Assembly: GCA_017452265.1 (NCBI GenBank)
Contig: JAFTMS010000022.1
Span: forward strand, 1-64,000
DNA length: 64,000 bases
Source of the DNA: Bacteroidales bacterium
Lineage (GTDB): Bacteria; Bacteroidota; Bacteroidia; Bacteroidales; UBA932
Reading direction: 5' to 3'
Shown: one piece after another, positions 1-64,000 of the stretch
Position numbering within the stretch: the first letter of the stretch is position 1
Layout: every line of letters begins with the position of its first letter
Notes under the pieces: model-generated
What the model was told of the DNA's origin: nothing
What the model saw: the letters and a program-made list of their open reading frames with translations, nothing else
Databases searched by the model: none
Translations under genes and position numbers: made by a program

Positions 1-56
1 CAGTTCGGCTGGAGCTAAAAGGTGACTCCATGAGAAGGAAAAATCAAAAATAATCA

Positions 57-64
57 TAACTTTG
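57..64 (+). promoter_or_regulatory. Possible -7 box (TAACTTTG) for the secretion operon
   Basis: TAACTTTG matches the Bacteroidota -7 consensus TAnnTTTG. No convincing -33 TTTG is seen at the expected distance, so this is tentative. Transcription would start near 71 and run into the prepilin peptidase gene at 144. An AGGAGGT stretch at about 114-120 lies 24 bases before that ATG, too far to be an ordinary ribosome binding site for it. Confidence 0.35.
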
Positions 65-143
65 CCGAACCGAAAGCGACCTCTTCTGAAGTGGTACAAT
101 CGAAAGTGCTACAGGAGGTACATTCAATGTGATATAGTCACAT

Positions 144-602
144 ATGTGGAGTCTTCTATGCATTCCGTCTCTGGCTGCAATGGTCATCAGTGACCTGCGC
201 AGCCGGAGGATAGGAATATTACATCTTATAATTTTCGGAATCACGCTCTTGACGGCTTCTCTTCTGGAGTTCGGATGGCGTCAGGTGCTGGTTAATGCCT
301 TGTTCAATCTGCTGACTGTTCTTCTTCTGTGGCTGTTCCTATATGGATATTCACGTATGCGGAAGATGAGACTGGCGGAGATGATAGGCGGTGGGGATGT
401 TGCCTTTGCATTGGCTGCAATGCCGTATCTGGAACTTAGAGAATATGTTCTGTTTCTGATTTCGTCCTGCGTCCTGACTCTGGCTGTATGGTGGATGTCT
501 GGCATCAAGGGAAAGCGAAGCAAGTATATTCCTCTGGTAACAGGGATGGGTACTTGCCTCGGAGCAGTGATTCTTTATAGGACAATAACAGTTCTCATTT
601 AG
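144..602 (+). CDS. Minimal prepilin peptidase (A24 family aspartic protease)
   Basis: Predicted integral membrane aspartic protease of 152 residues. The two catalytic aspartates of the A24 family are visible: D17 in an SDLRSRRI context, where the family has D-x(4)-R/K-(I)P, and D85 in GGGDV, the GxGD motif. Several hydrophobic segments fill the rest. The N-terminal methyltransferase region of full-length PilD is absent, as in short TadV/CpaA-type enzymes. An in-frame TAG at 135 excludes a longer start. The gene ends two bases before the GspE-like ATPase gene, so it is probably cotranscribed and would process the pilins or pseudopilins of that machine. No pilin gene lies in the window. The family call is firm; the substrate is inferred. 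Confidence 0.75.
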   Translation: MWSLLCIPSLAAMVISDLRSRRIGILHLIIFGITLLTASLLEFGWRQVLVNALFNLLTVLLLWLFLYGYSRMRKMRLAEMIGGGDVAFALAAMPYLELREYVLFLISSCVLTLAVWWMSGIKGKRSKYIPLVTGMGTCLGAVILYRTITVLI

Positions 603-604
603 CA

Positions 605-1972
605 ATGAATCAAACGAAAGTTTCTACGGAAGCCTTGCAGCTGCTCACCGGCGACGAGGCCTTCCACTACCGTCTTGTGCCCTATGAGGTCGACCCTGAT
701 GCAAACCTATATTGTTTCAGCGACAAGGACCAGGACTATGATGCCATCATTCACGAGATTGCCATAGTTTATGGCTTTGTTGTGCGGCCCTGGCCGATCC
801 CGTCAGATGAACTGACTCAGATGCTCGGCACCTACTACCGACAGTCGGAGCCGGATGAAGTGTCCGGCCTCAGCCCGGACCTTGATTTTGTGGCGAAACT
901 GATTGAGGAAGCCTACAGACTGCAGGCGAGTGATATACATATAGAACCTTCTGAACACAAGTGCCGTGTGAGATTCAGGATTGACGGCAGGCTGATCGAG
1001 AGGCATATCATCAAGCAGAGCGAATATCCCGGACTTGTGAACAGGATCAAGATAATGTCGAACCTTGACATCTCGGAGAAGAGACTGCCGCAGGACGGCA
1101 GGATAATGTATTCGCACGGCGAGATAAAGTTTGACATAAGGACTTCTGTTATGCCTGTGAATCACGGTGAGAAGATAGTCCTGCGACTTCTCGCAAGAGG
1201 AGGCACTCATATGACTTTGCCGGAACTTGGTCTTGATGAAAGACAGATGGCCGACTATGTGGCATCCATATCAAAGCCTCACGGTCTTATACTTATCAGC
1301 GGACCTACCGGTTCGGGAAAGAGTACTACACTCTACGCCACTTTGGAGCGTCTCAATAGGGTCGACAACAATATCCTGACTATAGAAGATCCGATAGAGT
1401 ATACTCTTGAGGGTGTGAGCCAGGTTCAATTGAAGGAAGAGATAGGACTTACATTCCCTGTTGCCCTCAGGACTTTCCTCAGGCAGGACCCGGATATAAT
1501 AATGCTTGGCGAGATCCGTGATGAGGATACTGCCGAGATGGCTATCAGGAGTTCTCTGACAGGTCACCTGTTGCTGTCGACCCTGCATACCAACAGTGCC
1601 TGGGGTTGCATCACTCGTCTGACGGATATGGGCGTGCATCCATATCTGCTTTCCGAGACTCTCATTGCCTGTGTCGCCCAGAGACTTGTGCGTCTTCTCT
1701 GCCCTCATTGTAAAAGGGAGACTGAAGGACATTACGTAAGGACAGGCTGCCCGCATTGCCATTATACGGGATATAAGGGCAGGAAGGCGATTTATGAGGT
1801 AATCAGGATGGATGATCATTTATCATCAGCCGTCAAGGAAGGCACTCAGAATGTGAGTGGCTATCTTTCACAGAAAGGTATAAGGACTTTGAAGGACTCT
1901 GCTATGGCCTTGTATGAAAGCGGCGAAACGTCATATGAGGAGATCTTACCATTGTTGAATGACAGTATATGA
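605..1972 (+). CDS. GspE/PilB-type secretion or pilus assembly ATPase
   Basis: Cytoplasmic hexameric ATPase powering a type II secretion system or type IV pilus. Of its 455 residues, the N-terminal third is a GspE-N-like domain and the rest the T2SSE ATPase. Visible motifs are Walker A GPTGSGKST at about 233-241, the Asp box IEDPIEY near 262, Walker B IIMLGEIRDEDTAEM near 299, the His box LLLSTLHTNSAW near 321, and a four-cysteine zinc site (CPHC near 366 and CPHC near 381) typical of GspE/PilB and missing from retraction ATPases such as PilT. The stop codon overlaps the next ATG (ATGA at 1969), showing translational coupling. In Bacteroidales such a locus could serve secretion or DNA uptake; the sequence does not decide. 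Confidence 0.9.
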   Translation: MNQTKVSTEALQLLTGDEAFHYRLVPYEVDPDANLYCFSDKDQDYDAIIHEIAIVYGFVVRPWPIPSDELTQMLGTYYRQSEPDEVSGLSPDLDFVAKLIEEAYRLQASDIHIEPSEHKCRVRFRIDGRLIERHIIKQSEYPGLVNRIKIMSNLDISEKRLPQDGRIMYSHGEIKFDIRTSVMPVNHGEKIVLRLLARGGTHMTLPELGLDERQMADYVASISKPHGLILISGPTGSGKSTTLYATLERLNRVDNNILTIEDPIEYTLEGVSQVQLKEEIGLTFPVALRTFLRQDPDIIMLGEIRDEDTAEMAIRSSLTGHLLLSTLHTNSAWGCITRLTDMGVHPYLLSETLIACVAQRLVRLLCPHCKRETEGHYVRTGCPHCHYTGYKGRKAIYEVIRMDDHLSSAVKEGTQNVSGYLSQKGIRTLKDSAMALYESGETSYEEILPLLNDSI

Positions 1973-2172
1973 GACGGATATTTTTGATTTTCACGGCTCT
2001 TTTGGTGATTGGTTTCCCGGTGCGGGCAGAAGAAGTACCGAGGGAGAAAATATTGCGTATCGGACTGGATGAACTGGCTGTGCGCGATACAGCATACAAT
2101 CAGCATATAATCGATTCTATGACAAAGAATCTGATGGAGTGGAATACGCTTACGATGACAATGGCAATCTGA
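1969..2172 (+). pseudogene. Truncated exported protein, perhaps the N-terminus of a secretin
   Basis: The ATG overlaps the GspE stop codon, so this was the next gene of the operon. It encodes a clear signal peptide (MRRIFLIFTALLVIGFPVRA) followed by a short segment with LDELAVRDTAYNQHI. That pattern resembles the region just before the STN domain of Bacteroidota GspD/PilQ-like secretins, where a helix is followed by N-x-x-V-x-x-S-V. From about 2104 the reading frame loses sense and Rhs coding sequence begins in another frame, so the gene is truncated by the Rhs material. Truncation is seen directly; the secretin identity is inferred from position and a short motif only. Confidence 0.45.
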
Positions 2173-3335
2173 TCTCGGATATTAACAGAGGGATGAGCAT
2201 GGCTTATAATTGTCTTTCATTGCCTGATACAATATCAATAGCAAATAACGGGACAATTACATTCTGCTACGATGCAAATGCTGCAAAAAAATCTCTTACT
2301 TATAATAGTGGCTCGGATGTAACAAAGATTGAGTACCTGAATGACATAATATATAAAGATGGACTTCCTAAGTATGTTATTACCGAAACCGGATATCTGG
2401 CATTGGATGACAATGTGTACAGATTCTATATAAAAGACTATTTGGGCAGTATCCGTCTTGTGAAGAACAGCACAGGGGCTGTGGAGGAAATAAACAATTA
2501 TTATCCTTCGGGGGCGTTGTTTGCTGCTCCAGTGCCAGATGTCCAGAATTATAAATATTCAGGTAAGGAACTCATCGGTTATGCAAATCTCGGATGGTAT
2601 GATTATGGAGCGCGCTATTATGACCCCGTACTGATGAGATGGCATTCCGCAGATCCGCTGCTTGAAAAGTATTATGACACTTCTCCGTATGCTTTCTGCT
2701 CTAATAATTTTGTTAATTTCGTTGATTTAGATGGAAATGCATGGGAAACTTTTTGGGATTTGGCTAGTTTAAGTGCGGGTGTCAAAAGCTTTGCTGAGAA
2801 TGTTAAGGCTGGTAATGTCGGTGCTGCTGTTTTTGATGGAATTGGTATTATAGCTGATGCGGCTGCTGTTCTTGCTCCTGGTGTCCCAGGAGGTGTAGGC
2901 GCCTCTATTGCTGCGGTAAGAACGGGAGGGCATATTACAGATGTTTTGAATATAGCAGATGGTGCAAATAAAACAGTCAAAAGCGTTGATAATCTTAAAT
3001 CATTACGAAAAGGACCTAAACCTAATTATGGTGTTTCTAAGCCACATGGGAAGTATGATCATAATGCAGAAATTGATGACTTTATTGAAACATTAAAACT
3101 GGATATGAAAAATACTGATATAAGAAAAAATCAGGTTCAAGTTGATGTCAATGGTAATGTGGTAGGAAATAATAGGCCCGATGTGCAATGGAATCATGAT
3201 GGGGTACATTATATTTTAGAAGTTGATAGAACTGAGATAAATAGTGAAAGACATCGTTTTGTTATACAAAATAATGATCCATATTCTGTTTTTGAGAAAA
3301 GGATTATCACTGGATATGAAGTTTTTAATCAATAA
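2139..3335 (+). CDS. Orphan Rhs core fragment with C-terminal nuclease-like toxin domain
   Basis: From a GTG this reads 398 residues; the frame is open back to about 2073. Residues 1-125 carry YD-repeat sequence (EYAYDDNGNLISD, YRFYIKDYLGSIRLVKN), and 153-200 are the Rhs-associated core (YDYGARYYDPVLMRWHSADP ending in VDLDGNA). A Gly/Ala-rich hydrophobic linker (205-270) follows, then a variable tip. The tip has RPDVQW (D348) and ILEVDR (E361, D363), spaced like the PD...(D/E)xK core of restriction-endonuclease-fold toxins, with Asp in place of the usual Lys. The long N-terminal shell and a signal peptide are missing, so as it stands this is a displaced orphan tip. The toxin region is AT-rich. 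Rhs is certain; the toxin fold is inferred. Confidence 0.7.
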   Translation: MEYAYDDNGNLISDINRGMSMAYNCLSLPDTISIANNGTITFCYDANAAKKSLTYNSGSDVTKIEYLNDIIYKDGLPKYVITETGYLALDDNVYRFYIKDYLGSIRLVKNSTGAVEEINNYYPSGALFAAPVPDVQNYKYSGKELIGYANLGWYDYGARYYDPVLMRWHSADPLLEKYYDTSPYAFCSNNFVNFVDLDGNAWETFWDLASLSAGVKSFAENVKAGNVGAAVFDGIGIIADAAAVLAPGVPGGVGASIAAVRTGGHITDVLNIADGANKTVKSVDNLKSLRKGPKPNYGVSKPHGKYDHNAEIDDFIETLKLDMKNTDIRKNQVQVDVNGNVVGNNRPDVQWNHDGVHYILEVDRTEINSERHRFVIQNNDPYSVFEKRIITGYEVFNQ

Positions 3336-3367
3336 AGTTTAACTTTGTTTCTAATTGAGTTGTATTT

Positions 3368-3934
3368 ATGGAAAATTTGTGTTTAACAATTATCAATAGT
3401 GACATTGTTGCTGTTAAAAATATTTTATTGGAACTTTTTAGTCAAGATGATGTATTGTATTCATATGGCCAGAATAGGATAAATATGTCCGAAATCCAAT
3501 ATAATCCACAAATTAGCAAACTTCAGATATGGAAACCTGTTGGATTTTCTGGAACTGTAATGTGGGGTAATATGGTTGATGGCTTTGATACTATAGCACA
3601 TATTCTAAATAGAAAGTACAAGCTGGAATGGATACGGGTTTCCTTATCAATGCCTTCTTCAGACGGGTATGAAATGCGAGTGTTTCATTACATGCCTTCA
3701 AATGGTAAAGATAGATTTATTCGAGTAATGCAAGATCCTAAGTGGGAGTTTTATGAGCATGGAGAGCCTTTGCCATTTGAATACATGCAAAAATATTCAG
3801 AACGCTTCATAAAGAGGCGTTTAACAAATGAAATGATATTGGATTATGTGCGTATGTTAGGGTGGAATTTGAGGGCTTCCGAGTTTTGGATTTCCGATGG
3901 AGATACTTGCTATCTTGAGTGGAAGAACTATTAG
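3368..3934 (+). CDS. Putative immunity protein for the Rhs toxin
   Basis: A 188-residue protein, rich in aromatic residues, with no signal peptide or membrane segment and no family I recognise. It starts 32 bases after the toxin stop on the same strand and shares its AT-rich composition. The next Rhs fragment resumes 18 bases after its stop. Position directly behind a polymorphic toxin tip is the classic place of the cognate immunity gene, and a cytoplasmic location would suit inhibition of an imported nuclease. This is inference from context. It might instead be an unrelated cargo gene. Confidence 0.5.
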   Translation: MENLCLTIINSDIVAVKNILLELFSQDDVLYSYGQNRINMSEIQYNPQISKLQIWKPVGFSGTVMWGNMVDGFDTIAHILNRKYKLEWIRVSLSMPSSDGYEMRVFHYMPSNGKDRFIRVMQDPKWEFYEHGEPLPFEYMQKYSERFIKRRLTNEMILDYVRMLGWNLRASEFWISDGDTCYLEWKNY

Positions 3935-3951
3935 GTGTTACATCTCATCAG

Positions 3952-4203
3952 GGGACAATCTCAAACTGTTATGATGCGCTTGGAGTCAAGAAGAACCTTA
4001 CATATGTCAACGGAGTAGATTCAACTAAGGTAGAATATCTGGATGGCGTTATTTACAAAGACGGAAATCCAAAGTATGTTGTCACAGAAATAGGGTATCT
4101 ATCGTTAGAAGATAATGTGTACAGGTTCTATATAAAGGATTATTTGGGCAGCATTCGTCTTGTGAAGAATAGCATAGGAACTATTGAAGAGATCAATAAT
4201 TAT
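3952..4203 (+). pseudogene. Second, truncated Rhs core fragment
   Basis: The reading frame from about 3919 runs GTISNCYDALGVKKNLTY and on to YRFYIKDYLGSIRLVKNS and EEINNY. It is colinear with 2253-2505 of the first Rhs fragment at both protein and DNA level. Homology ends abruptly at 4203, before the Rhs-associated core and any toxin tip, and the frame continues into non-Rhs sequence and across the antisense strand of the tRNA genes. It is thus the remnant of another cassette, displaced and cut off at the tRNA flank. No function is expected. Confidence 0.75.
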
Positions 4204-4212
4204 CTTGCTGAA

Positions 4213-4234
4213 AAATTGCAAGTAAATTGCAAGT
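4213..4234. repeat. 11-bp tandem direct repeat at the Rhs/tRNA junction
   Basis: AAATTGCAAGT occurs twice in direct succession (4213-4223 and 4224-4234), ten bases after Rhs homology ends and just before the terminator of the tRNA genes. It may be a scar of the recombination that truncated the Rhs fragment. A chance duplication cannot be excluded. Confidence 0.5.
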
Positions 4235-4273
4235 ACGCCTCGGAGGCCCCAGACCGGAACCAGGTGGAAAAAT

Positions 4274-4310
4274 TAAAAACGCCTCTCTACATCGTAGAAA
4301 GGCGTTTTTT
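4274..4310 (-). terminator. Intrinsic terminator of the tRNA-Asp/tRNA-Val unit
   Basis: On the minus strand an AACGCCT arm, continued by TCTAC, pairs with GTAGA and AGGCGTT around a short loop, flanked by A and T runs (TTTTT on the minus strand). It lies just past the 3' end of tRNA-Val. Confidence 0.75.
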
Positions 4311-4311
4311 C

Positions 4312-4389
4312 TGGTGGGAGCGGAGGGATTCGAACCCCCGACCCTCTGCTTGTAAGGCAGACGCTCTGAACCAACTGAGCTACGCTCCC
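4312..4389 (-). tRNA. tRNA-Val (anticodon UAC), CCA encoded
   Basis: Read on the minus strand, the gene begins GGGAGCGTAGCTC and has the acceptor pair GGGAGCG/CGCTCCC, a D arm, the anticodon loop CTTACAA (UAC, decoding GUA) closed by TCTGC/GCAGA, and the T arm GGGTTCGAATCCC. The discriminator is A at 4315, and CCA is encoded at 4314-4312. It shares a transcript with tRNA-Asp upstream. Confidence 0.95.
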
Positions 4390-4427
4390 GATTCAAAAAC
4401 AGATTCTGTAAGAACTCTATTTTTCTG

Positions 4428-4501
4428 CGGTGCGGACGGGACTCGAACCCGCGACCCCCGGCGTGACAGGCCGGTATTCTAACCAGCTGAACTACCGCAC
4501 C
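4428..4501 (-). tRNA. tRNA-Asp (anticodon GUC)
   Basis: Minus strand: the acceptor pair GGTGCGG/CCGCACC, the anticodon loop CTGTCAC (GUC) closed by CCGGC/GCCGG, the T arm CGGGTTCGAGTCCCG, and discriminator G at 4428. Unlike tRNA-Val it does not encode CCA, so the end must be added enzymatically. It is first in the two-tRNA unit. Confidence 0.95.
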
Positions 4502-4540
4502 AATTTGTTCAGTCTTATGCGTTTTTGTCGAACGCGGATG

Positions 4541-4571
4541 CAAAGGTACGCATTTTTTTGAAACCTGCAAA
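4541..4571 (-). promoter_or_regulatory. Promoter of the tRNA-Asp/tRNA-Val unit
   Basis: Minus strand: TTTG (4571-4568), 19 bases, TACCTTTG (4548-4541). This is a full match to the Bacteroidota housekeeping promoter and puts the start of transcription about 30 bases before tRNA-Asp. Confidence 0.85.
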
Positions 4572-4667
4572 TTTTTTCTTGCTTTTTTGACGTTTTTCTG
4601 CCTCTTTCTACAGCTATAAATGTTTGCAATCAATTTATGGGACTGAATGTCAGTGGGTTGTAAAAGT

Positions 4668-4698
4668 GGCAGCGGCCGGAATTACTTTGGCCGCTGCC
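4668..4698 (-). terminator. Possible terminator after hsp20
   Basis: GGCAGCGGCC and GGCCGCTGCC form a perfect 10-bp stem with an 11-base loop, followed on the minus strand by ACTTTTAC. The stem is strong but the T run is short. It lies 44 bases past the hsp20 stop. Confidence 0.5.
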
Positions 4699-4741
4699 TG
4701 GGTGTTCAGAATCCGAAAACAGTATTTCGGGAGGTAAAAAG

Positions 4742-5179
4742 TCATTTGACTTCGATCACACGCCTTTCGTCTTCCACCTTCGCCTTCTGCAGTTTTGGGA
4801 CCTTCACGTCCAGTACGCCGTTCTCGACGCTTGCCTCGATTCCGTCTTTGTCCGCATTTTCAGGAAGGACCAGTGTCTGATGGAACTTCGAGTATGAGAA
4901 TTCGCGTCTGAGGTATCGTCCGCCTTTTGGGTCTTCCTCCTTTTCCTCGCGTTTCCTTTCCATCTCGATGACAAGGTTCCCGTCCTTGTTCACATGCACC
5001 TTGAAGTCCTCTTTGGTGAGTCCCGGTGCTGCAAGTTCCAGCTTGTACTGCTTCTCATCTTCGATTACGTTGATTGCCGGGGCTTTGGTATTTATCCTGT
5101 CGAGGGCGCTGCTCTCGAAGAAGTCGTTGAAGAAATCGGGCAGCCACGTCTGTCCGTTCAGCTTTCTTGTGGGTAACAT
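4742..5179 (-). CDS. Hsp20/alpha-crystallin small heat-shock protein
   Basis: Cytoplasmic ATP-independent holdase chaperone of 145 residues, the usual size. Residues about 36-130 form the alpha-crystallin domain, with the conserved end motif VENGVLDVKVPK. The N-terminal arm carries LPDFFNDFF, and the C-terminus has a VIEV element equivalent to the I-x-I oligomerisation motif. A TAGGAG ribosome binding site precedes the ATG. The gene stands alone, divergent from the mannose isomerase gene. No CIRCE element was seen. Confidence 0.93.
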   Translation of the reverse strand: MLPTRKLNGQTWLPDFFNDFFESSALDRINTKAPAINVIEDEKQYKLELAAPGLTKEDFKVHVNKDGNLVIEMERKREEKEEDPKGGRYLRREFSYSKFHQTLVLPENADKDGIEASVENGVLDVKVPKLQKAKVEDERRVIEVK

Positions 5180-5348
5180 ATCATTGTCTCCTATCTGTTA
5201 AATTGTTTATATACAATGTCTCCGCTCATGCGTGACACATCCCGGAATGTCAATATCCGTACCACCCCGGCATTATTATGGATAAAATTCATTAACTTCG
5301 CAGACTTATTGTCAGGTCGCCTGCTCGGCCTGCATAACGGAAAAATAT

Positions 5349-6806
5349 ATGGAGAAAAAATTATACCCTTTCAGATTCATTCCCGTAGGTTCGAAGAGGC
5401 CATGGGGAGGCAAGGCATTGGTGGAGAATCTCGGCAAGGAGTTCGTGGAATGCGACGAAGACGGCAATGAGGTGAAGATACCTTCGGACGAGCCGGTAGG
5501 TGAAAGCTGGGAGATTGCGGACATGGGCTTCGTGGATTCGGTCGTCAAGGACGGCTGGCTTGCCGGCAATACGCTCAGTGAGCTTATGGAAACGTACCTC
5601 GAGCGCGTTGTGGGCGAGGATGTATATAATTATTACGGCAGGCAGTTCCCTCTGCTTATAAAGTTTCTCGACATTCAGGGACGCCTTTCTGTGCAGGTGC
5701 ATCCTGACGACGAGGCGGCCGCTGAACGGTACGATTCACTTGGCAAGGCCGAGATCTGGTATGTCATGGACGCAAAGCCGGGGGCTAAGGTGTATATGGG
5801 CTTCAACCGCGAGGTGACGGCTCAGGAACTTTACGACAGGTGCAACAACGGTACTGTGGAAGAGATTCTCAATGTCATATACCCTAAGCCAGGAGATGCG
5901 CTCTTCATCGCGCCGGGCACAGTGCATGCTGCCGAGGGCGGCCTTCTGATTGCCGAGGTGCAGGAATCTTCCGACATGACGTTCCGGCTTTACGACTGGG
6001 GGCGTGAATTCGATCCGGCTACTGCCCGTCAGATGCATCTGGAGGAAGCCATAGACCTGATAGATTATGGAAAATACGATGAAAGGTCGTGGCGCAAGGG
6101 GCCGCTCTGGGGCGATGAGGCTTCGCATGAGCCTTGCCATGTTCCTTTGAGCTATTATGCGTTCATGGACGGAGGCTGCGCGGACGGCTGTCACTGCCAT
6201 GATGAAGAGTGCGGCTGCCATGAAGGAGAATGCCATTGCCATGATGACGGTCACGAATGTAATTGCCACGAGGAATGCCACGAATGCCATTGTCATCATT
6301 CGGAGCACCATCATGCCGCCGCCCATATTCACGATGCCGCAGAGGGACGTGTCGTCGATACGCTCGTGGAATGTCCTCAGTTCAATGTGACAAAGCTCAA
6401 CCTCACGGATCCGCTCCATATATATACCGAAAAATTCGGTAGCTTCATCATATATATATGTGTAGACGGAGCGGCTTCTGTCCAGGTTCCTTCCGTAACT
6501 GAAAAGGGAGAGCCTTGCATGGAGGATTACGAACTTTCAAAGGGAGAGGTCATACTCATACCGGCCGATATGTCCGATTTCTACCTTGTTCCCCGTGATC
6601 TTTCCACCGTGCTTCTTGAGGCAGTGACGCGTCCTGTGGACGAGGTCGACGGCTATATAGATCCGGAAACGGAAGCATTCCTTGATGATGAGGATTATGA
6701 GGGACTTGAAGACGGAGCGTATGAAGATGAGGATGAAGAGCCTCAGGGCCCTTCTGGTGCCAGTCCTTTAGGATTTTTCGGTGCAGGACGCACGCCGTTG
6801 TCTTAG
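5349..6806 (+). CDS. manA: Type I mannose-6-phosphate isomerase with Cys/His-rich insert
   Basis: Zinc enzyme interconverting mannose 6-phosphate and fructose 6-phosphate. The N-terminal cupin half has the family motifs and likely zinc ligands Q116 and H118 (QVHPDD), E135 (KAEIWYV) and H193 (GTVHA); R213 lies in TFRLYDWGR. A C-terminal cupin runs about 340-430. Two additions are unusual. Residues 277-328 hold 12 Cys and 16 His in 52 residues, as CHCH, CGCH and HHH clusters, between the two cupin parts. Residues 437-465 form a very acidic tail. The 485 residues are long for the usual bacterial type I enzyme of roughly 320-390. The reading frame is intact through the insert. Metal binding by the insert is inferred from composition. 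Confidence 0.88.
   Translation: MEKKLYPFRFIPVGSKRPWGGKALVENLGKEFVECDEDGNEVKIPSDEPVGESWEIADMGFVDSVVKDGWLAGNTLSELMETYLERVVGEDVYNYYGRQFPLLIKFLDIQGRLSVQVHPDDEAAAERYDSLGKAEIWYVMDAKPGAKVYMGFNREVTAQELYDRCNNGTVEEILNVIYPKPGDALFIAPGTVHAAEGGLLIAEVQESSDMTFRLYDWGREFDPATARQMHLEEAIDLIDYGKYDERSWRKGPLWGDEASHEPCHVPLSYYAFMDGGCADGCHCHDEECGCHEGECHCHDDGHECNCHEECHECHCHHSEHHHAAAHIHDAAEGRVVDTLVECPQFNVTKLNLTDPLHIYTEKFGSFIIYICVDGAASVQVPSVTEKGEPCMEDYELSKGEVILIPADMSDFYLVPRDLSTVLLEAVTRPVDEVDGYIDPETEAFLDDEDYEGLEDGAYEDEDEEPQGPSGASPLGFFGAGRTPLS
6177..6332 (+). repeat. Degenerate short repeats encoding the Cys/His-rich insert
   Basis: TGCCATGATGA, TGCCATGAAGGA, TGCCATTGCCATGATG and similar short units recur, so the insert seems to have grown by slippage of a TGCCAT-based unit coding Cys-His. 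It stays in frame with manA. Confidence 0.6.
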
Positions 6807-6835
6807 CACCGGCTTACATTTTCGAAACATGTGAT

Positions 6836-7282
6836 ATGGAAGAGGTCAGAATTGATAAATATCTCTGGTCTATAAGGGTTTACAAGACCAGGACAGATGC
6901 CACGGATGCCTGCAAGGGCGGAAAGGTGCGTGTGAACGGTGCCGATACGAAGCCATCCAAGCCCGTGAAGGTGGGGGATACCGTAGTTGCACGAAAAGGT
7001 GCGGTTACATATACTTATAAGGTGCTCGAACTGATCGACAAGCGTCAGGGGGCGAAACTGGTTCCGAACTATGCGGAGAATCTGACGCCTCCGGAAGAGC
7101 TTGCAAAGCTTCGTGCTCCTGTGGAGACGTTCTTCCTCAAGCGTGACAGGGGGGCTGGACGTCCGACGAAGAAGGACCGCCGTCAGATGGAGGACCTTTG
7201 GAGCAGCCTGAGTTTCGATGTCCCGGACGATATTGCGGAAAGGTTCGTTTCCGATTTCGGAATGGACGATTCTGACGAATAA
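6836..7282 (+). CDS. S4-domain RNA-binding protein, Hsp15 (HslR) family
   Basis: The N-terminal S4 domain (about 4-65; VRIDKYLWSIRVYKTRTDATDACKGG) carries the conserved R-(I/L)DK-(Y/W)LW start of the Hsp15 family, followed by GKVRVNG. The C-terminal half is basic and then acidic (GRPTKKDRRQ). In Escherichia coli, Hsp15 recycles 50S subunits that still carry nascent peptidyl-tRNA. The length, 148 residues, is close to the family's usual 130-145. It lies 29 bases after manA on the same strand and is followed by a terminator, so the two are probably cotranscribed. Confidence 0.88.
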   Translation: MEEVRIDKYLWSIRVYKTRTDATDACKGGKVRVNGADTKPSKPVKVGDTVVARKGAVTYTYKVLELIDKRQGAKLVPNYAENLTPPEELAKLRAPVETFFLKRDRGAGRPTKKDRRQMEDLWSSLSFDVPDDIAERFVSDFGMDDSDE

Positions 7283-7283
7283 T

Positions 7284-7324
7284 AAAAGACCGGACGAGTT
7301 CCCCCATGAATCTCTCCGGTCTTT
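7284..7324. terminator. Bidirectional terminator between the Hsp15-like gene and rubrerythrin
   Basis: AAAGACCGGA and TCCGGTCTTT form a perfect 10-bp stem with a 20-base loop between two convergent genes, with A/T runs on both sides. Confidence 0.7.
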
Positions 7325-7344
7325 CGTTATGACTGCAGATCAGT

Positions 7345-7899
7345 CTATTTCTTGAAATATCTGTTGTAGAGGCCCTGGAATCCGGCTCCGTGGCGCGCCT
7401 CGTCCTTGCACATCTCGTGTACCGTGTCGTGGATTGCATCGAGGTTCTGCTGCTTTGCAAGCGTTGCGATCCTCTTCTTGTCCTCGCATGCTCCCTGCTC
7501 TGCCATCATCCTTCTCTCGACGTTTGTCTTGGTGTCCCATACGCACTCTCCAAGAAGTTCAGCGAACTTTGCGGCATGCTCAGCCTCTTCCCATGCATAT
7601 CTCTTGAATGCTTCGGCAATCTCAGGATATCCCTCTCTGTCTGCCTGACGGCTCATCGCAAGGTACATTCCCACTTCTGAGCACTCACCGTTGAAATGGT
7701 CACGGAGCCCTTTGAGAATCTCCGGGTCCACACCCTTAGCAACTCCGATCCTGTGCTCGTCCGCCCATGTGAGTTCTCCTTCCTCCTCGACGATCTCCTC
7801 GAACTGGTCAGGGCCGACGTGGCACAATGGACACTCCTCGGGAGCAGTTTCACCTTCATGAATATAACCGCATACCAGACATCTGAATTTCTTTACCAT
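7345..7899 (-). CDS. Reverse rubrerythrin (rubredoxin-like domain first)
   Basis: Peroxide-reducing diiron protein of 184 residues. The rubredoxin-like zinc/iron ribbon comes first (C7, C10, C23, C26), followed by a ferritin-like four-helix domain with [26 protein letters not shown] and DEARHGAGF as diiron ligand segments. Classical rubrerythrin has the opposite order, so this is the reverse or NADH-peroxidase type found in anaerobes. It likely detoxifies hydrogen peroxide in the cytoplasm. It is monocistronic, with its own promoter at 7974-8004 and a perfect palindrome in the leader. The promoter lies about 120 bases from the IS end. Confidence 0.92.
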
Positions 7900-7940
7900 A
7901 ACTTTTTACCTTTTAATTGTTTATATTGTTCGTACTGTTT

Positions 7941-7965
7941 TTAATTTTGAACAATTCAAAATTAA
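7941..7965. promoter_or_regulatory. Perfect 25-bp palindrome in the rubrerythrin leader (operator candidate)
   Basis: TTAATTTTGAA (7941-7951) and TTCAAAATTAA (7955-7965) are exact inverted repeats around CAA. They sit just downstream of the -7 box, covering about +2 to +26 of the transcript, 42 bases before the ATG. A repressor bound here would block transcription. The half-site differs from the textbook PerR (7-1-7) and Rex (7-4-7) sites, so the regulator is unknown. An mRNA hairpin is an alternative. Confidence 0.6.
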
Positions 7966-7973
7966 ATCCTTTG

Positions 7974-8004
7974 CAAAGGTAGATAAAAAATCCATACCTC
8001 CAAA
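7974..8004 (-). promoter_or_regulatory. Rubrerythrin promoter
   Basis: Minus strand: TTTG (8004-8001), 19 bases, TACCTTTG (7981-7974), a full match to the Bacteroidota consensus. Confidence 0.8.
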
Positions 8005-8121
8005 CATTTCAGCAAAAATATTCTCATTTTTTTTTGTGATAGCTCCAAATATACCTCCCGTAATACAAAATCCAACCCAGTATCTCTCAGTGTCTTACAT
8101 AATCTTCGTGCTCCCTCTGGT

Positions 8122-9811
8122 GAGGCCGCTGAAAAAGATTCCCATTTTCTACCCCTCTGAGAATCGCATATTTGAATGCCTCTTGACGAATTAGAGATTT
8201 CGCTGAAATACTCGATTCTCAAGAGGCAAATTTAAAAAAAACTTTATACCTTCGACTTCATTTCGCCTTTTCGTCCAATATTCGATTGATTCTCACTAGA
8301 TTGGACGTGAATAGAGCCACTGCTCCCTGCAATGTGTAGGCATCAAGTCCATAACTGATGGCCTTGTCAAGATGATATGAGTGTTTGAGTTCCTAGTTCT
8401 TCGCTTCAATGATGTACCGTATCCCGTATTTCCTTCTGAACTCGTCCGTCTTCTGCTTTTCGAGCATCCTCTCCTGCTGTTCTGTCCTCATTGCCACGGT
8501 GCAGTTCTTTTGATTCTGCCCCTTCTTATATCCGCACAGAGCCGCGTGCCTGCATTTGCGCCATTTGAGAACATCGAAATGATATACGAACTTTTCGTTC
8601 CTGTTCTTTTCCGTGACCTTGCGGTGTACTTTCTTTACAGCCATATGGCCTGCCGGACATACCATCATCTCCGCATCTTTATTATAGGTGAAACGGTCAT
8701 CGTCACGTCTGCCGTCAGCGACTACGGGGTTCAGCTTTGCGACGATCTCCACATTCTCCCTTTCCGCATTCTCCAGATTCTCCTGGCTTGAATATGCTCT
8801 ATCTTCTACGACTTCCTCAAGATCCGGAATGTTGGCCTTGGCCTTTCTGATCAGCTCCGGCAGCTCCTTTCCGTCATTCCTCTCTCCGGAAGTCATTGTC
8901 GCAGCCACCACAACACGTTCCGGAGTCACGGCAAGATGCCCCTTGTAACCGAAGAACTCGGAATCCTTATGGCCGACCCTCGCATCAGGATCGGCAGATA
9001 TGGTATAATGATCGGTTATGTCATCCATCATCTCGGACAGAAGGTTCATCTTCTCTGATATGACCGGGTAGAAGCTTACCTTCTGCTCCTTCAGATAGGA
9101 AAGGAGACCGCACATGTAATCCATCGTCTTTTCCAAATCAGTCCCCTCGTACTTTTCGGGAAGTCTGCCGACCTGGGGGGCGTCAGCTTCATATACGGTC
9201 TTCCGGAGAATGCGGGCCTGCTTCTGAGGCGCCCCAGCAGGAATGACCGGATTGGAACGCGACAGGGTATGGGTGGAGTCAACTATTATCCGGCGGCTTA
9301 TGTCTATCCCTTTTGAACGGGCTATCTCAACGCTCTTGCATATAAGTTTGTCAAGAAGAGAGACCTCCTTCAGACGCTGACGACGGAACTTGGTCAGAGT
9401 GCTGGAATCTATCACATTGTCTTCCGGAACGAGTCCGAGAAAGAACTTCAGGGCCATATCTGTCATACAAAGTTCAACAAGATCTGCATCTGAAACGCCC
9501 AAGACGCTTTTGATCATAAGATACTTGAACATACGCACGGGATCTTCTGCCATACGACCATTGTCAAGACAATATTTGTCCTTGAGCTCATCGTAAACGA
9601 ATGAGTAATCGGTCATGTCGTTAAGACGATGCCATTTGGTGTTCTTCTTAACCACAATATCATAGAGAGCGGAGTACTCTGAAAATCTTATTATACCTTG
9701 TGCCGGCAGCATATCTTATTGTTAATCAACAGAATAAAGATAAAATTCCCGCAACTGTCAAAAATAATTGCAGGACCTATAAGCGGATGAGAGGACTTTT
9801 TCAGCAGCCTC
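8122..9811 (-). mobile_element. IS1182-family-like insertion sequence
   Basis: The ends are marked by GAGGCCGCTGAAAAAG (8122-8137) and its complement CTTTTTCAGCAGCCTC (9796-9811), 15 of 16 positions matching as terminal inverted repeats. Between them lies one transposase gene on the minus strand. The length of about 1690 bp suits the family. A target duplication could not be defined, because a run of nine C follows the right end. A further 10-bp inverted repeat (TGCCTCTTGA at 8178-8187, complement at 8219-8228) lies inside the left end. The element sits between the rubrerythrin promoter and the 51-bp repeat array. Confidence 0.8.
8258..9712 (-). pseudogene. IS1182-like transposase with in-frame amber stop
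   Basis: DDE transposase of the IS1182 group. An N-terminal helical domain (to about 140) includes SSTLTKFRRQRL. The catalytic core has the first Asp in RIIVDSTHT, a second in EEVVEDRAYSS and a later Glu. A Cys-containing segment (CPAGHMAVKK, CRHAALCGYKKG) and YIIEAKN lead to the end. A TAG at 8395-8393 stops the protein at 439 residues. The same frame then continues ELKHSYHLDKAISYGLDAYT...INRILDEKAK to a TGA at 8260-8258, which is the normal C-terminus of the family (484 codons in all). TAG is used as an ordinary stop elsewhere in the window, so this is a nonsense mutation that probably inactivates or weakens the element. Confidence 0.88.
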
Positions 9812-9940
9812 CCCCCCCCTGGTCGGCATGCATTTTGTATAACTAATTTATTGTCAATTGATTATATCTTATTCGAACTTCCCTTACAAAAGACAGTTGC
9901 CATTACACACTGAACTTCTTCCTTAATGTTGCTCAGCTCA

Positions 9941-10170
9941 TCCGGAAATCCGCCTCTTTCCCCGGAGCACCCCTGCAAAATACCCCGCTGCTCCGGAAAT
10001 CCGCCTCTTTCCCCGGAGCACCCCTGCAAAATACCCCGCTGCTCCGGAAATCCGCCTCTTTCCCCGGAGCACCCCTGCAAAATGCCCCGCTGCTCCGGAA
10101 AAACGCGCCATTTCCCGGAGCGCTCCAGCAAAATGCCCCGCTGCTCCGGAAAATCGACAGATTTTCCGGA
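9941..10170. repeat. 51-bp tandem repeat array (about 4.5 copies) with dyads
   Basis: Units begin with TCCGGAAA at 9941, 9992, 10043, 10094 and 10145, exactly 51 bases apart. The first three are nearly identical; the fourth and fifth diverge. Each unit contains two inverted pairs, TCCGG/CCGGA and GGAGC/GCTCC. In the last unit (10145-10170) the dyad is perfect, with 11-bp arms and a GACA loop. Because 51 is divisible by three, reading frames stay open on both strands, but no coding signal beyond the repeat is seen. The array fills most of the roughly 500 bases between the IS and addB. Confidence 0.85.
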
Positions 10171-10284
10171 CGACTCTCGTTGCAGGTTGTCCGGGGAAAT
10201 GCCATAAGGTGTCAAAATCAGATAATGTGCACATGAAAAGTGAATGTTTTTCAGTTTGTGCCGTGGTTTGGCAGAAGGAAAGGC

Positions 10285-10292
10285 TATATTTG
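10285..10292 (+). promoter_or_regulatory. Likely -7 box of the addB-addA operon
   Basis: TATATTTG matches TAnnTTTG 18 bases before the addB ATG. No TTTG stands at the usual 19-base distance, so the -33 part is uncertain. Confidence 0.5.
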
Positions 10293-10309
10293 CACTCAAA
10301 ATATGACGT

Positions 10310-13294
10310 ATGACACCTTTTTTGAAGCAGGTCGCAGACCATTATTATAATACAGGAGGGATTGAGAAGCGGTGCTTTGTCTTTCCGAACCGCCGTTCTA
10401 TGGTGTTTTTCCGCCGTTATCTCTGTGAGGCGGTGGCTGCTGGGGCGTCTGCTGGCGCTGCTTTGGTCGAGGGAGCAGCCTGTGCAGGCACTCCGCTTCT
10501 CGCTCCTCAGATGCTTACGATCAACGACCTTTTCTACAAGGCCGCAGGGGTGTATGCGAGTGACCGCGTACGTCTTCTTGTGGAGCTGTATGATAGTTAC
10601 AGGTTCCTCAATGCCAAGGCCGAGCCTCTTGACGAATTCATATTCTGGGGAGACGTGATACTCGGAGATTTCAACGATGTGGACAAGTATCTCGTGGATG
10701 CAGGCCAGCTCTTCGCGAATGTGGCCGATTATAAGGCCCTTCAGGATACGTTCGAATACCTTACCCCGACTCAGCGCAAGGCCATAGAGGGCTTTGTAAG
10801 CCATTTCAACGACCAGTCGGGAAAACTTACCGTGGATATAGGCAGCGAAAATGTGAAGAGCCGCTTCCTCCAGATATGGAACCTGTTGCACCCTCTTTAC
10901 AAGCAGTACAACAAGGCGTTGGCGGAGAAGGGGATGGCCTATGAGGGCATGGTGTACAGGAGTCTGGCGGACAGACTGAGGAAGGAATCCGCAGAGGATG
11001 TATTCAAGGGTATATCAGATGCGGATACGGATTTCGTCTTCGTGGGGCTGAATGCCCTTAACGAATGTGAGAAGACGCTTCTGAGGAAGCTGAGGGATGC
11101 TGGAAGGGCTGAATTCTGCTGGGACTGGTCGGGCGGAATGATACGTGATCCGCAGAACAGGGCGTCATATTTCATGGCGGACAATGTGCAGGAATTTCCG
11201 CAGGCCGCGCAATGGGATCCGGAAGGTGTCAGAGTGCCGGAAATCAATGTGATAAGCGTCGCGTCTTCGGTGGGGCAGGCCAAGAGGCTTCCGGACATCC
11301 TGCAGGATGCGGCCCGGACACATTCGGGAGGAAGCATGGCCTCTCTGGGTGCAGAATGTGCCGTGGTGCTGCCGGATGAAAATCTCCTTAGGCCGGTGCT
11401 GAACAGCATTCCGGAATGCATATCGGACATAAACGTGACGATGGGCCTGCCGATGAGCGGAAGCCTGCTGTATTCGATGATGGCGGACATATCTTCCATC
11501 CAGCTTCATGCGGTCTGCCGGAAAGGGACATGGTTCTTCTATCACAAACAGGTCTGGAGCCTCTTCGCCGGGGATATATTCCGTAAGGCGGCGGATGAGG
11601 CGACTATGGAGGCGGTCGCAAAGGTGAAGGCCGGGGCAAAATACTACATACCTGAGGAAGAACTGCATGGAACGCCGCTTCTGGACGCAATATTCCGCCC
11701 TGTCGTGAAGGATCCGAAACTGGCCTCAAAGCAGCAGATAGCGGAATTCACCGAATATCAGAAGGATGTCATAAAGGCCGTCGCTCCGTCCGTTGCCGGG
11801 GACAGGACTCTCGCTCTCGAACTGGAATACGCAAAGGAATATTACAGATGCATAAATGTCCTGCAGGAAATCGGCCTTGAAATTCTCCCGGTCACATATA
11901 TAAGGCTTCTCGGACAGCTTATAGGCAGCGTATCCGTACCTTTCCGTGGCGAACCTCTTAAGGGGCTGCAGATTATGGGACCGCTGGAGACAAGGGCGTT
12001 GGATTTCCGCAGCCTCGTGATAATGTCTGCAAACGAAGGCATATTCCCGCGTCGCAGCGTCAGTTCGTCGTTCGTCCCTCCGGAGCTTCGCAAAGGCTTC
12101 GGGATGCCGACATATGAGTATCAGGACGCCGTCTGGGCCTATTATTTCTACAGAATGATATCGCGTGCGGAAAGGGTGTGGCTGCTGGTGGATTCCCGCA
12201 CGGAGGGCCTGAAGTCAGGTGAGGAAAGCCGTTACATAAAGCAGCTGGAATACCATTTCGGGGTGCCGCTGCACCGCAGTGTCGTCAAGTTCGGGAATAT
12301 GGGGACAGCCTGTCTGCCGGAAATCGTGAAGACGGAGGAGGATGTCCGGAAAATAAAGGATACGGCATTGTCCGCCACCACCTTGCAGAATTATCTTGCC
12401 TGTCCGGCGAAGTTCTATTACGGCACCGTCAAAGGCCTGCGCCCGGAGGAAGAGGTGGCGGAATCTTTGGATTACGGCATGTTCGGAACCGTATTCCACG
12501 ATACGATGAGGGCTGTCTATACGTCCGAAGAGGCGATGGCTGACGATTTCTTCTTTAACGAGGATGAACACTTGGGAGGCCTGAAGGGTGAGCCTCTCAA
12601 GGAGATAAGCCGTTCATATATAAGGGGCTGGATAAACAGAAGGGGCGATATCAAGCGGAAGGTGAACGCCCTCATCATGGCTCAGCTCAATGCAATGGAC
12701 GTGAGCGGAAGAAATCTTGTCGTGGCAGATGTTATCGTAAGATACGTGATCCGTACGCTCCAGTGCGACCTCAGACTGCTTGAAGAGCAGGGAAAGGAGG
12801 CGTTCAGGATCCTCGGACGCGAGGTCAGGGTGGGCGGAAGCTTCTGCGGACAGCGTTTCAAAGGCTTCATCGACCGTCTCGACAGCTTTGCCGAAGGCCA
12901 GGCCCGTGTCGTGGACTACAAGACGGGAAAGGTGCTCAAGGAGGATGAGGACATAGACGATGCGCGGGCTGAGGAAATTGCTGAAAAGATCTTCGGAAAG
13001 GACGTGAAGGACAGACCTAAGATAGCCCTTCAGTTCTATATATATGACATGCTGCTGCAGTCCAGGCCGGAAGTGGAGGGCTGCGGGATCGCCAACTGCG
13101 TATATTCTACGGCACAGCTGTTCAAGGAACCTCCGATGAAGCACGTGCCATTGAACAGGAAGTTCTACGATGCTGTATCCGAGCGGCTTGAGGGACTTCT
13201 GGCGGAAATGTACGATCTCGAAACGCCGTTCAGAAGGACGGAGGATGAGAGCGTGTGCAAATACTGTGACTTTAAGACAATCTGCGGACGATGA
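10310..13294 (+). CDS. addB: AddB-like helicase-nuclease subunit (PD-(D/E)XK, Fe-S)
   Basis: Subunit of the AddAB double-strand-break resection complex, which loads RecA at recombination hotspots. The 994-residue protein begins with an inactive helicase-like fold (CFVFPNRRSMVFFRRYL). Its C-terminal third is a RecB-type nuclease, from LSATTLQNYLACPAKFYYG to VVDYKTGK (D869, K871). Four cysteines, C698, C983, C986 and C992 (CKYCDFKTIC), match the 4Fe-4S staple that braces the AddB nuclease. Its stop overlaps the addA start in ATGA, so the subunits are made in coupled fashion. The sequence differs enough from Firmicutes AddB that annotation pipelines often call this only a PD-(D/E)XK nuclease family protein. 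Confidence 0.85.
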   Translation: MTPFLKQVADHYYNTGGIEKRCFVFPNRRSMVFFRRYLCEAVAAGASAGAALVEGAACAGTPLLAPQMLTINDLFYKAAGVYASDRVRLLVELYDSYRFLNAKAEPLDEFIFWGDVILGDFNDVDKYLVDAGQLFANVADYKALQDTFEYLTPTQRKAIEGFVSHFNDQSGKLTVDIGSENVKSRFLQIWNLLHPLYKQYNKALAEKGMAYEGMVYRSLADRLRKESAEDVFKGISDADTDFVFVGLNALNECEKTLLRKLRDAGRAEFCWDWSGGMIRDPQNRASYFMADNVQEFPQAAQWDPEGVRVPEINVISVASSVGQAKRLPDILQDAARTHSGGSMASLGAECAVVLPDENLLRPVLNSIPECISDINVTMGLPMSGSLLYSMMADISSIQLHAVCRKGTWFFYHKQVWSLFAGDIFRKAADEATMEAVAKVKAGAKYYIPEEELHGTPLLDAIFRPVVKDPKLASKQQIAEFTEYQKDVIKAVAPSVAGDRTLALELEYAKEYYRCINVLQEIGLEILPVTYIRLLGQLIGSVSVPFRGEPLKGLQIMGPLETRALDFRSLVIMSANEGIFPRRSVSSSFVPPELRKGFGMPTYEYQDAVWAYYFYRMISRAERVWLLVDSRTEGLKSGEESRYIKQLEYHFGVPLHRSVVKFGNMGTACLPEIVKTEEDVRKIKDTALSATTLQNYLACPAKFYYGTVKGLRPEEEVAESLDYGMFGTVFHDTMRAVYTSEEAMADDFFFNEDEHLGGLKGEPLKEISRSYIRGWINRRGDIKRKVNALIMAQLNAMDVSGRNLVVADVIVRYVIRTLQCDLRLLEEQGKEAFRILGREVRVGGSFCGQRFKGFIDRLDSFAEGQARVVDYKTGKVLKEDEDIDDARAEEIAEKIFGKDVKDRPKIALQFYIYDMLLQSRPEVEGCGIANCVYSTAQLFKEPPMKHVPLNRKFYDAVSERLEGLLAEMYDLETPFRRTEDESVCKYCDFKTICGR

Positions 13295-16200
13295 TAGAGA
13301 TAATGAAGGCATCTGCCGGCTCTGGAAAGACATACAGGCTGGCAAGGAAATACATAAGCCTCCTGCTTGAGGAAAAGGACAGGTATGCATACAGGCATAT
13401 CCTCGCCGTGACGTTCACCAACAAGGCGACAGACGAAATGAAGGGCAGGATTCTGAAGGAACTGCACAGGCTTGCGACGGAGCCTGAAAAGTCGGACTAC
13501 CGCAGTCATTTCGTACCGGCGGTATTCCCGTCGGATGCGGATCTTCAGAAGAAGGCTGCTGCTGTCCTGAGCGACATCCTGCACGACTACAGCGCATTTG
13601 CCGTCAGCACGATAGACCGTTTCTTCCAGCAGACTCTGAAGGCTTTTTCACGCGAGATCGGCCAGTTCGCATCGTATCAGGTGGAGCTGGACAAGGATTC
13701 GCTCGTGGCGGAAAGTGTGGACAGGATACTCGATTCGCTGACCGAAGAGGATTCGAACCTGCTTGCCTGGCTGACGGACAATGTCCTGGAACAGATCGAG
13801 CAGGGCGGACGCTACAGTATGGATGCGAATCTGCTGGAGATGGCCAAACGCCTGAAATCGCCGCAGAGACAGGAGGCTATGAAGGAAGCAGGCATCGCTG
13901 CAGACAAAGAGTATCCTAAGGACAAACTGTTGGAAATAAGGCATTCCTGCAGGAAGATAGTAAGGGATTTCCAGGAAGCGGTGCGTGACAAGGCAAGGGA
14001 GGTGCTGGATATTATCGAGCAGGCTGGAGTCAATCCTGCAGACAGCAACGCAGGTTTCATGAAGCAGTTGTATGTATATTCAGAAATGTCTGATTCAGAG
14101 AGGATCAGCCCTCCGACCGCCTCGTTCATGGCAAAGGCACAGGACCATGAAAAGTGGTTCGCTAAGACAAAGGCCCCAAAGCTTCTGCCTTTGGTATATC
14201 CGTTCCTTGAAGCGCCTCTTGAGGACTTCTGCAACCTTTTCGGCAAGGATTTCAAAGTGTATAATACCGCCCTCATTCTCGACGGACAGTTGTACGGCCT
14301 CGGAGTGGCAGACGAGCTCGGCAGGACATTCAGCGAACTTATGAAGGAGAAGAACGTCCTCTGCATAGACGATTCGAACACGATATTGCGCGACATAATC
14401 GACGGCTCGGACGCGCCTTTCGTGTATGAAAAGCTTGGCGTGAGGTATGAGCATTTCCTGCTGGACGAATTTCAGGACACAGCCCGGGTGCAGTGGAGCA
14501 ATTTCAGCCCGCTTCTGCGCGAGAGCGATTCAAAGGGCTGCGACAGCCTCATAGTCGGCGATGTGAAGCAGAGCATCTACCGTTGGCGTGGCTCGGACTG
14601 GAAACTGCTGGACGAAACGGTGCCGAAGGAGTTCCCGAGGCATACCGAGGAAGTGCTGGACACGAACTACCGCAGTCTTGCCAATGTGGTGGATTTCAAC
14701 AACATGTTTTTCCGTTCGGCAGCTCAGGTGCTTGACGGAATCGGCGGATACGGTCTTGATGAAGGGCCGCTTTCAAGGATATATTCGGACGTGTGCCAGA
14801 AAGTCGGCAGGAAGGATGTGGCGAAGGGAAGCGTGAGCCTGACGTTCTGTCCTAAGGAGGAGGAACTGCAAAAGGTGCTGGAAGCTGTGCAGGAGGCGGT
14901 GGCAAACGGTGCGAGGCTGTCGGAGATAGCTGTGCTGGTGCGCAGCAATGCTTCGGGCGAGGAAGTGGCGATGTATCTGATCGATAATGGAATAGCTGTG
15001 ATGACGGACGATTCGCTGCGTGTTAAGAGTGCCATTACGGTGCGTCGTCTGGTATCCTTGATGTCGTATGTGGACAATCCGCAGGATACTGTGAACGGCT
15101 ATCTTGCGAAGTCGCTGGAAGTGGAGATTCCGCAGGACTGCAGTTCGCTTGTGGATATGGTTGAGGCTCTGTTGAGAAGCCTGAAGGAAAGCGACGGCGA
15201 AGGTCTCTGGAAGGGAGAGGCACTCCATGTGCAGTCGTTCATGGACTATGTGCAGGATTACGTGTCTTCCAATGGCAACAGCCTGCGCGGTTTCCTGAAA
15301 TGGTGGGAGGACGAGAACCCGTCGGTAAGTTCTCCATCGTCGGGTGAAAGCGTGCGTGTGATGACTATACATAAGTCCAAAGGTCTTGATTTTCCGTATG
15401 TGATCATACCGTTTGCAGAGAATATAAACCTATATAAGGCAGGAAGTTACTGGTGCGTGCCTGCCCTTGGAAAGACGCCTCTTGACGGAGTGGCTGACGG
15501 TGTGTACGATGTGAGCCTTTCGGCTTCGTCCGAGCATACGCTATTTGCCGAGGACTATCAGAAGGAGCGTTTCCTGCAGCAGGTGGACAATATAAATACG
15601 ATATATGTGGCGATGACGAGGGCAGCCTGCGGCATGCACATAATAGCGAAGACTCCGCCTGCAAAGTGCCTCAAGGCTATGGAAGCCGGTGATCTGAAGC
15701 AGTTTGCGGATTTCTCGCAGATACTCTACTGGTTTGCGTCGGTGTCGGCGGACGGGATGGAGATACCTGGAGACGACGGCCTTTTACCTCCGTTCAAGGT
15801 GAACCGCATCGTGGATAATGTGACGGAAAGGTTCGATGTGGGGGATATGGTTTCATTCGAGGCCCTTAGGAAGAAGAAGGAGGATGTGGAGGTGTTCGGG
15901 ATGACGTACGGTGACGACCTGCCGTCAATACCGCTGAATCCGCAGCCGGATGCTGAAGATGGTGATGTGCGCGAAAGAGGCCGTCTGAAGTTCTCGGCGG
16001 ATTCCCTGGATTTCTTTTCTGAAGACGGTGAGGCCGGAGTGGCTGCTTCCAACAGGATACGTGGAGTCGTGCTGCATGACATTCTGTCTCGCGTGATCGG
16101 CCCTGAGGATCTGGAAACGGCTGTACGTCAGTCGGTTCTGTCGGGAGAAATCACCGCAGAAGAGGCATCCGAAGCGAAACTCCTGCTCGAAGAAAGGATA

Positions 16201-16479
16201 TCAGGGGCAGCGGCAAGAGGGTGGTTTCCGAAAGGCCAGGATGTCAAGGTCCTGAACGAGGCGTCGCTCATAGATGCCGACGGAGAAATGTACCGGCCGG
16301 ACAGGGTGGTGCTGTCCGGTGGGAAGGTCGTGATCATAGACTATAAGTTCGGAGAGCACAGACGTAGCTACGAACGTCAGCTCAAAAGATATGCGGACAT
16401 TTGGCGCCGCATGGGCCACAGCAAAGTGGATGCGTACATCTGGTATGTCCAGACGGATGAGGTGGTTGAGATATCGTAA
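13291..16479 (+). CDS. addA: AddA-like UvrD/RecB helicase-nuclease
   Basis: Superfamily 1 DNA helicase of 1062 residues with a C-terminal nuclease. Visible motifs are Walker A ASAGSGKT (7-14), motif Ia AVTFTNKATDEMK (about 40-52), Walker B LLDEFQDTARVQW (about 390-402), motif III VGDVKQSIYRWRG (about 424-436), motif IV DTNYRS, motif V VRVMTIHKSKGLDFPYVI (about 687-704), motif VI VAMTRA, and at the end IIDYKFGEHRRSYERQLKRY (about 1015-1035), the PD-(D/E)XK nuclease core with the Q-x-x-x-Y helix. With the overlapping addB it forms the recombination-initiating complex of this organism. Confidence 0.93.
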   Translation: MIEIMKASAGSGKTYRLARKYISLLLEEKDRYAYRHILAVTFTNKATDEMKGRILKELHRLATEPEKSDYRSHFVPAVFPSDADLQKKAAAVLSDILHDYSAFAVSTIDRFFQQTLKAFSREIGQFASYQVELDKDSLVAESVDRILDSLTEEDSNLLAWLTDNVLEQIEQGGRYSMDANLLEMAKRLKSPQRQEAMKEAGIAADKEYPKDKLLEIRHSCRKIVRDFQEAVRDKAREVLDIIEQAGVNPADSNAGFMKQLYVYSEMSDSERISPPTASFMAKAQDHEKWFAKTKAPKLLPLVYPFLEAPLEDFCNLFGKDFKVYNTALILDGQLYGLGVADELGRTFSELMKEKNVLCIDDSNTILRDIIDGSDAPFVYEKLGVRYEHFLLDEFQDTARVQWSNFSPLLRESDSKGCDSLIVGDVKQSIYRWRGSDWKLLDETVPKEFPRHTEEVLDTNYRSLANVVDFNNMFFRSAAQVLDGIGGYGLDEGPLSRIYSDVCQKVGRKDVAKGSVSLTFCPKEEELQKVLEAVQEAVANGARLSEIAVLVRSNASGEEVAMYLIDNGIAVMTDDSLRVKSAITVRRLVSLMSYVDNPQDTVNGYLAKSLEVEIPQDCSSLVDMVEALLRSLKESDGEGLWKGEALHVQSFMDYVQDYVSSNGNSLRGFLKWWEDENPSVSSPSSGESVRVMTIHKSKGLDFPYVIIPFAENINLYKAGSYWCVPALGKTPLDGVADGVYDVSLSASSEHTLFAEDYQKERFLQQVDNINTIYVAMTRAACGMHIIAKTPPAKCLKAMEAGDLKQFADFSQILYWFASVSADGMEIPGDDGLLPPFKVNRIVDNVTERFDVGDMVSFEALRKKKEDVEVFGMTYGDDLPSIPLNPQPDAEDGDVRERGRLKFSADSLDFFSEDGEAGVAASNRIRGVVLHDILSRVIGPEDLETAVRQSVLSGEITAEEASEAKLLLEERISGAAARGWFPKGQDVKVLNEASLIDADGEMYRPDRVVLSGGKVVIIDYKFGEHRRSYERQLKRYADIWRRMGHSKVDAYIWYVQTDEVVEIS

Positions 16480-16487
16480 TAATTTAT

Positions 16488-16495
16488 TATATTTG
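16488..16495 (+). promoter_or_regulatory. -7 box before the DUF4290 gene
   Basis: TATATTTG is a consensus match. It places transcription start near 16502, excludes the upstream TTG at 16500 as start codon and supports the ATG at 16518. Confidence 0.6.
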
Positions 16496-16517
16496 CGGTT
16501 TGATAAAACTAAAATAC

Positions 16518-17195
16518 ATGGAAAACAAAAATACAGATACGTGCAAGTTGCTTTACAACACAGAGAGGGTTACCCTGCATGTCCCCGAGTACGGCCGCAA
16601 TGTGCAGAAGATGGTGGACTACCTCAAGACGATAGAGGATCGGGACAAGCGCAACGAGCAGGCAAGGGCAGTGGTGAAGGTGATGGAGATTCTGAATCCT
16701 GCCGTACATCTTCAGGAGGATTACGAGCATAAGCTTTGGGACCATCTGTACATAATCGCAGGCTTCGATCTGGACATCGATTCTCCGTATCCTGCGCCGG
16801 CTCCTGAAAGTCTCCATGAAAGGCCTCAGGTGGTTCCGATAAAGAACAAGCCTATCAAGGCAACGCACTACGGACGCAACATCGAGAGCATAATAGACCT
16901 GATAGCGGAAACGGAAGATGGGGAAGAGAAGACGGCGATGATACGTTCGCTTGCGGTCTACATGAGGCAGCAGTACCTCATCTGGAACAAGGACAGCGTG
17001 GCGGACGAGACGATTTTCCAGGACATCGAGAAACTGTCGGACTACAGGATAAAGGTGCCGGAAGGACTGCAGCTCAGCAGGATAGACATGTCGCAGAACT
17101 ATTCGCGCCCAGGCCTTAATCCGGTCAAGTCCGGCAAGGGACAGAACATGCGTCAGAAGAACAACATGAAACTGAGAAAACAGCATAATAAATAG
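16518..17195 (+). CDS. DUF4290 domain protein
   Basis: A 225-residue soluble protein of a family found in Bacteroidota and lacking a known biochemical role. It begins MENKNTDTCKLLYNTERVTLHVPEYGRNVQKMVDYL, the conserved start, and repeats a related element later (HYGRNIESIIDLIAE), so it may hold two similar helical halves. The C-terminus is basic. It lies between addA and ftsK, ends one base before the ftsK ATG, and is likely cotranscribed with it. The link to DNA translocation is positional only. Confidence 0.85.
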   Translation: MENKNTDTCKLLYNTERVTLHVPEYGRNVQKMVDYLKTIEDRDKRNEQARAVVKVMEILNPAVHLQEDYEHKLWDHLYIIAGFDLDIDSPYPAPAPESLHERPQVVPIKNKPIKATHYGRNIESIIDLIAETEDGEEKTAMIRSLAVYMRQQYLIWNKDSVADETIFQDIEKLSDYRIKVPEGLQLSRIDMSQNYSRPGLNPVKSGKGQNMRQKNNMKLRKQHNK

Positions 17196-17196
17196 G

Positions 17197-19740
17197 ATGG
17201 CTGCAAGGAAAAAGACTAAGGAAGAAGGAAGAAGTGAGAAGCGGAAGGGCTTCTCATTCTTTTCTGACATGGACCCTGAAAGAAAGTCCAATCTGTTGAG
17301 GTATACGGGTATAGCTGTGGCGGTATTCACGCTGTTTACATTGCTTTCGGTCGTGTCCTACCTCTTCACGTGGGAGGCTGACCAGAGTCTGCTCGCGGAT
17401 CCGGAGATGATGGACAAGGGGGTGGAAGTCGCCAACTGGGGCGGCAAGTTCGGATACAGGTGGAGCTATCTGCTGGTTGCCCGCTGCTTCGGTCTCGGCA
17501 GTTTCGCCCTCATCTTTCTGATGGGAGCGGTCGCTTGGAGGTTCTTTTTCTGGGACAGGAGCATGGGGCTTCTGCGTACGACATTCGTCACGGTCAGCGG
17601 AGCCTTCCTGTCTTCGCTCATCTTCTCCTTCTGCTCGCTTCAGTTCGGTAAGGACGTCGCTTTCGGTGGCGGACTAGGCGGAGATGCCGGTCATGCCGTG
17701 ATAGTATGGGCTGAAAATCTTGTGGGAAATATTGCCACAGCTCTGGTGCTGATTGCATTTGTGGTTGCGTGGCTTATTCTGGCAAGCGGACGTTTTGCAC
17801 ATTGGTTTGCGACGACAGGGGAGAATAGCGGCCGAAAGGATGATGTTGATGAGGCTGATGGAGAGACAGATGGAAGTGCGTCAGAAGAGACTGAGGGAAA
17901 TACAGGGGGAGGTTCGGCAGGGGAGATTTGCGGAAAGAAAGATGGCGACACGACAGGGGAGATTTGCGGAAAGAAAGAAGGCGACACGACAGGGGAGATT
18001 TGCGGAAAGAAAGAAGGCGGCGCGACAGGAAAGCCTGGTGGAGATGAATGTGGAGGCGATGCAGGCGATGCAGGCGAGGCAGGCGATGCCGGAGAAAAGG
18101 AAAAAGAAGATGTGAACGTGAATGATAAGATAGTGGTGGTAACCGGTAAGGACTTCGATGTCGATGTGAAGGAGGAACTACCGCGCATCGACAACCGTGA
18201 GGAACTGGAGCGCTTTGAATTCCCGCCTCTTGATCTGCTCAGGGACTATTCGGAAGGCCGCCATCAGGTGAGCCAGCAGGAGCTTGACATCAACAACAAC
18301 CGTATCCGCTCGACCCTTCAGAACTATAGGATCGAGGTGGACAGGGTGACTGCTGTGGTCGGCCCGACTGTGACGCTGTACAAGGTTGTGCCTGCTCCCG
18401 GAGTGAAGGTCTCTGCTATAGAAAATCTTCATAGGGAGATAGCCATGGCTTTGGGTGCAAGCGGAGTACGTGTCGTGACGCTTCGTGACAGCGTGGGAAT
18501 CGAGGTGCCGAACAATACTCCTACTATAGTGCCTCTTAAGGCTATGCTCAATTCCGAGGCCTTCCGCAACAGCAAGGCCGAACTGCCTATAGCCATAGGA
18601 TTTACAATCACTCAGGAGGTCAAGACCTTCGACCTTACGGATGCCCCTCACCTTCTGATTGCCGGTGCGACGAAGCAGGGCAAGTCGGTAGGCTTGAACG
18701 TGATAATATCGTCGCTTCTGTATGCCAAGCATCCTTCGGAGCTCAAGTTCGTCTTCATAGACCCGAAGATGGTGGAGTTTACGGCATACAACTCTCTGCT
18801 CAAGCATTATCTTGCCGTCCTTCCGATGGCTGCAAGCGAGGAGGACGAGCGCGAAAGGGCCATCATCAAGCAGCCTAAGGATGCCGAGCAGGTGCTCAAT
18901 TCGCTCTGCATCGAGATGGACGAACGTTATAAGCTGCTTGCCGCCGCAGGAGTGAATGACATAAAGCTGTATAACGAGAAATACAAGGACCGTCATCTTC
19001 TGCCGACGGAAGGCCACAAATATCTTCCTTATCTCGTGGTGGTCATAGACGAGTATGCGGACCTTACGATGACGGGAGGTACAAATCCGGAGGCGAGGAA
19101 GTCTGCGAAGAACATCAGCGATTCGATCGTGCGTCTTGCCCAGAAGGGCAGGGCTGCCGGCCTGCATGTCATCATTGCGACGCAGCGTCCGTCCGTGAAC
19201 GTCATCACTGGACTCATCAAGACGAACTTCCCGACAAGAATCGCTTTCCGAGTGGTGTCAGGAGTGGATTCCAGGACTATCCTTGATTCGCAGGGAGCGG
19301 AGAACCTCATCGGAAAGGGAGACATGCTCTACTATGCCGGTGTGTCCATGGAACGTGTGCAGTGTGCCCTCGTAAGCATGGAGGAAATCAATAAGGTGAC
19401 AAAGTTTATCGGCTCCCAGACCGGCTGGAAGCAGTGTTACAATACGCCGTATTATCTGCCTGTGCCTGAGTCGCAGGACGGCGAGACGAGCGGTGGCTCG
19501 ATCGACATGCAGAATCTTGATCCTCTCTTTGAGGATGCCGCAAGGATGGTCGTGACCTCGCAGAGAGGTTCGACATCAGACCTCCAGCGAAAGATGGGCA
19601 TGGGTTATGCAAGGGCAGGACGTGTGATGGATCAGCTCGAAGGAGCGGGAATCGTCGGCCCTCAAGAAGGCTCGAAGCCTCGTCAGGTGCTTGTGACGAC
19701 ATTCGAGGAACTCGACGAGATTCTGTCACATTTTGTATAA
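17197..19740 (+). CDS. ftsK: FtsK/SpoIIIE DNA translocase
   Basis: Division-septum motor that pumps chromosome ends apart and activates XerCD recombination at dif. Of 847 residues, about 30-200 hold four membrane spans. A linker of about 210-310 has three 12-residue repeats of the type GEICGKKEGDTT, then GDAGDAGEAG. The alpha/beta motor follows, with Walker A GATKQGKSVGLN (about 489-500) and Walker B VVVIDEYADL, the segment PSVNVITGLIKTNFPTRIAFRV, and at the C-terminus a winged-helix gamma domain (DLQRKMGMGYARAGRVMDQL) that reads KOPS-like sequences. The usual GATGxGKS reads GATKQGKS here. The Cys-containing linker repeat is unusual. Confidence 0.95.
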   Translation: MAARKKTKEEGRSEKRKGFSFFSDMDPERKSNLLRYTGIAVAVFTLFTLLSVVSYLFTWEADQSLLADPEMMDKGVEVANWGGKFGYRWSYLLVARCFGLGSFALIFLMGAVAWRFFFWDRSMGLLRTTFVTVSGAFLSSLIFSFCSLQFGKDVAFGGGLGGDAGHAVIVWAENLVGNIATALVLIAFVVAWLILASGRFAHWFATTGENSGRKDDVDEADGETDGSASEETEGNTGGGSAGEICGKKDGDTTGEICGKKEGDTTGEICGKKEGGATGKPGGDECGGDAGDAGEAGDAGEKEKEDVNVNDKIVVVTGKDFDVDVKEELPRIDNREELERFEFPPLDLLRDYSEGRHQVSQQELDINNNRIRSTLQNYRIEVDRVTAVVGPTVTLYKVVPAPGVKVSAIENLHREIAMALGASGVRVVTLRDSVGIEVPNNTPTIVPLKAMLNSEAFRNSKAELPIAIGFTITQEVKTFDLTDAPHLLIAGATKQGKSVGLNVIISSLLYAKHPSELKFVFIDPKMVEFTAYNSLLKHYLAVLPMAASEEDERERAIIKQPKDAEQVLNSLCIEMDERYKLLAAAGVNDIKLYNEKYKDRHLLPTEGHKYLPYLVVVIDEYADLTMTGGTNPEARKSAKNISDSIVRLAQKGRAAGLHVIIATQRPSVNVITGLIKTNFPTRIAFRVVSGVDSRTILDSQGAENLIGKGDMLYYAGVSMERVQCALVSMEEINKVTKFIGSQTGWKQCYNTPYYLPVPESQDGETSGGSIDMQNLDPLFEDAARMVVTSQRGSTSDLQRKMGMGYARAGRVMDQLEGAGIVGPQEGSKPRQVLVTTFEELDEILSHFV
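17920..18033 (+). repeat. 36-bp tandem repeats in the ftsK linker
   Basis: Units start with GGGGAGATTTGCGG at 17920, 17956 and 17992, a 36-bp period that codes 12 residues, and are nearly identical. They are followed by 9-bp GGCGATGCA-type repeats at about 18055-18090. A slippage-prone in-frame array. Confidence 0.85.
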
Positions 19741-19751
19741 CCTGTCTGAAG

Positions 19752-20369
19752 ATGAAGAGATTTGTGACTGTTATCGCGGCATTAGTCGCCATGGTTTCGG
19801 CGTATTCGCAGAATACTGACCTTCTGGAACGTATGTATGAGGATGTGTCGGACTCCTGTGTCGAAATGACCTATACGTATTCGACGAGGATGTACGGGAC
19901 GAAGACGGTCGGAAGCGGGAACCTTGTCGCCCAGGGGAATCTTTGGCATATGGACGGAAACGGCCTGCAGATGTGGTGCGATTCGGAAGATGTCTGGGTG
20001 GTGGATTCAAAGTCGAAGGAGGTGGTGATCGAGCCGGCGGCTGGCGGAGGTTCCGGTTATACGTCAAATCCGGCCCTGCTCTTCATTAATCTTCAGAATG
20101 CCTTCAAGGTGAGCACGGCAAGGGATACGGATGACGGCGGTGCTATGCTGTATGTCCTTGTGCCTCAGGTGGAATGCCCTTTCGAATATGCCAATGTGGT
20201 GATACGCAAGTCCGACGCCTCCATTACGTCCGGCTCCTTCATACTGAAAGACGGCAATGTGCTCGACATCACCGTCTCATCAATGAAATGCCTGCCGAAG
20301 AAGCCGGAATCGGAATTCCGTCCGAAAACCTCTTTCGGTCAGGACTGGATCGTGACTGATTTAAGGTAA
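19752..20369 (+). CDS. LolA-like outer-membrane lipoprotein carrier
   Basis: A 205-residue exported protein with a signal peptide (MKRFVTVIAALVAMVSAYSQ). The rest has the LolA-type beta sequence pattern: TYSTRMYGTKTVGSGNLVAQGNLWHMDGNGLQMWCDSEDVWVVDSKSKEVVIEP, then a C-terminal strand pair. LolA ferries lipoproteins across the periplasm from LolCDE to the outer membrane. It follows ftsK by 11 bases, a pairing common in this phylum. Divergent from proteobacterial LolA; a LolA-fold paralogue with another cargo remains possible. Confidence 0.75.
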   Translation: MKRFVTVIAALVAMVSAYSQNTDLLERMYEDVSDSCVEMTYTYSTRMYGTKTVGSGNLVAQGNLWHMDGNGLQMWCDSEDVWVVDSKSKEVVIEPAAGGGSGYTSNPALLFINLQNAFKVSTARDTDDGGAMLYVLVPQVECPFEYANVVIRKSDASITSGSFILKDGNVLDITVSSMKCLPKKPESEFRPKTSFGQDWIVTDLR

Positions 20370-21437
20370 TTCCTCAAGTGTGAATCCTGCGGAACACCAT
20401 GTTCTGAAAGTGCCGTTGTCGTCATATATCAGGCATCCTTCGAGGTCTTCGCGTCCCGAAAGGAATTTCTGCGACTCTTCAAGTCCGACGACCATGCAGT
20501 ATGTCGCATAGGCGTCCGCCGTCATTGCGTCCGAAGCTACGATTGTCGCGCTCAGCAGTGAATGCGTCACCGGTCTTCCTGTACGTGGATCTATGCTGTG
20601 GGCGTATTTCTTGCCGTCCTTCATGTAGAATTTGCGGTAATTGCCGGATGTGACGATGCCGTGCGGTCCCTCAGGAGCTCGGAAAATGCCATGTATGTCC
20701 GCCCCAAGCTCATTGTTTCCGTCCACGGGCCTGTCTATCCCCAGAGACCACGGCTGTCCCGAAGGATTTCTCCCGTCGCAGAATATCTCCCCGATATCCA
20801 CCATCATGTCCTTGACGCCGATTGAATAGAGGTAGCGGGCCACGACATCGCAGCTGTATCCTTGTGCGATTGCATTGTAGTTTAGCTTGGGCAGCTCTCC
20901 CGGCGAGACGAGCATCGCTTCTCCCGAAACCGTTCCTTTCTCCGCCAGCACTGTGTCCATGTCCTTGCGAAGCCTCTTCATTCCCGATGCCTCCATGACC
21001 TGTGCGACCTTTTCGTCATTCGGGAATTCACCGCTTGAGAATCCGAATCCCCACAGGTCGAAAAGTGGGGCAGAGGCGACGTCCACTATTCCGCCGGTTT
21101 TCTCGTAAATGTCATGCCCGTGCCTGTAGATGTCGAGAAAGAGGCTGTCCGGCGCGATGCTTTCCCCTGCATTGAAGCGGCTCAGAAGCGAATTCCTGTT
21201 GTATCCCGAAAGCGAATTGTCTATGTCTGCGAGAATGGCGTCAATCGAATCGCGCACCTCTTCAGGTCGGATTCCTAGCATGCCGTCGCGTCCGTTGAGA
21301 TTCAGTTTTACGCTGTAGATGCCTCCCTGAGCATATCCTGTTATGGTTATGTATCTGTCGCGTGGACCGCAGGAAGACGCGGAGGCGAGCAGTGACGCTG
21401 CAGCAAGTGCAGTGAAAATGGTTCTGATGTTTCGCAT
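20361..21437 (-). CDS. apbE: ApbE-like FAD:protein FMN transferase, lipoprotein
   Basis: Periplasmic Mg-dependent enzyme that attaches FMN covalently to Thr of target flavoproteins such as NqrB/C and RnfG/D. The start is placed at the ATG of MRNIRT because a -7 box (21456-21463) overlaps any upstream start. The lipobox is SASSC. Family motifs are visible: KLNYNAIAQGYSCDVVARYL, MMVDIGEIFCDG and the Mg/FAD region HSIDPRTGRPVTHSLLSATIVASDAMTADAYAT. 358 residues. Its 3' end overlaps the LolA-like gene by nine bases in convergent orientation. No Nqr or Rnf genes lie in the window. Confidence 0.92.
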   Translation of the reverse strand: MRNIRTIFTALAAASLLASASSCGPRDRYITITGYAQGGIYSVKLNLNGRDGMLGIRPEEVRDSIDAILADIDNSLSGYNRNSLLSRFNAGESIAPDSLFLDIYRHGHDIYEKTGGIVDVASAPLFDLWGFGFSSGEFPNDEKVAQVMEASGMKRLRKDMDTVLAEKGTVSGEAMLVSPGELPKLNYNAIAQGYSCDVVARYLYSIGVKDMMVDIGEIFCDGRNPSGQPWSLGIDRPVDGNNELGADIHGIFRAPEGPHGIVTSGNYRKFYMKDGKKYAHSIDPRTGRPVTHSLLSATIVASDAMTADAYATYCMVVGLEESQKFLSGREDLEGCLIYDDNGTFRTWCSAGFTLEELP

Positions 21438-21455
21438 AATGGCAAAGTATTTGCA

Positions 21456-21463
21456 CAAAGGTA
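21456..21463 (-). promoter_or_regulatory. -7 box for apbE
   Basis: TACCTTTG on the minus strand, a consensus match 19 bases before the chosen ATG, giving a very short leader. No clear -33 TTTG at the standard distance. Confidence 0.5.
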
Positions 21464-21525
21464 GCGGTTTTTCAAATTAAAATGCCCATATTTGCAGGAT
21501 TATAAAACTAATTGTAGTAAAGAAA

Positions 21526-22581
21526 ATGAGTCTTCGAAAACTGAACTCACTTATTTTGATGGCCGCACTTGTCTTTGCGGCAGTTTCATGCAAGGATGAT
21601 GAGGAGGACACGACGCTTCCGTCGCTGGACGGTCTGCTTCAGCTCAATGTTCCGGAGTTCGTGAATCCGGGACAGTCCGTCACCATGAAGCCGAGAGGGC
21701 TTGAGCATCCGGACGGCGAGAACATCGGATATTATTGGAAGGTGACTCCGACCATGACCTCATACGATACGACGAGGTACGAGAACGGTCTGAACTATTG
21801 GAATGAAGAGTCGGACGGTTCCTTCACATTCAAGTTTACGGATACGCTCCAGACATGCACCGTATATTGCTACGGCTTTGCCGAAGGATATTCAAACTCA
21901 TCTGCAAGCTACACGACGACAGTAGTGAAGAGCGGCCCGGACGGCTCTCTTCAGGGAATGGACATATTCGGTGACACTCCTTATGTGACCGTGGACGGTG
22001 TGAAGCATTATTACGTAAGGCACGGCAGTCTGGACTGGTTCCGTACTAATCTGGCACAGAAGGCCAGCGGCATCCCTTTCAGAAATTCCGCTGCGATGTC
22101 GGACATCTTCGGACGTTTCTATAATTATGAGGATGCGCTTACTGCATGTCCTGAAGGCTGGAGGCTTCCGACCGAGGCCGACTGGATTTCACTCGGAAAG
22201 GAGATTTCCGGTGCGGAAGACCTTGAAATGTATGCTCCGATTCCGGACGTTGCGGCAAAGATGATGGCAAACGCTACATTCAACGGAGACATCCTCTGGG
22301 AGTATTGGCCGGAGGTCGGTACTATCACTAACGATAGCTTCATGACGATGATTCCGGTGGGATTCGCGAATCTCGGCCAGGAGACGGACGGCGCTTATCC
22401 GGGTGCAATCTTCGACGGAGTATATGAATATGCCGCATTCTGGACGGCAGATGCTGTGGAGGATGAGCCCGGCATGGCATATTACAGGTATCTTACCTAC
22501 GACCAGCCTTTCATGGCGATAGGAAAGGGAGATGCGGATTCGTTCGGGGCATCGGTAAGATGCGTCCGCGATGTTGAATAA
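21526..22581 (+). CDS. FISUMP-domain surface lipoprotein
   Basis: A 351-residue lipoprotein (lipobox AAVSC). After an Ig-like N-terminal half (LLQLNVPEFVNPGQSVTMKP) comes the Fibrobacter succinogenes major paralogous domain: FYNYEDALTACPEGWRLPTEADWISLGKEI, then FWTADAV and the end FGASVRCVRDVE. These domains are found on outer-surface proteins of Bacteroidota and Fibrobacter. The fold resembles formylglycine-generating-enzyme/C-type lectin-like modules, and ligands are generally unknown. It stands between the divergent apbE gene and lemA. No enzymatic role is claimed. Confidence 0.8.
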   Translation: MSLRKLNSLILMAALVFAAVSCKDDEEDTTLPSLDGLLQLNVPEFVNPGQSVTMKPRGLEHPDGENIGYYWKVTPTMTSYDTTRYENGLNYWNEESDGSFTFKFTDTLQTCTVYCYGFAEGYSNSSASYTTTVVKSGPDGSLQGMDIFGDTPYVTVDGVKHYYVRHGSLDWFRTNLAQKASGIPFRNSAAMSDIFGRFYNYEDALTACPEGWRLPTEADWISLGKEISGAEDLEMYAPIPDVAAKMMANATFNGDILWEYWPEVGTITNDSFMTMIPVGFANLGQETDGAYPGAIFDGVYEYAAFWTADAVEDEPGMAYYRYLTYDQPFMAIGKGDADSFGASVRCVRDVE

Positions 22582-22599
22582 TCTGAAACGTAAATCATT

Positions 22600-23190
22600 A
22601 TGAAAAAAGGACTTATAGCTTTGATTGCAGTCGTTGTAGTTGTTCTCGGCTGCTTCATGTGGGGCAAGAATGTATACAACTCTCTTGTGACTGCGGACGA
22701 AGATGTCGGCGCGGCATGGGCTCAGGTCGAGAACGTGTATCAGCGCAGGGCGGATCTGATTCCGAACCTTGTCGCGACTGTGAAGGGATATGCCGAGCAC
22801 GAGTCTTCGACTCTCGAAAGCGTGATAGCTGCCCGTTCCAAGGCGACTCAGGTGACGGTGAATCCGGAGGACCTCTCGGAAGAGGCGATAGCGAAGTTCA
22901 ATGAGGCTCAGGGTGAGCTTTCATCTGCTTTGGGCAGGCTTCTCATGATTACGGAGAACTATCCGGATCTGAAGGCAAACCAGAATTTCAGCGACCTTCA
23001 GGCACAGCTTGAAGGAACTGAGAACAGAATCGCGACTGAAAGGATGAAGTTCAATGAAACTGCCAGAAGCTACAACACGATGGTAAGGAAGTTTCCGGAC
23101 AATATAATAGCTTCGATGTTCGGATTCGAAAAGAAGGGCTATTTCGAGGCGCAGGCTGGAGCAGAAACGGCGCCTAAGGTGGAATTCTAA
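22600..23190 (+). CDS. lemA: LemA family membrane protein
   Basis: A 196-residue protein with one N-terminal membrane span (LIALIAVVVVVLGCFMWGKNVYN) and a long helical periplasmic part with the family signature AWAQVENVYQRRADLIPNLV, then ENYPDLKANQNFSDLQAQLEGTENRI and ARSYNTMVRKFP. The molecular function of LemA is unsettled. It is followed one base later by a TPM-domain gene, a very common pairing. Confidence 0.95.
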   Translation: MKKGLIALIAVVVVVLGCFMWGKNVYNSLVTADEDVGAAWAQVENVYQRRADLIPNLVATVKGYAEHESSTLESVIAARSKATQVTVNPEDLSEEAIAKFNEAQGELSSALGRLLMITENYPDLKANQNFSDLQAQLEGTENRIATERMKFNETARSYNTMVRKFPDNIIASMFGFEKKGYFEAQAGAETAPKVEF

Positions 23191-23191
23191 G

Positions 23192-23986
23192 ATGGGAATC
23201 GGAAATACATATAGGAAAGCGGCCCTGATTGCAATCGGGGCTGTTTTTGCATTATGCCTCGGGGCAGTCCCGTCGCGCCCGGAGCCTCAGCGCCTTGTCA
23301 ATGACTTTGCGGGGCTTTTCACAGCTTCCCAGACTGAGAAACTGGAACATGCGCTGGTGGCTTTTGACGATTCTACATCGAACCAGATAACCGTCGTGAC
23401 GGTGACGGATCTGGAGGGCTATGACGCATCCGAATATGCCACGCGGATAGGTCTGGACTGGGGAGTCGGCTCGGATAAGTTTGACAACGGCATCGTGTTT
23501 CTCGTGAAGCCGAGGACGGCGGATTCGTATGGCGAGATCTTCATTGCAGTGGGCTACGGCCTTGAAGGTGCGATTCCTGATGCATATGTGAAGAGGATAA
23601 TAAACGGAGAGATCATTCCGTATTTCCAGAACGGGGACTATTACGGAGGCGTCGCCGCCGGATGCGATACGCTGATGAAGCTGGCGAGCGGCGAAATATC
23701 AGAGCCTCGTGCAGATGACGAAATGGATTCGGGAGTCATCGCCGCTTTGATATTCCTCGGATTCATACTTCTTTTTGTGGGAATTGTGCTGGCATCCAAA
23801 AACGGCAAAGGCGGCGGAGGAAACGGTGGAAGCGGTGGCAGACGTGTGATATATACAGGACCTGTCATCCGTGGAGGCGGCTTCCCGACCGGCGGTTTCG
23901 GAGGCGGCAGTTTCGGCGGAGGCGGCGGCTTCGGTGGCTTTGGCGGAGGAAGCTTCGGCGGTGGCGGTGCAGGCGGACGCTTTTAG
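23192..23986 (+). CDS. TPM-domain (YgcG-like) protein with Gly-rich tail
   Basis: A signal peptide or membrane anchor is followed by a TPM domain (about 30-165; LVNDFAGLFTASQTEKLEHAL ... NQITVVTVTDLEGYDASEYATRIGLDWGVG ... NGIVFLVKP), a transmembrane helix (about 183-202, ALIFLGFILLFVGIVLAS) and a Gly/Phe-rich repetitive tail (GGGFGGFGGGSF). 264 residues. It is the expected partner of LemA; TPM domains have been linked to membrane protein quality control and photosystem repair in other organisms, not shown here. It ends overlapping the convergent ComEC-like gene. Confidence 0.9.
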   Translation: MGIGNTYRKAALIAIGAVFALCLGAVPSRPEPQRLVNDFAGLFTASQTEKLEHALVAFDDSTSNQITVVTVTDLEGYDASEYATRIGLDWGVGSDKFDNGIVFLVKPRTADSYGEIFIAVGYGLEGAIPDAYVKRIINGEIIPYFQNGDYYGGVAAGCDTLMKLASGEISEPRADDEMDSGVIAALIFLGFILLFVGIVLASKNGKGGGGNGGSGGRRVIYTGPVIRGGGFPTGGFGGGSFGGGGGFGGFGGGSFGGGGAGGRF

Positions 23987-25119
23987 CCTTGCATGACTGC
24001 GATTATGCCCAGCGATTCTGTCAGCAGTGTGGCCAGCCATTCGGTCGACTGGACAAGAAATGCCGGGCAGATTCCGCACACCGAGAGGACGAGGGTGAGC
24101 AGGGCGGCAGGAATGATAATCCCCGTCAGCGGAACGGCGATAAGGTTCGTCAGCAGGAAATACTGCGGGAAAGTGCCGAAATATGCATACGCAATCGGCC
24201 CTGTCGTGAGCTGGCAGGATATTGACATGGCTGCGGAATTCCAAACCCACCTCATTGCAGGGAATCTGTAGCTGCCGTCATCGCTTTCCGGCCAGAGTCC
24301 TTTAAGATACGGATATATGAATGCGATTCCTGCCATGGCTGCGTATGAAAGCTGGAAACCGACGGAAGATGCGGACAAAGGATTGGCCGTCAGCTGTATG
24401 AGCAGTGCGGCGAAAAGGATGCTTCCTGTGCTTCTGTATCTTCCTGCAAGTCTTGCGCATTCCCCGAGCAGGATGAAGATGAATGCCCGGACTATCGAAG
24501 GGCCGGCTCCGGTCGCAAGGGTGTAGAATCCGCAGAATGTGATTATGGCCACAGAACGTAGCCGTGTCGCTGCAGGACTGTTTCCGAATCCTCCGAGCAG
24601 CTTTGCCAGGATTCCATATATGATTCCCAGATGCATTCCGGAAAGCGACAGGATGTGGGAGGCGCCGCTGTCCCTGAACGCTTCCGTGACTTCCCGGGGG
24701 ATGTCCGCTCTTTCTCCCGTGATCAGCGCCTTTACAAGTCCTGCTGTCCCGGCATCTTTGAACGGTATGGCGTCGATGGCCGCCTGCATCCTTTCGCCGA
24801 ATCCGATGGCGAAGCCGGTGAGAAGCCCGTGGCCGCCGGTGGATGAAACCGCGCAAAGAGAGGCGGTGTGCGCGCAGAACAGCCCCGTGAATATGCCGAG
24901 CAGGGCGATGAGTATCCTTATGTGACTGTCGGACAGCGACATGTGCCGCGGATGCATCAAGGCGCAAAGAACCAGTATCGCCCCCATGGGAATGACGGCT
25001 GCAATTGCTGTATGGCTTGCCCCTGTTGAATTCCAGGCTGAACTCCCGATGCAGACTGCCGCTGTGACTGCTGCGGCAAACGGTAGCGCGAACCCTGCGA
25101 TGTCTCTCTCCGCTGTCAT
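23983..25119 (-). CDS. Short ComEC/Rec2-like membrane protein
   Basis: Polytopic protein with the Competence domain of the ComEC/Rec2 channel, which carries single-stranded DNA across the inner membrane. Visible are ALITGERADIPREVTEAFRDSGASHILSLSGMHLGIIYGIL, the hallmark SG-hh-L region, and further helices. The ATG at 25119 is chosen, since the upstream extension reads through a promoter region. At 378 residues it consists of membrane helices only; the C-terminal metallo-beta-lactamase-like domain of full ComEC (700 or more residues) is absent. Whether this short form still moves DNA is unknown. Confidence 0.8.
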   Translation of the reverse strand: MTAERDIAGFALPFAAAVTAAVCIGSSAWNSTGASHTAIAAVIPMGAILVLCALMHPRHMSLSDSHIRILIALLGIFTGLFCAHTASLCAVSSTGGHGLLTGFAIGFGERMQAAIDAIPFKDAGTAGLVKALITGERADIPREVTEAFRDSGASHILSLSGMHLGIIYGILAKLLGGFGNSPAATRLRSVAIITFCGFYTLATGAGPSIVRAFIFILLGECARLAGRYRSTGSILFAALLIQLTANPLSASSVGFQLSYAAMAGIAFIYPYLKGLWPESDDGSYRFPAMRWVWNSAAMSISCQLTTGPIAYAYFGTFPQYFLLTNLIAVPLTGIIIPAALLTLVLSVCGICPAFLVQSTEWLATLLTESLGIIAVMQG

Positions 25120-25131
25120 TTGTCGTTGTTT

Positions 25132-25164
25132 TTTGCGAAAGTAGCGATAATTTTTATAACTTTG
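25132..25164 (+). promoter_or_regulatory. Promoter of the ackA-ptb-buk operon
   Basis: TTTG (25132-25135), 21 bases, TAACTTTG (25157-25164). Matches the Bacteroidota consensus with slightly long spacing. Transcription would start about 40 bases before ackA. Confidence 0.65.
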
Positions 25165-25213
25165 CAAAGATTGCATGGTTAATTCTGAATAAATTTTAAC
25201 TAAATATAGAGAA

Positions 25214-26428
25214 ATGATAATCTTAGTACTCAATTGCGGAAGCTCATCGCTCAAGTATCAGCTCCTTGATATGAAGAACGACGAAGTCTACGATCTGCTC
25301 GCCAAGGGTCTTGTCGAAAGGATCGGAATGGAAGTAGGCTGCCTCAAGCATCAGGCGACCGGAAAGGAGAAACTCGTGAAGGAAATGCCGATAGAGAACC
25401 ATACGGTAGGTATCCAGGCTGTGATAGACGCCCTTCTCGACAAGGAATACGGAGTGCTCGCCACTCTCGAGGACATCGAGGCTGTCGGCCATCGCGTGGT
25501 TCACGGCGCAGAGGAATTCGTATGCAGCCAGCTCATCACTGACGAAGTCATTGCCCAGATTGAGAAATGTGTGGAGCTCGCACCTCTTCATAATCCTGCC
25601 AACATCCTCGGAATCAAGGCGGTATCGGATGTGCTCCCGTCAGTTCCCCAGGTTGCTGTCTTCGATACGGCCTTCCACCAGACGATGCCTGCATATGCAT
25701 ATATGTATGCCCTTCCGTATGAGTATTACGAAAAATACGGCATCCGCCGCTACGGCTTCCACGGCACAAGCCACAAGTATGTGTCCGCTAAGGGTGCGAA
25801 GTTTGCCGGCCTTGAACCAGGCTATTCAAAGATCATCACATGCCACCTCGGCAACGGAAGCTCGATTTCAGCTGTCGTGAACGGCAAGTCTATAGATACA
25901 TCTATGGGCTTCACACCGCTTGAGGGCCTCATCATGGGCACACGCTGCGGAAACGTGGATCCGGATGTGGTGACATATATCCAGGAAAAGGAAGGGCTGT
26001 CAGCTGCCGAAATGAGCAAGGTGCTCAACAAGAAGAGTGGTTTCCTCGGTCTTTCATGCGTGTCTTCGGATGCCCGTGACCTCAATGAGGCTGCAAACGC
26101 AGGCGATGCGAAGGCAAAGCTCACGCTCAAGAAGCTGACTTACGACATCACCAAGTTCATCGGCGCATATGCTGCTGCAATGAACGGTGTGGACCTCATC
26201 GTGTTCACCGGCGGAATCGGCGAGAACAACAGCCGTCTGCGCCGTCGTGTGTGCGAGAACCTGACATACCTCGGAGTGAAGTTCGACTACGATGCAAATG
26301 TCGCTCAGGGTGCTGATACGATGATCTCGCTTCCGGATTCCAAGGTGAAGGTGGCCGTGATCACGACCAACGAGGAACTCATGATCGCACGTGACACAAT
26401 GCATATTGTCCAGAACGAGGAAGAATGA
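25214..26428 (+). CDS. ackA: Acetate kinase
   Basis: ASKHA-fold kinase converting acetyl phosphate and ADP to acetate and ATP. Of 404 residues it shows the N-terminal LVLNCGSSSLKYQLLD, the substrate loop VGHRVVHGAEEF, FDTAFHQTMP, RRYGFHGTSHKYVS, TCHLGNGSSISAV, DTSMGFTPLEGLIMGTRCGNVDP and FTGGIGENN. Its stop codon overlaps the ATG of the ptb-like gene, so the three genes form one operon. No phosphotransacetylase of the Pta type lies beside it; the neighbouring Ptb-like enzyme may supply the acyl phosphate. Confidence 0.96.
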   Translation: MIILVLNCGSSSLKYQLLDMKNDEVYDLLAKGLVERIGMEVGCLKHQATGKEKLVKEMPIENHTVGIQAVIDALLDKEYGVLATLEDIEAVGHRVVHGAEEFVCSQLITDEVIAQIEKCVELAPLHNPANILGIKAVSDVLPSVPQVAVFDTAFHQTMPAYAYMYALPYEYYEKYGIRRYGFHGTSHKYVSAKGAKFAGLEPGYSKIITCHLGNGSSISAVVNGKSIDTSMGFTPLEGLIMGTRCGNVDPDVVTYIQEKEGLSAAEMSKVLNKKSGFLGLSCVSSDARDLNEAANAGDAKAKLTLKKLTYDITKFIGAYAAAMNGVDLIVFTGGIGENNSRLRRRVCENLTYLGVKFDYDANVAQGADTMISLPDSKVKVAVITTNEELMIARDTMHIVQNEEE

Positions 26429-27336
26429 TGTTTACATCTTTCGAAGATATTTTTGCGGAACTCCGGTGCCGGGGCGCAAAGAAGAGAATGGTGGCCGCAT
26501 GGGCCGTCGACAGCCATACGGTTGCCGCGGCAGGTGCGGCCATTGATCTGGGTATAGCGGACGTGACTCTTGTCGGTGATTCGGAAAGAATTGCGCAGAC
26601 CTGCGCTGAAGAGGGAATCGACGTGTCGAGATTCACGGTACTTCACAATCCGGATGAGCTTTCTTCCGTAGCTCAGGCTGTGCAGCTCGTACGTGAAGGC
26701 CAGGGGGATTTACTGATGAAGGGCCTCTGCTCCACAGACAAGTTCCTCCGTGCGGTGCTGAACAAGGAGACGGGGCTGCTCCCTCCCAAGGGAACGCTCA
26801 CGCATTGCACTGCGCTTGAGATTCCGTCCTATCACAAGCTGCTCTTCGTGGGTGATGTCGCTGTGATTCCTGCACCGGACATAAAGCAGAAGCAGACCAT
26901 AATGGAATGCCTCGTGAGGACGGCAAAGGCGGCAGGCGTGGAGAAGCCTAAGGTGGCGGTAATCGCTGCGACCGAGCAGGTGCTCACAAGCCAGCCGGCT
27001 TCCGTTGAGGCTGCGATGCTGTCGAAGATGGCGGAACGAGGCCAGATAAAGGGATGCATTGCGGACGGACCTTTGGCCCTTGATGTGGCGATAGACAGGG
27101 AATCGGCTGAGATAAAGGGACTTGCAAGTCCTGTCGCCGGGGATGCGGACTGTCTTCTGTTCCCTGACATCGAATCCGGAAATGTCTTCTATAAGGCAAA
27201 TTCGAAGCTCGTTCCCGGAGTCCGTCAGGCTGGCATCCTTGTCGGTGCAAAAGTACCTTGCGTACTTTCGAGCCGTGCGGACAGCATAGATACAAAGCTG
27301 AACTCGATAGCCCTTGCGGCATTATATGTACTTTAA
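26425..27336 (+). CDS. ptb: Phosphate butyryltransferase-like enzyme
   Basis: Catalyses exchange of acyl-CoA and phosphate to acyl phosphate and CoA. The 303 residues match the short Ptb form of the PTA/PTB family: AWAVDSHTVAAAGAAIDLGIADVTLVGD, GDLLMKGLCSTDKFLRAVL, HCTALEIPSYHKLLFVGDVAVIPAPD, KGCIADGPLALDVAID, ADCLLFPDIESGN. Preference for butyryl, branched acyl or acetyl groups cannot be read from sequence. It sits between ackA and buk, overlapping ackA by four bases, which supports acyl-phosphate chemistry for both kinases. Confidence 0.88.
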   Translation: MMFTSFEDIFAELRCRGAKKRMVAAWAVDSHTVAAAGAAIDLGIADVTLVGDSERIAQTCAEEGIDVSRFTVLHNPDELSSVAQAVQLVREGQGDLLMKGLCSTDKFLRAVLNKETGLLPPKGTLTHCTALEIPSYHKLLFVGDVAVIPAPDIKQKQTIMECLVRTAKAAGVEKPKVAVIAATEQVLTSQPASVEAAMLSKMAERGQIKGCIADGPLALDVAIDRESAEIKGLASPVAGDADCLLFPDIESGNVFYKANSKLVPGVRQAGILVGAKVPCVLSSRADSIDTKLNSIALAALYVL

Positions 27337-27348
27337 CGAAATATAACT

Positions 27349-28464
27349 ATGAAAGGTAGAATACTGGTTATAAATACCGGCTCCACCTCGACGAAAATCG
27401 CCTTCTACGACTCGCGTGAGAAGCTCTTCGAGCAGAATCTGACGCATTCGGCCGAGGAAGTCGAGAAATATGAATCCGTGATGGATCAGGACGTCATGCG
27501 TCGTGATTCAATCACGGATTTTCTTTCTGAAAGAGGCATAGCGCTGGAGACTATAGACATAATCATGGCACGTGGAGGCCTCATAACCCCGATAAGGACA
27601 GGAGTATATGAGGTGAACCACCATATGCGTGAGTCCCTGATCGCCGGAAAGGAAGGCGTCCATGCCTGCAACCTCAGCGCCCTGCTTGCAGACGAGATCG
27701 CTGAAATGGTGAACGAGGCCCGTCAGGCAAAGGGCATTTCCGAAAGATGCCGTGCCTTCATCGCGGATCCTCCGATGGCTGATGAGATGCTGCCTGAAGT
27801 GAAGGTGGGAGGACTCCCGGAGCTTCAGAGGCGTACGCTGTTCCATGCCCTGAACTCTCGTGCCGTGGTGCGCAGATATGCCCGCAGTGTGGGAAAGACG
27901 AATAAGGATGTGACCTGCATCGTTGCCCATATGGGCGGCGGCTCTTCTGTGTCGCTCCACAGACATGGCCTTGTGATCGATGTGAACGATTCGCTCGGCG
28001 GAGACGGCCCGATCAGCCCGGAGCGTGCCGGAAGCGTGCCTGCCTTCCCGCTCGTGGAGAAATGCTTCAGCGGTAAGTGGACCGAGGCCCAGATAAAGAA
28101 GCGTCTTGTGGGCAGAGGCGGTGCCGTGGCATATTTCGGAACGAACGATTTCCGCGAGCTGACGGCCCGTGCAGCTGCCGGTGACAAGGAGGTGGAGACG
28201 TTCATCAAAGGCTACTGCATGTCCTTCTCGAAATATATCGCGGGACTGGCTTCGGTCGTCTGCGGCAAGGTAGATGCCATCATACTGACCGGAGGAATCG
28301 CCTACAGCGAAATGGTCGTCAGCGACATACGCGAACATGTGGAATTCCTTGCGCCTGTCGTCGTGTATCCGGGAGAGAACGAGCTTGAATCGCTTGCCGA
28401 GAACGGATACGGCATACTTTCGGGTGAATTTGAAATCAAACAGTACCATTCCGACCATTTCTGA
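27349..28464 (+). CDS. buk: Butyrate kinase
   Basis: ASKHA kinase converting butyryl or branched-chain acyl phosphate to the acid with ATP formation. Of 371 residues it shows ILVINTGSTSTKIAFYD, the butyrate kinase loop ARGGLITPIRTGVYEVN, FIADPPMADEMLPE, IVAHMGGGSSVSLHRHGLVIDVND, DGPISPERAGSVPAFPLVEKC and ILTGGIAYS. It follows ptb by 12 bases. Together ptb and buk could end a butyrate, isobutyrate or isovalerate pathway; the upstream butyryl-CoA synthesis genes are not in the window. Confidence 0.93.
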   Translation: MKGRILVINTGSTSTKIAFYDSREKLFEQNLTHSAEEVEKYESVMDQDVMRRDSITDFLSERGIALETIDIIMARGGLITPIRTGVYEVNHHMRESLIAGKEGVHACNLSALLADEIAEMVNEARQAKGISERCRAFIADPPMADEMLPEVKVGGLPELQRRTLFHALNSRAVVRRYARSVGKTNKDVTCIVAHMGGGSSVSLHRHGLVIDVNDSLGGDGPISPERAGSVPAFPLVEKCFSGKWTEAQIKKRLVGRGGAVAYFGTNDFRELTARAAAGDKEVETFIKGYCMSFSKYIAGLASVVCGKVDAIILTGGIAYSEMVVSDIREHVEFLAPVVVYPGENELESLAENGYGILSGEFEIKQYHSDHF

Positions 28465-28505
28465 CAATATTTCTGCATTTCACGATAAAAAGTGACATGG
28501 AATGA

Positions 28506-28544
28506 GCCTGTTGTTGATTATATTTGCGATAATCAATAACAGGC
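28506..28544 (+). promoter_or_regulatory. Long hairpin enclosing a -7 box, before the pectin locus
   Basis: GCCTGTTGTTGATTAT (28506-28521) and ATAATCAATAACAGGC (28529-28544) pair at 15 of 16 positions around a 7-base loop, and TTTCTT follows. It could terminate the buk transcript. TATATTTG (28519-28526), a full -7 match, spans the end of the left arm and the loop, so the same DNA may be the promoter of the GH28 gene, whose ATG lies at 28551. Confidence 0.65.
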
Positions 28545-28550
28545 TTTCTT

Positions 28551-30164
28551 ATGACCGCACGTAACACTGAAATTATCCGCCTTGCAGCGGCAATGCTTCT
28601 GGGCGCGACCATGCTTTCGGGCTGCTCTGACTATGAGTTTGCCTATCTTTATGAAGACCTGCCTTTCGAGATGTCGAAGGTGGAGCGTCCGGACATTCCT
28701 CTGCGCGAGGTGAGCGTGAAGGATTTCGGAGGAGTCGGTGACGGAGTGACACTCAACAGCGAGGCTTTCGCAAAGGCCATAGATGTTCTTTCGCAGGCAG
28801 GAGGCGGACGTGTCGTGGTGCCGTCCGGTGTCTGGCTTTCCGGCCCGATCACGCTCAAGGACAATATAGAGCTGCATGTGACGCCTGATGCCGTCCTGCT
28901 CTTCTCGACGGACAGAGACCTGTATCCTATTGTGGAGACCGTATTTGAAGGTCTTGACACAAAGCGCTGTCTTGCTCCGATCAATGCAGACGGAGCGAAG
29001 AACATTGCGATTACCGGAGGCGGAACGATAGACGGAAACGGTGATTCATGGCGTCAGGTGAAGAAGTCGAAGATGGCTCCTTCGCAGTGGAAGGCACTTC
29101 TCAAAAGCGGCGGCTTCACGAATGCGAAGGGAGATGTCTGGTATCCGGATTCAAGCTCGTTCCGCGGTTCGGTCGTGAGTGATGCGTTCAATGTGCCGCA
29201 GGGCCTGCAGACGGACGAGGAATGGAGCAGCGTGAAGACATATCTGCGTCCTGTCCTCATAGGGCTGAAGAATTGCGAAAATGTGCTTCTCGAGGACTGC
29301 CTTTTCCAGAATTCTCCATGCTGGAATATACATCCTCTGCTGTGCAAAAATGTGATAATCAATAATATAACCGTGCGTAACCCGTGGTATTCGCAGAACG
29401 GTGACGGCCTTGACGTGGATTCGTGCGAGGATGTTCTCGTAATCAATTCCAGCTTCGATGTCGGCGACGATGCCATCTGCATCAAGTCCGGAAAGAACGA
29501 GGACGGACGCAGAAGGGCGAGACCTTGCCGGAATCTCATCGTGGACAACTGCATAGTGTTCCACGGTCATGGCGGATTCGTTGTGGGCAGCGAGATGTCC
29601 GGCGGCGTGCAGAACATAAGCGTACGCAACTGCCGTTTCCTCGGAACTGACGTCGGCCTTCGTTTCAAGAGCTGCCGAGGCAGGGGAGGCGTGGTCGAGA
29701 ACATCCACATCGAGGACATAGTGATGATGGACATACCGACGGAGCCTCTTCTCTTCGACCTTCACTATGGGGGCAAATCGGCCGTTGAGGCTGCTGCAGA
29801 CGGTGCAAGCCCGTATGACGTGGCATATGTGCCTGCTGATGAGACCACCCCTCAGTTCAAGGACATATATATAAAGGACATCGTGTGCAGCGGTGCAGAG
29901 AGAGCCATGTATTTCAACGGAATTCCGGAAAAGAACATAGAGAACATCGTTGTGGAGGACTGCCGGATCGTATCTGACAAGGGCGCCGACCTCCGTTATT
30001 CGACGGGAGTGGTGCTGAAGAACGTGGACATAACACAGTCGGCGGGCTGCAGGATCAGCGTTGCGAACTGCAACAACGTGGACATCGACGACTGCGCCGG
30101 AGTCACCGCATCCGATACCCTCTCCATATTCCGTTACAATTCACAGAATGTATATATAGACTGA
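28551..30164 (+). CDS. GH28 polygalacturonase lipoprotein
   Basis: Right-handed beta-helix hydrolase of alpha-1,4-galacturonan. A lipobox (MLSGC) places it in an envelope membrane. The N-terminal REVSVKDFGGVGDGVTLNSEAF is typical of GH28. Catalytic signatures are NGDGLDVDS (D285), VGDDAICIKSG (D306, D307), HGHGGFVVGS (H340) and RFKSCRGRGG. 537 residues. First gene of the pectin locus, three bases ahead of the CE12-CE8 gene, so the two are cotranscribed. Exo action on galacturonides or rhamnogalacturonan hydrolysis are both possible within the family. Confidence 0.92.
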   Translation: MTARNTEIIRLAAAMLLGATMLSGCSDYEFAYLYEDLPFEMSKVERPDIPLREVSVKDFGGVGDGVTLNSEAFAKAIDVLSQAGGGRVVVPSGVWLSGPITLKDNIELHVTPDAVLLFSTDRDLYPIVETVFEGLDTKRCLAPINADGAKNIAITGGGTIDGNGDSWRQVKKSKMAPSQWKALLKSGGFTNAKGDVWYPDSSSFRGSVVSDAFNVPQGLQTDEEWSSVKTYLRPVLIGLKNCENVLLEDCLFQNSPCWNIHPLLCKNVIINNITVRNPWYSQNGDGLDVDSCEDVLVINSSFDVGDDAICIKSGKNEDGRRRARPCRNLIVDNCIVFHGHGGFVVGSEMSGGVQNISVRNCRFLGTDVGLRFKSCRGRGGVVENIHIEDIVMMDIPTEPLLFDLHYGGKSAVEAAADGASPYDVAYVPADETTPQFKDIYIKDIVCSGAERAMYFNGIPEKNIENIVVEDCRIVSDKGADLRYSTGVVLKNVDITQSAGCRISVANCNNVDIDDCAGVTASDTLSIFRYNSQNVYID

Positions 30165-30167
30165 CCT

Positions 30168-31859
30168 ATGAAAAGGATGATGTTTGCGCTTGCGGCCCTT
30201 CTGCTGGCCGTTTCCATGCCTGCACAGGAAAAGATTGTACTCCGTCTGATGGGAGATTCAACGATGGCGGACAAGGACCTTTCGTACGAGAATCCGGAGC
30301 GAGGCTGGGGCCAGAGGCTCAAGTCCCATGTGGATACGAACGTGGTGGTGGCCAACTACGCGCAGAACGGACGGAGCACAAAGAGCGTACAGACGCTCGG
30401 CATATGGGACAATGTGAAGCGCGACCTCAAGGCAGGGGAATACCTCTTCATCCAGTTCGGCCATAACGATTCCAAGGAGTCGGACACGACACGCTATGCG
30501 GCTCCTTTCGGGGCATATCAGGACAATATCCGTCTTTTCATCGACCATGCCCTGAGCGTAGGAGCTAAGCCTGTGCTTTTCACACCGGTGTCACGCCGCT
30601 GGTTCGATGCCGAGGGAAGGCTCAAGGAGAATTGCCACGGGGACTATCCCGAGGCCGTAAAGCAGGTCGCAAAGGAATACGGACTCCCTCTGATTGACGC
30701 AAATGCTGTCACGCAGGCATGGCTGAAGGAAATGGGAGACGAGCCGTCACGCAAGTATTACATGTGGATTGAGAAGGGTACAAACCCGAAGCATCCGGAC
30801 GGCAAGGTGGACAATACGCATACGAATGTGGCCGGAGCACGTCAGATTGTGAATCTGCTTCTTCCGGAAATCGTGAAGGTGATACCGGAGCTTGCTGACC
30901 ATGTCGTGGATTACGATTTTGTAGTCGCAAAGGACGGCAGCGGAGATTTCTTCACCGTGCAGGAGGCCATAGATGCCGCTCCGGACTATTGCAAGCAGGA
31001 CGAGACCGTCATATACATTAAGGACGGTATATATAAGGAGAAGGTGTCCATCCCGACCAACAAGCAGAAGCTGCACCTTATCGGCCAGTCGGCCTGCGGT
31101 ACTGTCATCACCAACGACGACTATGCGAAGAAGACAGGCCCGACAGGTTATGAGATGGGTACATCAGGCACATCGACCGTATTCCTTTACGGTGACGACT
31201 TCCTTGCGGAGAACCTTACGATAGAGAATTCGTCGGGAGAGGGAAAGGATATCGGCCAGGCATGTGCAATCACTGTGGATGCAGACAGGGTGGCGTTCAT
31301 AAACTGCCGTTTCGTGGCAAATCAGGACACCATATACACTTACGGCAAGAACCAGAGACAGTATTACAGGAACTGCTGGATAGAGGGCACGACAGACTTC
31401 ATCTTCGGAGCGTCCACATGCTGGTTCGAGGACTGCACGATCCTCAGCAAGAAGAACAGCTATGTCACTGCGGCCTCCACTCCGGAAGGTGCCGAATTCG
31501 GATATGTGTTCAGAAACTGCAGGTTGATTGCCGATGAAAATGCGCAGAAGGTGTATCTCGGACGTCCGTGGAGGCCTTTTGCAAAGACCGTGTTCATCGG
31601 CTGCGAACTCGGAGGCCACATCCTCAAGGAAGGCTGGCACAACTGGGGGAAGGAATATGCCGAAAAGACCACGTTCTATGCGGAGTACGGAAGCAGGGGA
31701 GAGGGTGCCGCAGCACCGAAGGAACGTGTGAAGTGGAGCCGTCAGCTGAAGGAAAAGGATGTCAGGAAATATACGCCTCAGAACGTCCTGCAGACGGGTT
31801 CCGAGATCGACAAGCATGGAAAAGCCGTGAAAGTCGAATGGTATTTCAAAGTCTTTTAG
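30168..31859 (+). CDS. CE12 acetylesterase fused to CE8 pectin methylesterase
   Basis: Two-domain exported esterase of 563 residues. After a signal peptide (MKRMMFALAALLLAVSMPAQ), residues 23-240 form an SGNH esterase like rhamnogalacturonan acetylesterase (CE12): GDSTM with nucleophile S31, QFGHNDS, and DNTHTN with D215 and H218. From about 248 the CE8 beta-helix follows: DFVVAKDGSGDFFTVQEAIDAAP, then GQACAITVDADRVAFINCRF, NQDTIYTYG, GTTDFIFG and YLGRPWRPFA, including the QDT and DFIFG active-site Asp residues. One protein can thus remove acetyl and methyl esters, opening pectin to lyases and GH28. Likely periplasmic. Confidence 0.93.
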   Translation: MKRMMFALAALLLAVSMPAQEKIVLRLMGDSTMADKDLSYENPERGWGQRLKSHVDTNVVVANYAQNGRSTKSVQTLGIWDNVKRDLKAGEYLFIQFGHNDSKESDTTRYAAPFGAYQDNIRLFIDHALSVGAKPVLFTPVSRRWFDAEGRLKENCHGDYPEAVKQVAKEYGLPLIDANAVTQAWLKEMGDEPSRKYYMWIEKGTNPKHPDGKVDNTHTNVAGARQIVNLLLPEIVKVIPELADHVVDYDFVVAKDGSGDFFTVQEAIDAAPDYCKQDETVIYIKDGIYKEKVSIPTNKQKLHLIGQSACGTVITNDDYAKKTGPTGYEMGTSGTSTVFLYGDDFLAENLTIENSSGEGKDIGQACAITVDADRVAFINCRFVANQDTIYTYGKNQRQYYRNCWIEGTTDFIFGASTCWFEDCTILSKKNSYVTAASTPEGAEFGYVFRNCRLIADENAQKVYLGRPWRPFAKTVFIGCELGGHILKEGWHNWGKEYAEKTTFYAEYGSRGEGAAAPKERVKWSRQLKEKDVRKYTPQNVLQTGSEIDKHGKAVKVEWYFKVF

Positions 31860-31893
31860 TAACTTTACAGACCGCTGACCGCACACTGAAGCA

Positions 31894-34800
31894 TTGAAGA
31901 AGATCATCACATATACCCTCGCAATTCTTCTCTTGGGGGGGGCCGCCTTCACTGACAGTCTGAAGGCTGAACCGCTTGAGTTCATATACGAGCATTATTC
32001 TTCAGAAGACGGACTGCCGCACAATTCCATATGTGACATACACCAGGACAGGCGCGGCTATCTGTGGCTTTGCACGTGGTACGGACTGAGCCGCTTCGAC
32101 GGCAACGGCTTCGTGAACTACACTATGCTGCCCGGCGACTATTCGAACCTTTCCCACAACAGGATCCTTTCCATAGACGAGGATGCATGCGGCTATCTCT
32201 GGCTCATGACGTACGACTACCATCTCTACCGTTTCGATGTGGCGAAGGAGAAGTTCACGGCCGTGCCGTCCGAGCTGGAAGATTTTTCGAAGAATAATGT
32301 CACGGTGAGCGGAATTCATTGTGATTCAAAAGGTAACGTGTGGGTGAACCTCTCCGGTGCAGGGCTTTTGAGGGTGTCGGAGGACCTTTCATACAGCACG
32401 TTCTTCCCTGCGGATGACAGGAATGTCGGAAAGGAGATAAAGGGAATATACGAGGATGCGTCCGGCATCGTGTATGTGGCTTCAGAGACAGGCATATCGA
32501 GGATTGACGGTGATTCTGTGTCGCTTCTTTCCCGTAATCCGGACGTCGTGGCCTTTGCACAGACTGCCGACAGGCTCTTTTTCGCGGCTCCGGGACAGCT
32601 CATAGTCGTCGATGAAGCCACCCATGAGCAGAAGACCGTCGATCTTGCAGGACTCGGCGCAGGACGGGCCACTGCGATGACTTTGACCGGCCCTTCTGAA
32701 GAACTTTGGGTGGGAATGACGGACAATTCAGTGGTGAGTGTGGACACGAAGACGCTTGAACTCAAGGTCTGCAGCACTTCCATGGGCCGTGTGCGCTATC
32801 TTTTCCCTGATCCGGAGGGCCTTCTGTGGATTGCTACCGAGCGTACGGGAATATGGTCTTATGACGGCTCCAGGGAACGTTTCCGCCATTACGAACACAG
32901 CAGCAACGTGATGTCCTACTACAAGGATACGCTTGCATGCGTGAAGAACAGCGGAGGCCGGCTCTGGGTGAAGATGAACGACTATGGTTTCGGATATTAC
33001 GACCGCAGCCGCGATGAAATAGTGCCGCTGAGCAATGTCCGTGAGCAGAAGAACCATCGTTTCATGAACGGAGTTGCCTGCTTCGATGCGGACAGTTCCG
33101 ACGTGCTCTGGATGTCGACCGTAGGCCGTGGGCTTGAACGTGTGACCGTGATCACTCCTAAGGTGGATGTGCTTGTGCCTCCGACACAGTCTGACGACAG
33201 GATGGCTTCGGCTGAGGTGAGGGCTATGCTCCGGGACAGCAGGAACCAGCTCTGGGTGGCGACGAAGAGCCGTGAACTCTACCGGTATTCGCCTGACCTG
33301 AAGAGCTGCAGACGTTTCCCTGACGGACAGAGCGGAGATATAGGAGTAGTCTATTCGATATTTGAGGACAGGGACGGGAACATCTGGCTTGGCACGAAAG
33401 GCGACGGCCTGATACGCATGACTCCGCATGGCGAAGAATATTCATGGAAACACTTCAAGGCAGATCCGTCTTCGTATGACTCATTGAGCTCCAATAATAT
33501 ATATTCGATCGAACAGGATAAGGACGGACGCATATGGATAGGTACCTTCGGCGGAGGCATATCGATGCTTGCAGGGCCTGACAGCGAGGCTTTCGTCAAT
33601 GTCCAGAGCAATTTCCCGGACTATCCGCAGGATCTGGGAGACCGTGTCCGCTATCTGCACTGCATGCCGGACGGAAGGATGCTCGTGGCGACTGTCGGCG
33701 GACTTATATGGTTTGAACCGTCTGACAATCCGGAACTTACGGTGTTCAATCCGGTGACGAAGATTCCGGGAGACATCCGCTCGCTGGGCAATAATGACGT
33801 GATGCACATATTCACGGACAGGCAGGGGCAGACGTGGCTGTGTACTTTCGGAGGCGGCCTGAACAGGCTTTCTTTCGAGAACGGCATTCCTCGTTTCGAT
33901 GTCGTGAGCACGGAGGACGGACTTTCCAGCAACATAGTGCTTTCGGCAGTGGACGATGCTTCGGGAGCCGTATGGGTGGCGACGGAGGCCGGTCTTTCCA
34001 AATACGAACCTCAGACCGGGGCCGTGACGAACTATACGAAATATGACGGAGTGAAGGCGACTGCATTCAGCGAGGCCACATGTGCTTCCCTCGAAGACGG
34101 GACGCTTCTGTTCGGCACTCTCGACAATGTGTATATGATCGGGCCTTCGGACTTTGTTCCGGTCCGTCACGACATCCGTCTGACCGTTTCAGGACTGAGC
34201 ATCGACGGAGTCAGGACTCCTTTTGAAGGGGACATAACCATACCGCATGACTACTCGTCTTTCAGGATAGATTTCGCTTCACTGGATTTCAGCACAAAGG
34301 GCCGTGAAGGCTTCTCCTATATGCTTGAAGGCTACGACAAGGGCTGGATACCGACTGCAGGCAACAACAGCGCGACATATTCACGGATACCTCCGGGAAG
34401 ATACGTGTTCAAGGTGTCGGCCGGCTCTCAGCAGAGCGGACAGACTGTTTCCGTGAATGTGCGTGTGAAGCCTTCGTTCTGGAACTCTCCGTTCACGATA
34501 GCTCTGTATGTGCTTCTTGGAATGCTTGTCATCTTCCTGCTTGTCAGGGCTTTGCTTATGTCGATGAAGCTTCGTGGAGATGTCCGTCTGGCTCAGGACC
34601 TTAACGATATAAAGACACGCTTCTTTACGAATATCTCCCATGAACTCCGCACGCCTCTGACGCTGATTCTCGGAGGAATTGACGAGATAAGCCGCAAGAC
34701 GGAGCCTGGAGATGTGAACGAATACAGCGTCAATATGGTCAGCAAGAACGCAAAGAGGATGCTGACGCTTGTGAACCAGCTTCTGGACATAAGGACGATC

Positions 34801-36240
34801 GTCAATGGAAAGATGCGTCTGAAGGTGAGCCAGTTCGATGTGGTGAAGCTTGTGGAGAACGTCTATGACGATTTCAGGGACATGTCGGTGGAAAGGCAGA
34901 TGGAGATGCGCATCATAAAGTCGGTAGACAGCCTGATGGTCTGGGGCGACGAGATACGTCTCGAAGCCCTCGTGTACAATCTGCTTTCCAATGCGTTCAA
35001 ATACACTTCCGACGGAGGAAAGATCGAGGTGGGAGTGCTGTATCGCGAAGGCGAACCGGAATTCCGTATTATGGTGAAAGACAACGGGATAGGCGTGCCT
35101 AAGGAAAAGCAGAAGGCCATATTCGAACCGTTCGTCAAGGGAACTGGCAAGACGTTCAGCGGGATGGCCAGCAGCGGTATCGGCCTGTCCTTCTGCAAGG
35201 AAATAGCGGACATACATGGCGGCACGATCTGGGTGGAGAGCAGGAAGGATGCCGGCTCGAAGTTCTTTGTGCGTCTGCCGATCGAGCGCGACAGGTTCTC
35301 TGACGAGACAGCCCAGTTCATAGAATCGGACCGTGGCCGTCAGACGGAAGCATACGGACTCAGCAAATACCGGCTCGAACCGACGCATCCGGAAGGAGCG
35401 ATGAAGGTGCTCGTGGTCGAGGACAATGCCGAGCTGAAGATATACATATATAACAGCCTCATAAATACTTATGAAGTCCGTGACGCTTCAAACGGCGTGG
35501 AGGCCCTGCAGGTGATCTCCGAGGGATGGATGCCGGATATGATTGTGACAGACCTGATGATGCCGGAAATGGATGGCATCGAGCTGATCAACCATATACG
35601 CAACGATTTCAGCACCAGTCATATACCAATAGTGATGATTACGGCCAAGCATGAGGATGACACCCACCTGAAGGCCATGAGGTATGGTGCTGACGGATAT
35701 ATAGCCAAGCCGTTTACGATGGAGCTTCTCATGGCCCGTATCGACAATATGCTGGAACGCAGGAAGTCGCTGATTTCCAATCTGTCTGCAGGCCCTATGA
35801 AAGATTCCGGCTCCGGGAAGAAGCCTCGGAAGATAGAGATTTCCCCTGAGGAAATTGTCATCACAGACCGTGACGAGCAGCTCATAAAGAAGGTGATGGA
35901 GTGGCTGGAGGACAATGTGTCCGATGCGGAAGTGACTGTGGACCAGCTCGCTGTGCATGTGGGGATGGGCCGTACGTCTATGTACAACAAGATAAAGGGC
36001 CTGACCGGAAAATCGCCTGTGGAACTGATTCAGGATTTCAGGATGGAAAAGGCGACATATTATCTCAAGAGCGGTCAGTATTCGGTTTCGGAGACATCAT
36101 ATAAGGTCGGTTTTTCGGATCCGGGCTATTTCAGCCGTTCTTTCAAGAAACATTTCGGCATGACGCCGGCTGAATATATCAAAAGGAACAGTACAAAACG
36201 TCATCCTGAGGAGGAACGGAGTTCCGATGCGGGGATATAA
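31894..36240 (+). CDS. Hybrid two-component system sensor/regulator of the pectin locus
   Basis: Single-chain one-protein signalling system of 1448 residues. It has a signal peptide, periplasmic seven-bladed propeller repeats (about 25-760; motifs like RGYLWLCTWYGLSRFDG and DGRIWIGTFGGGISML), a Y_Y_Y domain (about 770-865), one membrane helix (about 867-889), HisKA with FFTNISHELRTP (H916), an HATPase with DNGIGVPKEKQ and GIGLSFCKEI, a receiver with MKVLVVEDNAEL (from 1170) and D1220 in TDLMMPEMDG, and an AraC-type helix-turn-helix (about 1345-1435). The start is TTG; a near-consensus -7 box TAACTTTA at 31860-31867 suggests its own weak promoter. Known relatives bind oligosaccharides in the periplasm and activate the neighbouring locus, here probably pectin fragments. 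Confidence 0.95.
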   Translation: MKKIITYTLAILLLGGAAFTDSLKAEPLEFIYEHYSSEDGLPHNSICDIHQDRRGYLWLCTWYGLSRFDGNGFVNYTMLPGDYSNLSHNRILSIDEDACGYLWLMTYDYHLYRFDVAKEKFTAVPSELEDFSKNNVTVSGIHCDSKGNVWVNLSGAGLLRVSEDLSYSTFFPADDRNVGKEIKGIYEDASGIVYVASETGISRIDGDSVSLLSRNPDVVAFAQTADRLFFAAPGQLIVVDEATHEQKTVDLAGLGAGRATAMTLTGPSEELWVGMTDNSVVSVDTKTLELKVCSTSMGRVRYLFPDPEGLLWIATERTGIWSYDGSRERFRHYEHSSNVMSYYKDTLACVKNSGGRLWVKMNDYGFGYYDRSRDEIVPLSNVREQKNHRFMNGVACFDADSSDVLWMSTVGRGLERVTVITPKVDVLVPPTQSDDRMASAEVRAMLRDSRNQLWVATKSRELYRYSPDLKSCRRFPDGQSGDIGVVYSIFEDRDGNIWLGTKGDGLIRMTPHGEEYSWKHFKADPSSYDSLSSNNIYSIEQDKDGRIWIGTFGGGISMLAGPDSEAFVNVQSNFPDYPQDLGDRVRYLHCMPDGRMLVATVGGLIWFEPSDNPELTVFNPVTKIPGDIRSLGNNDVMHIFTDRQGQTWLCTFGGGLNRLSFENGIPRFDVVSTEDGLSSNIVLSAVDDASGAVWVATEAGLSKYEPQTGAVTNYTKYDGVKATAFSEATCASLEDGTLLFGTLDNVYMIGPSDFVPVRHDIRLTVSGLSIDGVRTPFEGDITIPHDYSSFRIDFASLDFSTKGREGFSYMLEGYDKGWIPTAGNNSATYSRIPPGRYVFKVSAGSQQSGQTVSVNVRVKPSFWNSPFTIALYVLLGMLVIFLLVRALLMSMKLRGDVRLAQDLNDIKTRFFTNISHELRTPLTLILGGIDEISRKTEPGDVNEYSVNMVSKNAKRMLTLVNQLLDIRTIVNGKMRLKVSQFDVVKLVENVYDDFRDMSVERQMEMRIIKSVDSLMVWGDEIRLEALVYNLLSNAFKYTSDGGKIEVGVLYREGEPEFRIMVKDNGIGVPKEKQKAIFEPFVKGTGKTFSGMASSGIGLSFCKEIADIHGGTIWVESRKDAGSKFFVRLPIERDRFSDETAQFIESDRGRQTEAYGLSKYRLEPTHPEGAMKVLVVEDNAELKIYIYNSLINTYEVRDASNGVEALQVISEGWMPDMIVTDLMMPEMDGIELINHIRNDFSTSHIPIVMITAKHEDDTHLKAMRYGADGYIAKPFTMELLMARIDNMLERRKSLISNLSAGPMKDSGSGKKPRKIEISPEEIVITDRDEQLIKKVMEWLEDNVSDAEVTVDQLAVHVGMGRTSMYNKIKGLTGKSPVELIQDFRMEKATYYLKSGQYSVSETSYKVGFSDPGYFSRSFKKHFGMTPAEYIKRNSTKRHPEEERSSDAGI

Positions 36241-36251
36241 ACGGGAAAATA

Positions 36252-38663
36252 ATGAAAAGTATTTTGTCAATGGCCATGGCGCTATTTATGACGCTGTGTG
36301 TCAACGCTCAGGAAATCAGAGATATAGAGCCGTATTCGGTGCGCATGATAGCTTCGGAGATGATGCGTAATCCTGATGCGACCTATCTGGACGGGCGCAA
36401 CGGCCAGCGTAAATGGAACTACACTACCGGGCTGGAACTCAAGTCATTCCTTGACGCCTCGAAGCGTTACGAACTGCCTTGGGTAATCGATTATGCACGT
36501 GCCTGGGCTGATACGATGGCGACGGAGAAGGGTGATGTGTACAAATACAAGAGGTCTAATTACAATGTAGACCACATCTGCCCTGCACGCATGTATTTCG
36601 ACCTGCACGACATGTTCGGCGATGAAGACAAGCGCTATCGTCGTGTGACGCGCATGATACGGGAACAGATTGACGAGCAACCTCGCACGAAGTCCGGCGA
36701 GTTCTGGCACAAGCAGATATATCCGCATCAGGTCTGGCTGGACGGCTTCTACATGGCCCTGCCTTTCTATGCCGAATATACACGCCGGTATGGGCCTAAG
36801 GAGCAGCGCGATTCATTGTATTCCGACATCATCCATCAGTTTACCGAAGGCGCGGCAAACACCCTCGACAAGGAGACGCAGCTCTACCGCCATGCCTGGG
36901 ACGAATCCCGATCGATGTTCTGGTGCAATCCTCAGACCGGGCTTTCCGAACATGCGTGGGGGCGCGCAAACGGCTGGTTTGCAGTAGCTCTGGTCGAGGT
37001 GCTGGACTATATTCCAGAAAAGCATCCCGAGCGGCAGAAGCTGATCGGTCTGCTGAACCATTTCGTTGAGGTGCTTCCGAGGTGGGCAGAACCACAGACC
37101 GGCATGTGGTATCAGGTGCTGGACTGCCCCGGACGCGAGGGGAACTATCTGGAGTCGACGGCTTCGATAATGTTCGTATATGCCTTCTTGAAAGGACTCA
37201 GGATGGATTATATCGATGATTCTCACAAGGACTATATACTTGGTCTGTACCCTAAGTTCATCGATACATTCGTGAAGGAGAACCAGGACGGAACCATATC
37301 CATAACCAACTGCTGTTCGGTCGGAGGCCTCGGCGGAAAGCAGATGCGCAAGGGCGATTTTGCATATTATCTGAGCGAACCTGTGATTGACAACGACTGC
37401 AAGGGAGTCGGCCCGTTCATATGGGCATCCCTTGAATGGGAAGCTCTGCATAATATTGACTATCAGGATGATGGTCTGGTTGTCCGCAACGGTGAGGCGA
37501 TGAGGATGATGAAGAAGAGGGCAGTCGCTTTCGAAGGGGCGGAGGGATGCGGAATGTTCGCTGCCGGAGGACGTGGAGGAAAGGAATATGTCGTGACGTC
37601 GCTTGCCGATGATGGTTCAGAAGGCACTTTGAGACATGCCGTGGAGGCGGAGGGGGCACGCACGGTGAAGTTTGCCGTAAGCGGAGACATACATCTGAAG
37701 TCCCCTCTCAAGATAGAGAATCCGTATATATCCATTCTTGGGGAGACGGCTCCGGGCGAGGGAATCACAATCCGCGATTATCCTGTGCACGTTTCTGCCG
37801 ACCATACGGTCATACGTTATCTGCGTTTCAGGCTCGGAACGGCGGCAGGCGTAGAGGCGGACGCTTTCGGAGCAAACGGCTGCAGCAATCTGATCATTGA
37901 CCACTGCTCAATAAGCTGGGCCACGGATGAGAATGCCTCATTCTATAATATAAGGAATGCGACCGTCCAGTGGTGCATTATTTCAGAAGCTCTGAACGCT
38001 TCCGTACATCATAAGGGAAAACACGGCTACGGAGGCATCTGGGGCGGCCGCAACGTGACCTTCCACCATAATCTTTTTGCCCACAACAACAGCCGCAATC
38101 CGCGCTTCGATCATCCGCGTCTGTATCATGGTGCGGATCTGCTGACCGGCCGCGGAACAGTGGACTTCGTGAACAATGTCGTCTACAACTGGGGCATGAA
38201 GGCTGTTTATGGAGGTGAGGAAGGCTGGTTCAATGTGTCGGACAACTGGTTCCGTCCGGGTCCTGCAACTGGTGAACTCAACGGTGAGTGGCTGGAAATC
38301 AGCACTTCCGAAAGCACGTCGACGGTTCCGGGAAGCTTTTATCTTTCAGGCAATGTGTATGACGTCTCGGCTGTAGAACGCAAAGGAAATCATCAGAGAG
38401 AAAAGCCTGACTATGAAAAGATGGAAAATTTCGAGAAATCCTATGATGCATCTTCCGTGGCTGAGCCTTTCGAAATAAGGGTGAAGCTGTATCAGCAGCC
38501 GGCGCGGCAGGCATATGAAGCCGTACTTGAGGAAGCCGGTGCGTCACTGCATCGTGACAAGACCGACAGCCGCATCATAAAGGAAGTCCGCAAAGGCAAG
38601 GCAAAGGCAAAAGGCAGCGTAACAGGCCTCCCGGGCATAATCGACTCCGAATCAGATATATAG
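36252..38663 (+). CDS. GH105 unsaturated galacturonyl hydrolase fused to PL1 pectate lyase
   Basis: 803 residues with a signal peptide (MKSILSMAMALFMTLCVNAQ). Residues about 25-410 are GH105, an alpha/alpha barrel that removes the unsaturated uronic acid left by lyases: NVDHICPARMYFDLHDMFGD, HKQIYPHQVWLDGFYMALPFYAEY, HAWDESRSMFWCNPQTGLSEHAWGRANGWFAVAL. From about 422 a complete PL1-type beta-helix follows: FEGAEGCGMFAAGGRGGKEYVVTSLADDG, IRYLRFRLG, IIDHCSISWATDENASFYN, HGYGGIWGGRNVTFHHNLFAHNNSRNPRFDHPR. A lyase that makes unsaturated ends is thus joined to the enzyme that removes them. No frameshift is seen. Confidence 0.92.
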   Translation: MKSILSMAMALFMTLCVNAQEIRDIEPYSVRMIASEMMRNPDATYLDGRNGQRKWNYTTGLELKSFLDASKRYELPWVIDYARAWADTMATEKGDVYKYKRSNYNVDHICPARMYFDLHDMFGDEDKRYRRVTRMIREQIDEQPRTKSGEFWHKQIYPHQVWLDGFYMALPFYAEYTRRYGPKEQRDSLYSDIIHQFTEGAANTLDKETQLYRHAWDESRSMFWCNPQTGLSEHAWGRANGWFAVALVEVLDYIPEKHPERQKLIGLLNHFVEVLPRWAEPQTGMWYQVLDCPGREGNYLESTASIMFVYAFLKGLRMDYIDDSHKDYILGLYPKFIDTFVKENQDGTISITNCCSVGGLGGKQMRKGDFAYYLSEPVIDNDCKGVGPFIWASLEWEALHNIDYQDDGLVVRNGEAMRMMKKRAVAFEGAEGCGMFAAGGRGGKEYVVTSLADDGSEGTLRHAVEAEGARTVKFAVSGDIHLKSPLKIENPYISILGETAPGEGITIRDYPVHVSADHTVIRYLRFRLGTAAGVEADAFGANGCSNLIIDHCSISWATDENASFYNIRNATVQWCIISEALNASVHHKGKHGYGGIWGGRNVTFHHNLFAHNNSRNPRFDHPRLYHGADLLTGRGTVDFVNNVVYNWGMKAVYGGEEGWFNVSDNWFRPGPATGELNGEWLEISTSESTSTVPGSFYLSGNVYDVSAVERKGNHQREKPDYEKMENFEKSYDASSVAEPFEIRVKLYQQPARQAYEAVLEEAGASLHRDKTDSRIIKEVRKGKAKAKGSVTGLPGIIDSESDI

Positions 38664-38670
38664 TACCGCT

Positions 38671-40539
38671 ATGAAACCGATAAGAATACTTTCCCTTTTA
38701 GCCCTCATGCTCGCTCTTTCCGCATGTAAGGACAACGGCCTCGACGATGTTCTGCCCAAGGACGTCAGCGCTCCTACAGGAGTTGTACTCGCTTCATCCA
38801 CAGCAACATCGCTCACATTCTCATGGAATCCGACGGACAATGCCGTCTATTATGTTGTCCGTCTCGAAGATGCTTCGGGGGAACTTGTCCCGGGAGGTCA
38901 GACAAGCACGAAATCCGCGACACATACATATGAGGGCCTTGTACCAGGTGCGGCATATTCCTTCATGGTGAAAGTAAAGGTGGGCACTGTCGAGTCTGAG
39001 TATTCAGCGCCTGTTTCAGCCGTCACTTCCGAGGGCTCGACAGAACCGGAGCCGACTCCGACCCCTCCGTCGTCAGACTATGCGGCGTTCAAGATACCGG
39101 CATCTGAAGATGCTCACGGCAAGGCACTTGCGTTCCCTGGGGCTGAAGGAGGCGGAATGTATACGACCGGAGGCCGCGGCGGAAAGGTGATACATGTCAC
39201 GAATCTGAATGATTCCGGCGCAGGTTCTCTTCGTGCTGCGCTTGCAGAATCCGGTGCAAGGACCATTGTTTTTGACGTGGCTGGCATCATAGAGCTGAAA
39301 TCCACATTGAAGATAAGCAACGGTGATGTGACGATTGCAGGTCAGACGGCTCCGGGAGACGGCATCTGCATAAAGGATTTCACGACGCAGATTGAAAGGT
39401 CTGGCGGCAACGTCATCATACGTTTCGTTCGTTTCCGTCTGGGTGATGTGTCTGCAAGCGACGGGGCCGATGCCATATGGGGACGCTATAACGATGGCAT
39501 AATCCTCGACCACTGCTCCATGTCGTGGTGCATCGACGAGTGTGCGTCATTCTATGCGAACCGGAACTTCACGATGCAGTGGTGCATACTTACGGAAAGC
39601 CTGCGCGTCTCTGTCCACGGAAAAGGAAATCACGGCTATGGCGGCATATGGGGCGGGAAGGATGCATCCTTCCATCATAACATGCTCGCCAACCACGACA
39701 GCCGCAATCCTCGCATAGACCATCCTCAGGTATACGGTGACTATGTGCAGACGCATCGCGGAAACGTAGACTACCGCAACAATGCCGTATATAACTGGGG
39801 CTCGAACTCCACTTACGGAGGAGAGGACGGCTGGTTCAACATCGTGAACAATTATTACAAGCCGGGTCCGGCCTCAAAGGACAGGAAGTACTTTGTGGAC
39901 GCTTATGGCTCATATGTCAAGGACGGAGTCACATATGCGGACAGATATCCGGAACTTTATCTGTCAGGAAACGTCCATACACTGCATGACGACATTACGG
40001 CTGCCAACGACGCCTCGGCCATATACTGGCATAATTCCCTCACATCTGCGGCAAACTACAATACCGTCCTTTCATCTCCGCACGCCATCTATGGCCCGGC
40101 TTCCGAGGACGTGTACACAACGACGCATTCCGCACAGGCTGCCTTCGAACGTATCTGTGAATTCGGCGGAGCCTCTTTGAGACGTGATTCTGTGGATGAC
40201 CGTGCGTGCCGTGATGCGATGAGCGGTAAGGCTACCTTTACCGACGGGGGCAACGGCTCCACGGGCGGCATCATCGACACTCCAGATGCAGTCGGCGGCT
40301 GGCCTTCATATGAAGCGACGGATTCCGAACTTGAGAAGGTGAAGGATACCGACGGCGACGGAATGCCGGACTGGTTCGAGGAACAGTTCGGCCTTGACAA
40401 GGCTTCGGCTGCGGACGGAAACGCCAGGACTCTGGATACATTCGGCAGATACACGAATCTCGAGATGTATCTTCACTATCTGGTGCGCGATATCATCGAA
40501 GGGCAGAATGCCGGAGGCTCATATACCAAATTGTCGTGA
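38671..40539 (+). CDS. FN3-PL1 pectate lyase lipoprotein
   Basis: 622-residue lipoprotein (lipobox ALSAC), probably at the cell surface. A fibronectin type III domain (about 36-120) and a Pro/Thr linker precede a PL1 beta-helix (about 155-480: FPGAEGGGMYTTGGRGGKVIHVTNLNDSGAGSLRAAL, ILDHCSMSWCIDECASFYANRNFTMQWCI, HGYGGIWGGKDASFHHNMLANHDSRNPRIDHP). A calcium-loop-like DTDGDGMPDWFEEQFGL lies near 555. The catalytic domain is clearly related to the PL1 half of the preceding gene, so one arose by duplication or both come from one ancestor. It lies seven bases after the GH105-PL1 gene. Confidence 0.93.
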   Translation: MKPIRILSLLALMLALSACKDNGLDDVLPKDVSAPTGVVLASSTATSLTFSWNPTDNAVYYVVRLEDASGELVPGGQTSTKSATHTYEGLVPGAAYSFMVKVKVGTVESEYSAPVSAVTSEGSTEPEPTPTPPSSDYAAFKIPASEDAHGKALAFPGAEGGGMYTTGGRGGKVIHVTNLNDSGAGSLRAALAESGARTIVFDVAGIIELKSTLKISNGDVTIAGQTAPGDGICIKDFTTQIERSGGNVIIRFVRFRLGDVSASDGADAIWGRYNDGIILDHCSMSWCIDECASFYANRNFTMQWCILTESLRVSVHGKGNHGYGGIWGGKDASFHHNMLANHDSRNPRIDHPQVYGDYVQTHRGNVDYRNNAVYNWGSNSTYGGEDGWFNIVNNYYKPGPASKDRKYFVDAYGSYVKDGVTYADRYPELYLSGNVHTLHDDITAANDASAIYWHNSLTSAANYNTVLSSPHAIYGPASEDVYTTTHSAQAAFERICEFGGASLRRDSVDDRACRDAMSGKATFTDGGNGSTGGIIDTPDAVGGWPSYEATDSELEKVKDTDGDGMPDWFEEQFGLDKASAADGNARTLDTFGRYTNLEMYLHYLVRDIIEGQNAGGSYTKLS

Positions 40540-40740
40540 ACGTGCACGGAAATTCGGGACAGTGTCAAAAAGTACAGATAATGTGATAAAATCTCCCAAT
40601 TTCCTTGTCCCATAATCGGTATTTTCGCATTATGAAATATTGTTGGAGCCTCTGAACCCCGTTTTGAGTGGTGTCAAGGGGCACATGCAGCAATGAAACA
40701 ACAAATATTAACACTAATACTAACCAAACACAGTTCTTTT
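40540..40740 (+). promoter_or_regulatory. Leader/promoter region of susC
   Basis: Two hundred bases without a gene. GTGTCAA occurs twice in direct orientation (40562-40568 and 40671-40677), and TATTTTCG at 40620-40627 is one mismatch from the -7 consensus. This is the longest gap inside the pectin locus and the likeliest place for activation by the hybrid regulator. A start at 40693 is possible on paper, but the ATG at 40741 gives the normal signal peptide. Confidence 0.45.
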
Positions 40741-43700
40741 ATGAAAAATCTGGCAAAAAGGATTTCTCTGTTGGTTTTAGGGCTTGTCGCGACAGTCTTT
40801 GCGGCTTCTGCCCAAGAAATCAAGGGTGTCGTGTCAGACGTCAACGGCCAGCCTCTCATCGGCGTGTCCGTTTTCGTGGACGGCACATCGTTAGGAGTCG
40901 CTACGGGTTTGGACGGTGATTATGCGATCAACGTTCCCGATGCCAAAGGCAAGACTCTCGTTTTCTCGATGATAGGACTTTCCGAAAAGAGGGTGCTCAT
41001 CGGCAACAGCACGACAATCAATGTGACGCTTGAAGAGGATACGAACTTCCTCGACGAGACGGTCGTCATCGGTTATGCCACGGTAAAGCGCCGCGACCTC
41101 ATGGGTTCGGTGTCATCGGTGGACAACAAGGCTCTGACACAGGCTCCTGTCGCTACGGTAGGTGAAGCATTGGCCGGAAGAATGGCAGGTGTCCAGGTGA
41201 CAGCAACCGAAGGTGATCCGGACGCTGAAATCAAGATCCGTGTCCGTGGAGGAGGATCAATCACTCAGGATTCTTCGCCTCTTTATATCGTTGATGGTTT
41301 CCCTGTGGACAACTACAACGATGTTCCTGCTTCAGACATTCAGTCAATCGATATCCTGAAGGATGCCTTTTCGACTGCCATCTATGGCTCGCGTGGTGCG
41401 AACGGTGTCGTCCTCATCACGACAAAGTCAGGTGCTGCCGGCAAGATCTCGGTAAGCTACAATGCTTATTGGGGACAGAAGAAGATGGCTAATGCCGACG
41501 CCATTGAGACAGGAACTTCGTATGACTTCGTAAGGAATCAGTACGAGTTTGCTGTCCTGAGAGACAGACTTGAGGATGACTATGTCGCTGTCTTCGGTGT
41601 CTTCGACGATATGGATATGTATAAGGATGTCGAGGCAAACGATTGGGTGAAGAAGGTCTTCGGCAACGTAGGGACCACTTTCAACCACAACATTTCAGTG
41701 TCAGGCGGCTCAGATAAGGTCAAGTGGACAGCAAGTTATGCCCACATCGGAGACAATGCCATCATGCTCGGATCCGATTACAAGAGGGACAATCTTAACT
41801 TCAAGACGAACTATAAGCCTATAAGGCAGATAACGATTGACATCAATGCAAGGTATTCACGTACTGAGGTTTATGGTGCAGGCGCAAACTCGATCAATGA
41901 CTCAGGTTCGACTTCAGGTACTTCTGCACGTCTGAAACATGCAGTGCAGTATACTCCGTTCCCGATTACGGGAGTGGCTACGGATTCGGATCTTGCCGAG
42001 GATTACGGCGATAACGCTCCGCCTCTTGAGTCTGTGGCTGACAATGACAACAGAAGGATCCGCAAGAGCTGGACGTTGAACGGTGCCGTGACATGGCACA
42101 TCATCGACAATCTCAATCTCAAGGTTGAAGGTGGTATCGATGACTATTCGCAGGAAGACAACCGTTATTACGGTCTTACTACATATTATGTAGGTAATTC
42201 TGCTACATACAAGAACCAGCCTGCAACGTTGTACAAGAATGCCTTCAGGACCAAGTACCGTACGACCAACACACTGAACTACAACTTCGAAGATGTATTT
42301 GCTGATGACAGGCACAAGCTGGACCTGCTCATCGGTCAGGAATATATCCTTACCAAGTCCAACACATTGTCTTCGACCGTGGAAGCTTTCCCTACATTCT
42401 TCGATTCGGAAATGGCATGGAACTTCATGGCGTCAGGTACTCCGGTGGCTTCAAATAACTTCTACAATCCTGACGAACAGCTTCTCTCATTCTTTGGCAG
42501 AGCCAATTATGAGTATGACGGCCGATACGGTGTTTCTGCTACGATCCGTGCCGACGGTTCCTCAAAGTTCGCCAAGGGCAATCAGTGGGGCATTTTCCCT
42601 TCGGCAGCGGCATCCTGGACGATCTCCAATGAAGGATTCCTTGAAGATGTGGACTGGCTTGAAAACCTCAAGCTCCGTTACAGCTATGGTACGGCAGGTA
42701 ACAACAACATCCCGTCAAATGTGTCTTCACTCCTGTTCCAGGCAAACAACACATCATGGATATCGATGGGTAACACATGGTGGGGTTCGACGACGGTCGG
42801 TGGCAAGGCCATAATGCCGAATCCGGATCTGACCTGGGAAACGACTGTGTCACATAATATCGGTCTCGATTATTCTTTCCTCAACAGCCGCATAAACGGT
42901 TCGTTTGAACTTTACCACAATACCACGAATGATCTCCTTATCCAGTTCCCTGTAGCAGGTTCGGGATACGATTATCAGTATCGTAATCTTGGCTCTGTCC
43001 AGAACCGTGGATTTGAGGCATCTGTAAGTTTCGTCATCTTTGAGAAGAAGAATTTCGGACTTACCCTCGGCGGTAACATCAGCCTCAATGAGAACAAGGT
43101 GACAAGCCTTGGTGGTCTTGACAAGATCGAGGCGACCTCATCGTGGGCTTCAACTGAGATCGGTGTGGACTACGTGGTTACGGAAGGACGTCCTCTCGGT
43201 GACATGTGGGGATACCTGTCTGACGGACGTTATTCTGTCGATGAGTTCACCCATGACGGTACCAGGTGGGTTGCTGATGAAGGAACGGTAGATGCATCAG
43301 ACATTCTGGGATCGGAGTTCTTCCGTCCGGGTGCGATGAAGCTCAAGGATATCAATAAAGACGGTAAGATTACTGTTGATGACAGGACCATTATTGGCAA
43401 CGCACAGCCTCTCGGAGTCGGCGGTTTCAATCTTTCCGGATATCTCTATGGTTTCGACTTTTCTGCGAACTTCAACTATGTGTTCGGCAACAATATCTAC
43501 AATGCCAACAAGATAGAGTTCAGCCATTCAAGAAAATATTCAAACCGCAATCTGCTTTCTTCAATGAATGTTGAAAACCGTTGGACCAACATCGATTGGG
43601 CAACAGGTGAAGAGATTACGGATCCTGCCCTGCTCAATGAGGTCAATGCCGGCACGACGATGTGGAATCCTGGTGCAAACAAGGCTATCTTCTCTGACTG

Positions 43701-43959
43701 GGCCGTAGAAGATGGTTCCTTCCTCCGTCTTCAGTCGGCTACGCTCGGATATACCCTTCCGCAGAAGTGGACCATGAAGATAAAGATGCAGAAGCTTCGT
43801 GTATATGTAACAGGTACAAACCTCTTCTGTCTGACAAAGTATTCAGGTTATGACCCTGAGGTGGATACAAGACGTGCAACTCCTCTTACTCCTGGAGTTG
43901 ACTGCTCGGCATATCCAAAGAGCACAGGCTTTGTCGTCGGTGTAAATGTCACATTCTAA
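40741..43959 (+). CDS. SusC-like TonB-dependent outer-membrane transporter
   Basis: 1072 residues. Signal peptide to ASAQ, a carboxypeptidase-regulatory-like domain (KGVVSDVNGQPLIGVSVFVDGTSLGVATGLDGDYAINV), then the plug (ETVVIGYATVKRRDLMGSVSSV ... ALAGRMAGVQVTATEGDPDAEIKIRVRGGGSI ... PLYIVDGFPV ... ILKDAFSTAIYGSRGANGVVLITTK) and a 22-strand barrel ending VVGVNVTF with a C-terminal Phe. It imports pectic oligosaccharides with energy from TonB-ExbBD, capped by the SusD encoded 11 bases downstream. Confidence 0.97.
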   Translation: MKNLAKRISLLVLGLVATVFAASAQEIKGVVSDVNGQPLIGVSVFVDGTSLGVATGLDGDYAINVPDAKGKTLVFSMIGLSEKRVLIGNSTTINVTLEEDTNFLDETVVIGYATVKRRDLMGSVSSVDNKALTQAPVATVGEALAGRMAGVQVTATEGDPDAEIKIRVRGGGSITQDSSPLYIVDGFPVDNYNDVPASDIQSIDILKDAFSTAIYGSRGANGVVLITTKSGAAGKISVSYNAYWGQKKMANADAIETGTSYDFVRNQYEFAVLRDRLEDDYVAVFGVFDDMDMYKDVEANDWVKKVFGNVGTTFNHNISVSGGSDKVKWTASYAHIGDNAIMLGSDYKRDNLNFKTNYKPIRQITIDINARYSRTEVYGAGANSINDSGSTSGTSARLKHAVQYTPFPITGVATDSDLAEDYGDNAPPLESVADNDNRRIRKSWTLNGAVTWHIIDNLNLKVEGGIDDYSQEDNRYYGLTTYYVGNSATYKNQPATLYKNAFRTKYRTTNTLNYNFEDVFADDRHKLDLLIGQEYILTKSNTLSSTVEAFPTFFDSEMAWNFMASGTPVASNNFYNPDEQLLSFFGRANYEYDGRYGVSATIRADGSSKFAKGNQWGIFPSAAASWTISNEGFLEDVDWLENLKLRYSYGTAGNNNIPSNVSSLLFQANNTSWISMGNTWWGSTTVGGKAIMPNPDLTWETTVSHNIGLDYSFLNSRINGSFELYHNTTNDLLIQFPVAGSGYDYQYRNLGSVQNRGFEASVSFVIFEKKNFGLTLGGNISLNENKVTSLGGLDKIEATSSWASTEIGVDYVVTEGRPLGDMWGYLSDGRYSVDEFTHDGTRWVADEGTVDASDILGSEFFRPGAMKLKDINKDGKITVDDRTIIGNAQPLGVGGFNLSGYLYGFDFSANFNYVFGNNIYNANKIEFSHSRKYSNRNLLSSMNVENRWTNIDWATGEEITDPALLNEVNAGTTMWNPGANKAIFSDWAVEDGSFLRLQSATLGYTLPQKWTMKIKMQKLRVYVTGTNLFCLTKYSGYDPEVDTRRATPLTPGVDCSAYPKSTGFVVGVNVTF

Positions 43960-43970
43960 TATAGAGAAAT

Positions 43971-45860
43971 ATGAAAGTAATAAATAAGATACTTATCGGT
44001 GTAGGAATGTTGGCGGCATCTGCTCTGACTTCATGCGAGGACGGACTTACCACTCCGACACAGTCTTCCTTTGACGAGTCTGTGGTGTTCTCGAACTACA
44101 CTCTTGCAGAATACAATGTGTTCGGCATTTATGAAGTCTTCGGACATACCAACTGTCATAGAGGACGTTACCTTCCGTGGTATGGTTTCAATACCGATAT
44201 AGAACTTTACAACAATACCACAGCAGATGAAAAATCCAGCATAGCAAGGTACTCAATGACTGTCACAAATGGTCAGCTGAATCTTTCAAACGGCCCGTAC
44301 AATGAGCTTATGACAGGTATCGAGCGAGCTAATCTTGCCATCCGTGGTATCCGTCAGTATGGAAATCCTGCCGGTAATTCCGATATGGCGGCTCTTTTAG
44401 GAGAGGCACTCTGCGCACGCGCACTTCTCTATACCGAACTTCTTAAGGCATATGGTGAAGTGCCGGCACGTTTAGAACCGATTGCTCCTGAGACCATATA
44501 TATCAACAAGTCAGACAAGGATGTCATCTATAAGCAGCTTCTTGCAGACCTTGAGGAGGCATTCGGATATATGTCATGGCCACTGAAGGGTTCTACGACA
44601 TCTACGACAGACCGCCCGAGCCTCGCCTTTGCCAAGGGACTCTATGCTCGTCTTGCCCTCATGGCTTCCGGCTATTCTCTACGTCCTGAACCAGGTCTTG
44701 TCGGTACTGGAAATGCCGGCACCGTAAGGCTGTCGGAAGATCCGGAACTCCAGAAGGAGGTCCTTTATCCGAAGGCGCTTGCTGCCCTCAAGGATGTGAT
44801 CGATAATTCAGGTCTGTCCCTTTACGATAGCTATGAGCAGCTTTGGAGGGATTTCAACAATATGGATATCGCTGCCGGCAAGGAAGTAATCTTTGTAATA
44901 CCATCATCAGATTCAAGAGGACGCTGGAACTATACTTTTGCAATCAGGACGGAAGGTAATCCGGACTGGACTTCCGGCCCGACTTCAAGCCGTGGCGGTA
45001 CTGCCGGTCCTGTTCCTACGCTTTACTGGAAGTATGGGAAAGAGGATGTCCGTCGAGATCTCAGCTGTGTGAACTGGAAGTGGGTGCTCGGCCCTAATGG
45101 AAGGAATATACCGGAGCTTGCCGGTCCGGACGACTGGTATTTCGGAAAATTCCGTTTAGAATGGCAGCTGGATGCTCCTTATACAGGAGGTAATGACGAT
45201 GGTATCAAGCCGGTATATATGAGGTATTCGGATATCCTTCTCATGGCTGCTGAAATTGCCAATGACCCGGCATGCGGCGCTCGTGACGAGGCTTATGCAA
45301 AAGAATGTCTGCTTCAGGTGCGTAAGAGAGCATACAAAGGAAATGAAGGCATTGCTGCATCTTATGTAAATGGCCTTTCCGGCCAGGAGGCTGTCTTTAA
45401 TGCAATCGTCGATGAGCGTGCACTCGAATTTGTCGGCGAGATGCTTCGTAAGCAGGATCTCATCCGTTGGAACAAGCTCAAGGAGAAAATGGATGAATCA
45501 AAGGCTGAGCTTGAGGCATGGATGGACAATGCCGGCACAGAGTTCGGTCCTGCGGTATGGTACAGATATGCTGCCGACGGATCTATTGAAACATATGGCT
45601 ATAATGAAAAGTCTACAACAGATTCTGCTCCGGCAGGTGAAGGTTGGGAATGCTATACGAATTCAAAGGGAGAAGTCGCTACCTATTTCAAATTTACAAG
45701 TGAAGATGAAACTACCGGTTCCGTATCTCGCAGCGAGTCCGCTCAAAAGAAGCTTGATTCTTTCTACGACAACGACCCTGATACCAGACAGTGGTGGCCG
45801 ATTCCTGAAGCCACTCTTGTAAACAGCCAGGGAACGCTCTTCAATGACTATGGATTTTAA
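43971..45860 (+). CDS. SusD-like glycan-binding lipoprotein
   Basis: 629 residues, lipobox LTSC (C22). Helical TPR-like SusD fold is indicated by ALLGEALCARALLYTELLKAYGEVPARLEP, LAFAKGLYARLALMASGY, KPVYMRYSDILLMAAEIAND, AKECLLQVRKRAY, and DERALEFVGEMLRKQDLIRWNKLKEKM near the C-terminus. It forms the lid of the SusC barrel on the cell surface and binds the incoming oligosaccharide. Located 11 bases after susC. Confidence 0.96.
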   Translation: MKVINKILIGVGMLAASALTSCEDGLTTPTQSSFDESVVFSNYTLAEYNVFGIYEVFGHTNCHRGRYLPWYGFNTDIELYNNTTADEKSSIARYSMTVTNGQLNLSNGPYNELMTGIERANLAIRGIRQYGNPAGNSDMAALLGEALCARALLYTELLKAYGEVPARLEPIAPETIYINKSDKDVIYKQLLADLEEAFGYMSWPLKGSTTSTTDRPSLAFAKGLYARLALMASGYSLRPEPGLVGTGNAGTVRLSEDPELQKEVLYPKALAALKDVIDNSGLSLYDSYEQLWRDFNNMDIAAGKEVIFVIPSSDSRGRWNYTFAIRTEGNPDWTSGPTSSRGGTAGPVPTLYWKYGKEDVRRDLSCVNWKWVLGPNGRNIPELAGPDDWYFGKFRLEWQLDAPYTGGNDDGIKPVYMRYSDILLMAAEIANDPACGARDEAYAKECLLQVRKRAYKGNEGIAASYVNGLSGQEAVFNAIVDERALEFVGEMLRKQDLIRWNKLKEKMDESKAELEAWMDNAGTEFGPAVWYRYAADGSIETYGYNEKSTTDSAPAGEGWECYTNSKGEVATYFKFTSEDETTGSVSRSESAQKKLDSFYDNDPDTRQWWPIPEATLVNSQGTLFNDYGF

Positions 45861-45873
45861 TATTTGACCAATC

Positions 45874-48800
45874 ATGAAAAGAATATTTTCAGCTATATTA
45901 TTGGGAGTATCACTCATCATTTCCGGTACAGCATTTACAGGCTGTACCGAAGAAATGGTGGACATCAATGACGAGATGACGCTCGGCAGATGTCTTACTC
46001 CTACAGAACTCTCTGCCAAGATTGTGAATGGTGAGTTCATCGAGTTCAACTGGACCAAATCCAAGGGAGCTACCGAGTTTGTTCTCGAACTGTATTCGGA
46101 CGAAGAAATGACCACTCTTGTCGAGACTCTTTCTATTCCAGCCGCAGAGCTTCCGTATACGGCTGATCTTGAGGCCGATATGACGTATTATGCCCGCGTT
46201 AAGGCTGTGGATTCGGAAGGTGTCATCGCCGATTCGCATTGGGCTGTATTTGATCGTGCGCTCCAGACATATGCAATCAAGTCATCGCTCAATCCTGAAC
46301 TGGTAAGCAGATCCGAGACTTCGATTACGATAAAGTGGACAAAGGATGCTGAAGTTGATCATATACGCATCACTCCAGCCATTGCTACTGAGGATGATTA
46401 TACACGCTTTGATGTCAATGCAGATGCAGTAGCTGCAGCACAGATTGAGGTGACAGGACTCAGACCGTCTGTAAATTACACTCTGGCTGTTCATTTCAAG
46501 AGTGCTGACAGAGGACAGGTTTCTGCCTGGACCAGGCCTTCAATGACCGAACCTGCTGAAGTCTCTACTTCAGATGCTCTTCTTCAGGCTCTTACGGAAG
46601 GTGCACCGGTAATAAAGGTGGCATATTCGGAAACTCCATATGTGATCGGCAAGGTCGCGCTCTCTAAGCCGGTGGCAATGTACGGTGATGCAACAGATGC
46701 CGGGCTGCAGCCTGTAATTCAGGGTGGACTTGAAATCGGCGACGGCGTTACAAACATCCATTTCGAGGCTCTTACATTTGATGGAGCCGGCCTGTCGGAG
46801 TATCCGCACCATCTTACATTCGGTGCCGCTGCAAGCGTTGAAAGCATATCAGTCGTAAACTGTAATCTCAATAACTATCTTCGAGGTATCCTTTATGAGA
46901 ACAGCAAGGCTCCTGTAATCAATAAGATATCTTACAATGGAACTGTCGTGAACAATGTCGGCGGTGACGGTGGTGACTGCTTCGACTTCCGTGGAAAGGC
47001 TGTCGTGGGCGACATATCATTCCTGAACTGTACGTTGAACGGTGGTGCACGTACATATTTCCGCCTCGATGCCAATGCAACAGTCGAGTCACTCTCGCTT
47101 ACTCATTGTACATTCAACAACCTCTGCTTTGCCAACAACGGCAACAATAACGGTATATTCAATGTGCGTGCTCTCAATGCGGCAGGTACAGCTCCTGCAT
47201 TCGTTCTGACACACAACGTGTTCCTTAATATGAACGATGACAACAAGAGATGCTGCCTTATCGCAAAGAACTCTACTTCAGCTTTCCCGACAGAGATTTC
47301 GAACAACTTCTTCTATAACTGCTACGACAGGTTCTTCATCCCTCAGAAGGATGGCTCATCCCTCTCTGGAGACGATCTGAAGGCGGCAGCAGATGCTGGA
47401 CGTGCTCTCATTCTTGTGAATGGAAGTGTAGAGCTTGCAGACGATCCTTGTGTCGACAGCGTACGCGACAAGCTCAACGTTACAAGCAAGGAAGTCCAGG
47501 AGACTGATGCAGGTGACCCAAGGTGGTTTGCTGCTTATGTGGAGATTCCTGAGGACCTTACTCAGGAAGTTACTCCTACAGGAAAGATCTGGAATCTTAC
47601 TGACGGCCAGACATTCAAGAAGCAGGCTGACAAGGATATGGTCCGCGACGGCATCCGCTTCTATGTCAGGAACACTCCTGTAAACTTCACCAAGGAAGGA
47701 TTCGAGTTCTCTGGCGAGGCTGTGCTCGAAGGCGGCGTTCCGGTTGATGGTGCAATAGGAATAAAGGTGAATGAGCCGGGTTCAGTCATTATCTCGGTAG
47801 CCGAGGCGACAGGTCATTCTAATCTCACTGTAAGCCTTGACGGAAAGGTATCAGCTTCGGTTCCTGCTGGCGCGGAGTATCAGAAAGTGACTTTCGCGAA
47901 TGTTTCAGGTGAGCAGATGATTTACATCTATGGCTGCCACCCTGCAACAATGGCCTTCCTCCAGTGGACATCAGACGTTCAGGTGCTTGAGACTGTTCTT
48001 GCAACACCTGAGGTGTCAATTAGCAAGACTGTTGTGAATGAGCGTGCGGAGGAGACCATCACCCTTACATGGGAGTCTGTAGACTATGCCGGCTCATACA
48101 ACGTGACAATTGACGGAAAGACCGTGAATGTTGCTGAGACTGCATATTCATTCTCTACGGCAAACTATGCTGTTGAGGAGGAAGGAGGCGATTTCGCGAT
48201 TTCTGTGACAGCAGTTCCTGCTGCCGACGATTACACACGCGAAGAATCTGCTCCGGCGGAACTCTCGTTCCATGTGAACGATGTTCCTGACGAGCCGGGA
48301 ATAAGGATCGTGAGATATACTCTTACCTTCCCGAGTGCTGCAACTGCCGATGAGAAGTATGTCTGCGAGAACAATGACGGTTTCTATGTGCAGACAACAG
48401 GCGGCTGGGCAATTGATTCAAACAGTCAGAAATTTGCTGTGACAGGTGGAACGGACTATGATCAGTATTCAACACGTCTGAAGGGTTCCAAGACATCTGA
48501 TTCAAAGACGATGACCATAACTGTTCCTAATGATGGTGTCCTTTATATCGGCGCTCGTTCAGGAAACGGCTCAGCTACCGACCGTACGATGGCACTTATC
48601 CAGAACGGTGTCGAAATCCTTCCTGCAACAGTGATCAAGGATGAAGATAAGTTTTCTGTAGGTGACGCAAGCGCATTCCCTTATACCGTTGTCAATGTAA
48701 AGGCAGGTAACATTGAAGTCATCCTTAACAATGGTATAAATTTCTACGGAATCGTATATGACGCTACTGAAGGTTCGGCAGCAGTTGACTATGTATGGGA

Positions 48801-49239
48801 CTTCTCTTCTGACGCTTGGATAACAGCTATGAGCGCTGTTGAGAAGAATACAAACAACAGTGACTGGGACATCGAGGTCGATGGGCTCAAGATGGTTTCA
48901 GGTGGCGGTTCGATCAAGTGGAATACGACTGTGGTAAACGATGTAGAATATCACTACTGGCAGATAGGAGGTGGTGGGTCAGAAACCAAGAGGTATTTTG
49001 AGTTCACAACCGACGTCGCAGGAACAGTGTCTGTTTATGCATCCGGTACTAATGATGATCTTGACCAGACCCGTATGGTTGTCGTGAAAGCGGAAGGTGC
49101 AGATCCTGTTGAGCAATTTGGTGCATCCAAGAAGTCTGAAGGACCAGTGAAACTTGACTATCAGGTAACACCTGGAGTCGTGAAGGTCTACACCAACGCA
49201 GGTCTGATCCTTTACAAGATTGAGTTTCACTCAAACTAA
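45874..49239 (+). CDS. Large surface lipoprotein with FN3 and beta-helix domains (DUF4957/DUF5123-like)
   Basis: 1121 residues, lipobox FTGC. Two N-terminal fibronectin-like domains (about 40-230) precede a beta-helix region (about 245-490) with repeating strand-turns such as VTNIHFEALTFDGAG, ISFLNCTLNGGARTYFRLDANA and HCTFNNLCFANNGNN. This matches the DUF4957/DUF5123 architecture common in pectin loci. Further Ig-like modules and two C-terminal carbohydrate-binding-like beta domains (about 815-960 and 970-1120, each with GTVSVYASG- or YIGARSGNGS-type strands) follow. Third gene after susCD, in the SusE/F position, so a surface glycan-binding role is likely. Enzymatic activity of the helix is not excluded. 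Confidence 0.8.
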   Translation: MKRIFSAILLGVSLIISGTAFTGCTEEMVDINDEMTLGRCLTPTELSAKIVNGEFIEFNWTKSKGATEFVLELYSDEEMTTLVETLSIPAAELPYTADLEADMTYYARVKAVDSEGVIADSHWAVFDRALQTYAIKSSLNPELVSRSETSITIKWTKDAEVDHIRITPAIATEDDYTRFDVNADAVAAAQIEVTGLRPSVNYTLAVHFKSADRGQVSAWTRPSMTEPAEVSTSDALLQALTEGAPVIKVAYSETPYVIGKVALSKPVAMYGDATDAGLQPVIQGGLEIGDGVTNIHFEALTFDGAGLSEYPHHLTFGAAASVESISVVNCNLNNYLRGILYENSKAPVINKISYNGTVVNNVGGDGGDCFDFRGKAVVGDISFLNCTLNGGARTYFRLDANATVESLSLTHCTFNNLCFANNGNNNGIFNVRALNAAGTAPAFVLTHNVFLNMNDDNKRCCLIAKNSTSAFPTEISNNFFYNCYDRFFIPQKDGSSLSGDDLKAAADAGRALILVNGSVELADDPCVDSVRDKLNVTSKEVQETDAGDPRWFAAYVEIPEDLTQEVTPTGKIWNLTDGQTFKKQADKDMVRDGIRFYVRNTPVNFTKEGFEFSGEAVLEGGVPVDGAIGIKVNEPGSVIISVAEATGHSNLTVSLDGKVSASVPAGAEYQKVTFANVSGEQMIYIYGCHPATMAFLQWTSDVQVLETVLATPEVSISKTVVNERAEETITLTWESVDYAGSYNVTIDGKTVNVAETAYSFSTANYAVEEEGGDFAISVTAVPAADDYTREESAPAELSFHVNDVPDEPGIRIVRYTLTFPSAATADEKYVCENNDGFYVQTTGGWAIDSNSQKFAVTGGTDYDQYSTRLKGSKTSDSKTMTITVPNDGVLYIGARSGNGSATDRTMALIQNGVEILPATVIKDEDKFSVGDASAFPYTVVNVKAGNIEVILNNGINFYGIVYDATEGSAAVDYVWDFSSDAWITAMSAVEKNTNNSDWDIEVDGLKMVSGGGSIKWNTTVVNDVEYHYWQIGGGGSETKRYFEFTTDVAGTVSVYASGTNDDLDQTRMVVVKAEGADPVEQFGASKKSEGPVKLDYQVTPGVVKVYTNAGLILYKIEFHSN

Positions 49240-49265
49240 ACCATAACCAATAAATATCACGTTTT

Positions 49266-49298
49266 CGGGGTGACTGTATCAGCAGCCACCCCGTTTTT
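49266..49298 (+). terminator. Terminator of the pectin locus
   Basis: CGGGGTG (49266-49272) pairs with CACCCCG (49287-49293), followed by TTTTT, 27 bases after the last gene. Confidence 0.85.
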
Positions 49299-49337
49299 AT
49301 CCTGACGCTTAAAGTGTTGATACATAGCTGATTCCTG

Positions 49338-49372
49338 AAACTGCGTGCTCCCCAAAGGCAGCACGCAGTTTT
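49338..49372 (-). terminator. Terminator of the serine hydrolase operon
   Basis: AAACTGCGTGCT and AGCACGCAGTTT form a perfect 12-bp stem with a short loop, with a T run on both strands, 40 bases beyond the hydrolase stop. It may act in both directions. Confidence 0.8.
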
Positions 49373-49412
49373 GGTAAGTTGTTGAGTGGTAGTAGTTTAG
49401 GTGCCAAGGTGT

Positions 49413-50696
49413 TTATTCGAAGAGGTTGCGACGGGGGAGCTTGTCGCAGTAGAGGGAGCGGCACTGCTGGAAGAGGGCATCGGTGTAACGGGCGAGGCCT
49501 GGGCCTTTCCAAGTGCTTGTGTTGGTGATAAGTATCCAGCATTCACCGTCCGGAAAACGCTTCACGAGAGCGCTTGTGCCGGCGAGTGTGCCGGTTCTGC
49601 TCCAGCCTTTGGCAGGGTTGGTGTCGTTCCAGCCGAGCGAGAAAGTCTCGGTGTCGAAATACTCGGTCATCTGGCTGATGCTGTCCGCATTAAGGATGTC
49701 AGGAACTTCAGGGCTGCCGTCAATGGATGCGACAAGGCGTGCGATTTCGGCAGGGGAGCCGCACAATGCTCCAGCTCCTGAAAGCAGAGTGATGTTGTTG
49801 CCACCGTAGCATCTTTCCACTATACGGCCGCTTCCGTTGTATTCCTCGATGTACTTTCCGTCCCCTTCATGTGTGTAGTATCGCACTTCGTTGGTACGCT
49901 TGTCCTCATAATAGTTTCCTGCGATGTGCATGTCGTAGCATCCTGCCGGGAACAGCACCTCCTTGCGTATGAATTCTTCATAAGACATCCCGGATTTCTT
50001 CTCGATGATTTCCGAAAGCAGCAGATAACCGAAATTCGAATATTTCTGCCATGAGCCCGGCTGGAACCTGAGTCTTCTTTGCAGGACGACCGTCATGAAG
50101 TCCTCGACTTCTGGCGCATGGTCGAGCTTCAGCTGGTTCATCACATCGCGCGACGAGAAAAGAGGATCGCGCGAAAAGCCGCCCTGATGCCTCAGAAGAT
50201 GCTCCACCGTAATCTTCCTGTAGTTTCTGTCCTTTATGAGGGAATTGTAGAAATCGTCGTTCAGGATGCCTGAGGGGCCGAAGACCGTGTCGCTCAGATG
50301 CAGCGAATCCCTTTCCTGCAGCACCATGATTCCGACTGCGGTAATCAGTTTGGAAACAGATGCCATCCTCAGGATATGCGAAGGCTGCATCTCGATTCCC
50401 AACTCTTCGTCGGCCCAGCCGTATCCTTTCGCGTATAAAAGTGAGTCGTTTCTCGTGATTGCAAGTGAAGCCCCCTTGATCTGCCAGCTGTTCAGGAACT
50501 TGCGCACTCTTCTGTCCAGTCCCTCCAGCTCGGGAATCTCAGACATTGAGTTGTCAAGCGTCTCGTTCAGCTTCACGCGTTCGGGAATCAGCTCCTGCGG
50601 CTTTGGCAGAGGCCTGTGGAAAAATGATGTTGCGGTGGCAATCGTGATTGCAAGCACAGCTGCAAATGCAAGGATGATGGGCAGACGTCTCTTCAT
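49413..50696 (-). CDS. Serine hydrolase of the beta-lactamase class C/esterase family
   Basis: 427-residue membrane-anchored or exported protein: an N-terminal hydrophobic segment follows MKRRLP. Start chosen at 50696, with a strong AAGGAGGG site seven bases upstream. Active-site motifs are SVSKLITA (S-x-x-K) and YSNFGYLLLSEII (Y-x-N); the third box is not obvious. RHQGGFSRDP is typical of the penicillin-binding/esterase group rather than true resistance enzymes. Substrate unknown: peptidoglycan peptides or esters are possible. It is last in the operon with the cytidylate kinase-like gene 10 bases upstream. Confidence 0.85.
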   Translation of the reverse strand: MKRRLPIILAFAAVLAITIATATSFFHRPLPKPQELIPERVKLNETLDNSMSEIPELEGLDRRVRKFLNSWQIKGASLAITRNDSLLYAKGYGWADEELGIEMQPSHILRMASVSKLITAVGIMVLQERDSLHLSDTVFGPSGILNDDFYNSLIKDRNYRKITVEHLLRHQGGFSRDPLFSSRDVMNQLKLDHAPEVEDFMTVVLQRRLRFQPGSWQKYSNFGYLLLSEIIEKKSGMSYEEFIRKEVLFPAGCYDMHIAGNYYEDKRTNEVRYYTHEGDGKYIEEYNGSGRIVERCYGGNNITLLSGAGALCGSPAEIARLVASIDGSPEVPDILNADSISQMTEYFDTETFSLGWNDTNPAKGWSRTGTLAGTSALVKRFPDGECWILITNTSTWKGPGLARYTDALFQQCRSLYCDKLPRRNLFE

Positions 50697-50706
50697 CTGT
50701 CCCTCC

Positions 50707-51318
50707 TTACAGCAATCCTGCCCTGCGGGCATATTCTATTATGAAATCGGCCGTGCCTTCGACGCCGAGTATCGAAGAGTCCAGACAGAGGTCGTAGGTA
50801 GAAGCCACACCCCAGTTGCCGAAGGTGTAGTAATTATAGTATTCCTCCCTTCCCTTGTCCTTACGTTCCATCAGCTCGAGTGCCTTTTCATCCGAAAGGC
50901 CGAGGCGCTCCACTATTCTTCCGACACGCACAGCCTGAGGTGCAGTGATGAACACATCCAGAGTGCAGTCCAGCTCGCGAAGCACGTAATCGGCGCATCT
51001 TCCCACAATTATGGCCGGACCGTGCTCAGCTATGCTCCGTATCGTTTCGCACTGCATGGAGAAGATGTCCTTGTCGCTCATGTAGCTGTTGGTCTGGGAC
51101 GAGTACTCTGTCGTGAAGATGGATGAAAGCGAGAAGAACCGGCGCTTCTCGTCGCTCCTGGCGAAGAACTCTGCGCTGAAACCGCTGTCCTGAGCGGCTT
51201 TTGTGAGCAGTTCATTGTCAAAAACAGGAATACCGAGCTTCTTGCCGAGCTCCAGAGCCACGGCCTTTCCGCCGCTCCCGAACTGTCTTCCGACAGTGAT
51301 TATGAGTTTCTTTTCCAT
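50707..51318 (-). CDS. Cytidylate kinase-like family protein
   Basis: 203-residue P-loop protein starting MEKKLIITVGRQFGSGGKAVALELGKKLG. The P-loop is of the GR-x-(F/Y)-GSGG type that defines the cytidylate kinase-like group, distinct from canonical Cmk (GPxxxGK). Further elements are IIVGRCADYVLRE and VFITAPQAVRVGRI. These proteins are common in anaerobes and often sit beside MATE or other membrane genes; their substrate is not established. It lies 21 bases after the MATE gene. Confidence 0.85.
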   Translation of the reverse strand: MEKKLIITVGRQFGSGGKAVALELGKKLGIPVFDNELLTKAAQDSGFSAEFFARSDEKRRFFSLSSIFTTEYSSQTNSYMSDKDIFSMQCETIRSIAEHGPAIIVGRCADYVLRELDCTLDVFITAPQAVRVGRIVERLGLSDEKALELMERKDKGREEYYNYYTFGNWGVASTYDLCLDSSILGVEGTADFIIEYARRAGLL

Positions 51319-51339
51319 TGTGGTCAGTTTGTTCTCTTG

Positions 51340-52734
51340 TTATAACTGGCTTCCGAGTATGGCGGGATCGTCTCCATCGTTGAGCCTGCTGAATTTCCGG
51401 AACAGCCTTGAAAGCAGTATGGCTGTGAGGATGAATGCGATGAAGTCCGAAATAGGGAAACTCATCCACACTCCGAGTCCGTCAAAGAAAAGAGGAAGCA
51501 CATAGAGCAGTGGAATGAGGAAGAGCAGCTGTCTTGAAAGCGAAAGCAGAATCGACTTCTGCACCATTCCGAGACACTGGAAGAAATTTGTGGCAATCAT
51601 CTGGAATCCTACGATAGGGAAGGCAAGATTCATGATTCTCAGTCCTTTTACAGACATGCCGAGAAGTTCCGTGTCGTTCGTGAATATGCTGCAGGCCATC
51701 TTCGGACAGAGCAGCGAAATAAGGAAGCATGCACATGTGACGGCAGTCGCAAGCTTTGCCGTCTTCCAGAATACCTCCTTCACGCGCGTGTATTTCCTTG
51801 CCCCGTAATTGTATCCGGCAATAGGCTGCATTCCCTGATTCAGACCCAAGCATATCATCGCAAACATGAACGTGAGCCTGTTGCAGATACCGTAGGCTCC
51901 GATTCCGAGGTCGCCGCTGTACTTGCGGAGCTGCTGATTGATGAACAATGTCACAAGACAGGCTGCGGAGTTCATAAGGAAAGGCCCCATGCCGATGGCA
52001 AGCGAGTCTTTCGCCACCCTCATATCGAGCCTTGCAATGCCCTTTTCGAAATGGAAGGCGCGGCTCTTGTCGTTGAAGTGAAGCATCACCACTACCATTG
52101 CCACGGTCTGCGCGATGACGGTCGCCCAGGCGGCTCCGGAGATGCCCATGTCGAACACGAATATGAATATCGGGTCGAGTATGGCGTTGAACAGCACGGT
52201 GAATATGGTCAGGCCCATCGCCTTCTTCGGGCTTCCGGACGAGCGCATGGCCGAGTTCAGACCGAAATACAGATGTGTTATCACATTGCCGTACAGGATG
52301 ATGCGCATGTATTCCTTCGCATATGGAAGAGTGTTCTCGCTGGCTCCGAAGAAATACAGGATGGGATCCAGGAACACGAGGGCCGCAATCATGAATGCGA
52401 AACCTATGATCATGTTGAGGCTGACGATGTTGCCGAGTACCTTGTTGGCCGCCTTGTAGTTCTTCTGGCCCAGCAGCACTGACAGCATGGTCGAGGCTCC
52501 GGCTCCGACCAGTGTGCCGAATGCCGTCGAAAGGTTCATGAGCGGGAATGTGACGGCAAGGCCGGAAATGGCGAGTGGACCGCATCCCTGTCCTATGAAG
52601 ATGCTGTCCACCATGTTATACAGCGAAGCCGCCGTCTGTGCTATGATTGCCGGCAGCGCATACTGTTTCAGCAGCCTGCCGATCTTTTCCGTTCCGAGTT
52701 CTGTGGGGATTGTGTTCGTCTTGTCTTCTGCCAT
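51340..52734 (-). CDS. MATE family efflux transporter
   Basis: 464 residues with about twelve membrane helices in two related halves. Family features include YALPAIIAQTAASLYNMVDSIFIGQG near the N-terminus, NLSTAFGTLVGAGASTMLSVLLGQ, GICNRLTFMFAMICLGLNQGMQPIAGYNYGARKY, and LLFLIPLLYVLPLFF. It exports cationic drugs or metabolites by antiport with Na+ or H+. The gene starts one base beyond the FKBP stop and is in the same operon. The substrate is not predictable. Confidence 0.95.
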   Translation of the reverse strand: MAEDKTNTIPTELGTEKIGRLLKQYALPAIIAQTAASLYNMVDSIFIGQGCGPLAISGLAVTFPLMNLSTAFGTLVGAGASTMLSVLLGQKNYKAANKVLGNIVSLNMIIGFAFMIAALVFLDPILYFFGASENTLPYAKEYMRIILYGNVITHLYFGLNSAMRSSGSPKKAMGLTIFTVLFNAILDPIFIFVFDMGISGAAWATVIAQTVAMVVVMLHFNDKSRAFHFEKGIARLDMRVAKDSLAIGMGPFLMNSAACLVTLFINQQLRKYSGDLGIGAYGICNRLTFMFAMICLGLNQGMQPIAGYNYGARKYTRVKEVFWKTAKLATAVTCACFLISLLCPKMACSIFTNDTELLGMSVKGLRIMNLAFPIVGFQMIATNFFQCLGMVQKSILLSLSRQLLFLIPLLYVLPLFFDGLGVWMSFPISDFIAFILTAILLSRLFRKFSRLNDGDDPAILGSQL

Positions 52735-52735
52735 C

Positions 52736-53761
52736 TTAGTCCTCCGGTTCCTCTACGATTTCGATTTCAAATATCAAAGGGGCATATGCCGGGATGCTAG
52801 AACCGCTGCCTGAATAGCCGTAGCCGAGCGGTGAGTAAAATACTCCGATACCCTTCTCCATAGGGTGCATCTGCCACAGCGTCAGGGCAAAACCCGATAT
52901 GATCGAAGATTCGTCAGAGCCCATGGTTATGTCGCTGTAGCTCTCGCCCCAGTTGATCTGTACCGGCTCGTAAGTCTTTGATGATGAATATAGACCGTTG
53001 TCCTTTGCGACTTTCTCCATGGTCGTGTCGAACACGAGTCCGTTCAGAAGCTTTCCTGTATAGTTGATGTAGATTGTCGTGTCTGAAGGGAATGTGTCTT
53101 CTGTGTCGATGTCCTCTGAAACAGGCTGGTAGTAGAATCCTGTCGTGTCGTTGGTCATCCTGTCGTTGAAGGTCTCAGGATTGTCGCTGATGTATTTCTT
53201 GATCTGCTCGATCTCATATACGTTGATGCTGTCGGTGAAGGCCTTCACCGTGATGTCGTAGATGGCATCCGAATAGCTTGACGATGCGTCAAGATACTGC
53301 TCCTCAGTGTCGTAAGCCTTGTAGGACATGAGCCAGCTCGGAATGATGACCTTCTTGCTTCCTCCTGCCTTCATGCCTTCGAGAGCATCCATGAGTCCTG
53401 CCTGGATGGTACCCTCGAATGTAGTCCACACCGTCGGGCCGTAATATGTCGTCACGGCGTACTCTCCCAGCTGTCTGGCCGTCTCGGAGTCCGTATATGC
53501 CGAAATCGTACCCTCAAGGTCTGTGGCGACATAGTCCAGAACCACATATCCGTCTTCCGTCACCTCATCTCCGGTACCTTCTGTCTCTTCAATTATATAT
53601 ATGCCTCTGCCTGCCTTTTCCGCGTTCGGATAATTCAACGACAGCCATGCGTCGAAATAGCGCTTGTTGGCCTCGTTCGGGCCGCTTGAAACGGTTTTTG
53701 CGCAGCCTGTCATCACAATGGCCGCGATTACACAGAGAATAGAGCTAAATGTATTCTTCAT
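52736..53761 (-). CDS. FKBP-type peptidyl-prolyl isomerase lipoprotein
   Basis: 341 residues starting at MKNTF; an upstream start would overlap the -7 box at 53786-53793. Lipobox VMTGC. Two FKBP-like regions are apparent: one at about 60-150 with EDGYVVLDYVATDLEGTISAYTD and GLMDALEGMKAGGSKKVIIPSWLMSY, and one at about 215-340 ending in SIPAYAPLIFEIEIVEEPED. Envelope foldase of the type widespread in Bacteroidota. First gene of the operon with MATE, the kinase-like gene and the hydrolase. Confidence 0.9.
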   Translation of the reverse strand: MKNTFSSILCVIAAIVMTGCAKTVSSGPNEANKRYFDAWLSLNYPNAEKAGRGIYIIEETEGTGDEVTEDGYVVLDYVATDLEGTISAYTDSETARQLGEYAVTTYYGPTVWTTFEGTIQAGLMDALEGMKAGGSKKVIIPSWLMSYKAYDTEEQYLDASSSYSDAIYDITVKAFTDSINVYEIEQIKKYISDNPETFNDRMTNDTTGFYYQPVSEDIDTEDTFPSDTTIYINYTGKLLNGLVFDTTMEKVAKDNGLYSSSKTYEPVQINWGESYSDITMGSDESSIISGFALTLWQMHPMEKGIGVFYSPLGYGYSGSGSSIPAYAPLIFEIEIVEEPED

Positions 53762-53785
53762 TCTACGGATTGAAATTTTAACCGA

Positions 53786-53793
53786 CAAAGATA
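53786..53793 (-). promoter_or_regulatory. -7 box for the FKBP-MATE operon
   Basis: TATCTTTG on the minus strand, a full consensus match, 24 bases before the FKBP ATG. No clear -33 TTTG at 19 bases. Confidence 0.55.
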
Positions 53794-53813
53794 GTAAAAA
53801 AAACGTAAGTACT

Positions 53814-54356
53814 CTAATCGTTCGAGACTCCGACTACCCAAATCTTGTAAAGCAGTGCGGAATTTGCAGGAATTATGCCAAACGTCTTGTTCCCGAAGCC
53901 GTATTTTCCTGAAAACATTATTTCGCACTCCTCTCCGGCTCTCACTCCGACCAGCCCTTTGTGCAGTCCTTCGATGAGTTCCGTGTCCTTCATGTTGATC
54001 TCGAATATCTCGTAATCGGGGTCGGTGACGGACCATCCTGAGGATTCCGCCGTGCTCTGATGGTTGGTCACGAACATCGTGGATGCCGAGCCTGTGAATA
54101 TGTAGCCGGCATAGTAGAACGACACGGAACCTTGTGGGTCCAGCTCCTCTCCTTCGCCCTCCTTCCGTACGAGCCTGTTCGAACCTCCGTTCCTGACGAC
54201 CCTGAGAGTGTCCGTGCCGCTGACCCTGTTCTTCTCGATATACGAGTCGATCTTGCTTTCCTGGGAGCTGTATGTTGCCTCCAGCTTCTCCTTTACGCAT
54301 GCGCTGCCGGCAAGGCACATGAGCAGCAGCGCGGATATCCTTATCTTACTTTTCAT
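53814..54356 (-). CDS. Short FKBP-type peptidyl-prolyl isomerase lipoprotein
   Basis: 180 residues, lipobox AGSAC. After a helical linker (ATYSSQESKIDSYIEKN) a single FKBP domain follows (about 65-178): GSVSFYYAGYIFTG, ELIEGLHKGLVGVRAGEECEIMFSGKYGFGN, and the end NSALLYKIWVVGV. Its start overlaps the end of the DHH gene by 11 bases, so it is translationally coupled. An envelope folding helper, paralogous to the FKBP gene next to it. Confidence 0.9.
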   Translation of the reverse strand: MKSKIRISALLLMCLAGSACVKEKLEATYSSQESKIDSYIEKNRVSGTDTLRVVRNGGSNRLVRKEGEGEELDPQGSVSFYYAGYIFTGSASTMFVTNHQSTAESSGWSVTDPDYEIFEINMKDTELIEGLHKGLVGVRAGEECEIMFSGKYGFGNKTFGIIPANSALLYKIWVVGVSND

Positions 54357-55407
54357 CTTCCTCTGTCATGAATATATGTGTGTGACGCTCTACATATGCG
54401 GCCGCCTGTGTGACATCGGCGATGTCTCCGGGGATGTAGAGCCTTCCTCCCGCAGCGTTCTCGTGTCCCCCACCGTTGAAGTGCTGCCTTGCGCACATGT
54501 TGGCGGAGATGCCCTTCTTCGACCTCACCGAAACCCGCACAAGTCCCGCATCCTCCTTCAGCAGCAGGCTCATCTTCACCGACTCGATCGAAAGCGGCAT
54601 GTTCACGAATCCTTCCGTGTCGCCCTCCTCCACGTGGTACTCCAGCTGCGTCTTCCTGTCCAGCACGATGTATGCCACCCCGTCTGCTGTGATGGTGAGC
54701 AGATCTTTCATCATGTGTCCCATGAGCCTGAGACGGTTTTCGCTGTGGCGGTTGTACAGATTGTAAAGTATCGCGTCCCTGTCCACACCTGCCGCCAGAA
54801 GTGACGAAGCCATTTCCAGAGTACTCGGATATGTCGAGTTCGCGAAGTTGTTGGTATCCGTCGTCATGCCGGTCATCAGTGCCGTCGCCGATTCCGCCGG
54901 AAGCCTGCGTGCGTCCCCTCCGATCTGCGGCATGGCCGTCAGCACGTGGTACAGAAGCTCGGATGCCGATGAAATCTCTGTCTCCGAAAACGAGACGGCG
55001 AACGGTGCCCTGTCCGGATTCAGATGGTGGTCTATCAGTACCTTTGCGGCCGATGATGACCTGAGCACCTTCTCAAGTCTGTCGGCCCTGTGGAATGCGT
55101 TGAAGTCCAGGCAGATGACAAGGTCGCTGGAAGCTATTGCGGCTTCGGCCGCCCTGGCGCCTGACTCATGCGTCAGTATTGTGCCTGACGGAAGACCCGC
55201 CGTGATGAAGTCGAGGTTTGAAGGAAACCTGTCCGGCAGCACGATCTTCACGTCTTCCTTCCCGCAGCTCCGGAGAAATCCGTACATCGCGACACTGCTT
55301 CCCATCGCATCTCCGTCGGGCTTCATGTGCGTGACGATGCTGATGCGGCGGGCGCCGTCAATGAGGCGTTCCAGCCTTTCTAGCTTGTGTGTGCTGATGT
55401 CTTTCAT
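54346..55407 (-). CDS. DHH/DHHA1 phosphoesterase, NrnA-like
   Basis: 353 residues from MKDIST; the upstream frame crosses promoter sequence. DHH motifs: ISIVTHMKPDGDAMGSSVAMYGFL, LVICLDFNAFHR, LIDHHLNPD, and the DHHA1 end FNGGGHENAAGG. Metal-dependent enzyme degrading nano-RNA and pAp, or a cyclic di-AMP/pApA hydrolase in relatives. Head of a two-gene unit with the short FKBP lipoprotein. Two overlapping TAATTTTG boxes (55432-55447, minus) lie just upstream. Confidence 0.92.
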   Translation of the reverse strand: MKDISTHKLERLERLIDGARRISIVTHMKPDGDAMGSSVAMYGFLRSCGKEDVKIVLPDRFPSNLDFITAGLPSGTILTHESGARAAEAAIASSDLVICLDFNAFHRADRLEKVLRSSSAAKVLIDHHLNPDRAPFAVSFSETEISSASELLYHVLTAMPQIGGDARRLPAESATALMTGMTTDTNNFANSTYPSTLEMASSLLAAGVDRDAILYNLYNRHSENRLRLMGHMMKDLLTITADGVAYIVLDRKTQLEYHVEEGDTEGFVNMPLSIESVKMSLLLKEDAGLVRVSVRSKKGISANMCARQHFNGGGHENAAGGRLYIPGDIADVTQAAAYVERHTHIFMTEEDEK

Positions 55408-55431
55408 TTTCTGTGGCAGGTTTTTCGGGTG

Positions 55432-55447
55432 CAAAATTACAAAATTA
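55432..55447 (-). promoter_or_regulatory. Tandem -7 boxes for the DHH gene
   Basis: TAATTTTG occurs twice on the minus strand (55439-55432 and 55447-55440), both matching TAnnTTTG, 24 and 32 bases before the ATG. Confidence 0.45.
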
Positions 55448-55448
55448 T

Positions 55449-55480
55449 ATTGCATTTCATAAATCAATTTCCTAACTTTG
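55449..55480 (+). promoter_or_regulatory. Promoter of the membrane protein-DUF3822-rsmD unit
   Basis: ATTG (55449-55452), 20 bases, TAACTTTG (55473-55480). The -7 match is full, the -33 partial. It stands divergent from the DHH promoter. Confidence 0.6.
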
Positions 55481-55518
55481 TCCGGCATTTTGAAACGAAT
55501 AATAAAAACACTAAAATA

Positions 55519-56223
55519 ATGAGTTCAATTGTAAGAAAGGTCTTTACCTATTTAATTCTCCCTGTAGCAATCGTGGGACTTACTTATGCTATCGTCAGAA
55601 GTGTCATGGAACCTGTTGATTTCGAGAAGTACAAGAAGTATCGTACGGAAGTCGCTGTGCAGAGGCTCAAGGATATCCGCGATCTTCAGGTGGCTTTCAA
55701 GAACGTAAATGGACGCTATGCTCCGACAGTGGATTCGCTCAAGTGGTTCTATAACGAAGGCAAGATGAAGATTGTCCTTCAGGTGGGTTCTAAGGATGAC
55801 TCTCTGGCCATGGCACATACAAAGCAGGTTACGGCAAAGTACCGCAACCTCAAGGGAGACAAGCTCAATGCAAAGCTTCATGAACTTTATCAGGAGGGAG
55901 ACAAGAACCTTGTGTTCCAGGTTACAAGCGAGATTCCGGTAAAGGACACTCTCTTCAACGACCGTCCGAACTTCAAGGTGGACTCGCTTGCATTCATTCC
56001 TTTCAGCGGAGATTCTGTCATCATGGAGTCGACGATCAAGAAGGTTTCAGGCGTGAACGTTCCGCTCTTCGAGGCTTCGATGCCATGGAAATCGCTTCTC
56101 GTCGGTCTCAACAACCAGCTCCGCATCAATCTGGATGCCAAGAACGAGAAGGAGGGCAAGTATAAGGGCCTTCAGGTAGGAAGTATCTCAGCACCTAACA
56201 ACAACGCCGGTAACTGGGAGTAG
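55519..56223 (+). CDS. Single-span membrane protein of unknown function
   Basis: 234 residues from the ATG at 55519. One N-terminal membrane span (YLILPVAIVGLTYAIVRSVM) is followed by a soluble, presumably periplasmic domain with VAVQRLKDIRDLQVAFKNVNGRYAPTVDSLKWFYNEGKM. That segment is reminiscent of the helix-then-loop of pseudopilins, but no prepilin peptidase site (G followed by F/M and E5) is present. The family recurs next to DUF3822 genes in Bacteroidales, as far as I recall. It is 9 bases ahead of DUF3822, so the products may act together at the inner membrane. Function unknown. Confidence 0.75.
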   Translation: MSSIVRKVFTYLILPVAIVGLTYAIVRSVMEPVDFEKYKKYRTEVAVQRLKDIRDLQVAFKNVNGRYAPTVDSLKWFYNEGKMKIVLQVGSKDDSLAMAHTKQVTAKYRNLKGDKLNAKLHELYQEGDKNLVFQVTSEIPVKDTLFNDRPNFKVDSLAFIPFSGDSVIMESTIKKVSGVNVPLFEASMPWKSLLVGLNNQLRINLDAKNEKEGKYKGLQVGSISAPNNNAGNWE

Positions 56224-56232
56224 TCCTAAAGT

Positions 56233-56913
56233 ATGATACAGAACAAGAACAGGATATCCATTCAAGTCGGCTTGAGTGGATATTCTTTTCAGATAGAGGC
56301 CGACGGTCAGGTCCGCACGTCGGGGTGGACGAGTTCGGAGCGTATCTTCACGACTCCGGAGCTGCAGAAGCGGTACGATGACGTGGATGTGGCCGTATTC
56401 ACTCCGAAATGTACTCTTGTGCCGGAGCATTTTCATTGTCCGGAATCTTCCCGCGCATTGTTGTCGGAGGTTGTCGATGTGAATGAGGGTGATCCTGTGG
56501 ATTACGTGCCGGTACCTCAGCATGCAGCTGTCCTCGTGTTTTCGAATGCGATTGGGGAGACTCTCTCTAAAGTGATTTCGGAGACTGTCCTCAAGACGGA
56601 CGGCACAAAGTCGCGCCCTCTGCCCGAACTGTACTACATGCTCGAGTGTCTGCCGATGCTTCAGGACTACAACAGGATTCTGGCCTCGTACATGGACGGC
56701 CATCTGTATCTGGTGATTGCGCAGGGCAGGAGCCTGCTTCTATGCAATACGTATAAGGCTCCCGATTTCACGACGGCGCAGTATTTCATATTCCTGGCGA
56801 TGAAGAAGCTGCAGCTCAATCCGGAGATGTCGACGATATGTTTCCGTACCCCTCTGGAAACGGAACAGGAGATGTCGCTCTACCGCTATTTCAGAAACGT
56901 TGAGCAGTTATAA
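56233..56913 (+). CDS. DUF3822 protein (possible actin-like ATPase fold)
   Basis: 226-residue soluble protein starting NRISIQVGLSGYSFQIEADGQV and ending with IVEITHER-type motif-free helices (MSTICFRTPLETEQEMSLYRYFRNVEQL). From memory, a Bacteroides member of DUF3822 was solved by structural genomics and has an actin-like ATPase fold, as does PilM; no nucleotide-binding motif can be confirmed by eye. Its end lies close to the rsmD start and it is cotranscribed with that gene and the membrane protein upstream. Function unknown. Confidence 0.75.
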   Translation: MIQNKNRISIQVGLSGYSFQIEADGQVRTSGWTSSERIFTTPELQKRYDDVDVAVFTPKCTLVPEHFHCPESSRALLSEVVDVNEGDPVDYVPVPQHAAVLVFSNAIGETLSKVISETVLKTDGTKSRPLPELYYMLECLPMLQDYNRILASYMDGHLYLVIAQGRSLLLCNTYKAPDFTTAQYFIFLAMKKLQLNPEMSTICFRTPLETEQEMSLYRYFRNVEQL

Positions 56914-56929
56914 ATTATTGGTATATGAT

Positions 56930-57469
56930 ATGAGGATAATCGGAGGTAAGTTAAAGGGAAAGACGATACTCCCGCCGCAGGGATACAAGGCGCGTCCGAC
57001 GACGGATTTCGCGAAGGAAGGCCTTTTCAATGTGCTGAACAACGAGTATGAGATGGAAGGCCTGAAGGTTCTGGACCTTTTTGGCGGCACAGGAGCCATA
57101 TCGTACGAGTTCGCATCACGTGGCGCTTCGAGGGTATACTGCGTCGAGATGCTGCCTCTTCATGCGAATTTCATCAAGTCGCAGGCGGCGAAGTTCGGGA
57201 TGGAGAATCTTACGGTCGTCCGTCATAACGTGTTCGAGTTCCTTGAAATCTGCCGTGAGAAGTTCGACATAATATTTGCCGATCCTCCTTACGCCCTGGA
57301 GGATCTTGCCACGATCCCGGACAAGATCTTCGCCCGTGACATCCTGCATCCGGGAGCCTATTTCATTCTTGAGCATCCTGAAGAATACAGCTTTGAAACC
57401 CATCCGCGCTTTGTCAAGGAAAAGAAGTACGGAAATGTTCATTTCTCGTTTTTCGAGATGCCTTTATAA
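56930..57469 (+). CDS. rsmD: 16S rRNA (guanine966-N2)-methyltransferase RsmD
   Basis: 179 residues from the ATG at 56930, which gives the canonical start MRIIGGKLKGKTI. SAM-binding motif LDLFGGTGAISYEFASRGA (about 52-70), RPTTDFAKEGLFNVL, and the catalytic FADPPYAL (about 118-125). Methylates N2 of G966 in 16S rRNA. The longer reading frame to 56900 would overlap the DUF3822 gene and is not needed. Confidence 0.94.
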   Translation: MRIIGGKLKGKTILPPQGYKARPTTDFAKEGLFNVLNNEYEMEGLKVLDLFGGTGAISYEFASRGASRVYCVEMLPLHANFIKSQAAKFGMENLTVVRHNVFEFLEICREKFDIIFADPPYALEDLATIPDKIFARDILHPGAYFILEHPEEYSFETHPRFVKEKKYGNVHFSFFEMPL

Positions 57470-57479
57470 GATTGCACAC

Positions 57480-58334
57480 ATGAAGAAATTTTTCATAACA
57501 GCGCTTTTTGCCTTTGCCGCTTCTGCCGTCTCTCTGGATGCCCAGACGGCCAAGAGCCTTTTCTGGCGCAGCGATTCCCTGCAGGTGGAGGAAATAGTGT
57601 CCGAGCAGGCCGATCAGTACAAGAAGGTGGGTCATCATGGACCGGCCGTGGAGAACAGTCACATGGCTCTGCGTATATATTTCAACGACAGCGGTGCCGT
57701 GGACGTGTATTCCAAGAGCGGAAGAGGCATGGAACTGGAGCTTTACAAATGGTATCCGAATGCGGCGGACATGGAGAACGGCGCGGGATGTGACGAATAT
57801 CGCGTTGGAAAGACAGTCGGACTTGGCGGCATCGCGCTCTGGGACGGTTCGCAGGAGGTGAAGCTGGTGGCGACAAAGGGACGTACGGCCAGAGTAGGGG
57901 ATACGAAGAAAGGTTCGTATGCCGAGATGATAGCATACGGAGTGCCTTACAAGGGAGATACGGTGGATGTGTCCATAAGGATAGACGTTACGGAAAAGAG
58001 TCGTGAGGCTGTGATAACGGCCACAGAACTGTCCGGTCAGAAGGTGCAGTTCCTGACGGGCGTGAACTTTCATGAAGGCCAGAGCGTAAGCTGTGGTGAA
58101 GAATATATAAGTGTATGGGGAGTCCATCCTGCCGACGTGGCCGTGAATCCGGTTCCTGTCGGTGCAGGACTCTTCTTTTCCGGAAGGACTTTCCCGACCG
58201 TCGAGAGGACGGCAGACATGGTCAGAATCATATCGAGACTGTCCTCAAGCGTGAGCACAAGGGTGATTGCGGCATCGGCAAAGGAAGCCGAGCTCAATAG
58301 TGCAAGGCGCTTCGAGGCTTATATGAAGGAATGA
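57480..58334 (+). CDS. DUF4861-like exported protein
   Basis: 284 residues with a signal peptide (MKKFFITALFAFAASAVSLDAQ). The domain has NSHMALRIYFNDSGAVDVYSKSGRGMELELYKWYPNA, VGKTVGLGGIALWDG, and VSIRIDVTEKSREAVITATELSG, resembling DUF4861 proteins that recur in pectin and rhamnogalacturonan loci of Bacteroidota. It lies 10 bases after rsmD, about 8 kb from the pectin locus. A role in pectin processing is inferred from the family's usual company only. Confidence 0.7.
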   Translation: MKKFFITALFAFAASAVSLDAQTAKSLFWRSDSLQVEEIVSEQADQYKKVGHHGPAVENSHMALRIYFNDSGAVDVYSKSGRGMELELYKWYPNAADMENGAGCDEYRVGKTVGLGGIALWDGSQEVKLVATKGRTARVGDTKKGSYAEMIAYGVPYKGDTVDVSIRIDVTEKSREAVITATELSGQKVQFLTGVNFHEGQSVSCGEEYISVWGVHPADVAVNPVPVGAGLFFSGRTFPTVERTADMVRIISRLSSSVSTRVIAASAKEAELNSARRFEAYMKE

Positions 58335-58371
58335 CTTCAGACTAAAGTAGTGTATTTAATTATAAGTAGTT

Positions 58372-60081
58372 ATGAACCTTAACCTGAAAGAAGTGTTCCA
58401 GCCCAAACTGTTCGGGCTGTTCAAGAAAGGTCGTTATAATGGCAAGACCTTCACTTCAGACCTTATTGCCGGCATCATCGTCGGCATCATCGCTTTGCCT
58501 CTGGCAATCGCATTCGGTATCGCCAGCGGAGTGACGCCTCAGCAGGGCCTCATCACCGCAATTGTCGCCGGCTTCCTGATTTCATTCTTCGGCGGCTCAA
58601 ACTTCCTCATCGGAGGCCCGACGGGCGCATTCATTGTCATTGTGGCCGGAATCGTGGGCCAGTACGGGATGCAGGGCCTTATAATCGCCACCATCATGGC
58701 CGGAGTCTTCCTCGTCGTCATGGGCGTGTGCAAGATGGGCGTAATCTTCAAGTTCATCCCATATCCTATCGTGGTCGGATTCACAAGCGGTATTGCCCTG
58801 ACCATTTTCTCGACTCAGATGAAGGACTTCTTCGGTCTTCCGCTCGATCTGCAGGTTCCGGCTGGTTTCATCCCTCAGTGGGCCTGCTATTTTCAGAACA
58901 TAGGCAATATCAACTGGGTGGAGTTCGTCATGAGCCTTGTATGCCTTGTGATATGCTTCAGCTGGGGCAAGGTGACCAAGAAGGTGCCAGGCTCCCTCAT
59001 CGCCCTGATTGTCGGAACGGCTGCTTCTGTGCTTCTGAGCAAGTTTGCAGGGATCGAATTCGCGACAATCGGATCGAAGTTCCCGGAATTGGCGAACGGA
59101 CTTCCTATGCCGAAGCCTGTCGCTCCGGAATTCGATTATGAGACACTGAAAGGCCTTGTGTCTCCTGCATTTACAATCGCGATACTCTGTGCGATAGAGT
59201 CCCTGCTTGCCGCAATGGTGGCTGACGGTGCCACTGGAAAGCACCACAATGCCAATACCGAGCTTATCGGCCAGGGAATCGCCAATATAGTGACGCCTCT
59301 CTTCGGCGGTATTCCTGCGACAGGAGCCCTTGCGAGAACCATGGCCAGCATCAACAACGGCGGAAAGACACCTGTCACGGGCATCATTCACGCGGTAGTG
59401 CTTCTCCTTATATACCTCTTCCTCATGCCTTATGCCGTGTACATCCCGCTTTCATGCCTTGCTGCGATACTTGTGCAGGTGGCATACAACATGAGCGAAT
59501 GGCGTACGTTCAAATATCTTCTTCGCGGAGACAGATCCGATGTGGCTGTGCTTCTGATAACGTTCTTCCTGACGGTGATCGTGGACCTCACGGTGGCCAT
59601 CGAGGTGGGTGTCGTGCTTGCAATCGTACTCTTTGTGCGCCGTGTGATGCAGACGTCGGAGATTTCTGCGCTTGAGGGGCACCGTATAGCTGCAACGGAG
59701 GATGACGAGGCTGCCTCTATGGAGAATACGGACAGACTGGACATTCCTGAGGGAGTGGAGGTGTACGAGATAAACGGACCGTTCTTCTTCGGACTTGCAA
59801 GCCGTTTCGAAGAGCTTGAGCAGATGAAGAAGCCGGGTACGAAGGTGCGTATTATAAGGATGCGTAAGGTGCCGTTTGTCGATTCGACAGGAATCAACAA
59901 CCTCAGAAACCTCTGCGAAAGGACACGCAAGAGGGGAGTGACCGTCATCCTGTCGGGCGTGACCGAAAAGGTGCAGGCTTCTCTCGTGAAGTTCGGCGTA
60001 GACAAGGAGATCGGCGCGGAAAACATCTTCCCTCATATAGTCCCTGCCCTCGCAAAGGCAACGGAACTTGTAAGGAAATGA
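58372..60081 (+). CDS. SulP family anion transporter with STAS domain
   Basis: 569 residues. The transmembrane part (about 25-430) has the SulP signature region ALPLAIAFGIASGVTPQQGLITAIVAGFLISFFGGSNFLIGGPTGAF, and QGIANIVTPLFGGIPATGALARTMASINNGGKTP. A cytoplasmic STAS domain (about 455-565; KVPFVDSTGINNLRNLCERTRKRGVTVILSG) follows. Members carry sulfate, bicarbonate or dicarboxylates; substrate not decidable. The stop codon abuts the convergent epimerase gene. Confidence 0.95.
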   Translation: MNLNLKEVFQPKLFGLFKKGRYNGKTFTSDLIAGIIVGIIALPLAIAFGIASGVTPQQGLITAIVAGFLISFFGGSNFLIGGPTGAFIVIVAGIVGQYGMQGLIIATIMAGVFLVVMGVCKMGVIFKFIPYPIVVGFTSGIALTIFSTQMKDFFGLPLDLQVPAGFIPQWACYFQNIGNINWVEFVMSLVCLVICFSWGKVTKKVPGSLIALIVGTAASVLLSKFAGIEFATIGSKFPELANGLPMPKPVAPEFDYETLKGLVSPAFTIAILCAIESLLAAMVADGATGKHHNANTELIGQGIANIVTPLFGGIPATGALARTMASINNGGKTPVTGIIHAVVLLLIYLFLMPYAVYIPLSCLAAILVQVAYNMSEWRTFKYLLRGDRSDVAVLLITFFLTVIVDLTVAIEVGVVLAIVLFVRRVMQTSEISALEGHRIAATEDDEAASMENTDRLDIPEGVEVYEINGPFFFGLASRFEELEQMKKPGTKVRIIRMRKVPFVDSTGINNLRNLCERTRKRGVTVILSGVTEKVQASLVKFGVDKEIGAENIFPHIVPALAKATELVRK

Positions 60082-61059
60082 TTACAGTTTCCCGTGGGCT
60101 TTGAACCAGGTGAGTGCGTCGCGGACGGCTTCTTCCGTATTCCGGAAGGACAGGCCTAGTTCGCGGCGCGCTTTTTCATTCGTGTAGTAGTTGTGGATGC
60201 AGAGCAGCTTCATGTTCGGCAGGGTGGCATCTGTCTTTATACCTATATTATATAGGCCGCTGCATATGTGGCCGGCACCCAGCAGAAGCCACGCAGGGAC
60301 ACGGACGAGACTCATCTTTTTTCCTGACAGGCGTGAGAGGGTAGTATAGAATGTGTGGTAGTCCATGTTCTCGCCGCTCAGAAGGTAGGCTTCCCCGTTA
60401 CGGCCTTTGGTCAGGGCCGCTACGATTCCTTTGCTTACATCGCCGACGTGTACGAAATTCTTGCCTCCCGGAGGCGCTGCCATTATCCTTTTCCCGTATC
60501 CCATCATGATTATGCGTCCTGAACTCGGACGGTCGTCCATCGGCCCGAGCATGAATGTGGGATTTACGGTTATGATCTCGATGCGGTCTGTGTATCTCCT
60601 TAGCTCATTCTGGGCTTCCGCCTTGCTGAGGGCGTACATCGATTCCGTGAATGGAGGTCTGGTCGGCTTTGTCTCGTCTCCGGGCGCTTCTGTGCTTCCG
60701 TATGCAAAGGCGTTGGCGGAGCTTACGTATACCATACGCTTCACTCCGGCGTCGATTCCTGCCCGGGCAAGCTGCAGGGTGGCCTCTACATTTACCTTGC
60801 GGTAGTCTTCATATCTTCCAGTCTGACCTGTCATGGCGGCGATGTGCACTATGTAGTCGCATCCCTGTACGGCTTCCTGTATGAAATCCTTGTCCGTGAA
60901 ACTGCCCTCAAACAGTTCCAAAGCAGGATCTGCATCTCCTATGAACGTTTCTTTCCTGCGCAGTACTCCGCGCACTCCGTATCCGGAACCGAGAAGTTCC
61001 GCTATTGCATTCGTGGCCAGAAAACCGTTTGCCCCGGTGACCAGTACCTTTCCTTTCAT
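60082..61059 (-). CDS. NAD(P)-dependent epimerase/dehydratase, dihydroflavonol reductase-like
   Basis: 325-residue extended short-chain dehydrogenase. Rossmann motif KVLVTGANGFLATNAIAELL (G-x-x-G-x-x-A form), CDYIVHIAAMTG, YVSSANAFAYGS and the catalytic YALSKAEAQNEL (Y-x-x-x-K). Most similar in pattern to the dihydroflavonol-4-reductase/3-beta-HSD group. Substrate unknown. It ends at the stop of the SulP gene and begins 12 bases after the nadD stop, so it may be cotranscribed with gmk and nadD. Confidence 0.88.
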   Translation of the reverse strand: MKGKVLVTGANGFLATNAIAELLGSGYGVRGVLRRKETFIGDADPALELFEGSFTDKDFIQEAVQGCDYIVHIAAMTGQTGRYEDYRKVNVEATLQLARAGIDAGVKRMVYVSSANAFAYGSTEAPGDETKPTRPPFTESMYALSKAEAQNELRRYTDRIEIITVNPTFMLGPMDDRPSSGRIIMMGYGKRIMAAPPGGKNFVHVGDVSKGIVAALTKGRNGEAYLLSGENMDYHTFYTTLSRLSGKKMSLVRVPAWLLLGAGHICSGLYNIGIKTDATLPNMKLLCIHNYYTNEKARRELGLSFRNTEEAVRDALTWFKAHGKL

Positions 61060-61071
61060 GTTCTTTTATGT

Positions 61072-61629
61072 TTACATGAGATAGCCGCTCATGTCTTTCC
61101 CGGCGGCCAGTCCTTCCCTTATTTGAGTGGACGAGATGTCCACCATGTCTGCGTTCAGGATTTCGATTCTGTAGGCGTAATCCTCTTCCAGCAGTTCCTC
61201 TCTGATGCTTTCAAGGTCGAATCCTGCACGCGGATATACAGCAGCTCCGTATTCCTTCAGAATCCTCCTGTAGTCCTTCCAGCGTCTGATGTCCGCGAGA
61301 TTGTCCGCTCCCATGATCAGGGTGAAGCTGTTTTCCGGCTCACGCTCCTTCAGGGCGTCCAGGGTGCGGATCGTATAATGCGGTTCCGGCATGTCCAGCT
61401 CGATGTCGTCAGCCTTCACCTTGCCCAGACGGTGCCTTTCGACAGCCTGCACTGCAGCCAGGTAGCGCTCGCGTCCGCTCGTGCTGCTGATTCCCTCCTT
61501 CAGCGGATTCTTGGGCGAGACTATGAGGTATACCATGTCATAGCCGGCGGCCTCGGTCATGTGACGGATGATTGCGAGGTGGCCGATGTGCAGAGGGTTG
61601 AACGAGCCGCTGTATACTGCTGTCTTCAT
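61072..61629 (-). CDS. nadD: Nicotinate-nucleotide adenylyltransferase
   Basis: Transfers AMP from ATP to nicotinate mononucleotide in NAD synthesis. 185 residues with the nucleotidyltransferase H-x-G-H motif (SGSFNPLHIGHLAIIRH, H14 and H17), SPKNPLKE, LIMGADNLADIRRWKDY and the C-terminal ISSTQIREG. Its ATG overlaps the gmk stop by four bases. Confidence 0.95.
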   Translation of the reverse strand: MKTAVYSGSFNPLHIGHLAIIRHMTEAAGYDMVYLIVSPKNPLKEGISSTSGRERYLAAVQAVERHRLGKVKADDIELDMPEPHYTIRTLDALKEREPENSFTLIMGADNLADIRRWKDYRRILKEYGAAVYPRAGFDLESIREELLEEDYAYRIEILNADMVDISSTQIREGLAAGKDMSGYLM

Positions 61630-62198
61630 GAGTTTGTCAGGAAGCTGCCGATGACCTGCTCGGCTTCCGCAAAGGCCTTCGACAGGTCGTCGTTCACCAG
61701 TACGTAGTCGAACTTTCCAGCAGCGAACTCCATCTCCGAGGCTGCCTTGGCGACGCGCTTTTCGATTGCCTCAGGCGTGTCCGTGCCACGTCCTACAAGC
61801 CTTTCGCGCAGGACTTCCACTGACGGAGCCTGGATGAACACCGAGAGCGCCTTCTCCCCGAATATCCTCTTCAGGTTCACTCCGCCCTGCACGTCGATAT
61901 CGAACACGATTGCGTGTCCCTTTGCCCAGATACGGTTCACTTCCGATTTCAGCGTCCCGTAGAATGAACCGGGATACACTTCCTCATGCTCCACGAACTT
62001 GTCTTCCTCAATCATCTGCCTGAATTCTTCGGCCGTGTAGAAGTAATACTCGACGCCATGCTGCTCCTGGCCGCGCGGTGCCCTCGATGTGGCTGAAATT
62101 GAAAACTCCAGCTCGGGATGCAGTCCGAGGATGTGGTTCACGATTGTGCTTTTGCCGGCTCCCGATGGGGCGGAGAAAATGATGACCTTGTTGCCCAT
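61626..62198 (-). CDS. gmk: Guanylate kinase
   Basis: Phosphorylates GMP to GDP. 190 residues with P-loop FSAPSGAGKSTIV, the GMP-binding SISATSRAPRGQEQHGVEYYF, EVYPGSFYGTLKSEV and FDIDVQGG. First gene of gmk-nadD-epimerase, divergent from the aldolase gene. Confidence 0.96.
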   Translation of the reverse strand: MGNKVIIFSAPSGAGKSTIVNHILGLHPELEFSISATSRAPRGQEQHGVEYYFYTAEEFRQMIEEDKFVEHEEVYPGSFYGTLKSEVNRIWAKGHAIVFDIDVQGGVNLKRIFGEKALSVFIQAPSVEVLRERLVGRGTDTPEAIEKRVAKAASEMEFAAGKFDYVLVNDDLSKAFAEAEQVIGSFLTNS

Positions 62199-62238
62199 GT
62201 TTTGAATATAGTTTTTTGTCTACTGTTTCAATATTCGA

Positions 62239-62256
62239 CAAAAATAACTATTTTTG
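62239..62256. promoter_or_regulatory. Face-to-face -7 boxes between gmk and the aldolase gene
   Basis: TATTTTTG on the plus strand (62249-62256) serves the aldolase gene, with a TTTC at 62226-62229 nineteen bases upstream. TATTTTTG on the minus strand (62246-62239) serves gmk. The boxes are two bases apart, so polymerases cannot hold both at once. Confidence 0.6.
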
Positions 62257-62303
62257 CCAAGATTTTGTGAAAACGAAACGATTTTAAAACAATTTATAGA
62301 ATT

Positions 62304-63305
62304 ATGATTTCTTACAAAGATCTCGGTCTTGTGAACACCAGAGAGATGTTCGCTAAGGCTATCGACGGCGGATACGCCATCCCTGCATTCAACTTCAACA
62401 ACATGGAGCAGCTTCAGGCAATCATTTCAGCTGCTGCCGAGACAAAGTCTCCGGTGATCCTTCAGGTTTCAAAGGGAGCACGCCAGTATGCAAACCAGAC
62501 TCTTCTCCGCTACATGGCTGAGGGTGCTGTAGAGTATGCAAAGGAGCTCGGCTGGGCTAATCCGCAGATTGTCCTCCACCTCGACCACGGTGATTCTTTC
62601 GAGACCTGCAAGAGCTGCATCGACATGGGCTTCTCTTCAGTGATGATCGACGGTTCACACCTTCCGTACGACGAGAACGTAGCTCTTACAAAGAAGGTGG
62701 TTGATTACGCACACCAGTTCGACGTGACGGTAGAGGGTGAGCTCGGAGTCCTTGCAGGCGTTGAGGATGAGGTAAGCTCAGACCATCACACTTACACCAA
62801 GCCTGAGGAGGTTGTGGACTTCGTTACAAAGACTGGCTGCGACTCTCTCGCAATCTCTATCGGAACATCACACGGTGCATACAAGTTCACTCCTGAGCAG
62901 TGTACAACGGATCCTGAGACAGGTCTTCTCGTTCCTCCTATGCTCGCATTCGACGTTCTCGAAGGCGTAGAGAAGGAGCTCCCTGGCTTCCCGATCGTTC
63001 TTCACGGTTCTTCATCAGTTCCGCAGGATGAGGTTGCTACAATCAACAAGTATGGCGGTGCGCTCAAGGCTGCGATCGGTATTCCTGAGCCATGGCTCCG
63101 CAAGGCTGCCGAGTCTGCAGTATGCAAGATCAACATCGACTCGGATTCACGTCTTGCAATGACGGCAGCTATCCGCGAAGTGTTCGCAAACAAGCCTGCA
63201 GAGTTCGACCCGCGCAAGTACCTCGGACCTGCTCGTGACAACATGAAGAAGCTCTACATCCACAAGATTGTGAATGTACTCGGTTCAGACGGAAAGGCAG
63301 AGTAA
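62304..63305 (+). CDS. fba: Class II fructose-bisphosphate aldolase
   Basis: Zinc-dependent glycolytic aldolase of 333 residues. Visible features: AIPAFNFNNMEQLQAII, SPVILQVSKGARQYA, the catalytic/zinc segment IVLHLDHGDSFETCKSCIDMGFSSVMIDGS, VEGELGVLAGVEDEV, LAISIGTSHGAYKF, IVLHGSSSVPQ and CKINIDSDSRLAMT. Codon choice is strongly biased, as expected for a highly expressed gene. Confidence 0.96.
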   Translation: MISYKDLGLVNTREMFAKAIDGGYAIPAFNFNNMEQLQAIISAAAETKSPVILQVSKGARQYANQTLLRYMAEGAVEYAKELGWANPQIVLHLDHGDSFETCKSCIDMGFSSVMIDGSHLPYDENVALTKKVVDYAHQFDVTVEGELGVLAGVEDEVSSDHHTYTKPEEVVDFVTKTGCDSLAISIGTSHGAYKFTPEQCTTDPETGLLVPPMLAFDVLEGVEKELPGFPIVLHGSSSVPQDEVATINKYGGALKAAIGIPEPWLRKAAESAVCKINIDSDSRLAMTAAIREVFANKPAEFDPRKYLGPARDNMKKLYIHKIVNVLGSDGKAE

Positions 63306-63323
63306 TCAATTGTCTGCAAATCC

Positions 63324-63354
63324 TTTGAAAATCGGAAATTTATCCATATCTTTG
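63324..63354 (+). promoter_or_regulatory. Promoter of rpsA
   Basis: TTTG (63324-63327), 19 bases, TATCTTTG (63347-63354): an exact consensus promoter. Its last base is the first base of the terminator stem described next. Confidence 0.85.
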
Positions 63355-63382
63355 CGCGCCTTTGGTCGAGGCGCGCTTTTTT
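63354..63382 (+). terminator. Intrinsic terminator hairpin between fba and rpsA
   Basis: GCGCGCCT (63354-63361) and AGGCGCGC (63369-63376) form a perfect 8-bp GC-rich stem with a 7-base loop, followed by six T. It would end the fba transcript. Transcription from the rpsA promoter should begin within the stem. Confidence 0.8.
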
Positions 63383-63446
63383 GTTTCCGAGACCAGGCAC
63401 AATGAAATAATGTTTAACCCACTAATTTGTTTTTTCAATTAATCAC

Positions 63447-64000
63447 ATGGAAGAAAACAAGACAGTTGCTGAGGTTGCTCCAGAGGTTGCCCCAGCAGTA
63501 GAAGAAACCAAGAAGAGCGTACTCAACGCTTCTGTTGCCCCTGAGAACTTCGACTGGGACGCTTTCGAGAACGATGACGTTTACGGCGGAAGCAAGGCAG
63601 AGGTTGAGGAGCAGTACAACCAGACTCTTTCAAAGGTTGTAGAGGGCGAGGTCGTTGAAGGCGTCGTGACTGCAATCAGCAAGAGAGAGGTAATCGTGAA
63701 CATCGGTTACAAGAGCGAGGGTGTCATCATGGCTCCTGAGTTCCGTTACAACCAGGACCTCAAGGTAGGTGACAAGGTTGAGGTGTTCGTTGAGAACACT
63801 GAGGACAAGAAGGGCCAGCTCATCCTTTCTCACAAGAAGGCTCGCCAGCTCCGTTCTTGGGATATGGTAAACGCTGCATTCAATGCAAACGAGATCGTAA
63901 AGGGTTACGTGAAGACACGTACGAAGGGCGGTATGATCGTGGACGTGTTCGGAATCGAGGCTTTCCTTCCGGGTTCACAGATCGACATCAAGCCTATCCG
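63447..64000 (+). CDS. rpsA: 30S ribosomal protein S1 (5' part, continues past the window)
   Basis: The first 184 codons are present. An acidic Ala/Val/Glu-rich N-terminus precedes S1 domains: VVEGEVVEGVVTAISKREVIVNIGYKSEGVI from about 67, and a second beginning VKGYVKTRTKGGMIVDVFGIEAFLPGSQID at about 151. Codon bias is strong. About 85 bases of leader separate it from its promoter. S1 helps bind mRNA to the 30S subunit, which matters in a phylum where Shine-Dalgarno sites are weak. Confidence 0.95.
   Translation, partial: MEENKTVAEVAPEVAPAVEETKKSVLNASVAPENFDWDAFENDDVYGGSKAEVEEQYNQTLSKVVEGEVVEGVVTAISKREVIVNIGYKSEGVIMAPEFRYNQDLKVGDKVEVFVENTEDKKGQLILSHKKARQLRSWDMVNAAFNANEIVKGYVKTRTKGGMIVDVFGIEAFLPGSQIDIKPI

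Follow-up and report, generated by a model that had tools for sequence, protein, structure and literature searches.

Does a stretch crowded with cysteine and histidine inside a type I phosphomannose isomerase (PMI) serve the protein that carries it, and if so, in what way? The gene in question lies in a window of 64,000 nucleotides from a Bacteroidales bacterium (contig JAFTMS010000022.1), and the term window is used below for this whole stretch of DNA. In the initial annotation 12 Cys and 16 His had been counted in 52 residues, and the recount of residues 277-328 gave exactly these numbers.

The isomerase and its insert

The window protein was assigned to type I PMIs by the Pfam profile of the catalytic domain (PF20511, E 4e-12, 46.9 bits versus a cut-off of 22). 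Two further profiles stayed under their cut-offs, the MPI cupin domain PF21621 at residues 338-413 (23.8 versus 27 bits) and the NCBIfam manA profile TIGR00218 (112.6 versus 116.2, 3.6 bits short). The closest solved structure by sequence is that of Bacillus subtilis ManA (1qwr, E 7.5e-33). It shares the enzyme body with the window protein, but it is 319 aa long with a short linker, and the aligned parts leave no space for the insert. The putative zinc ligands, which in PMI structures are Gln, His, Glu and His, are all present (Q116, H118, E135, H193). Since 1qwr has Lys at the place of the Gln ligand in the alignment, this position is not absolute. The features of the locus are listed in Table 1.

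Table 1. Coordinates of the isomerase gene, its parts and the downstream gene in the window
Feature	Position	Strand	Basis or remark
Type I PMI with insert, 485 aa	5349..6806	+	ORF list, profile matches
Putative zinc ligands Gln116 and His118 (QVHPDDE)	5694..5702	+	Alignment to 1qwr
Putative zinc ligand Glu135 (GKAEIWYV)	5751..5753	+	Alignment to 1qwr
Putative zinc ligand His193 (PGTVHAAE)	5925..5927	+	Alignment to 1qwr
Full interdomain linker, about residues 255-335	6111..6353	+	Alignment; short in module-free homologues
Cys/His-rich module, residues 277-328	6177..6332	+	12 C, 16 H; 39 of 103 ORFs have a module in this linker
Acidic tail, residues 437-465	6657..6743	+	Occurs with and without module
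C-terminal PLGFF motif (PLxFF class)	6765..6779	+	35 of 39 main-clade proteins
S4-domain RNA-binding protein gene	6836..7282	+	PF01479; 29 bases downstream of PMI

Two tandem repeats are found in the DNA of the insert, one at 6192-6247 (period 21, 2.7 copies, 71% matches) and one at 6228-6296 (period 27, 2.6 copies, 73% matches). The slippage repeat noted in the initial annotation is thus acceptable as a mode of growth but not as a fresh expansion, since the copies have diverged. An assembly artefact is ruled out, as other genomes have such modules too. No match to the SmtA-type metallothionein profile PF02069 was obtained in the window PMI, nor one to the cobW GTPase domain PF02492 at E <= 0.01. 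SmtA-type metallothioneins are likewise rich in Cys and His with CxC spacing, but lacking a PF02069 match the module is not a member of that family. Bacterial metallothioneins are small stand-alone proteins.

That the insert is a mobile Cys/His domain used elsewhere in its own genome was considered and rejected; the second match (L096) had an E value of 0.46 and lay in a frame that runs opposite a longer ORF, and on inspection by eye it was put down to chance. The CHCH pattern matched 18 times in this genome, three times inside the insert. Ten of the matching loci were read (those on contigs C19, C21, C30 and C44 and two on C29 were left out), one of them being the PMI locus, and in the nine others no dense ORF was seen, barring a chance-like frame in L129. 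Among the matches listed from the open-licence PMC literature, there was no published PMI with such a Cys/His module.

Three other features of the window may be mentioned. An antisense ORF of 227 aa (5736-6419, minus strand) spans the insert and is likely a by-product of the Cys/His codons. The ORF at 3919-4482 overlaps genes for tRNA-Val (4312-4389) and tRNA-Asp (4427-4501), both on the other strand, and its C-terminal part is therefore unlikely to be coding. A transposase (DUF772, weak DDE match) is encoded near the PMI locus at 8393-9712 on the minus strand.

Modules in related isomerases

Searches with query residues 1-259 detected a close PMI (E <= 1e-90) in 72 of 400 genomes of the genus. 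The relatives, a group of uncultured gut bacteria, are mostly Bacteroidales metagenome-assembled genomes (MAGs), and many of their record titles name the cecum, colon or rectum of ruminants. For comparison, PMI-type ORFs with a length of 250 aa or more were collected from MAGs through their similarity to the window protein and, in a few cases, through a motif match; 103 distinct ones were read. A module was called, by a threshold of our choice, if at least two Cys and at least seven Cys plus His were present. Applying it, modules were found in the linker of 39 ORFs, at the C-terminus of seven and at either site in 43, spanning 11 to 69 residues from the first to the last Cys or His. The search among homologues of related genomes that had been suggested with the initial annotation has thereby been carried out, and relatives with such an insert do exist. 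Three entries, L217 (the same gene as L097), L218 and L221, had been fetched on a match to a Cys/His pattern and are therefore not an unbiased sample.

Most modules fall into a main clade of 39 ORFs around the window protein, 35 of which have one in the linker; the four without (L060, L064, L067, L076) represent three lineages inside the clade. Beyond the main clade, linker modules occur in L218 and L221 and in L058 and L074, the last two bearing Cys/His modules at both the linker and the C-terminus of one PMI. Tail modules were detected in L068, L013, L097 and L205, and the main-clade protein L035 was also counted for the tail. The insert is thus common in one clade, and its length varies by tandem units. 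Outside the genus, a PMI was present in 38 of 40 genomes of the order, with a best-match frame of 325-377 aa in 37 and of 455 aa in one (G094); the two order-level PMIs that were examined (L025, L028) have no module.

On a tree built by a quick method, with linker and tail columns left out and several long branches, ten changes or more are required to account for a module at either site, eight of them forced by starred branches, while linker and tail modules taken alone require six each. Joining the main clade, module-free members included, with the sequences of genomes G408 and G350 in one clade was not rejected (AU p 0.53). A separate origin of G408/G350 is for this reason not claimed, and the two groups may share one origin. 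The corresponding one-clade test of module rows without the module-free main-clade members gave an AU p of 0.00125, which says nothing on origins.

Other parts of the proteins are distributed differently. The acidic tail of the window protein has 16 Asp or Glu in 29 residues, and a motif of its EDYEG type is present in 66 of the 103 homologues, 28 of which are without a linker module; that insert and tail form a single unit is thereby ruled out. The PLxFF motif at the C-terminal end occurs in none of the 64 PMIs outside the main clade, and could possibly be a docking or degradation signal.

To judge constraint on the modules, codons were compared between pairs of sequences. With disjoint pairs, pN/pS was 0.162 in module linkers (11 pairs; 131 synonymous and 111 nonsynonymous differences) versus 0.360 in module-free linkers (12 pairs; only 16.5 and 24.5 differences), and 0.119 versus 0.172 in the rest of the respective proteins; the pairs were picked by us, synonymous sites are near saturation, the alignment of repeats favours matches and the module-free control is small. 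Saturation and repeat alignment give most weight to pairs of equal or near equal length, in which 9 synonymous and 2 nonsynonymous differences (L041/L006) and 13.5 and 2.5 (L063/L065) were counted. Among 24 overlapping close pairs, the values were 0.196 for module linkers and 0.127 for the rest of the protein. In overlapping pairs, aligned codons of module linkers were kept in 306 of 351 cases for Cys and His, in 246 of 372 for Asp, Glu and Gly and in 127 of 204 for other residues. The codon patterns indicate that the Cys and His codons of the modules are under purifying selection.

The spacing of these residues was assessed in the 39 modules pooled and 1000 shuffles of them. CxC was found 128 times versus a shuffled mean of 63 and a maximum of 80, CHC 81 times versus 17 and CC 12 times versus 65, the pooled counts being inflated by repeats shared through descent. 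Both CxC and CHC exceeded every shuffle, so that the pooled modules are, like metallothioneins, rich in Cys with CxC spacing beyond chance.

Zinc sites and the COG0523 metallochaperone

The PMI genes lie largely at one syntenic locus, since an S4-domain gene follows on the same strand at 89 of 103 loci. In 29 of the 103 proteins the ligands depart from Q-H-E-H. Two of these, L010 and L016, depart from it in the Gln ligand alone and may have retained zinc binding. The other 27 (L009, L013, L015, L017-L024, L026, L027, L029, L030, L086, L087, L090-L092, L097, L204, L209, L210, L214, L218, L221), mostly encoded at the PMI-S4 locus, are apparent pseudo-isomerases. The S4 neighbour is present at 27 of the 29 changed-site loci, and none was found in the available stretch for L019 and L097. 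Whole-protein pN/pS values of 0.08-0.33 in eight changed-site pairs point to purifying selection.

A second PMI was detected in all 20 changed-site genomes tested versus four of 14 intact-site genomes. In G041, which is among the 20, and in one more genome, G029, only the Gln place is changed. Of the second copies in changed-site genomes, 17 were read (those of G057, G058 and G428 were left out), and the Q-H and E motifs were recognised in 16 of them, while L243 matched no motif pattern; in intact-site genomes all four second copies have both motifs. The PMI under study was the only one at E <= 1e-20 in ten of the 14 zinc-intact genomes, 12 of which have the module. In eight of 14 genomes, a frame of about 627 aa (range 621-631 aa) includes a segment with weak similarity to PMI (E 1e-8 to 6e-6; e.g. 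G000:C29:53071-53541) and perhaps encodes a fused isomerase-like protein.

All four ligand residues are retained in 39 of the 43 module carriers. The altered ones read MHKH in L013, RHKH in L097/L217 and TCKH in L218 and L221, and the linker of the last two is itself conserved at the codon level (pN/pS 0.14).

The genomes were also scored for COG0523 GTPase metallochaperones, a family linked to zinc homeostasis (PMC2770081). COG0523 (PF02492, E <= 1e-20) is encoded in 295 of the 400 genus genomes; genomes absent from the complete list of positives were scored as negative, and the labels were copied by hand into the contrast table. For 89 genomes, i.e. the 103 rows minus two from other families (L025, L028), 11 lacking a genome assignment and one second copy (L072), both traits could be compared. 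Only two of 42 genomes with a module (G107, G025) have COG0523 versus 36 of 47 module-free ones, leaving 40 with the module alone and 11 with neither. When a close COG0523 homologue served as query, no such protein was found in 41 genomes with a module, namely the 40 and also G007 with its PMI truncated at a contig end, or in five module-free negatives, while ten of ten positive controls were detected; the remaining six negatives were classed by the PF02492 search. Incompleteness is a poor explanation for the 41 negatives, since G350, G013, G274, G432 and G039 are 94-100% complete.

In independent contrasts, module and COG0523 mostly changed in opposite directions three to four times (range two to four), in the same direction zero to one time, and showed no difference three to five times (p 0.125-1). 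The anticorrelation therefore rests on few independent events and is not significant. Part of the pattern reflects common descent, as COG0523 is missing too from the genomes of the four main-clade members without a module.

Similar strings were seen on other proteins of the genus. The COG0523 frames examined (13 frames, 12 proteins) have His-rich arms with 9-32 His after the GTPase core; the string ECHCHEEGHECHCH is common to two of these proteins and to PMI modules, and for one COG0523 protein the best NCBIfam name was zinc metallochaperone ZigA, under the cut-off (343.5 versus 600). A P-type ATPase with N-terminal HECHCHEHGHEHEH passes the heavy-metal ATPase cut-offs of TIGR01525 and TIGR01512 (its frame runs off the end of the locus). 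Metal-handling proteins of the genus thus bear strings of this kind. An FKBP from a related genome has a Cys/His-rich tail as well (L146; PF00254 over, SlyD-type NF008008 under the cut-off). The loci with Cys/His-rich arms, on the ATPase, on COG0523 GTPases and on this SlyD-like FKBP, are L122, L219, L220 and L146. No SmtA-type metallothionein (PF02069, E <= 0.01) was detected in 151 genus genomes, the Synechococcus control being found. Matches to the ECHCH pattern were obtained in 125 of 400 genomes, but many genomes also had matches to a reversed control pattern, and only some places were examined; among four stretches with a single match or a single place (L222-L225), the string lay in a frame of at least 80 aa only in L223, which looks like chance.

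A putative zinc-binding arm

Composition, spacing, selection and company together suggest that the module very probably binds metal. Zinc is the most likely metal, given that PMI, on which the module sits, is a zinc enzyme and that the company is of zinc type. The reading we favour, held with about as much confidence as doubt, is that the insert is a flexible, metallothionein-like arm which would bind zinc in cis and buffer or supply it, mainly where COG0523 is absent. Several zinc ions bound by the arm would form a local buffer; from it the enzyme's own zinc site could be loaded, zinc might be passed to other proteins, and the arm would substitute for the His-rich arm of the missing chaperone. 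G107 and G025, which have both, and the 11 module-free genomes with neither are counter-cases to such a replacement.

Extensions of this sort have precedents. HspA of Helicobacter pylori is a housekeeping protein (GroES) with a lineage-specific His/Cys-rich extension, as is the window PMI, and the C-terminal extension of HspA behaves like a metal sequestration domain (PMC7840056); HspA is a chaperonin with a nickel-binding tail, whereas in the PMI an enzyme linker with a putative metal site is concerned. The tail of Escherichia coli SlyD, with 13 His and 6 Cys, binds up to seven nickel ions (PMC7840056) and resembles the PMI module as a Cys/His/acidic extension of variable length. SlyD is a prolyl isomerase with a terminal tail for nickel, and no sequence homology to the PMI module is claimed. 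Metallochaperones of the UreG/COG0523/CobW type have His-rich arms as well; genomes without UreE encode, with two exceptions, a UreG to which a His-rich motif has been added (PMC2770081), and an arm on UreG without UreE follows the same logic as a PMI module without COG0523. Unlike the PMI, which has no GTPase domain, COG0523/CobW and UreG are GTPases thought to act on clients.

The initial annotation had proposed a metal store or self-metallating module. Its general part gains support from the occurrence in many species, the selection on Cys and His, the metallothionein-like CxC spacing and the mostly COG0523-free genomes; pure self-metallation fits less well. A strict form of it, in which the arm only loads and keeps zinc in its own catalytic site, is unlikely in our estimation. 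It agrees with the intact ligands of most carriers, with the frequent finding of a sole PMI in the genome and with the usual absence of COG0523, but modules are also carried by L013, L097/L217, L218 and L221 with their altered ligands, and the linker of the changed-site pair L218/L221 is conserved. As arms of this kind also occur as C-terminal tails, and some homologues that bear one have altered zinc ligands, the role of the arm is probably general zinc holding more than self-loading alone.

The same two observations, together with the lack of SmtA-type metallothioneins and the similar string in a heavy-metal ATPase, would also suit a general zinc or heavy-metal sink for detoxification, with the PMI merely an abundant carrier. 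This too we regard as doubtful, and it ranks after strict self-metallation, since the arm tracks the absence of COG0523, a zinc homeostasis family (PMC2770081). Improbable is a metal- or redox-responsive switch, in which the arm would fold on metal or form disulfides and so alter activity or oligomer state. The position between two domains would be suitable, and disulfide multimers, likely formed via Cys of the tail, are reported for H. pylori SlyD (PMC7840056), but the range of lengths and the three main-clade lineages in which the module is absent speak against a finely built switch. Least probable is that repeats expanded neutrally in a linker free of constraint. This would explain tandem units and rapid length change, but Cys and His are kept though synonymous sites are near saturation, pN/pS is 0.16 versus 0.36 in module-free linkers (with few control sites and an alignment of repeats that favours matches), and the codon test makes fresh slippage or neutral junk unlikely.

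Returning to the zinc-binding arm, a more far-reaching scenario is conceivable, which we rate no higher than strict self-metallation: one lineage of gut Bacteroidales may have lost COG0523 and the isomerase arm taken over zinc holding and handover, and at the same locus in other lineages an isomerase devoid of its zinc site would have become a dedicated zinc-handling scaffold.

How zinc is allocated to particular enzymes, and which proteins are clients of COG0523 chaperones, are largely open questions. A natural set of species with an arm on a zinc enzyme mainly when the chaperone is absent would make zinc allocation directly testable and would name PMI as a candidate client of COG0523. Nature also supplies here a single enzyme whose putative metal-binding modules differ by degrees. 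Since the arm is kept by selection and occurs mostly where a separate zinc-delivery protein is absent, the zinc supply of this enzyme may be built into the protein itself.
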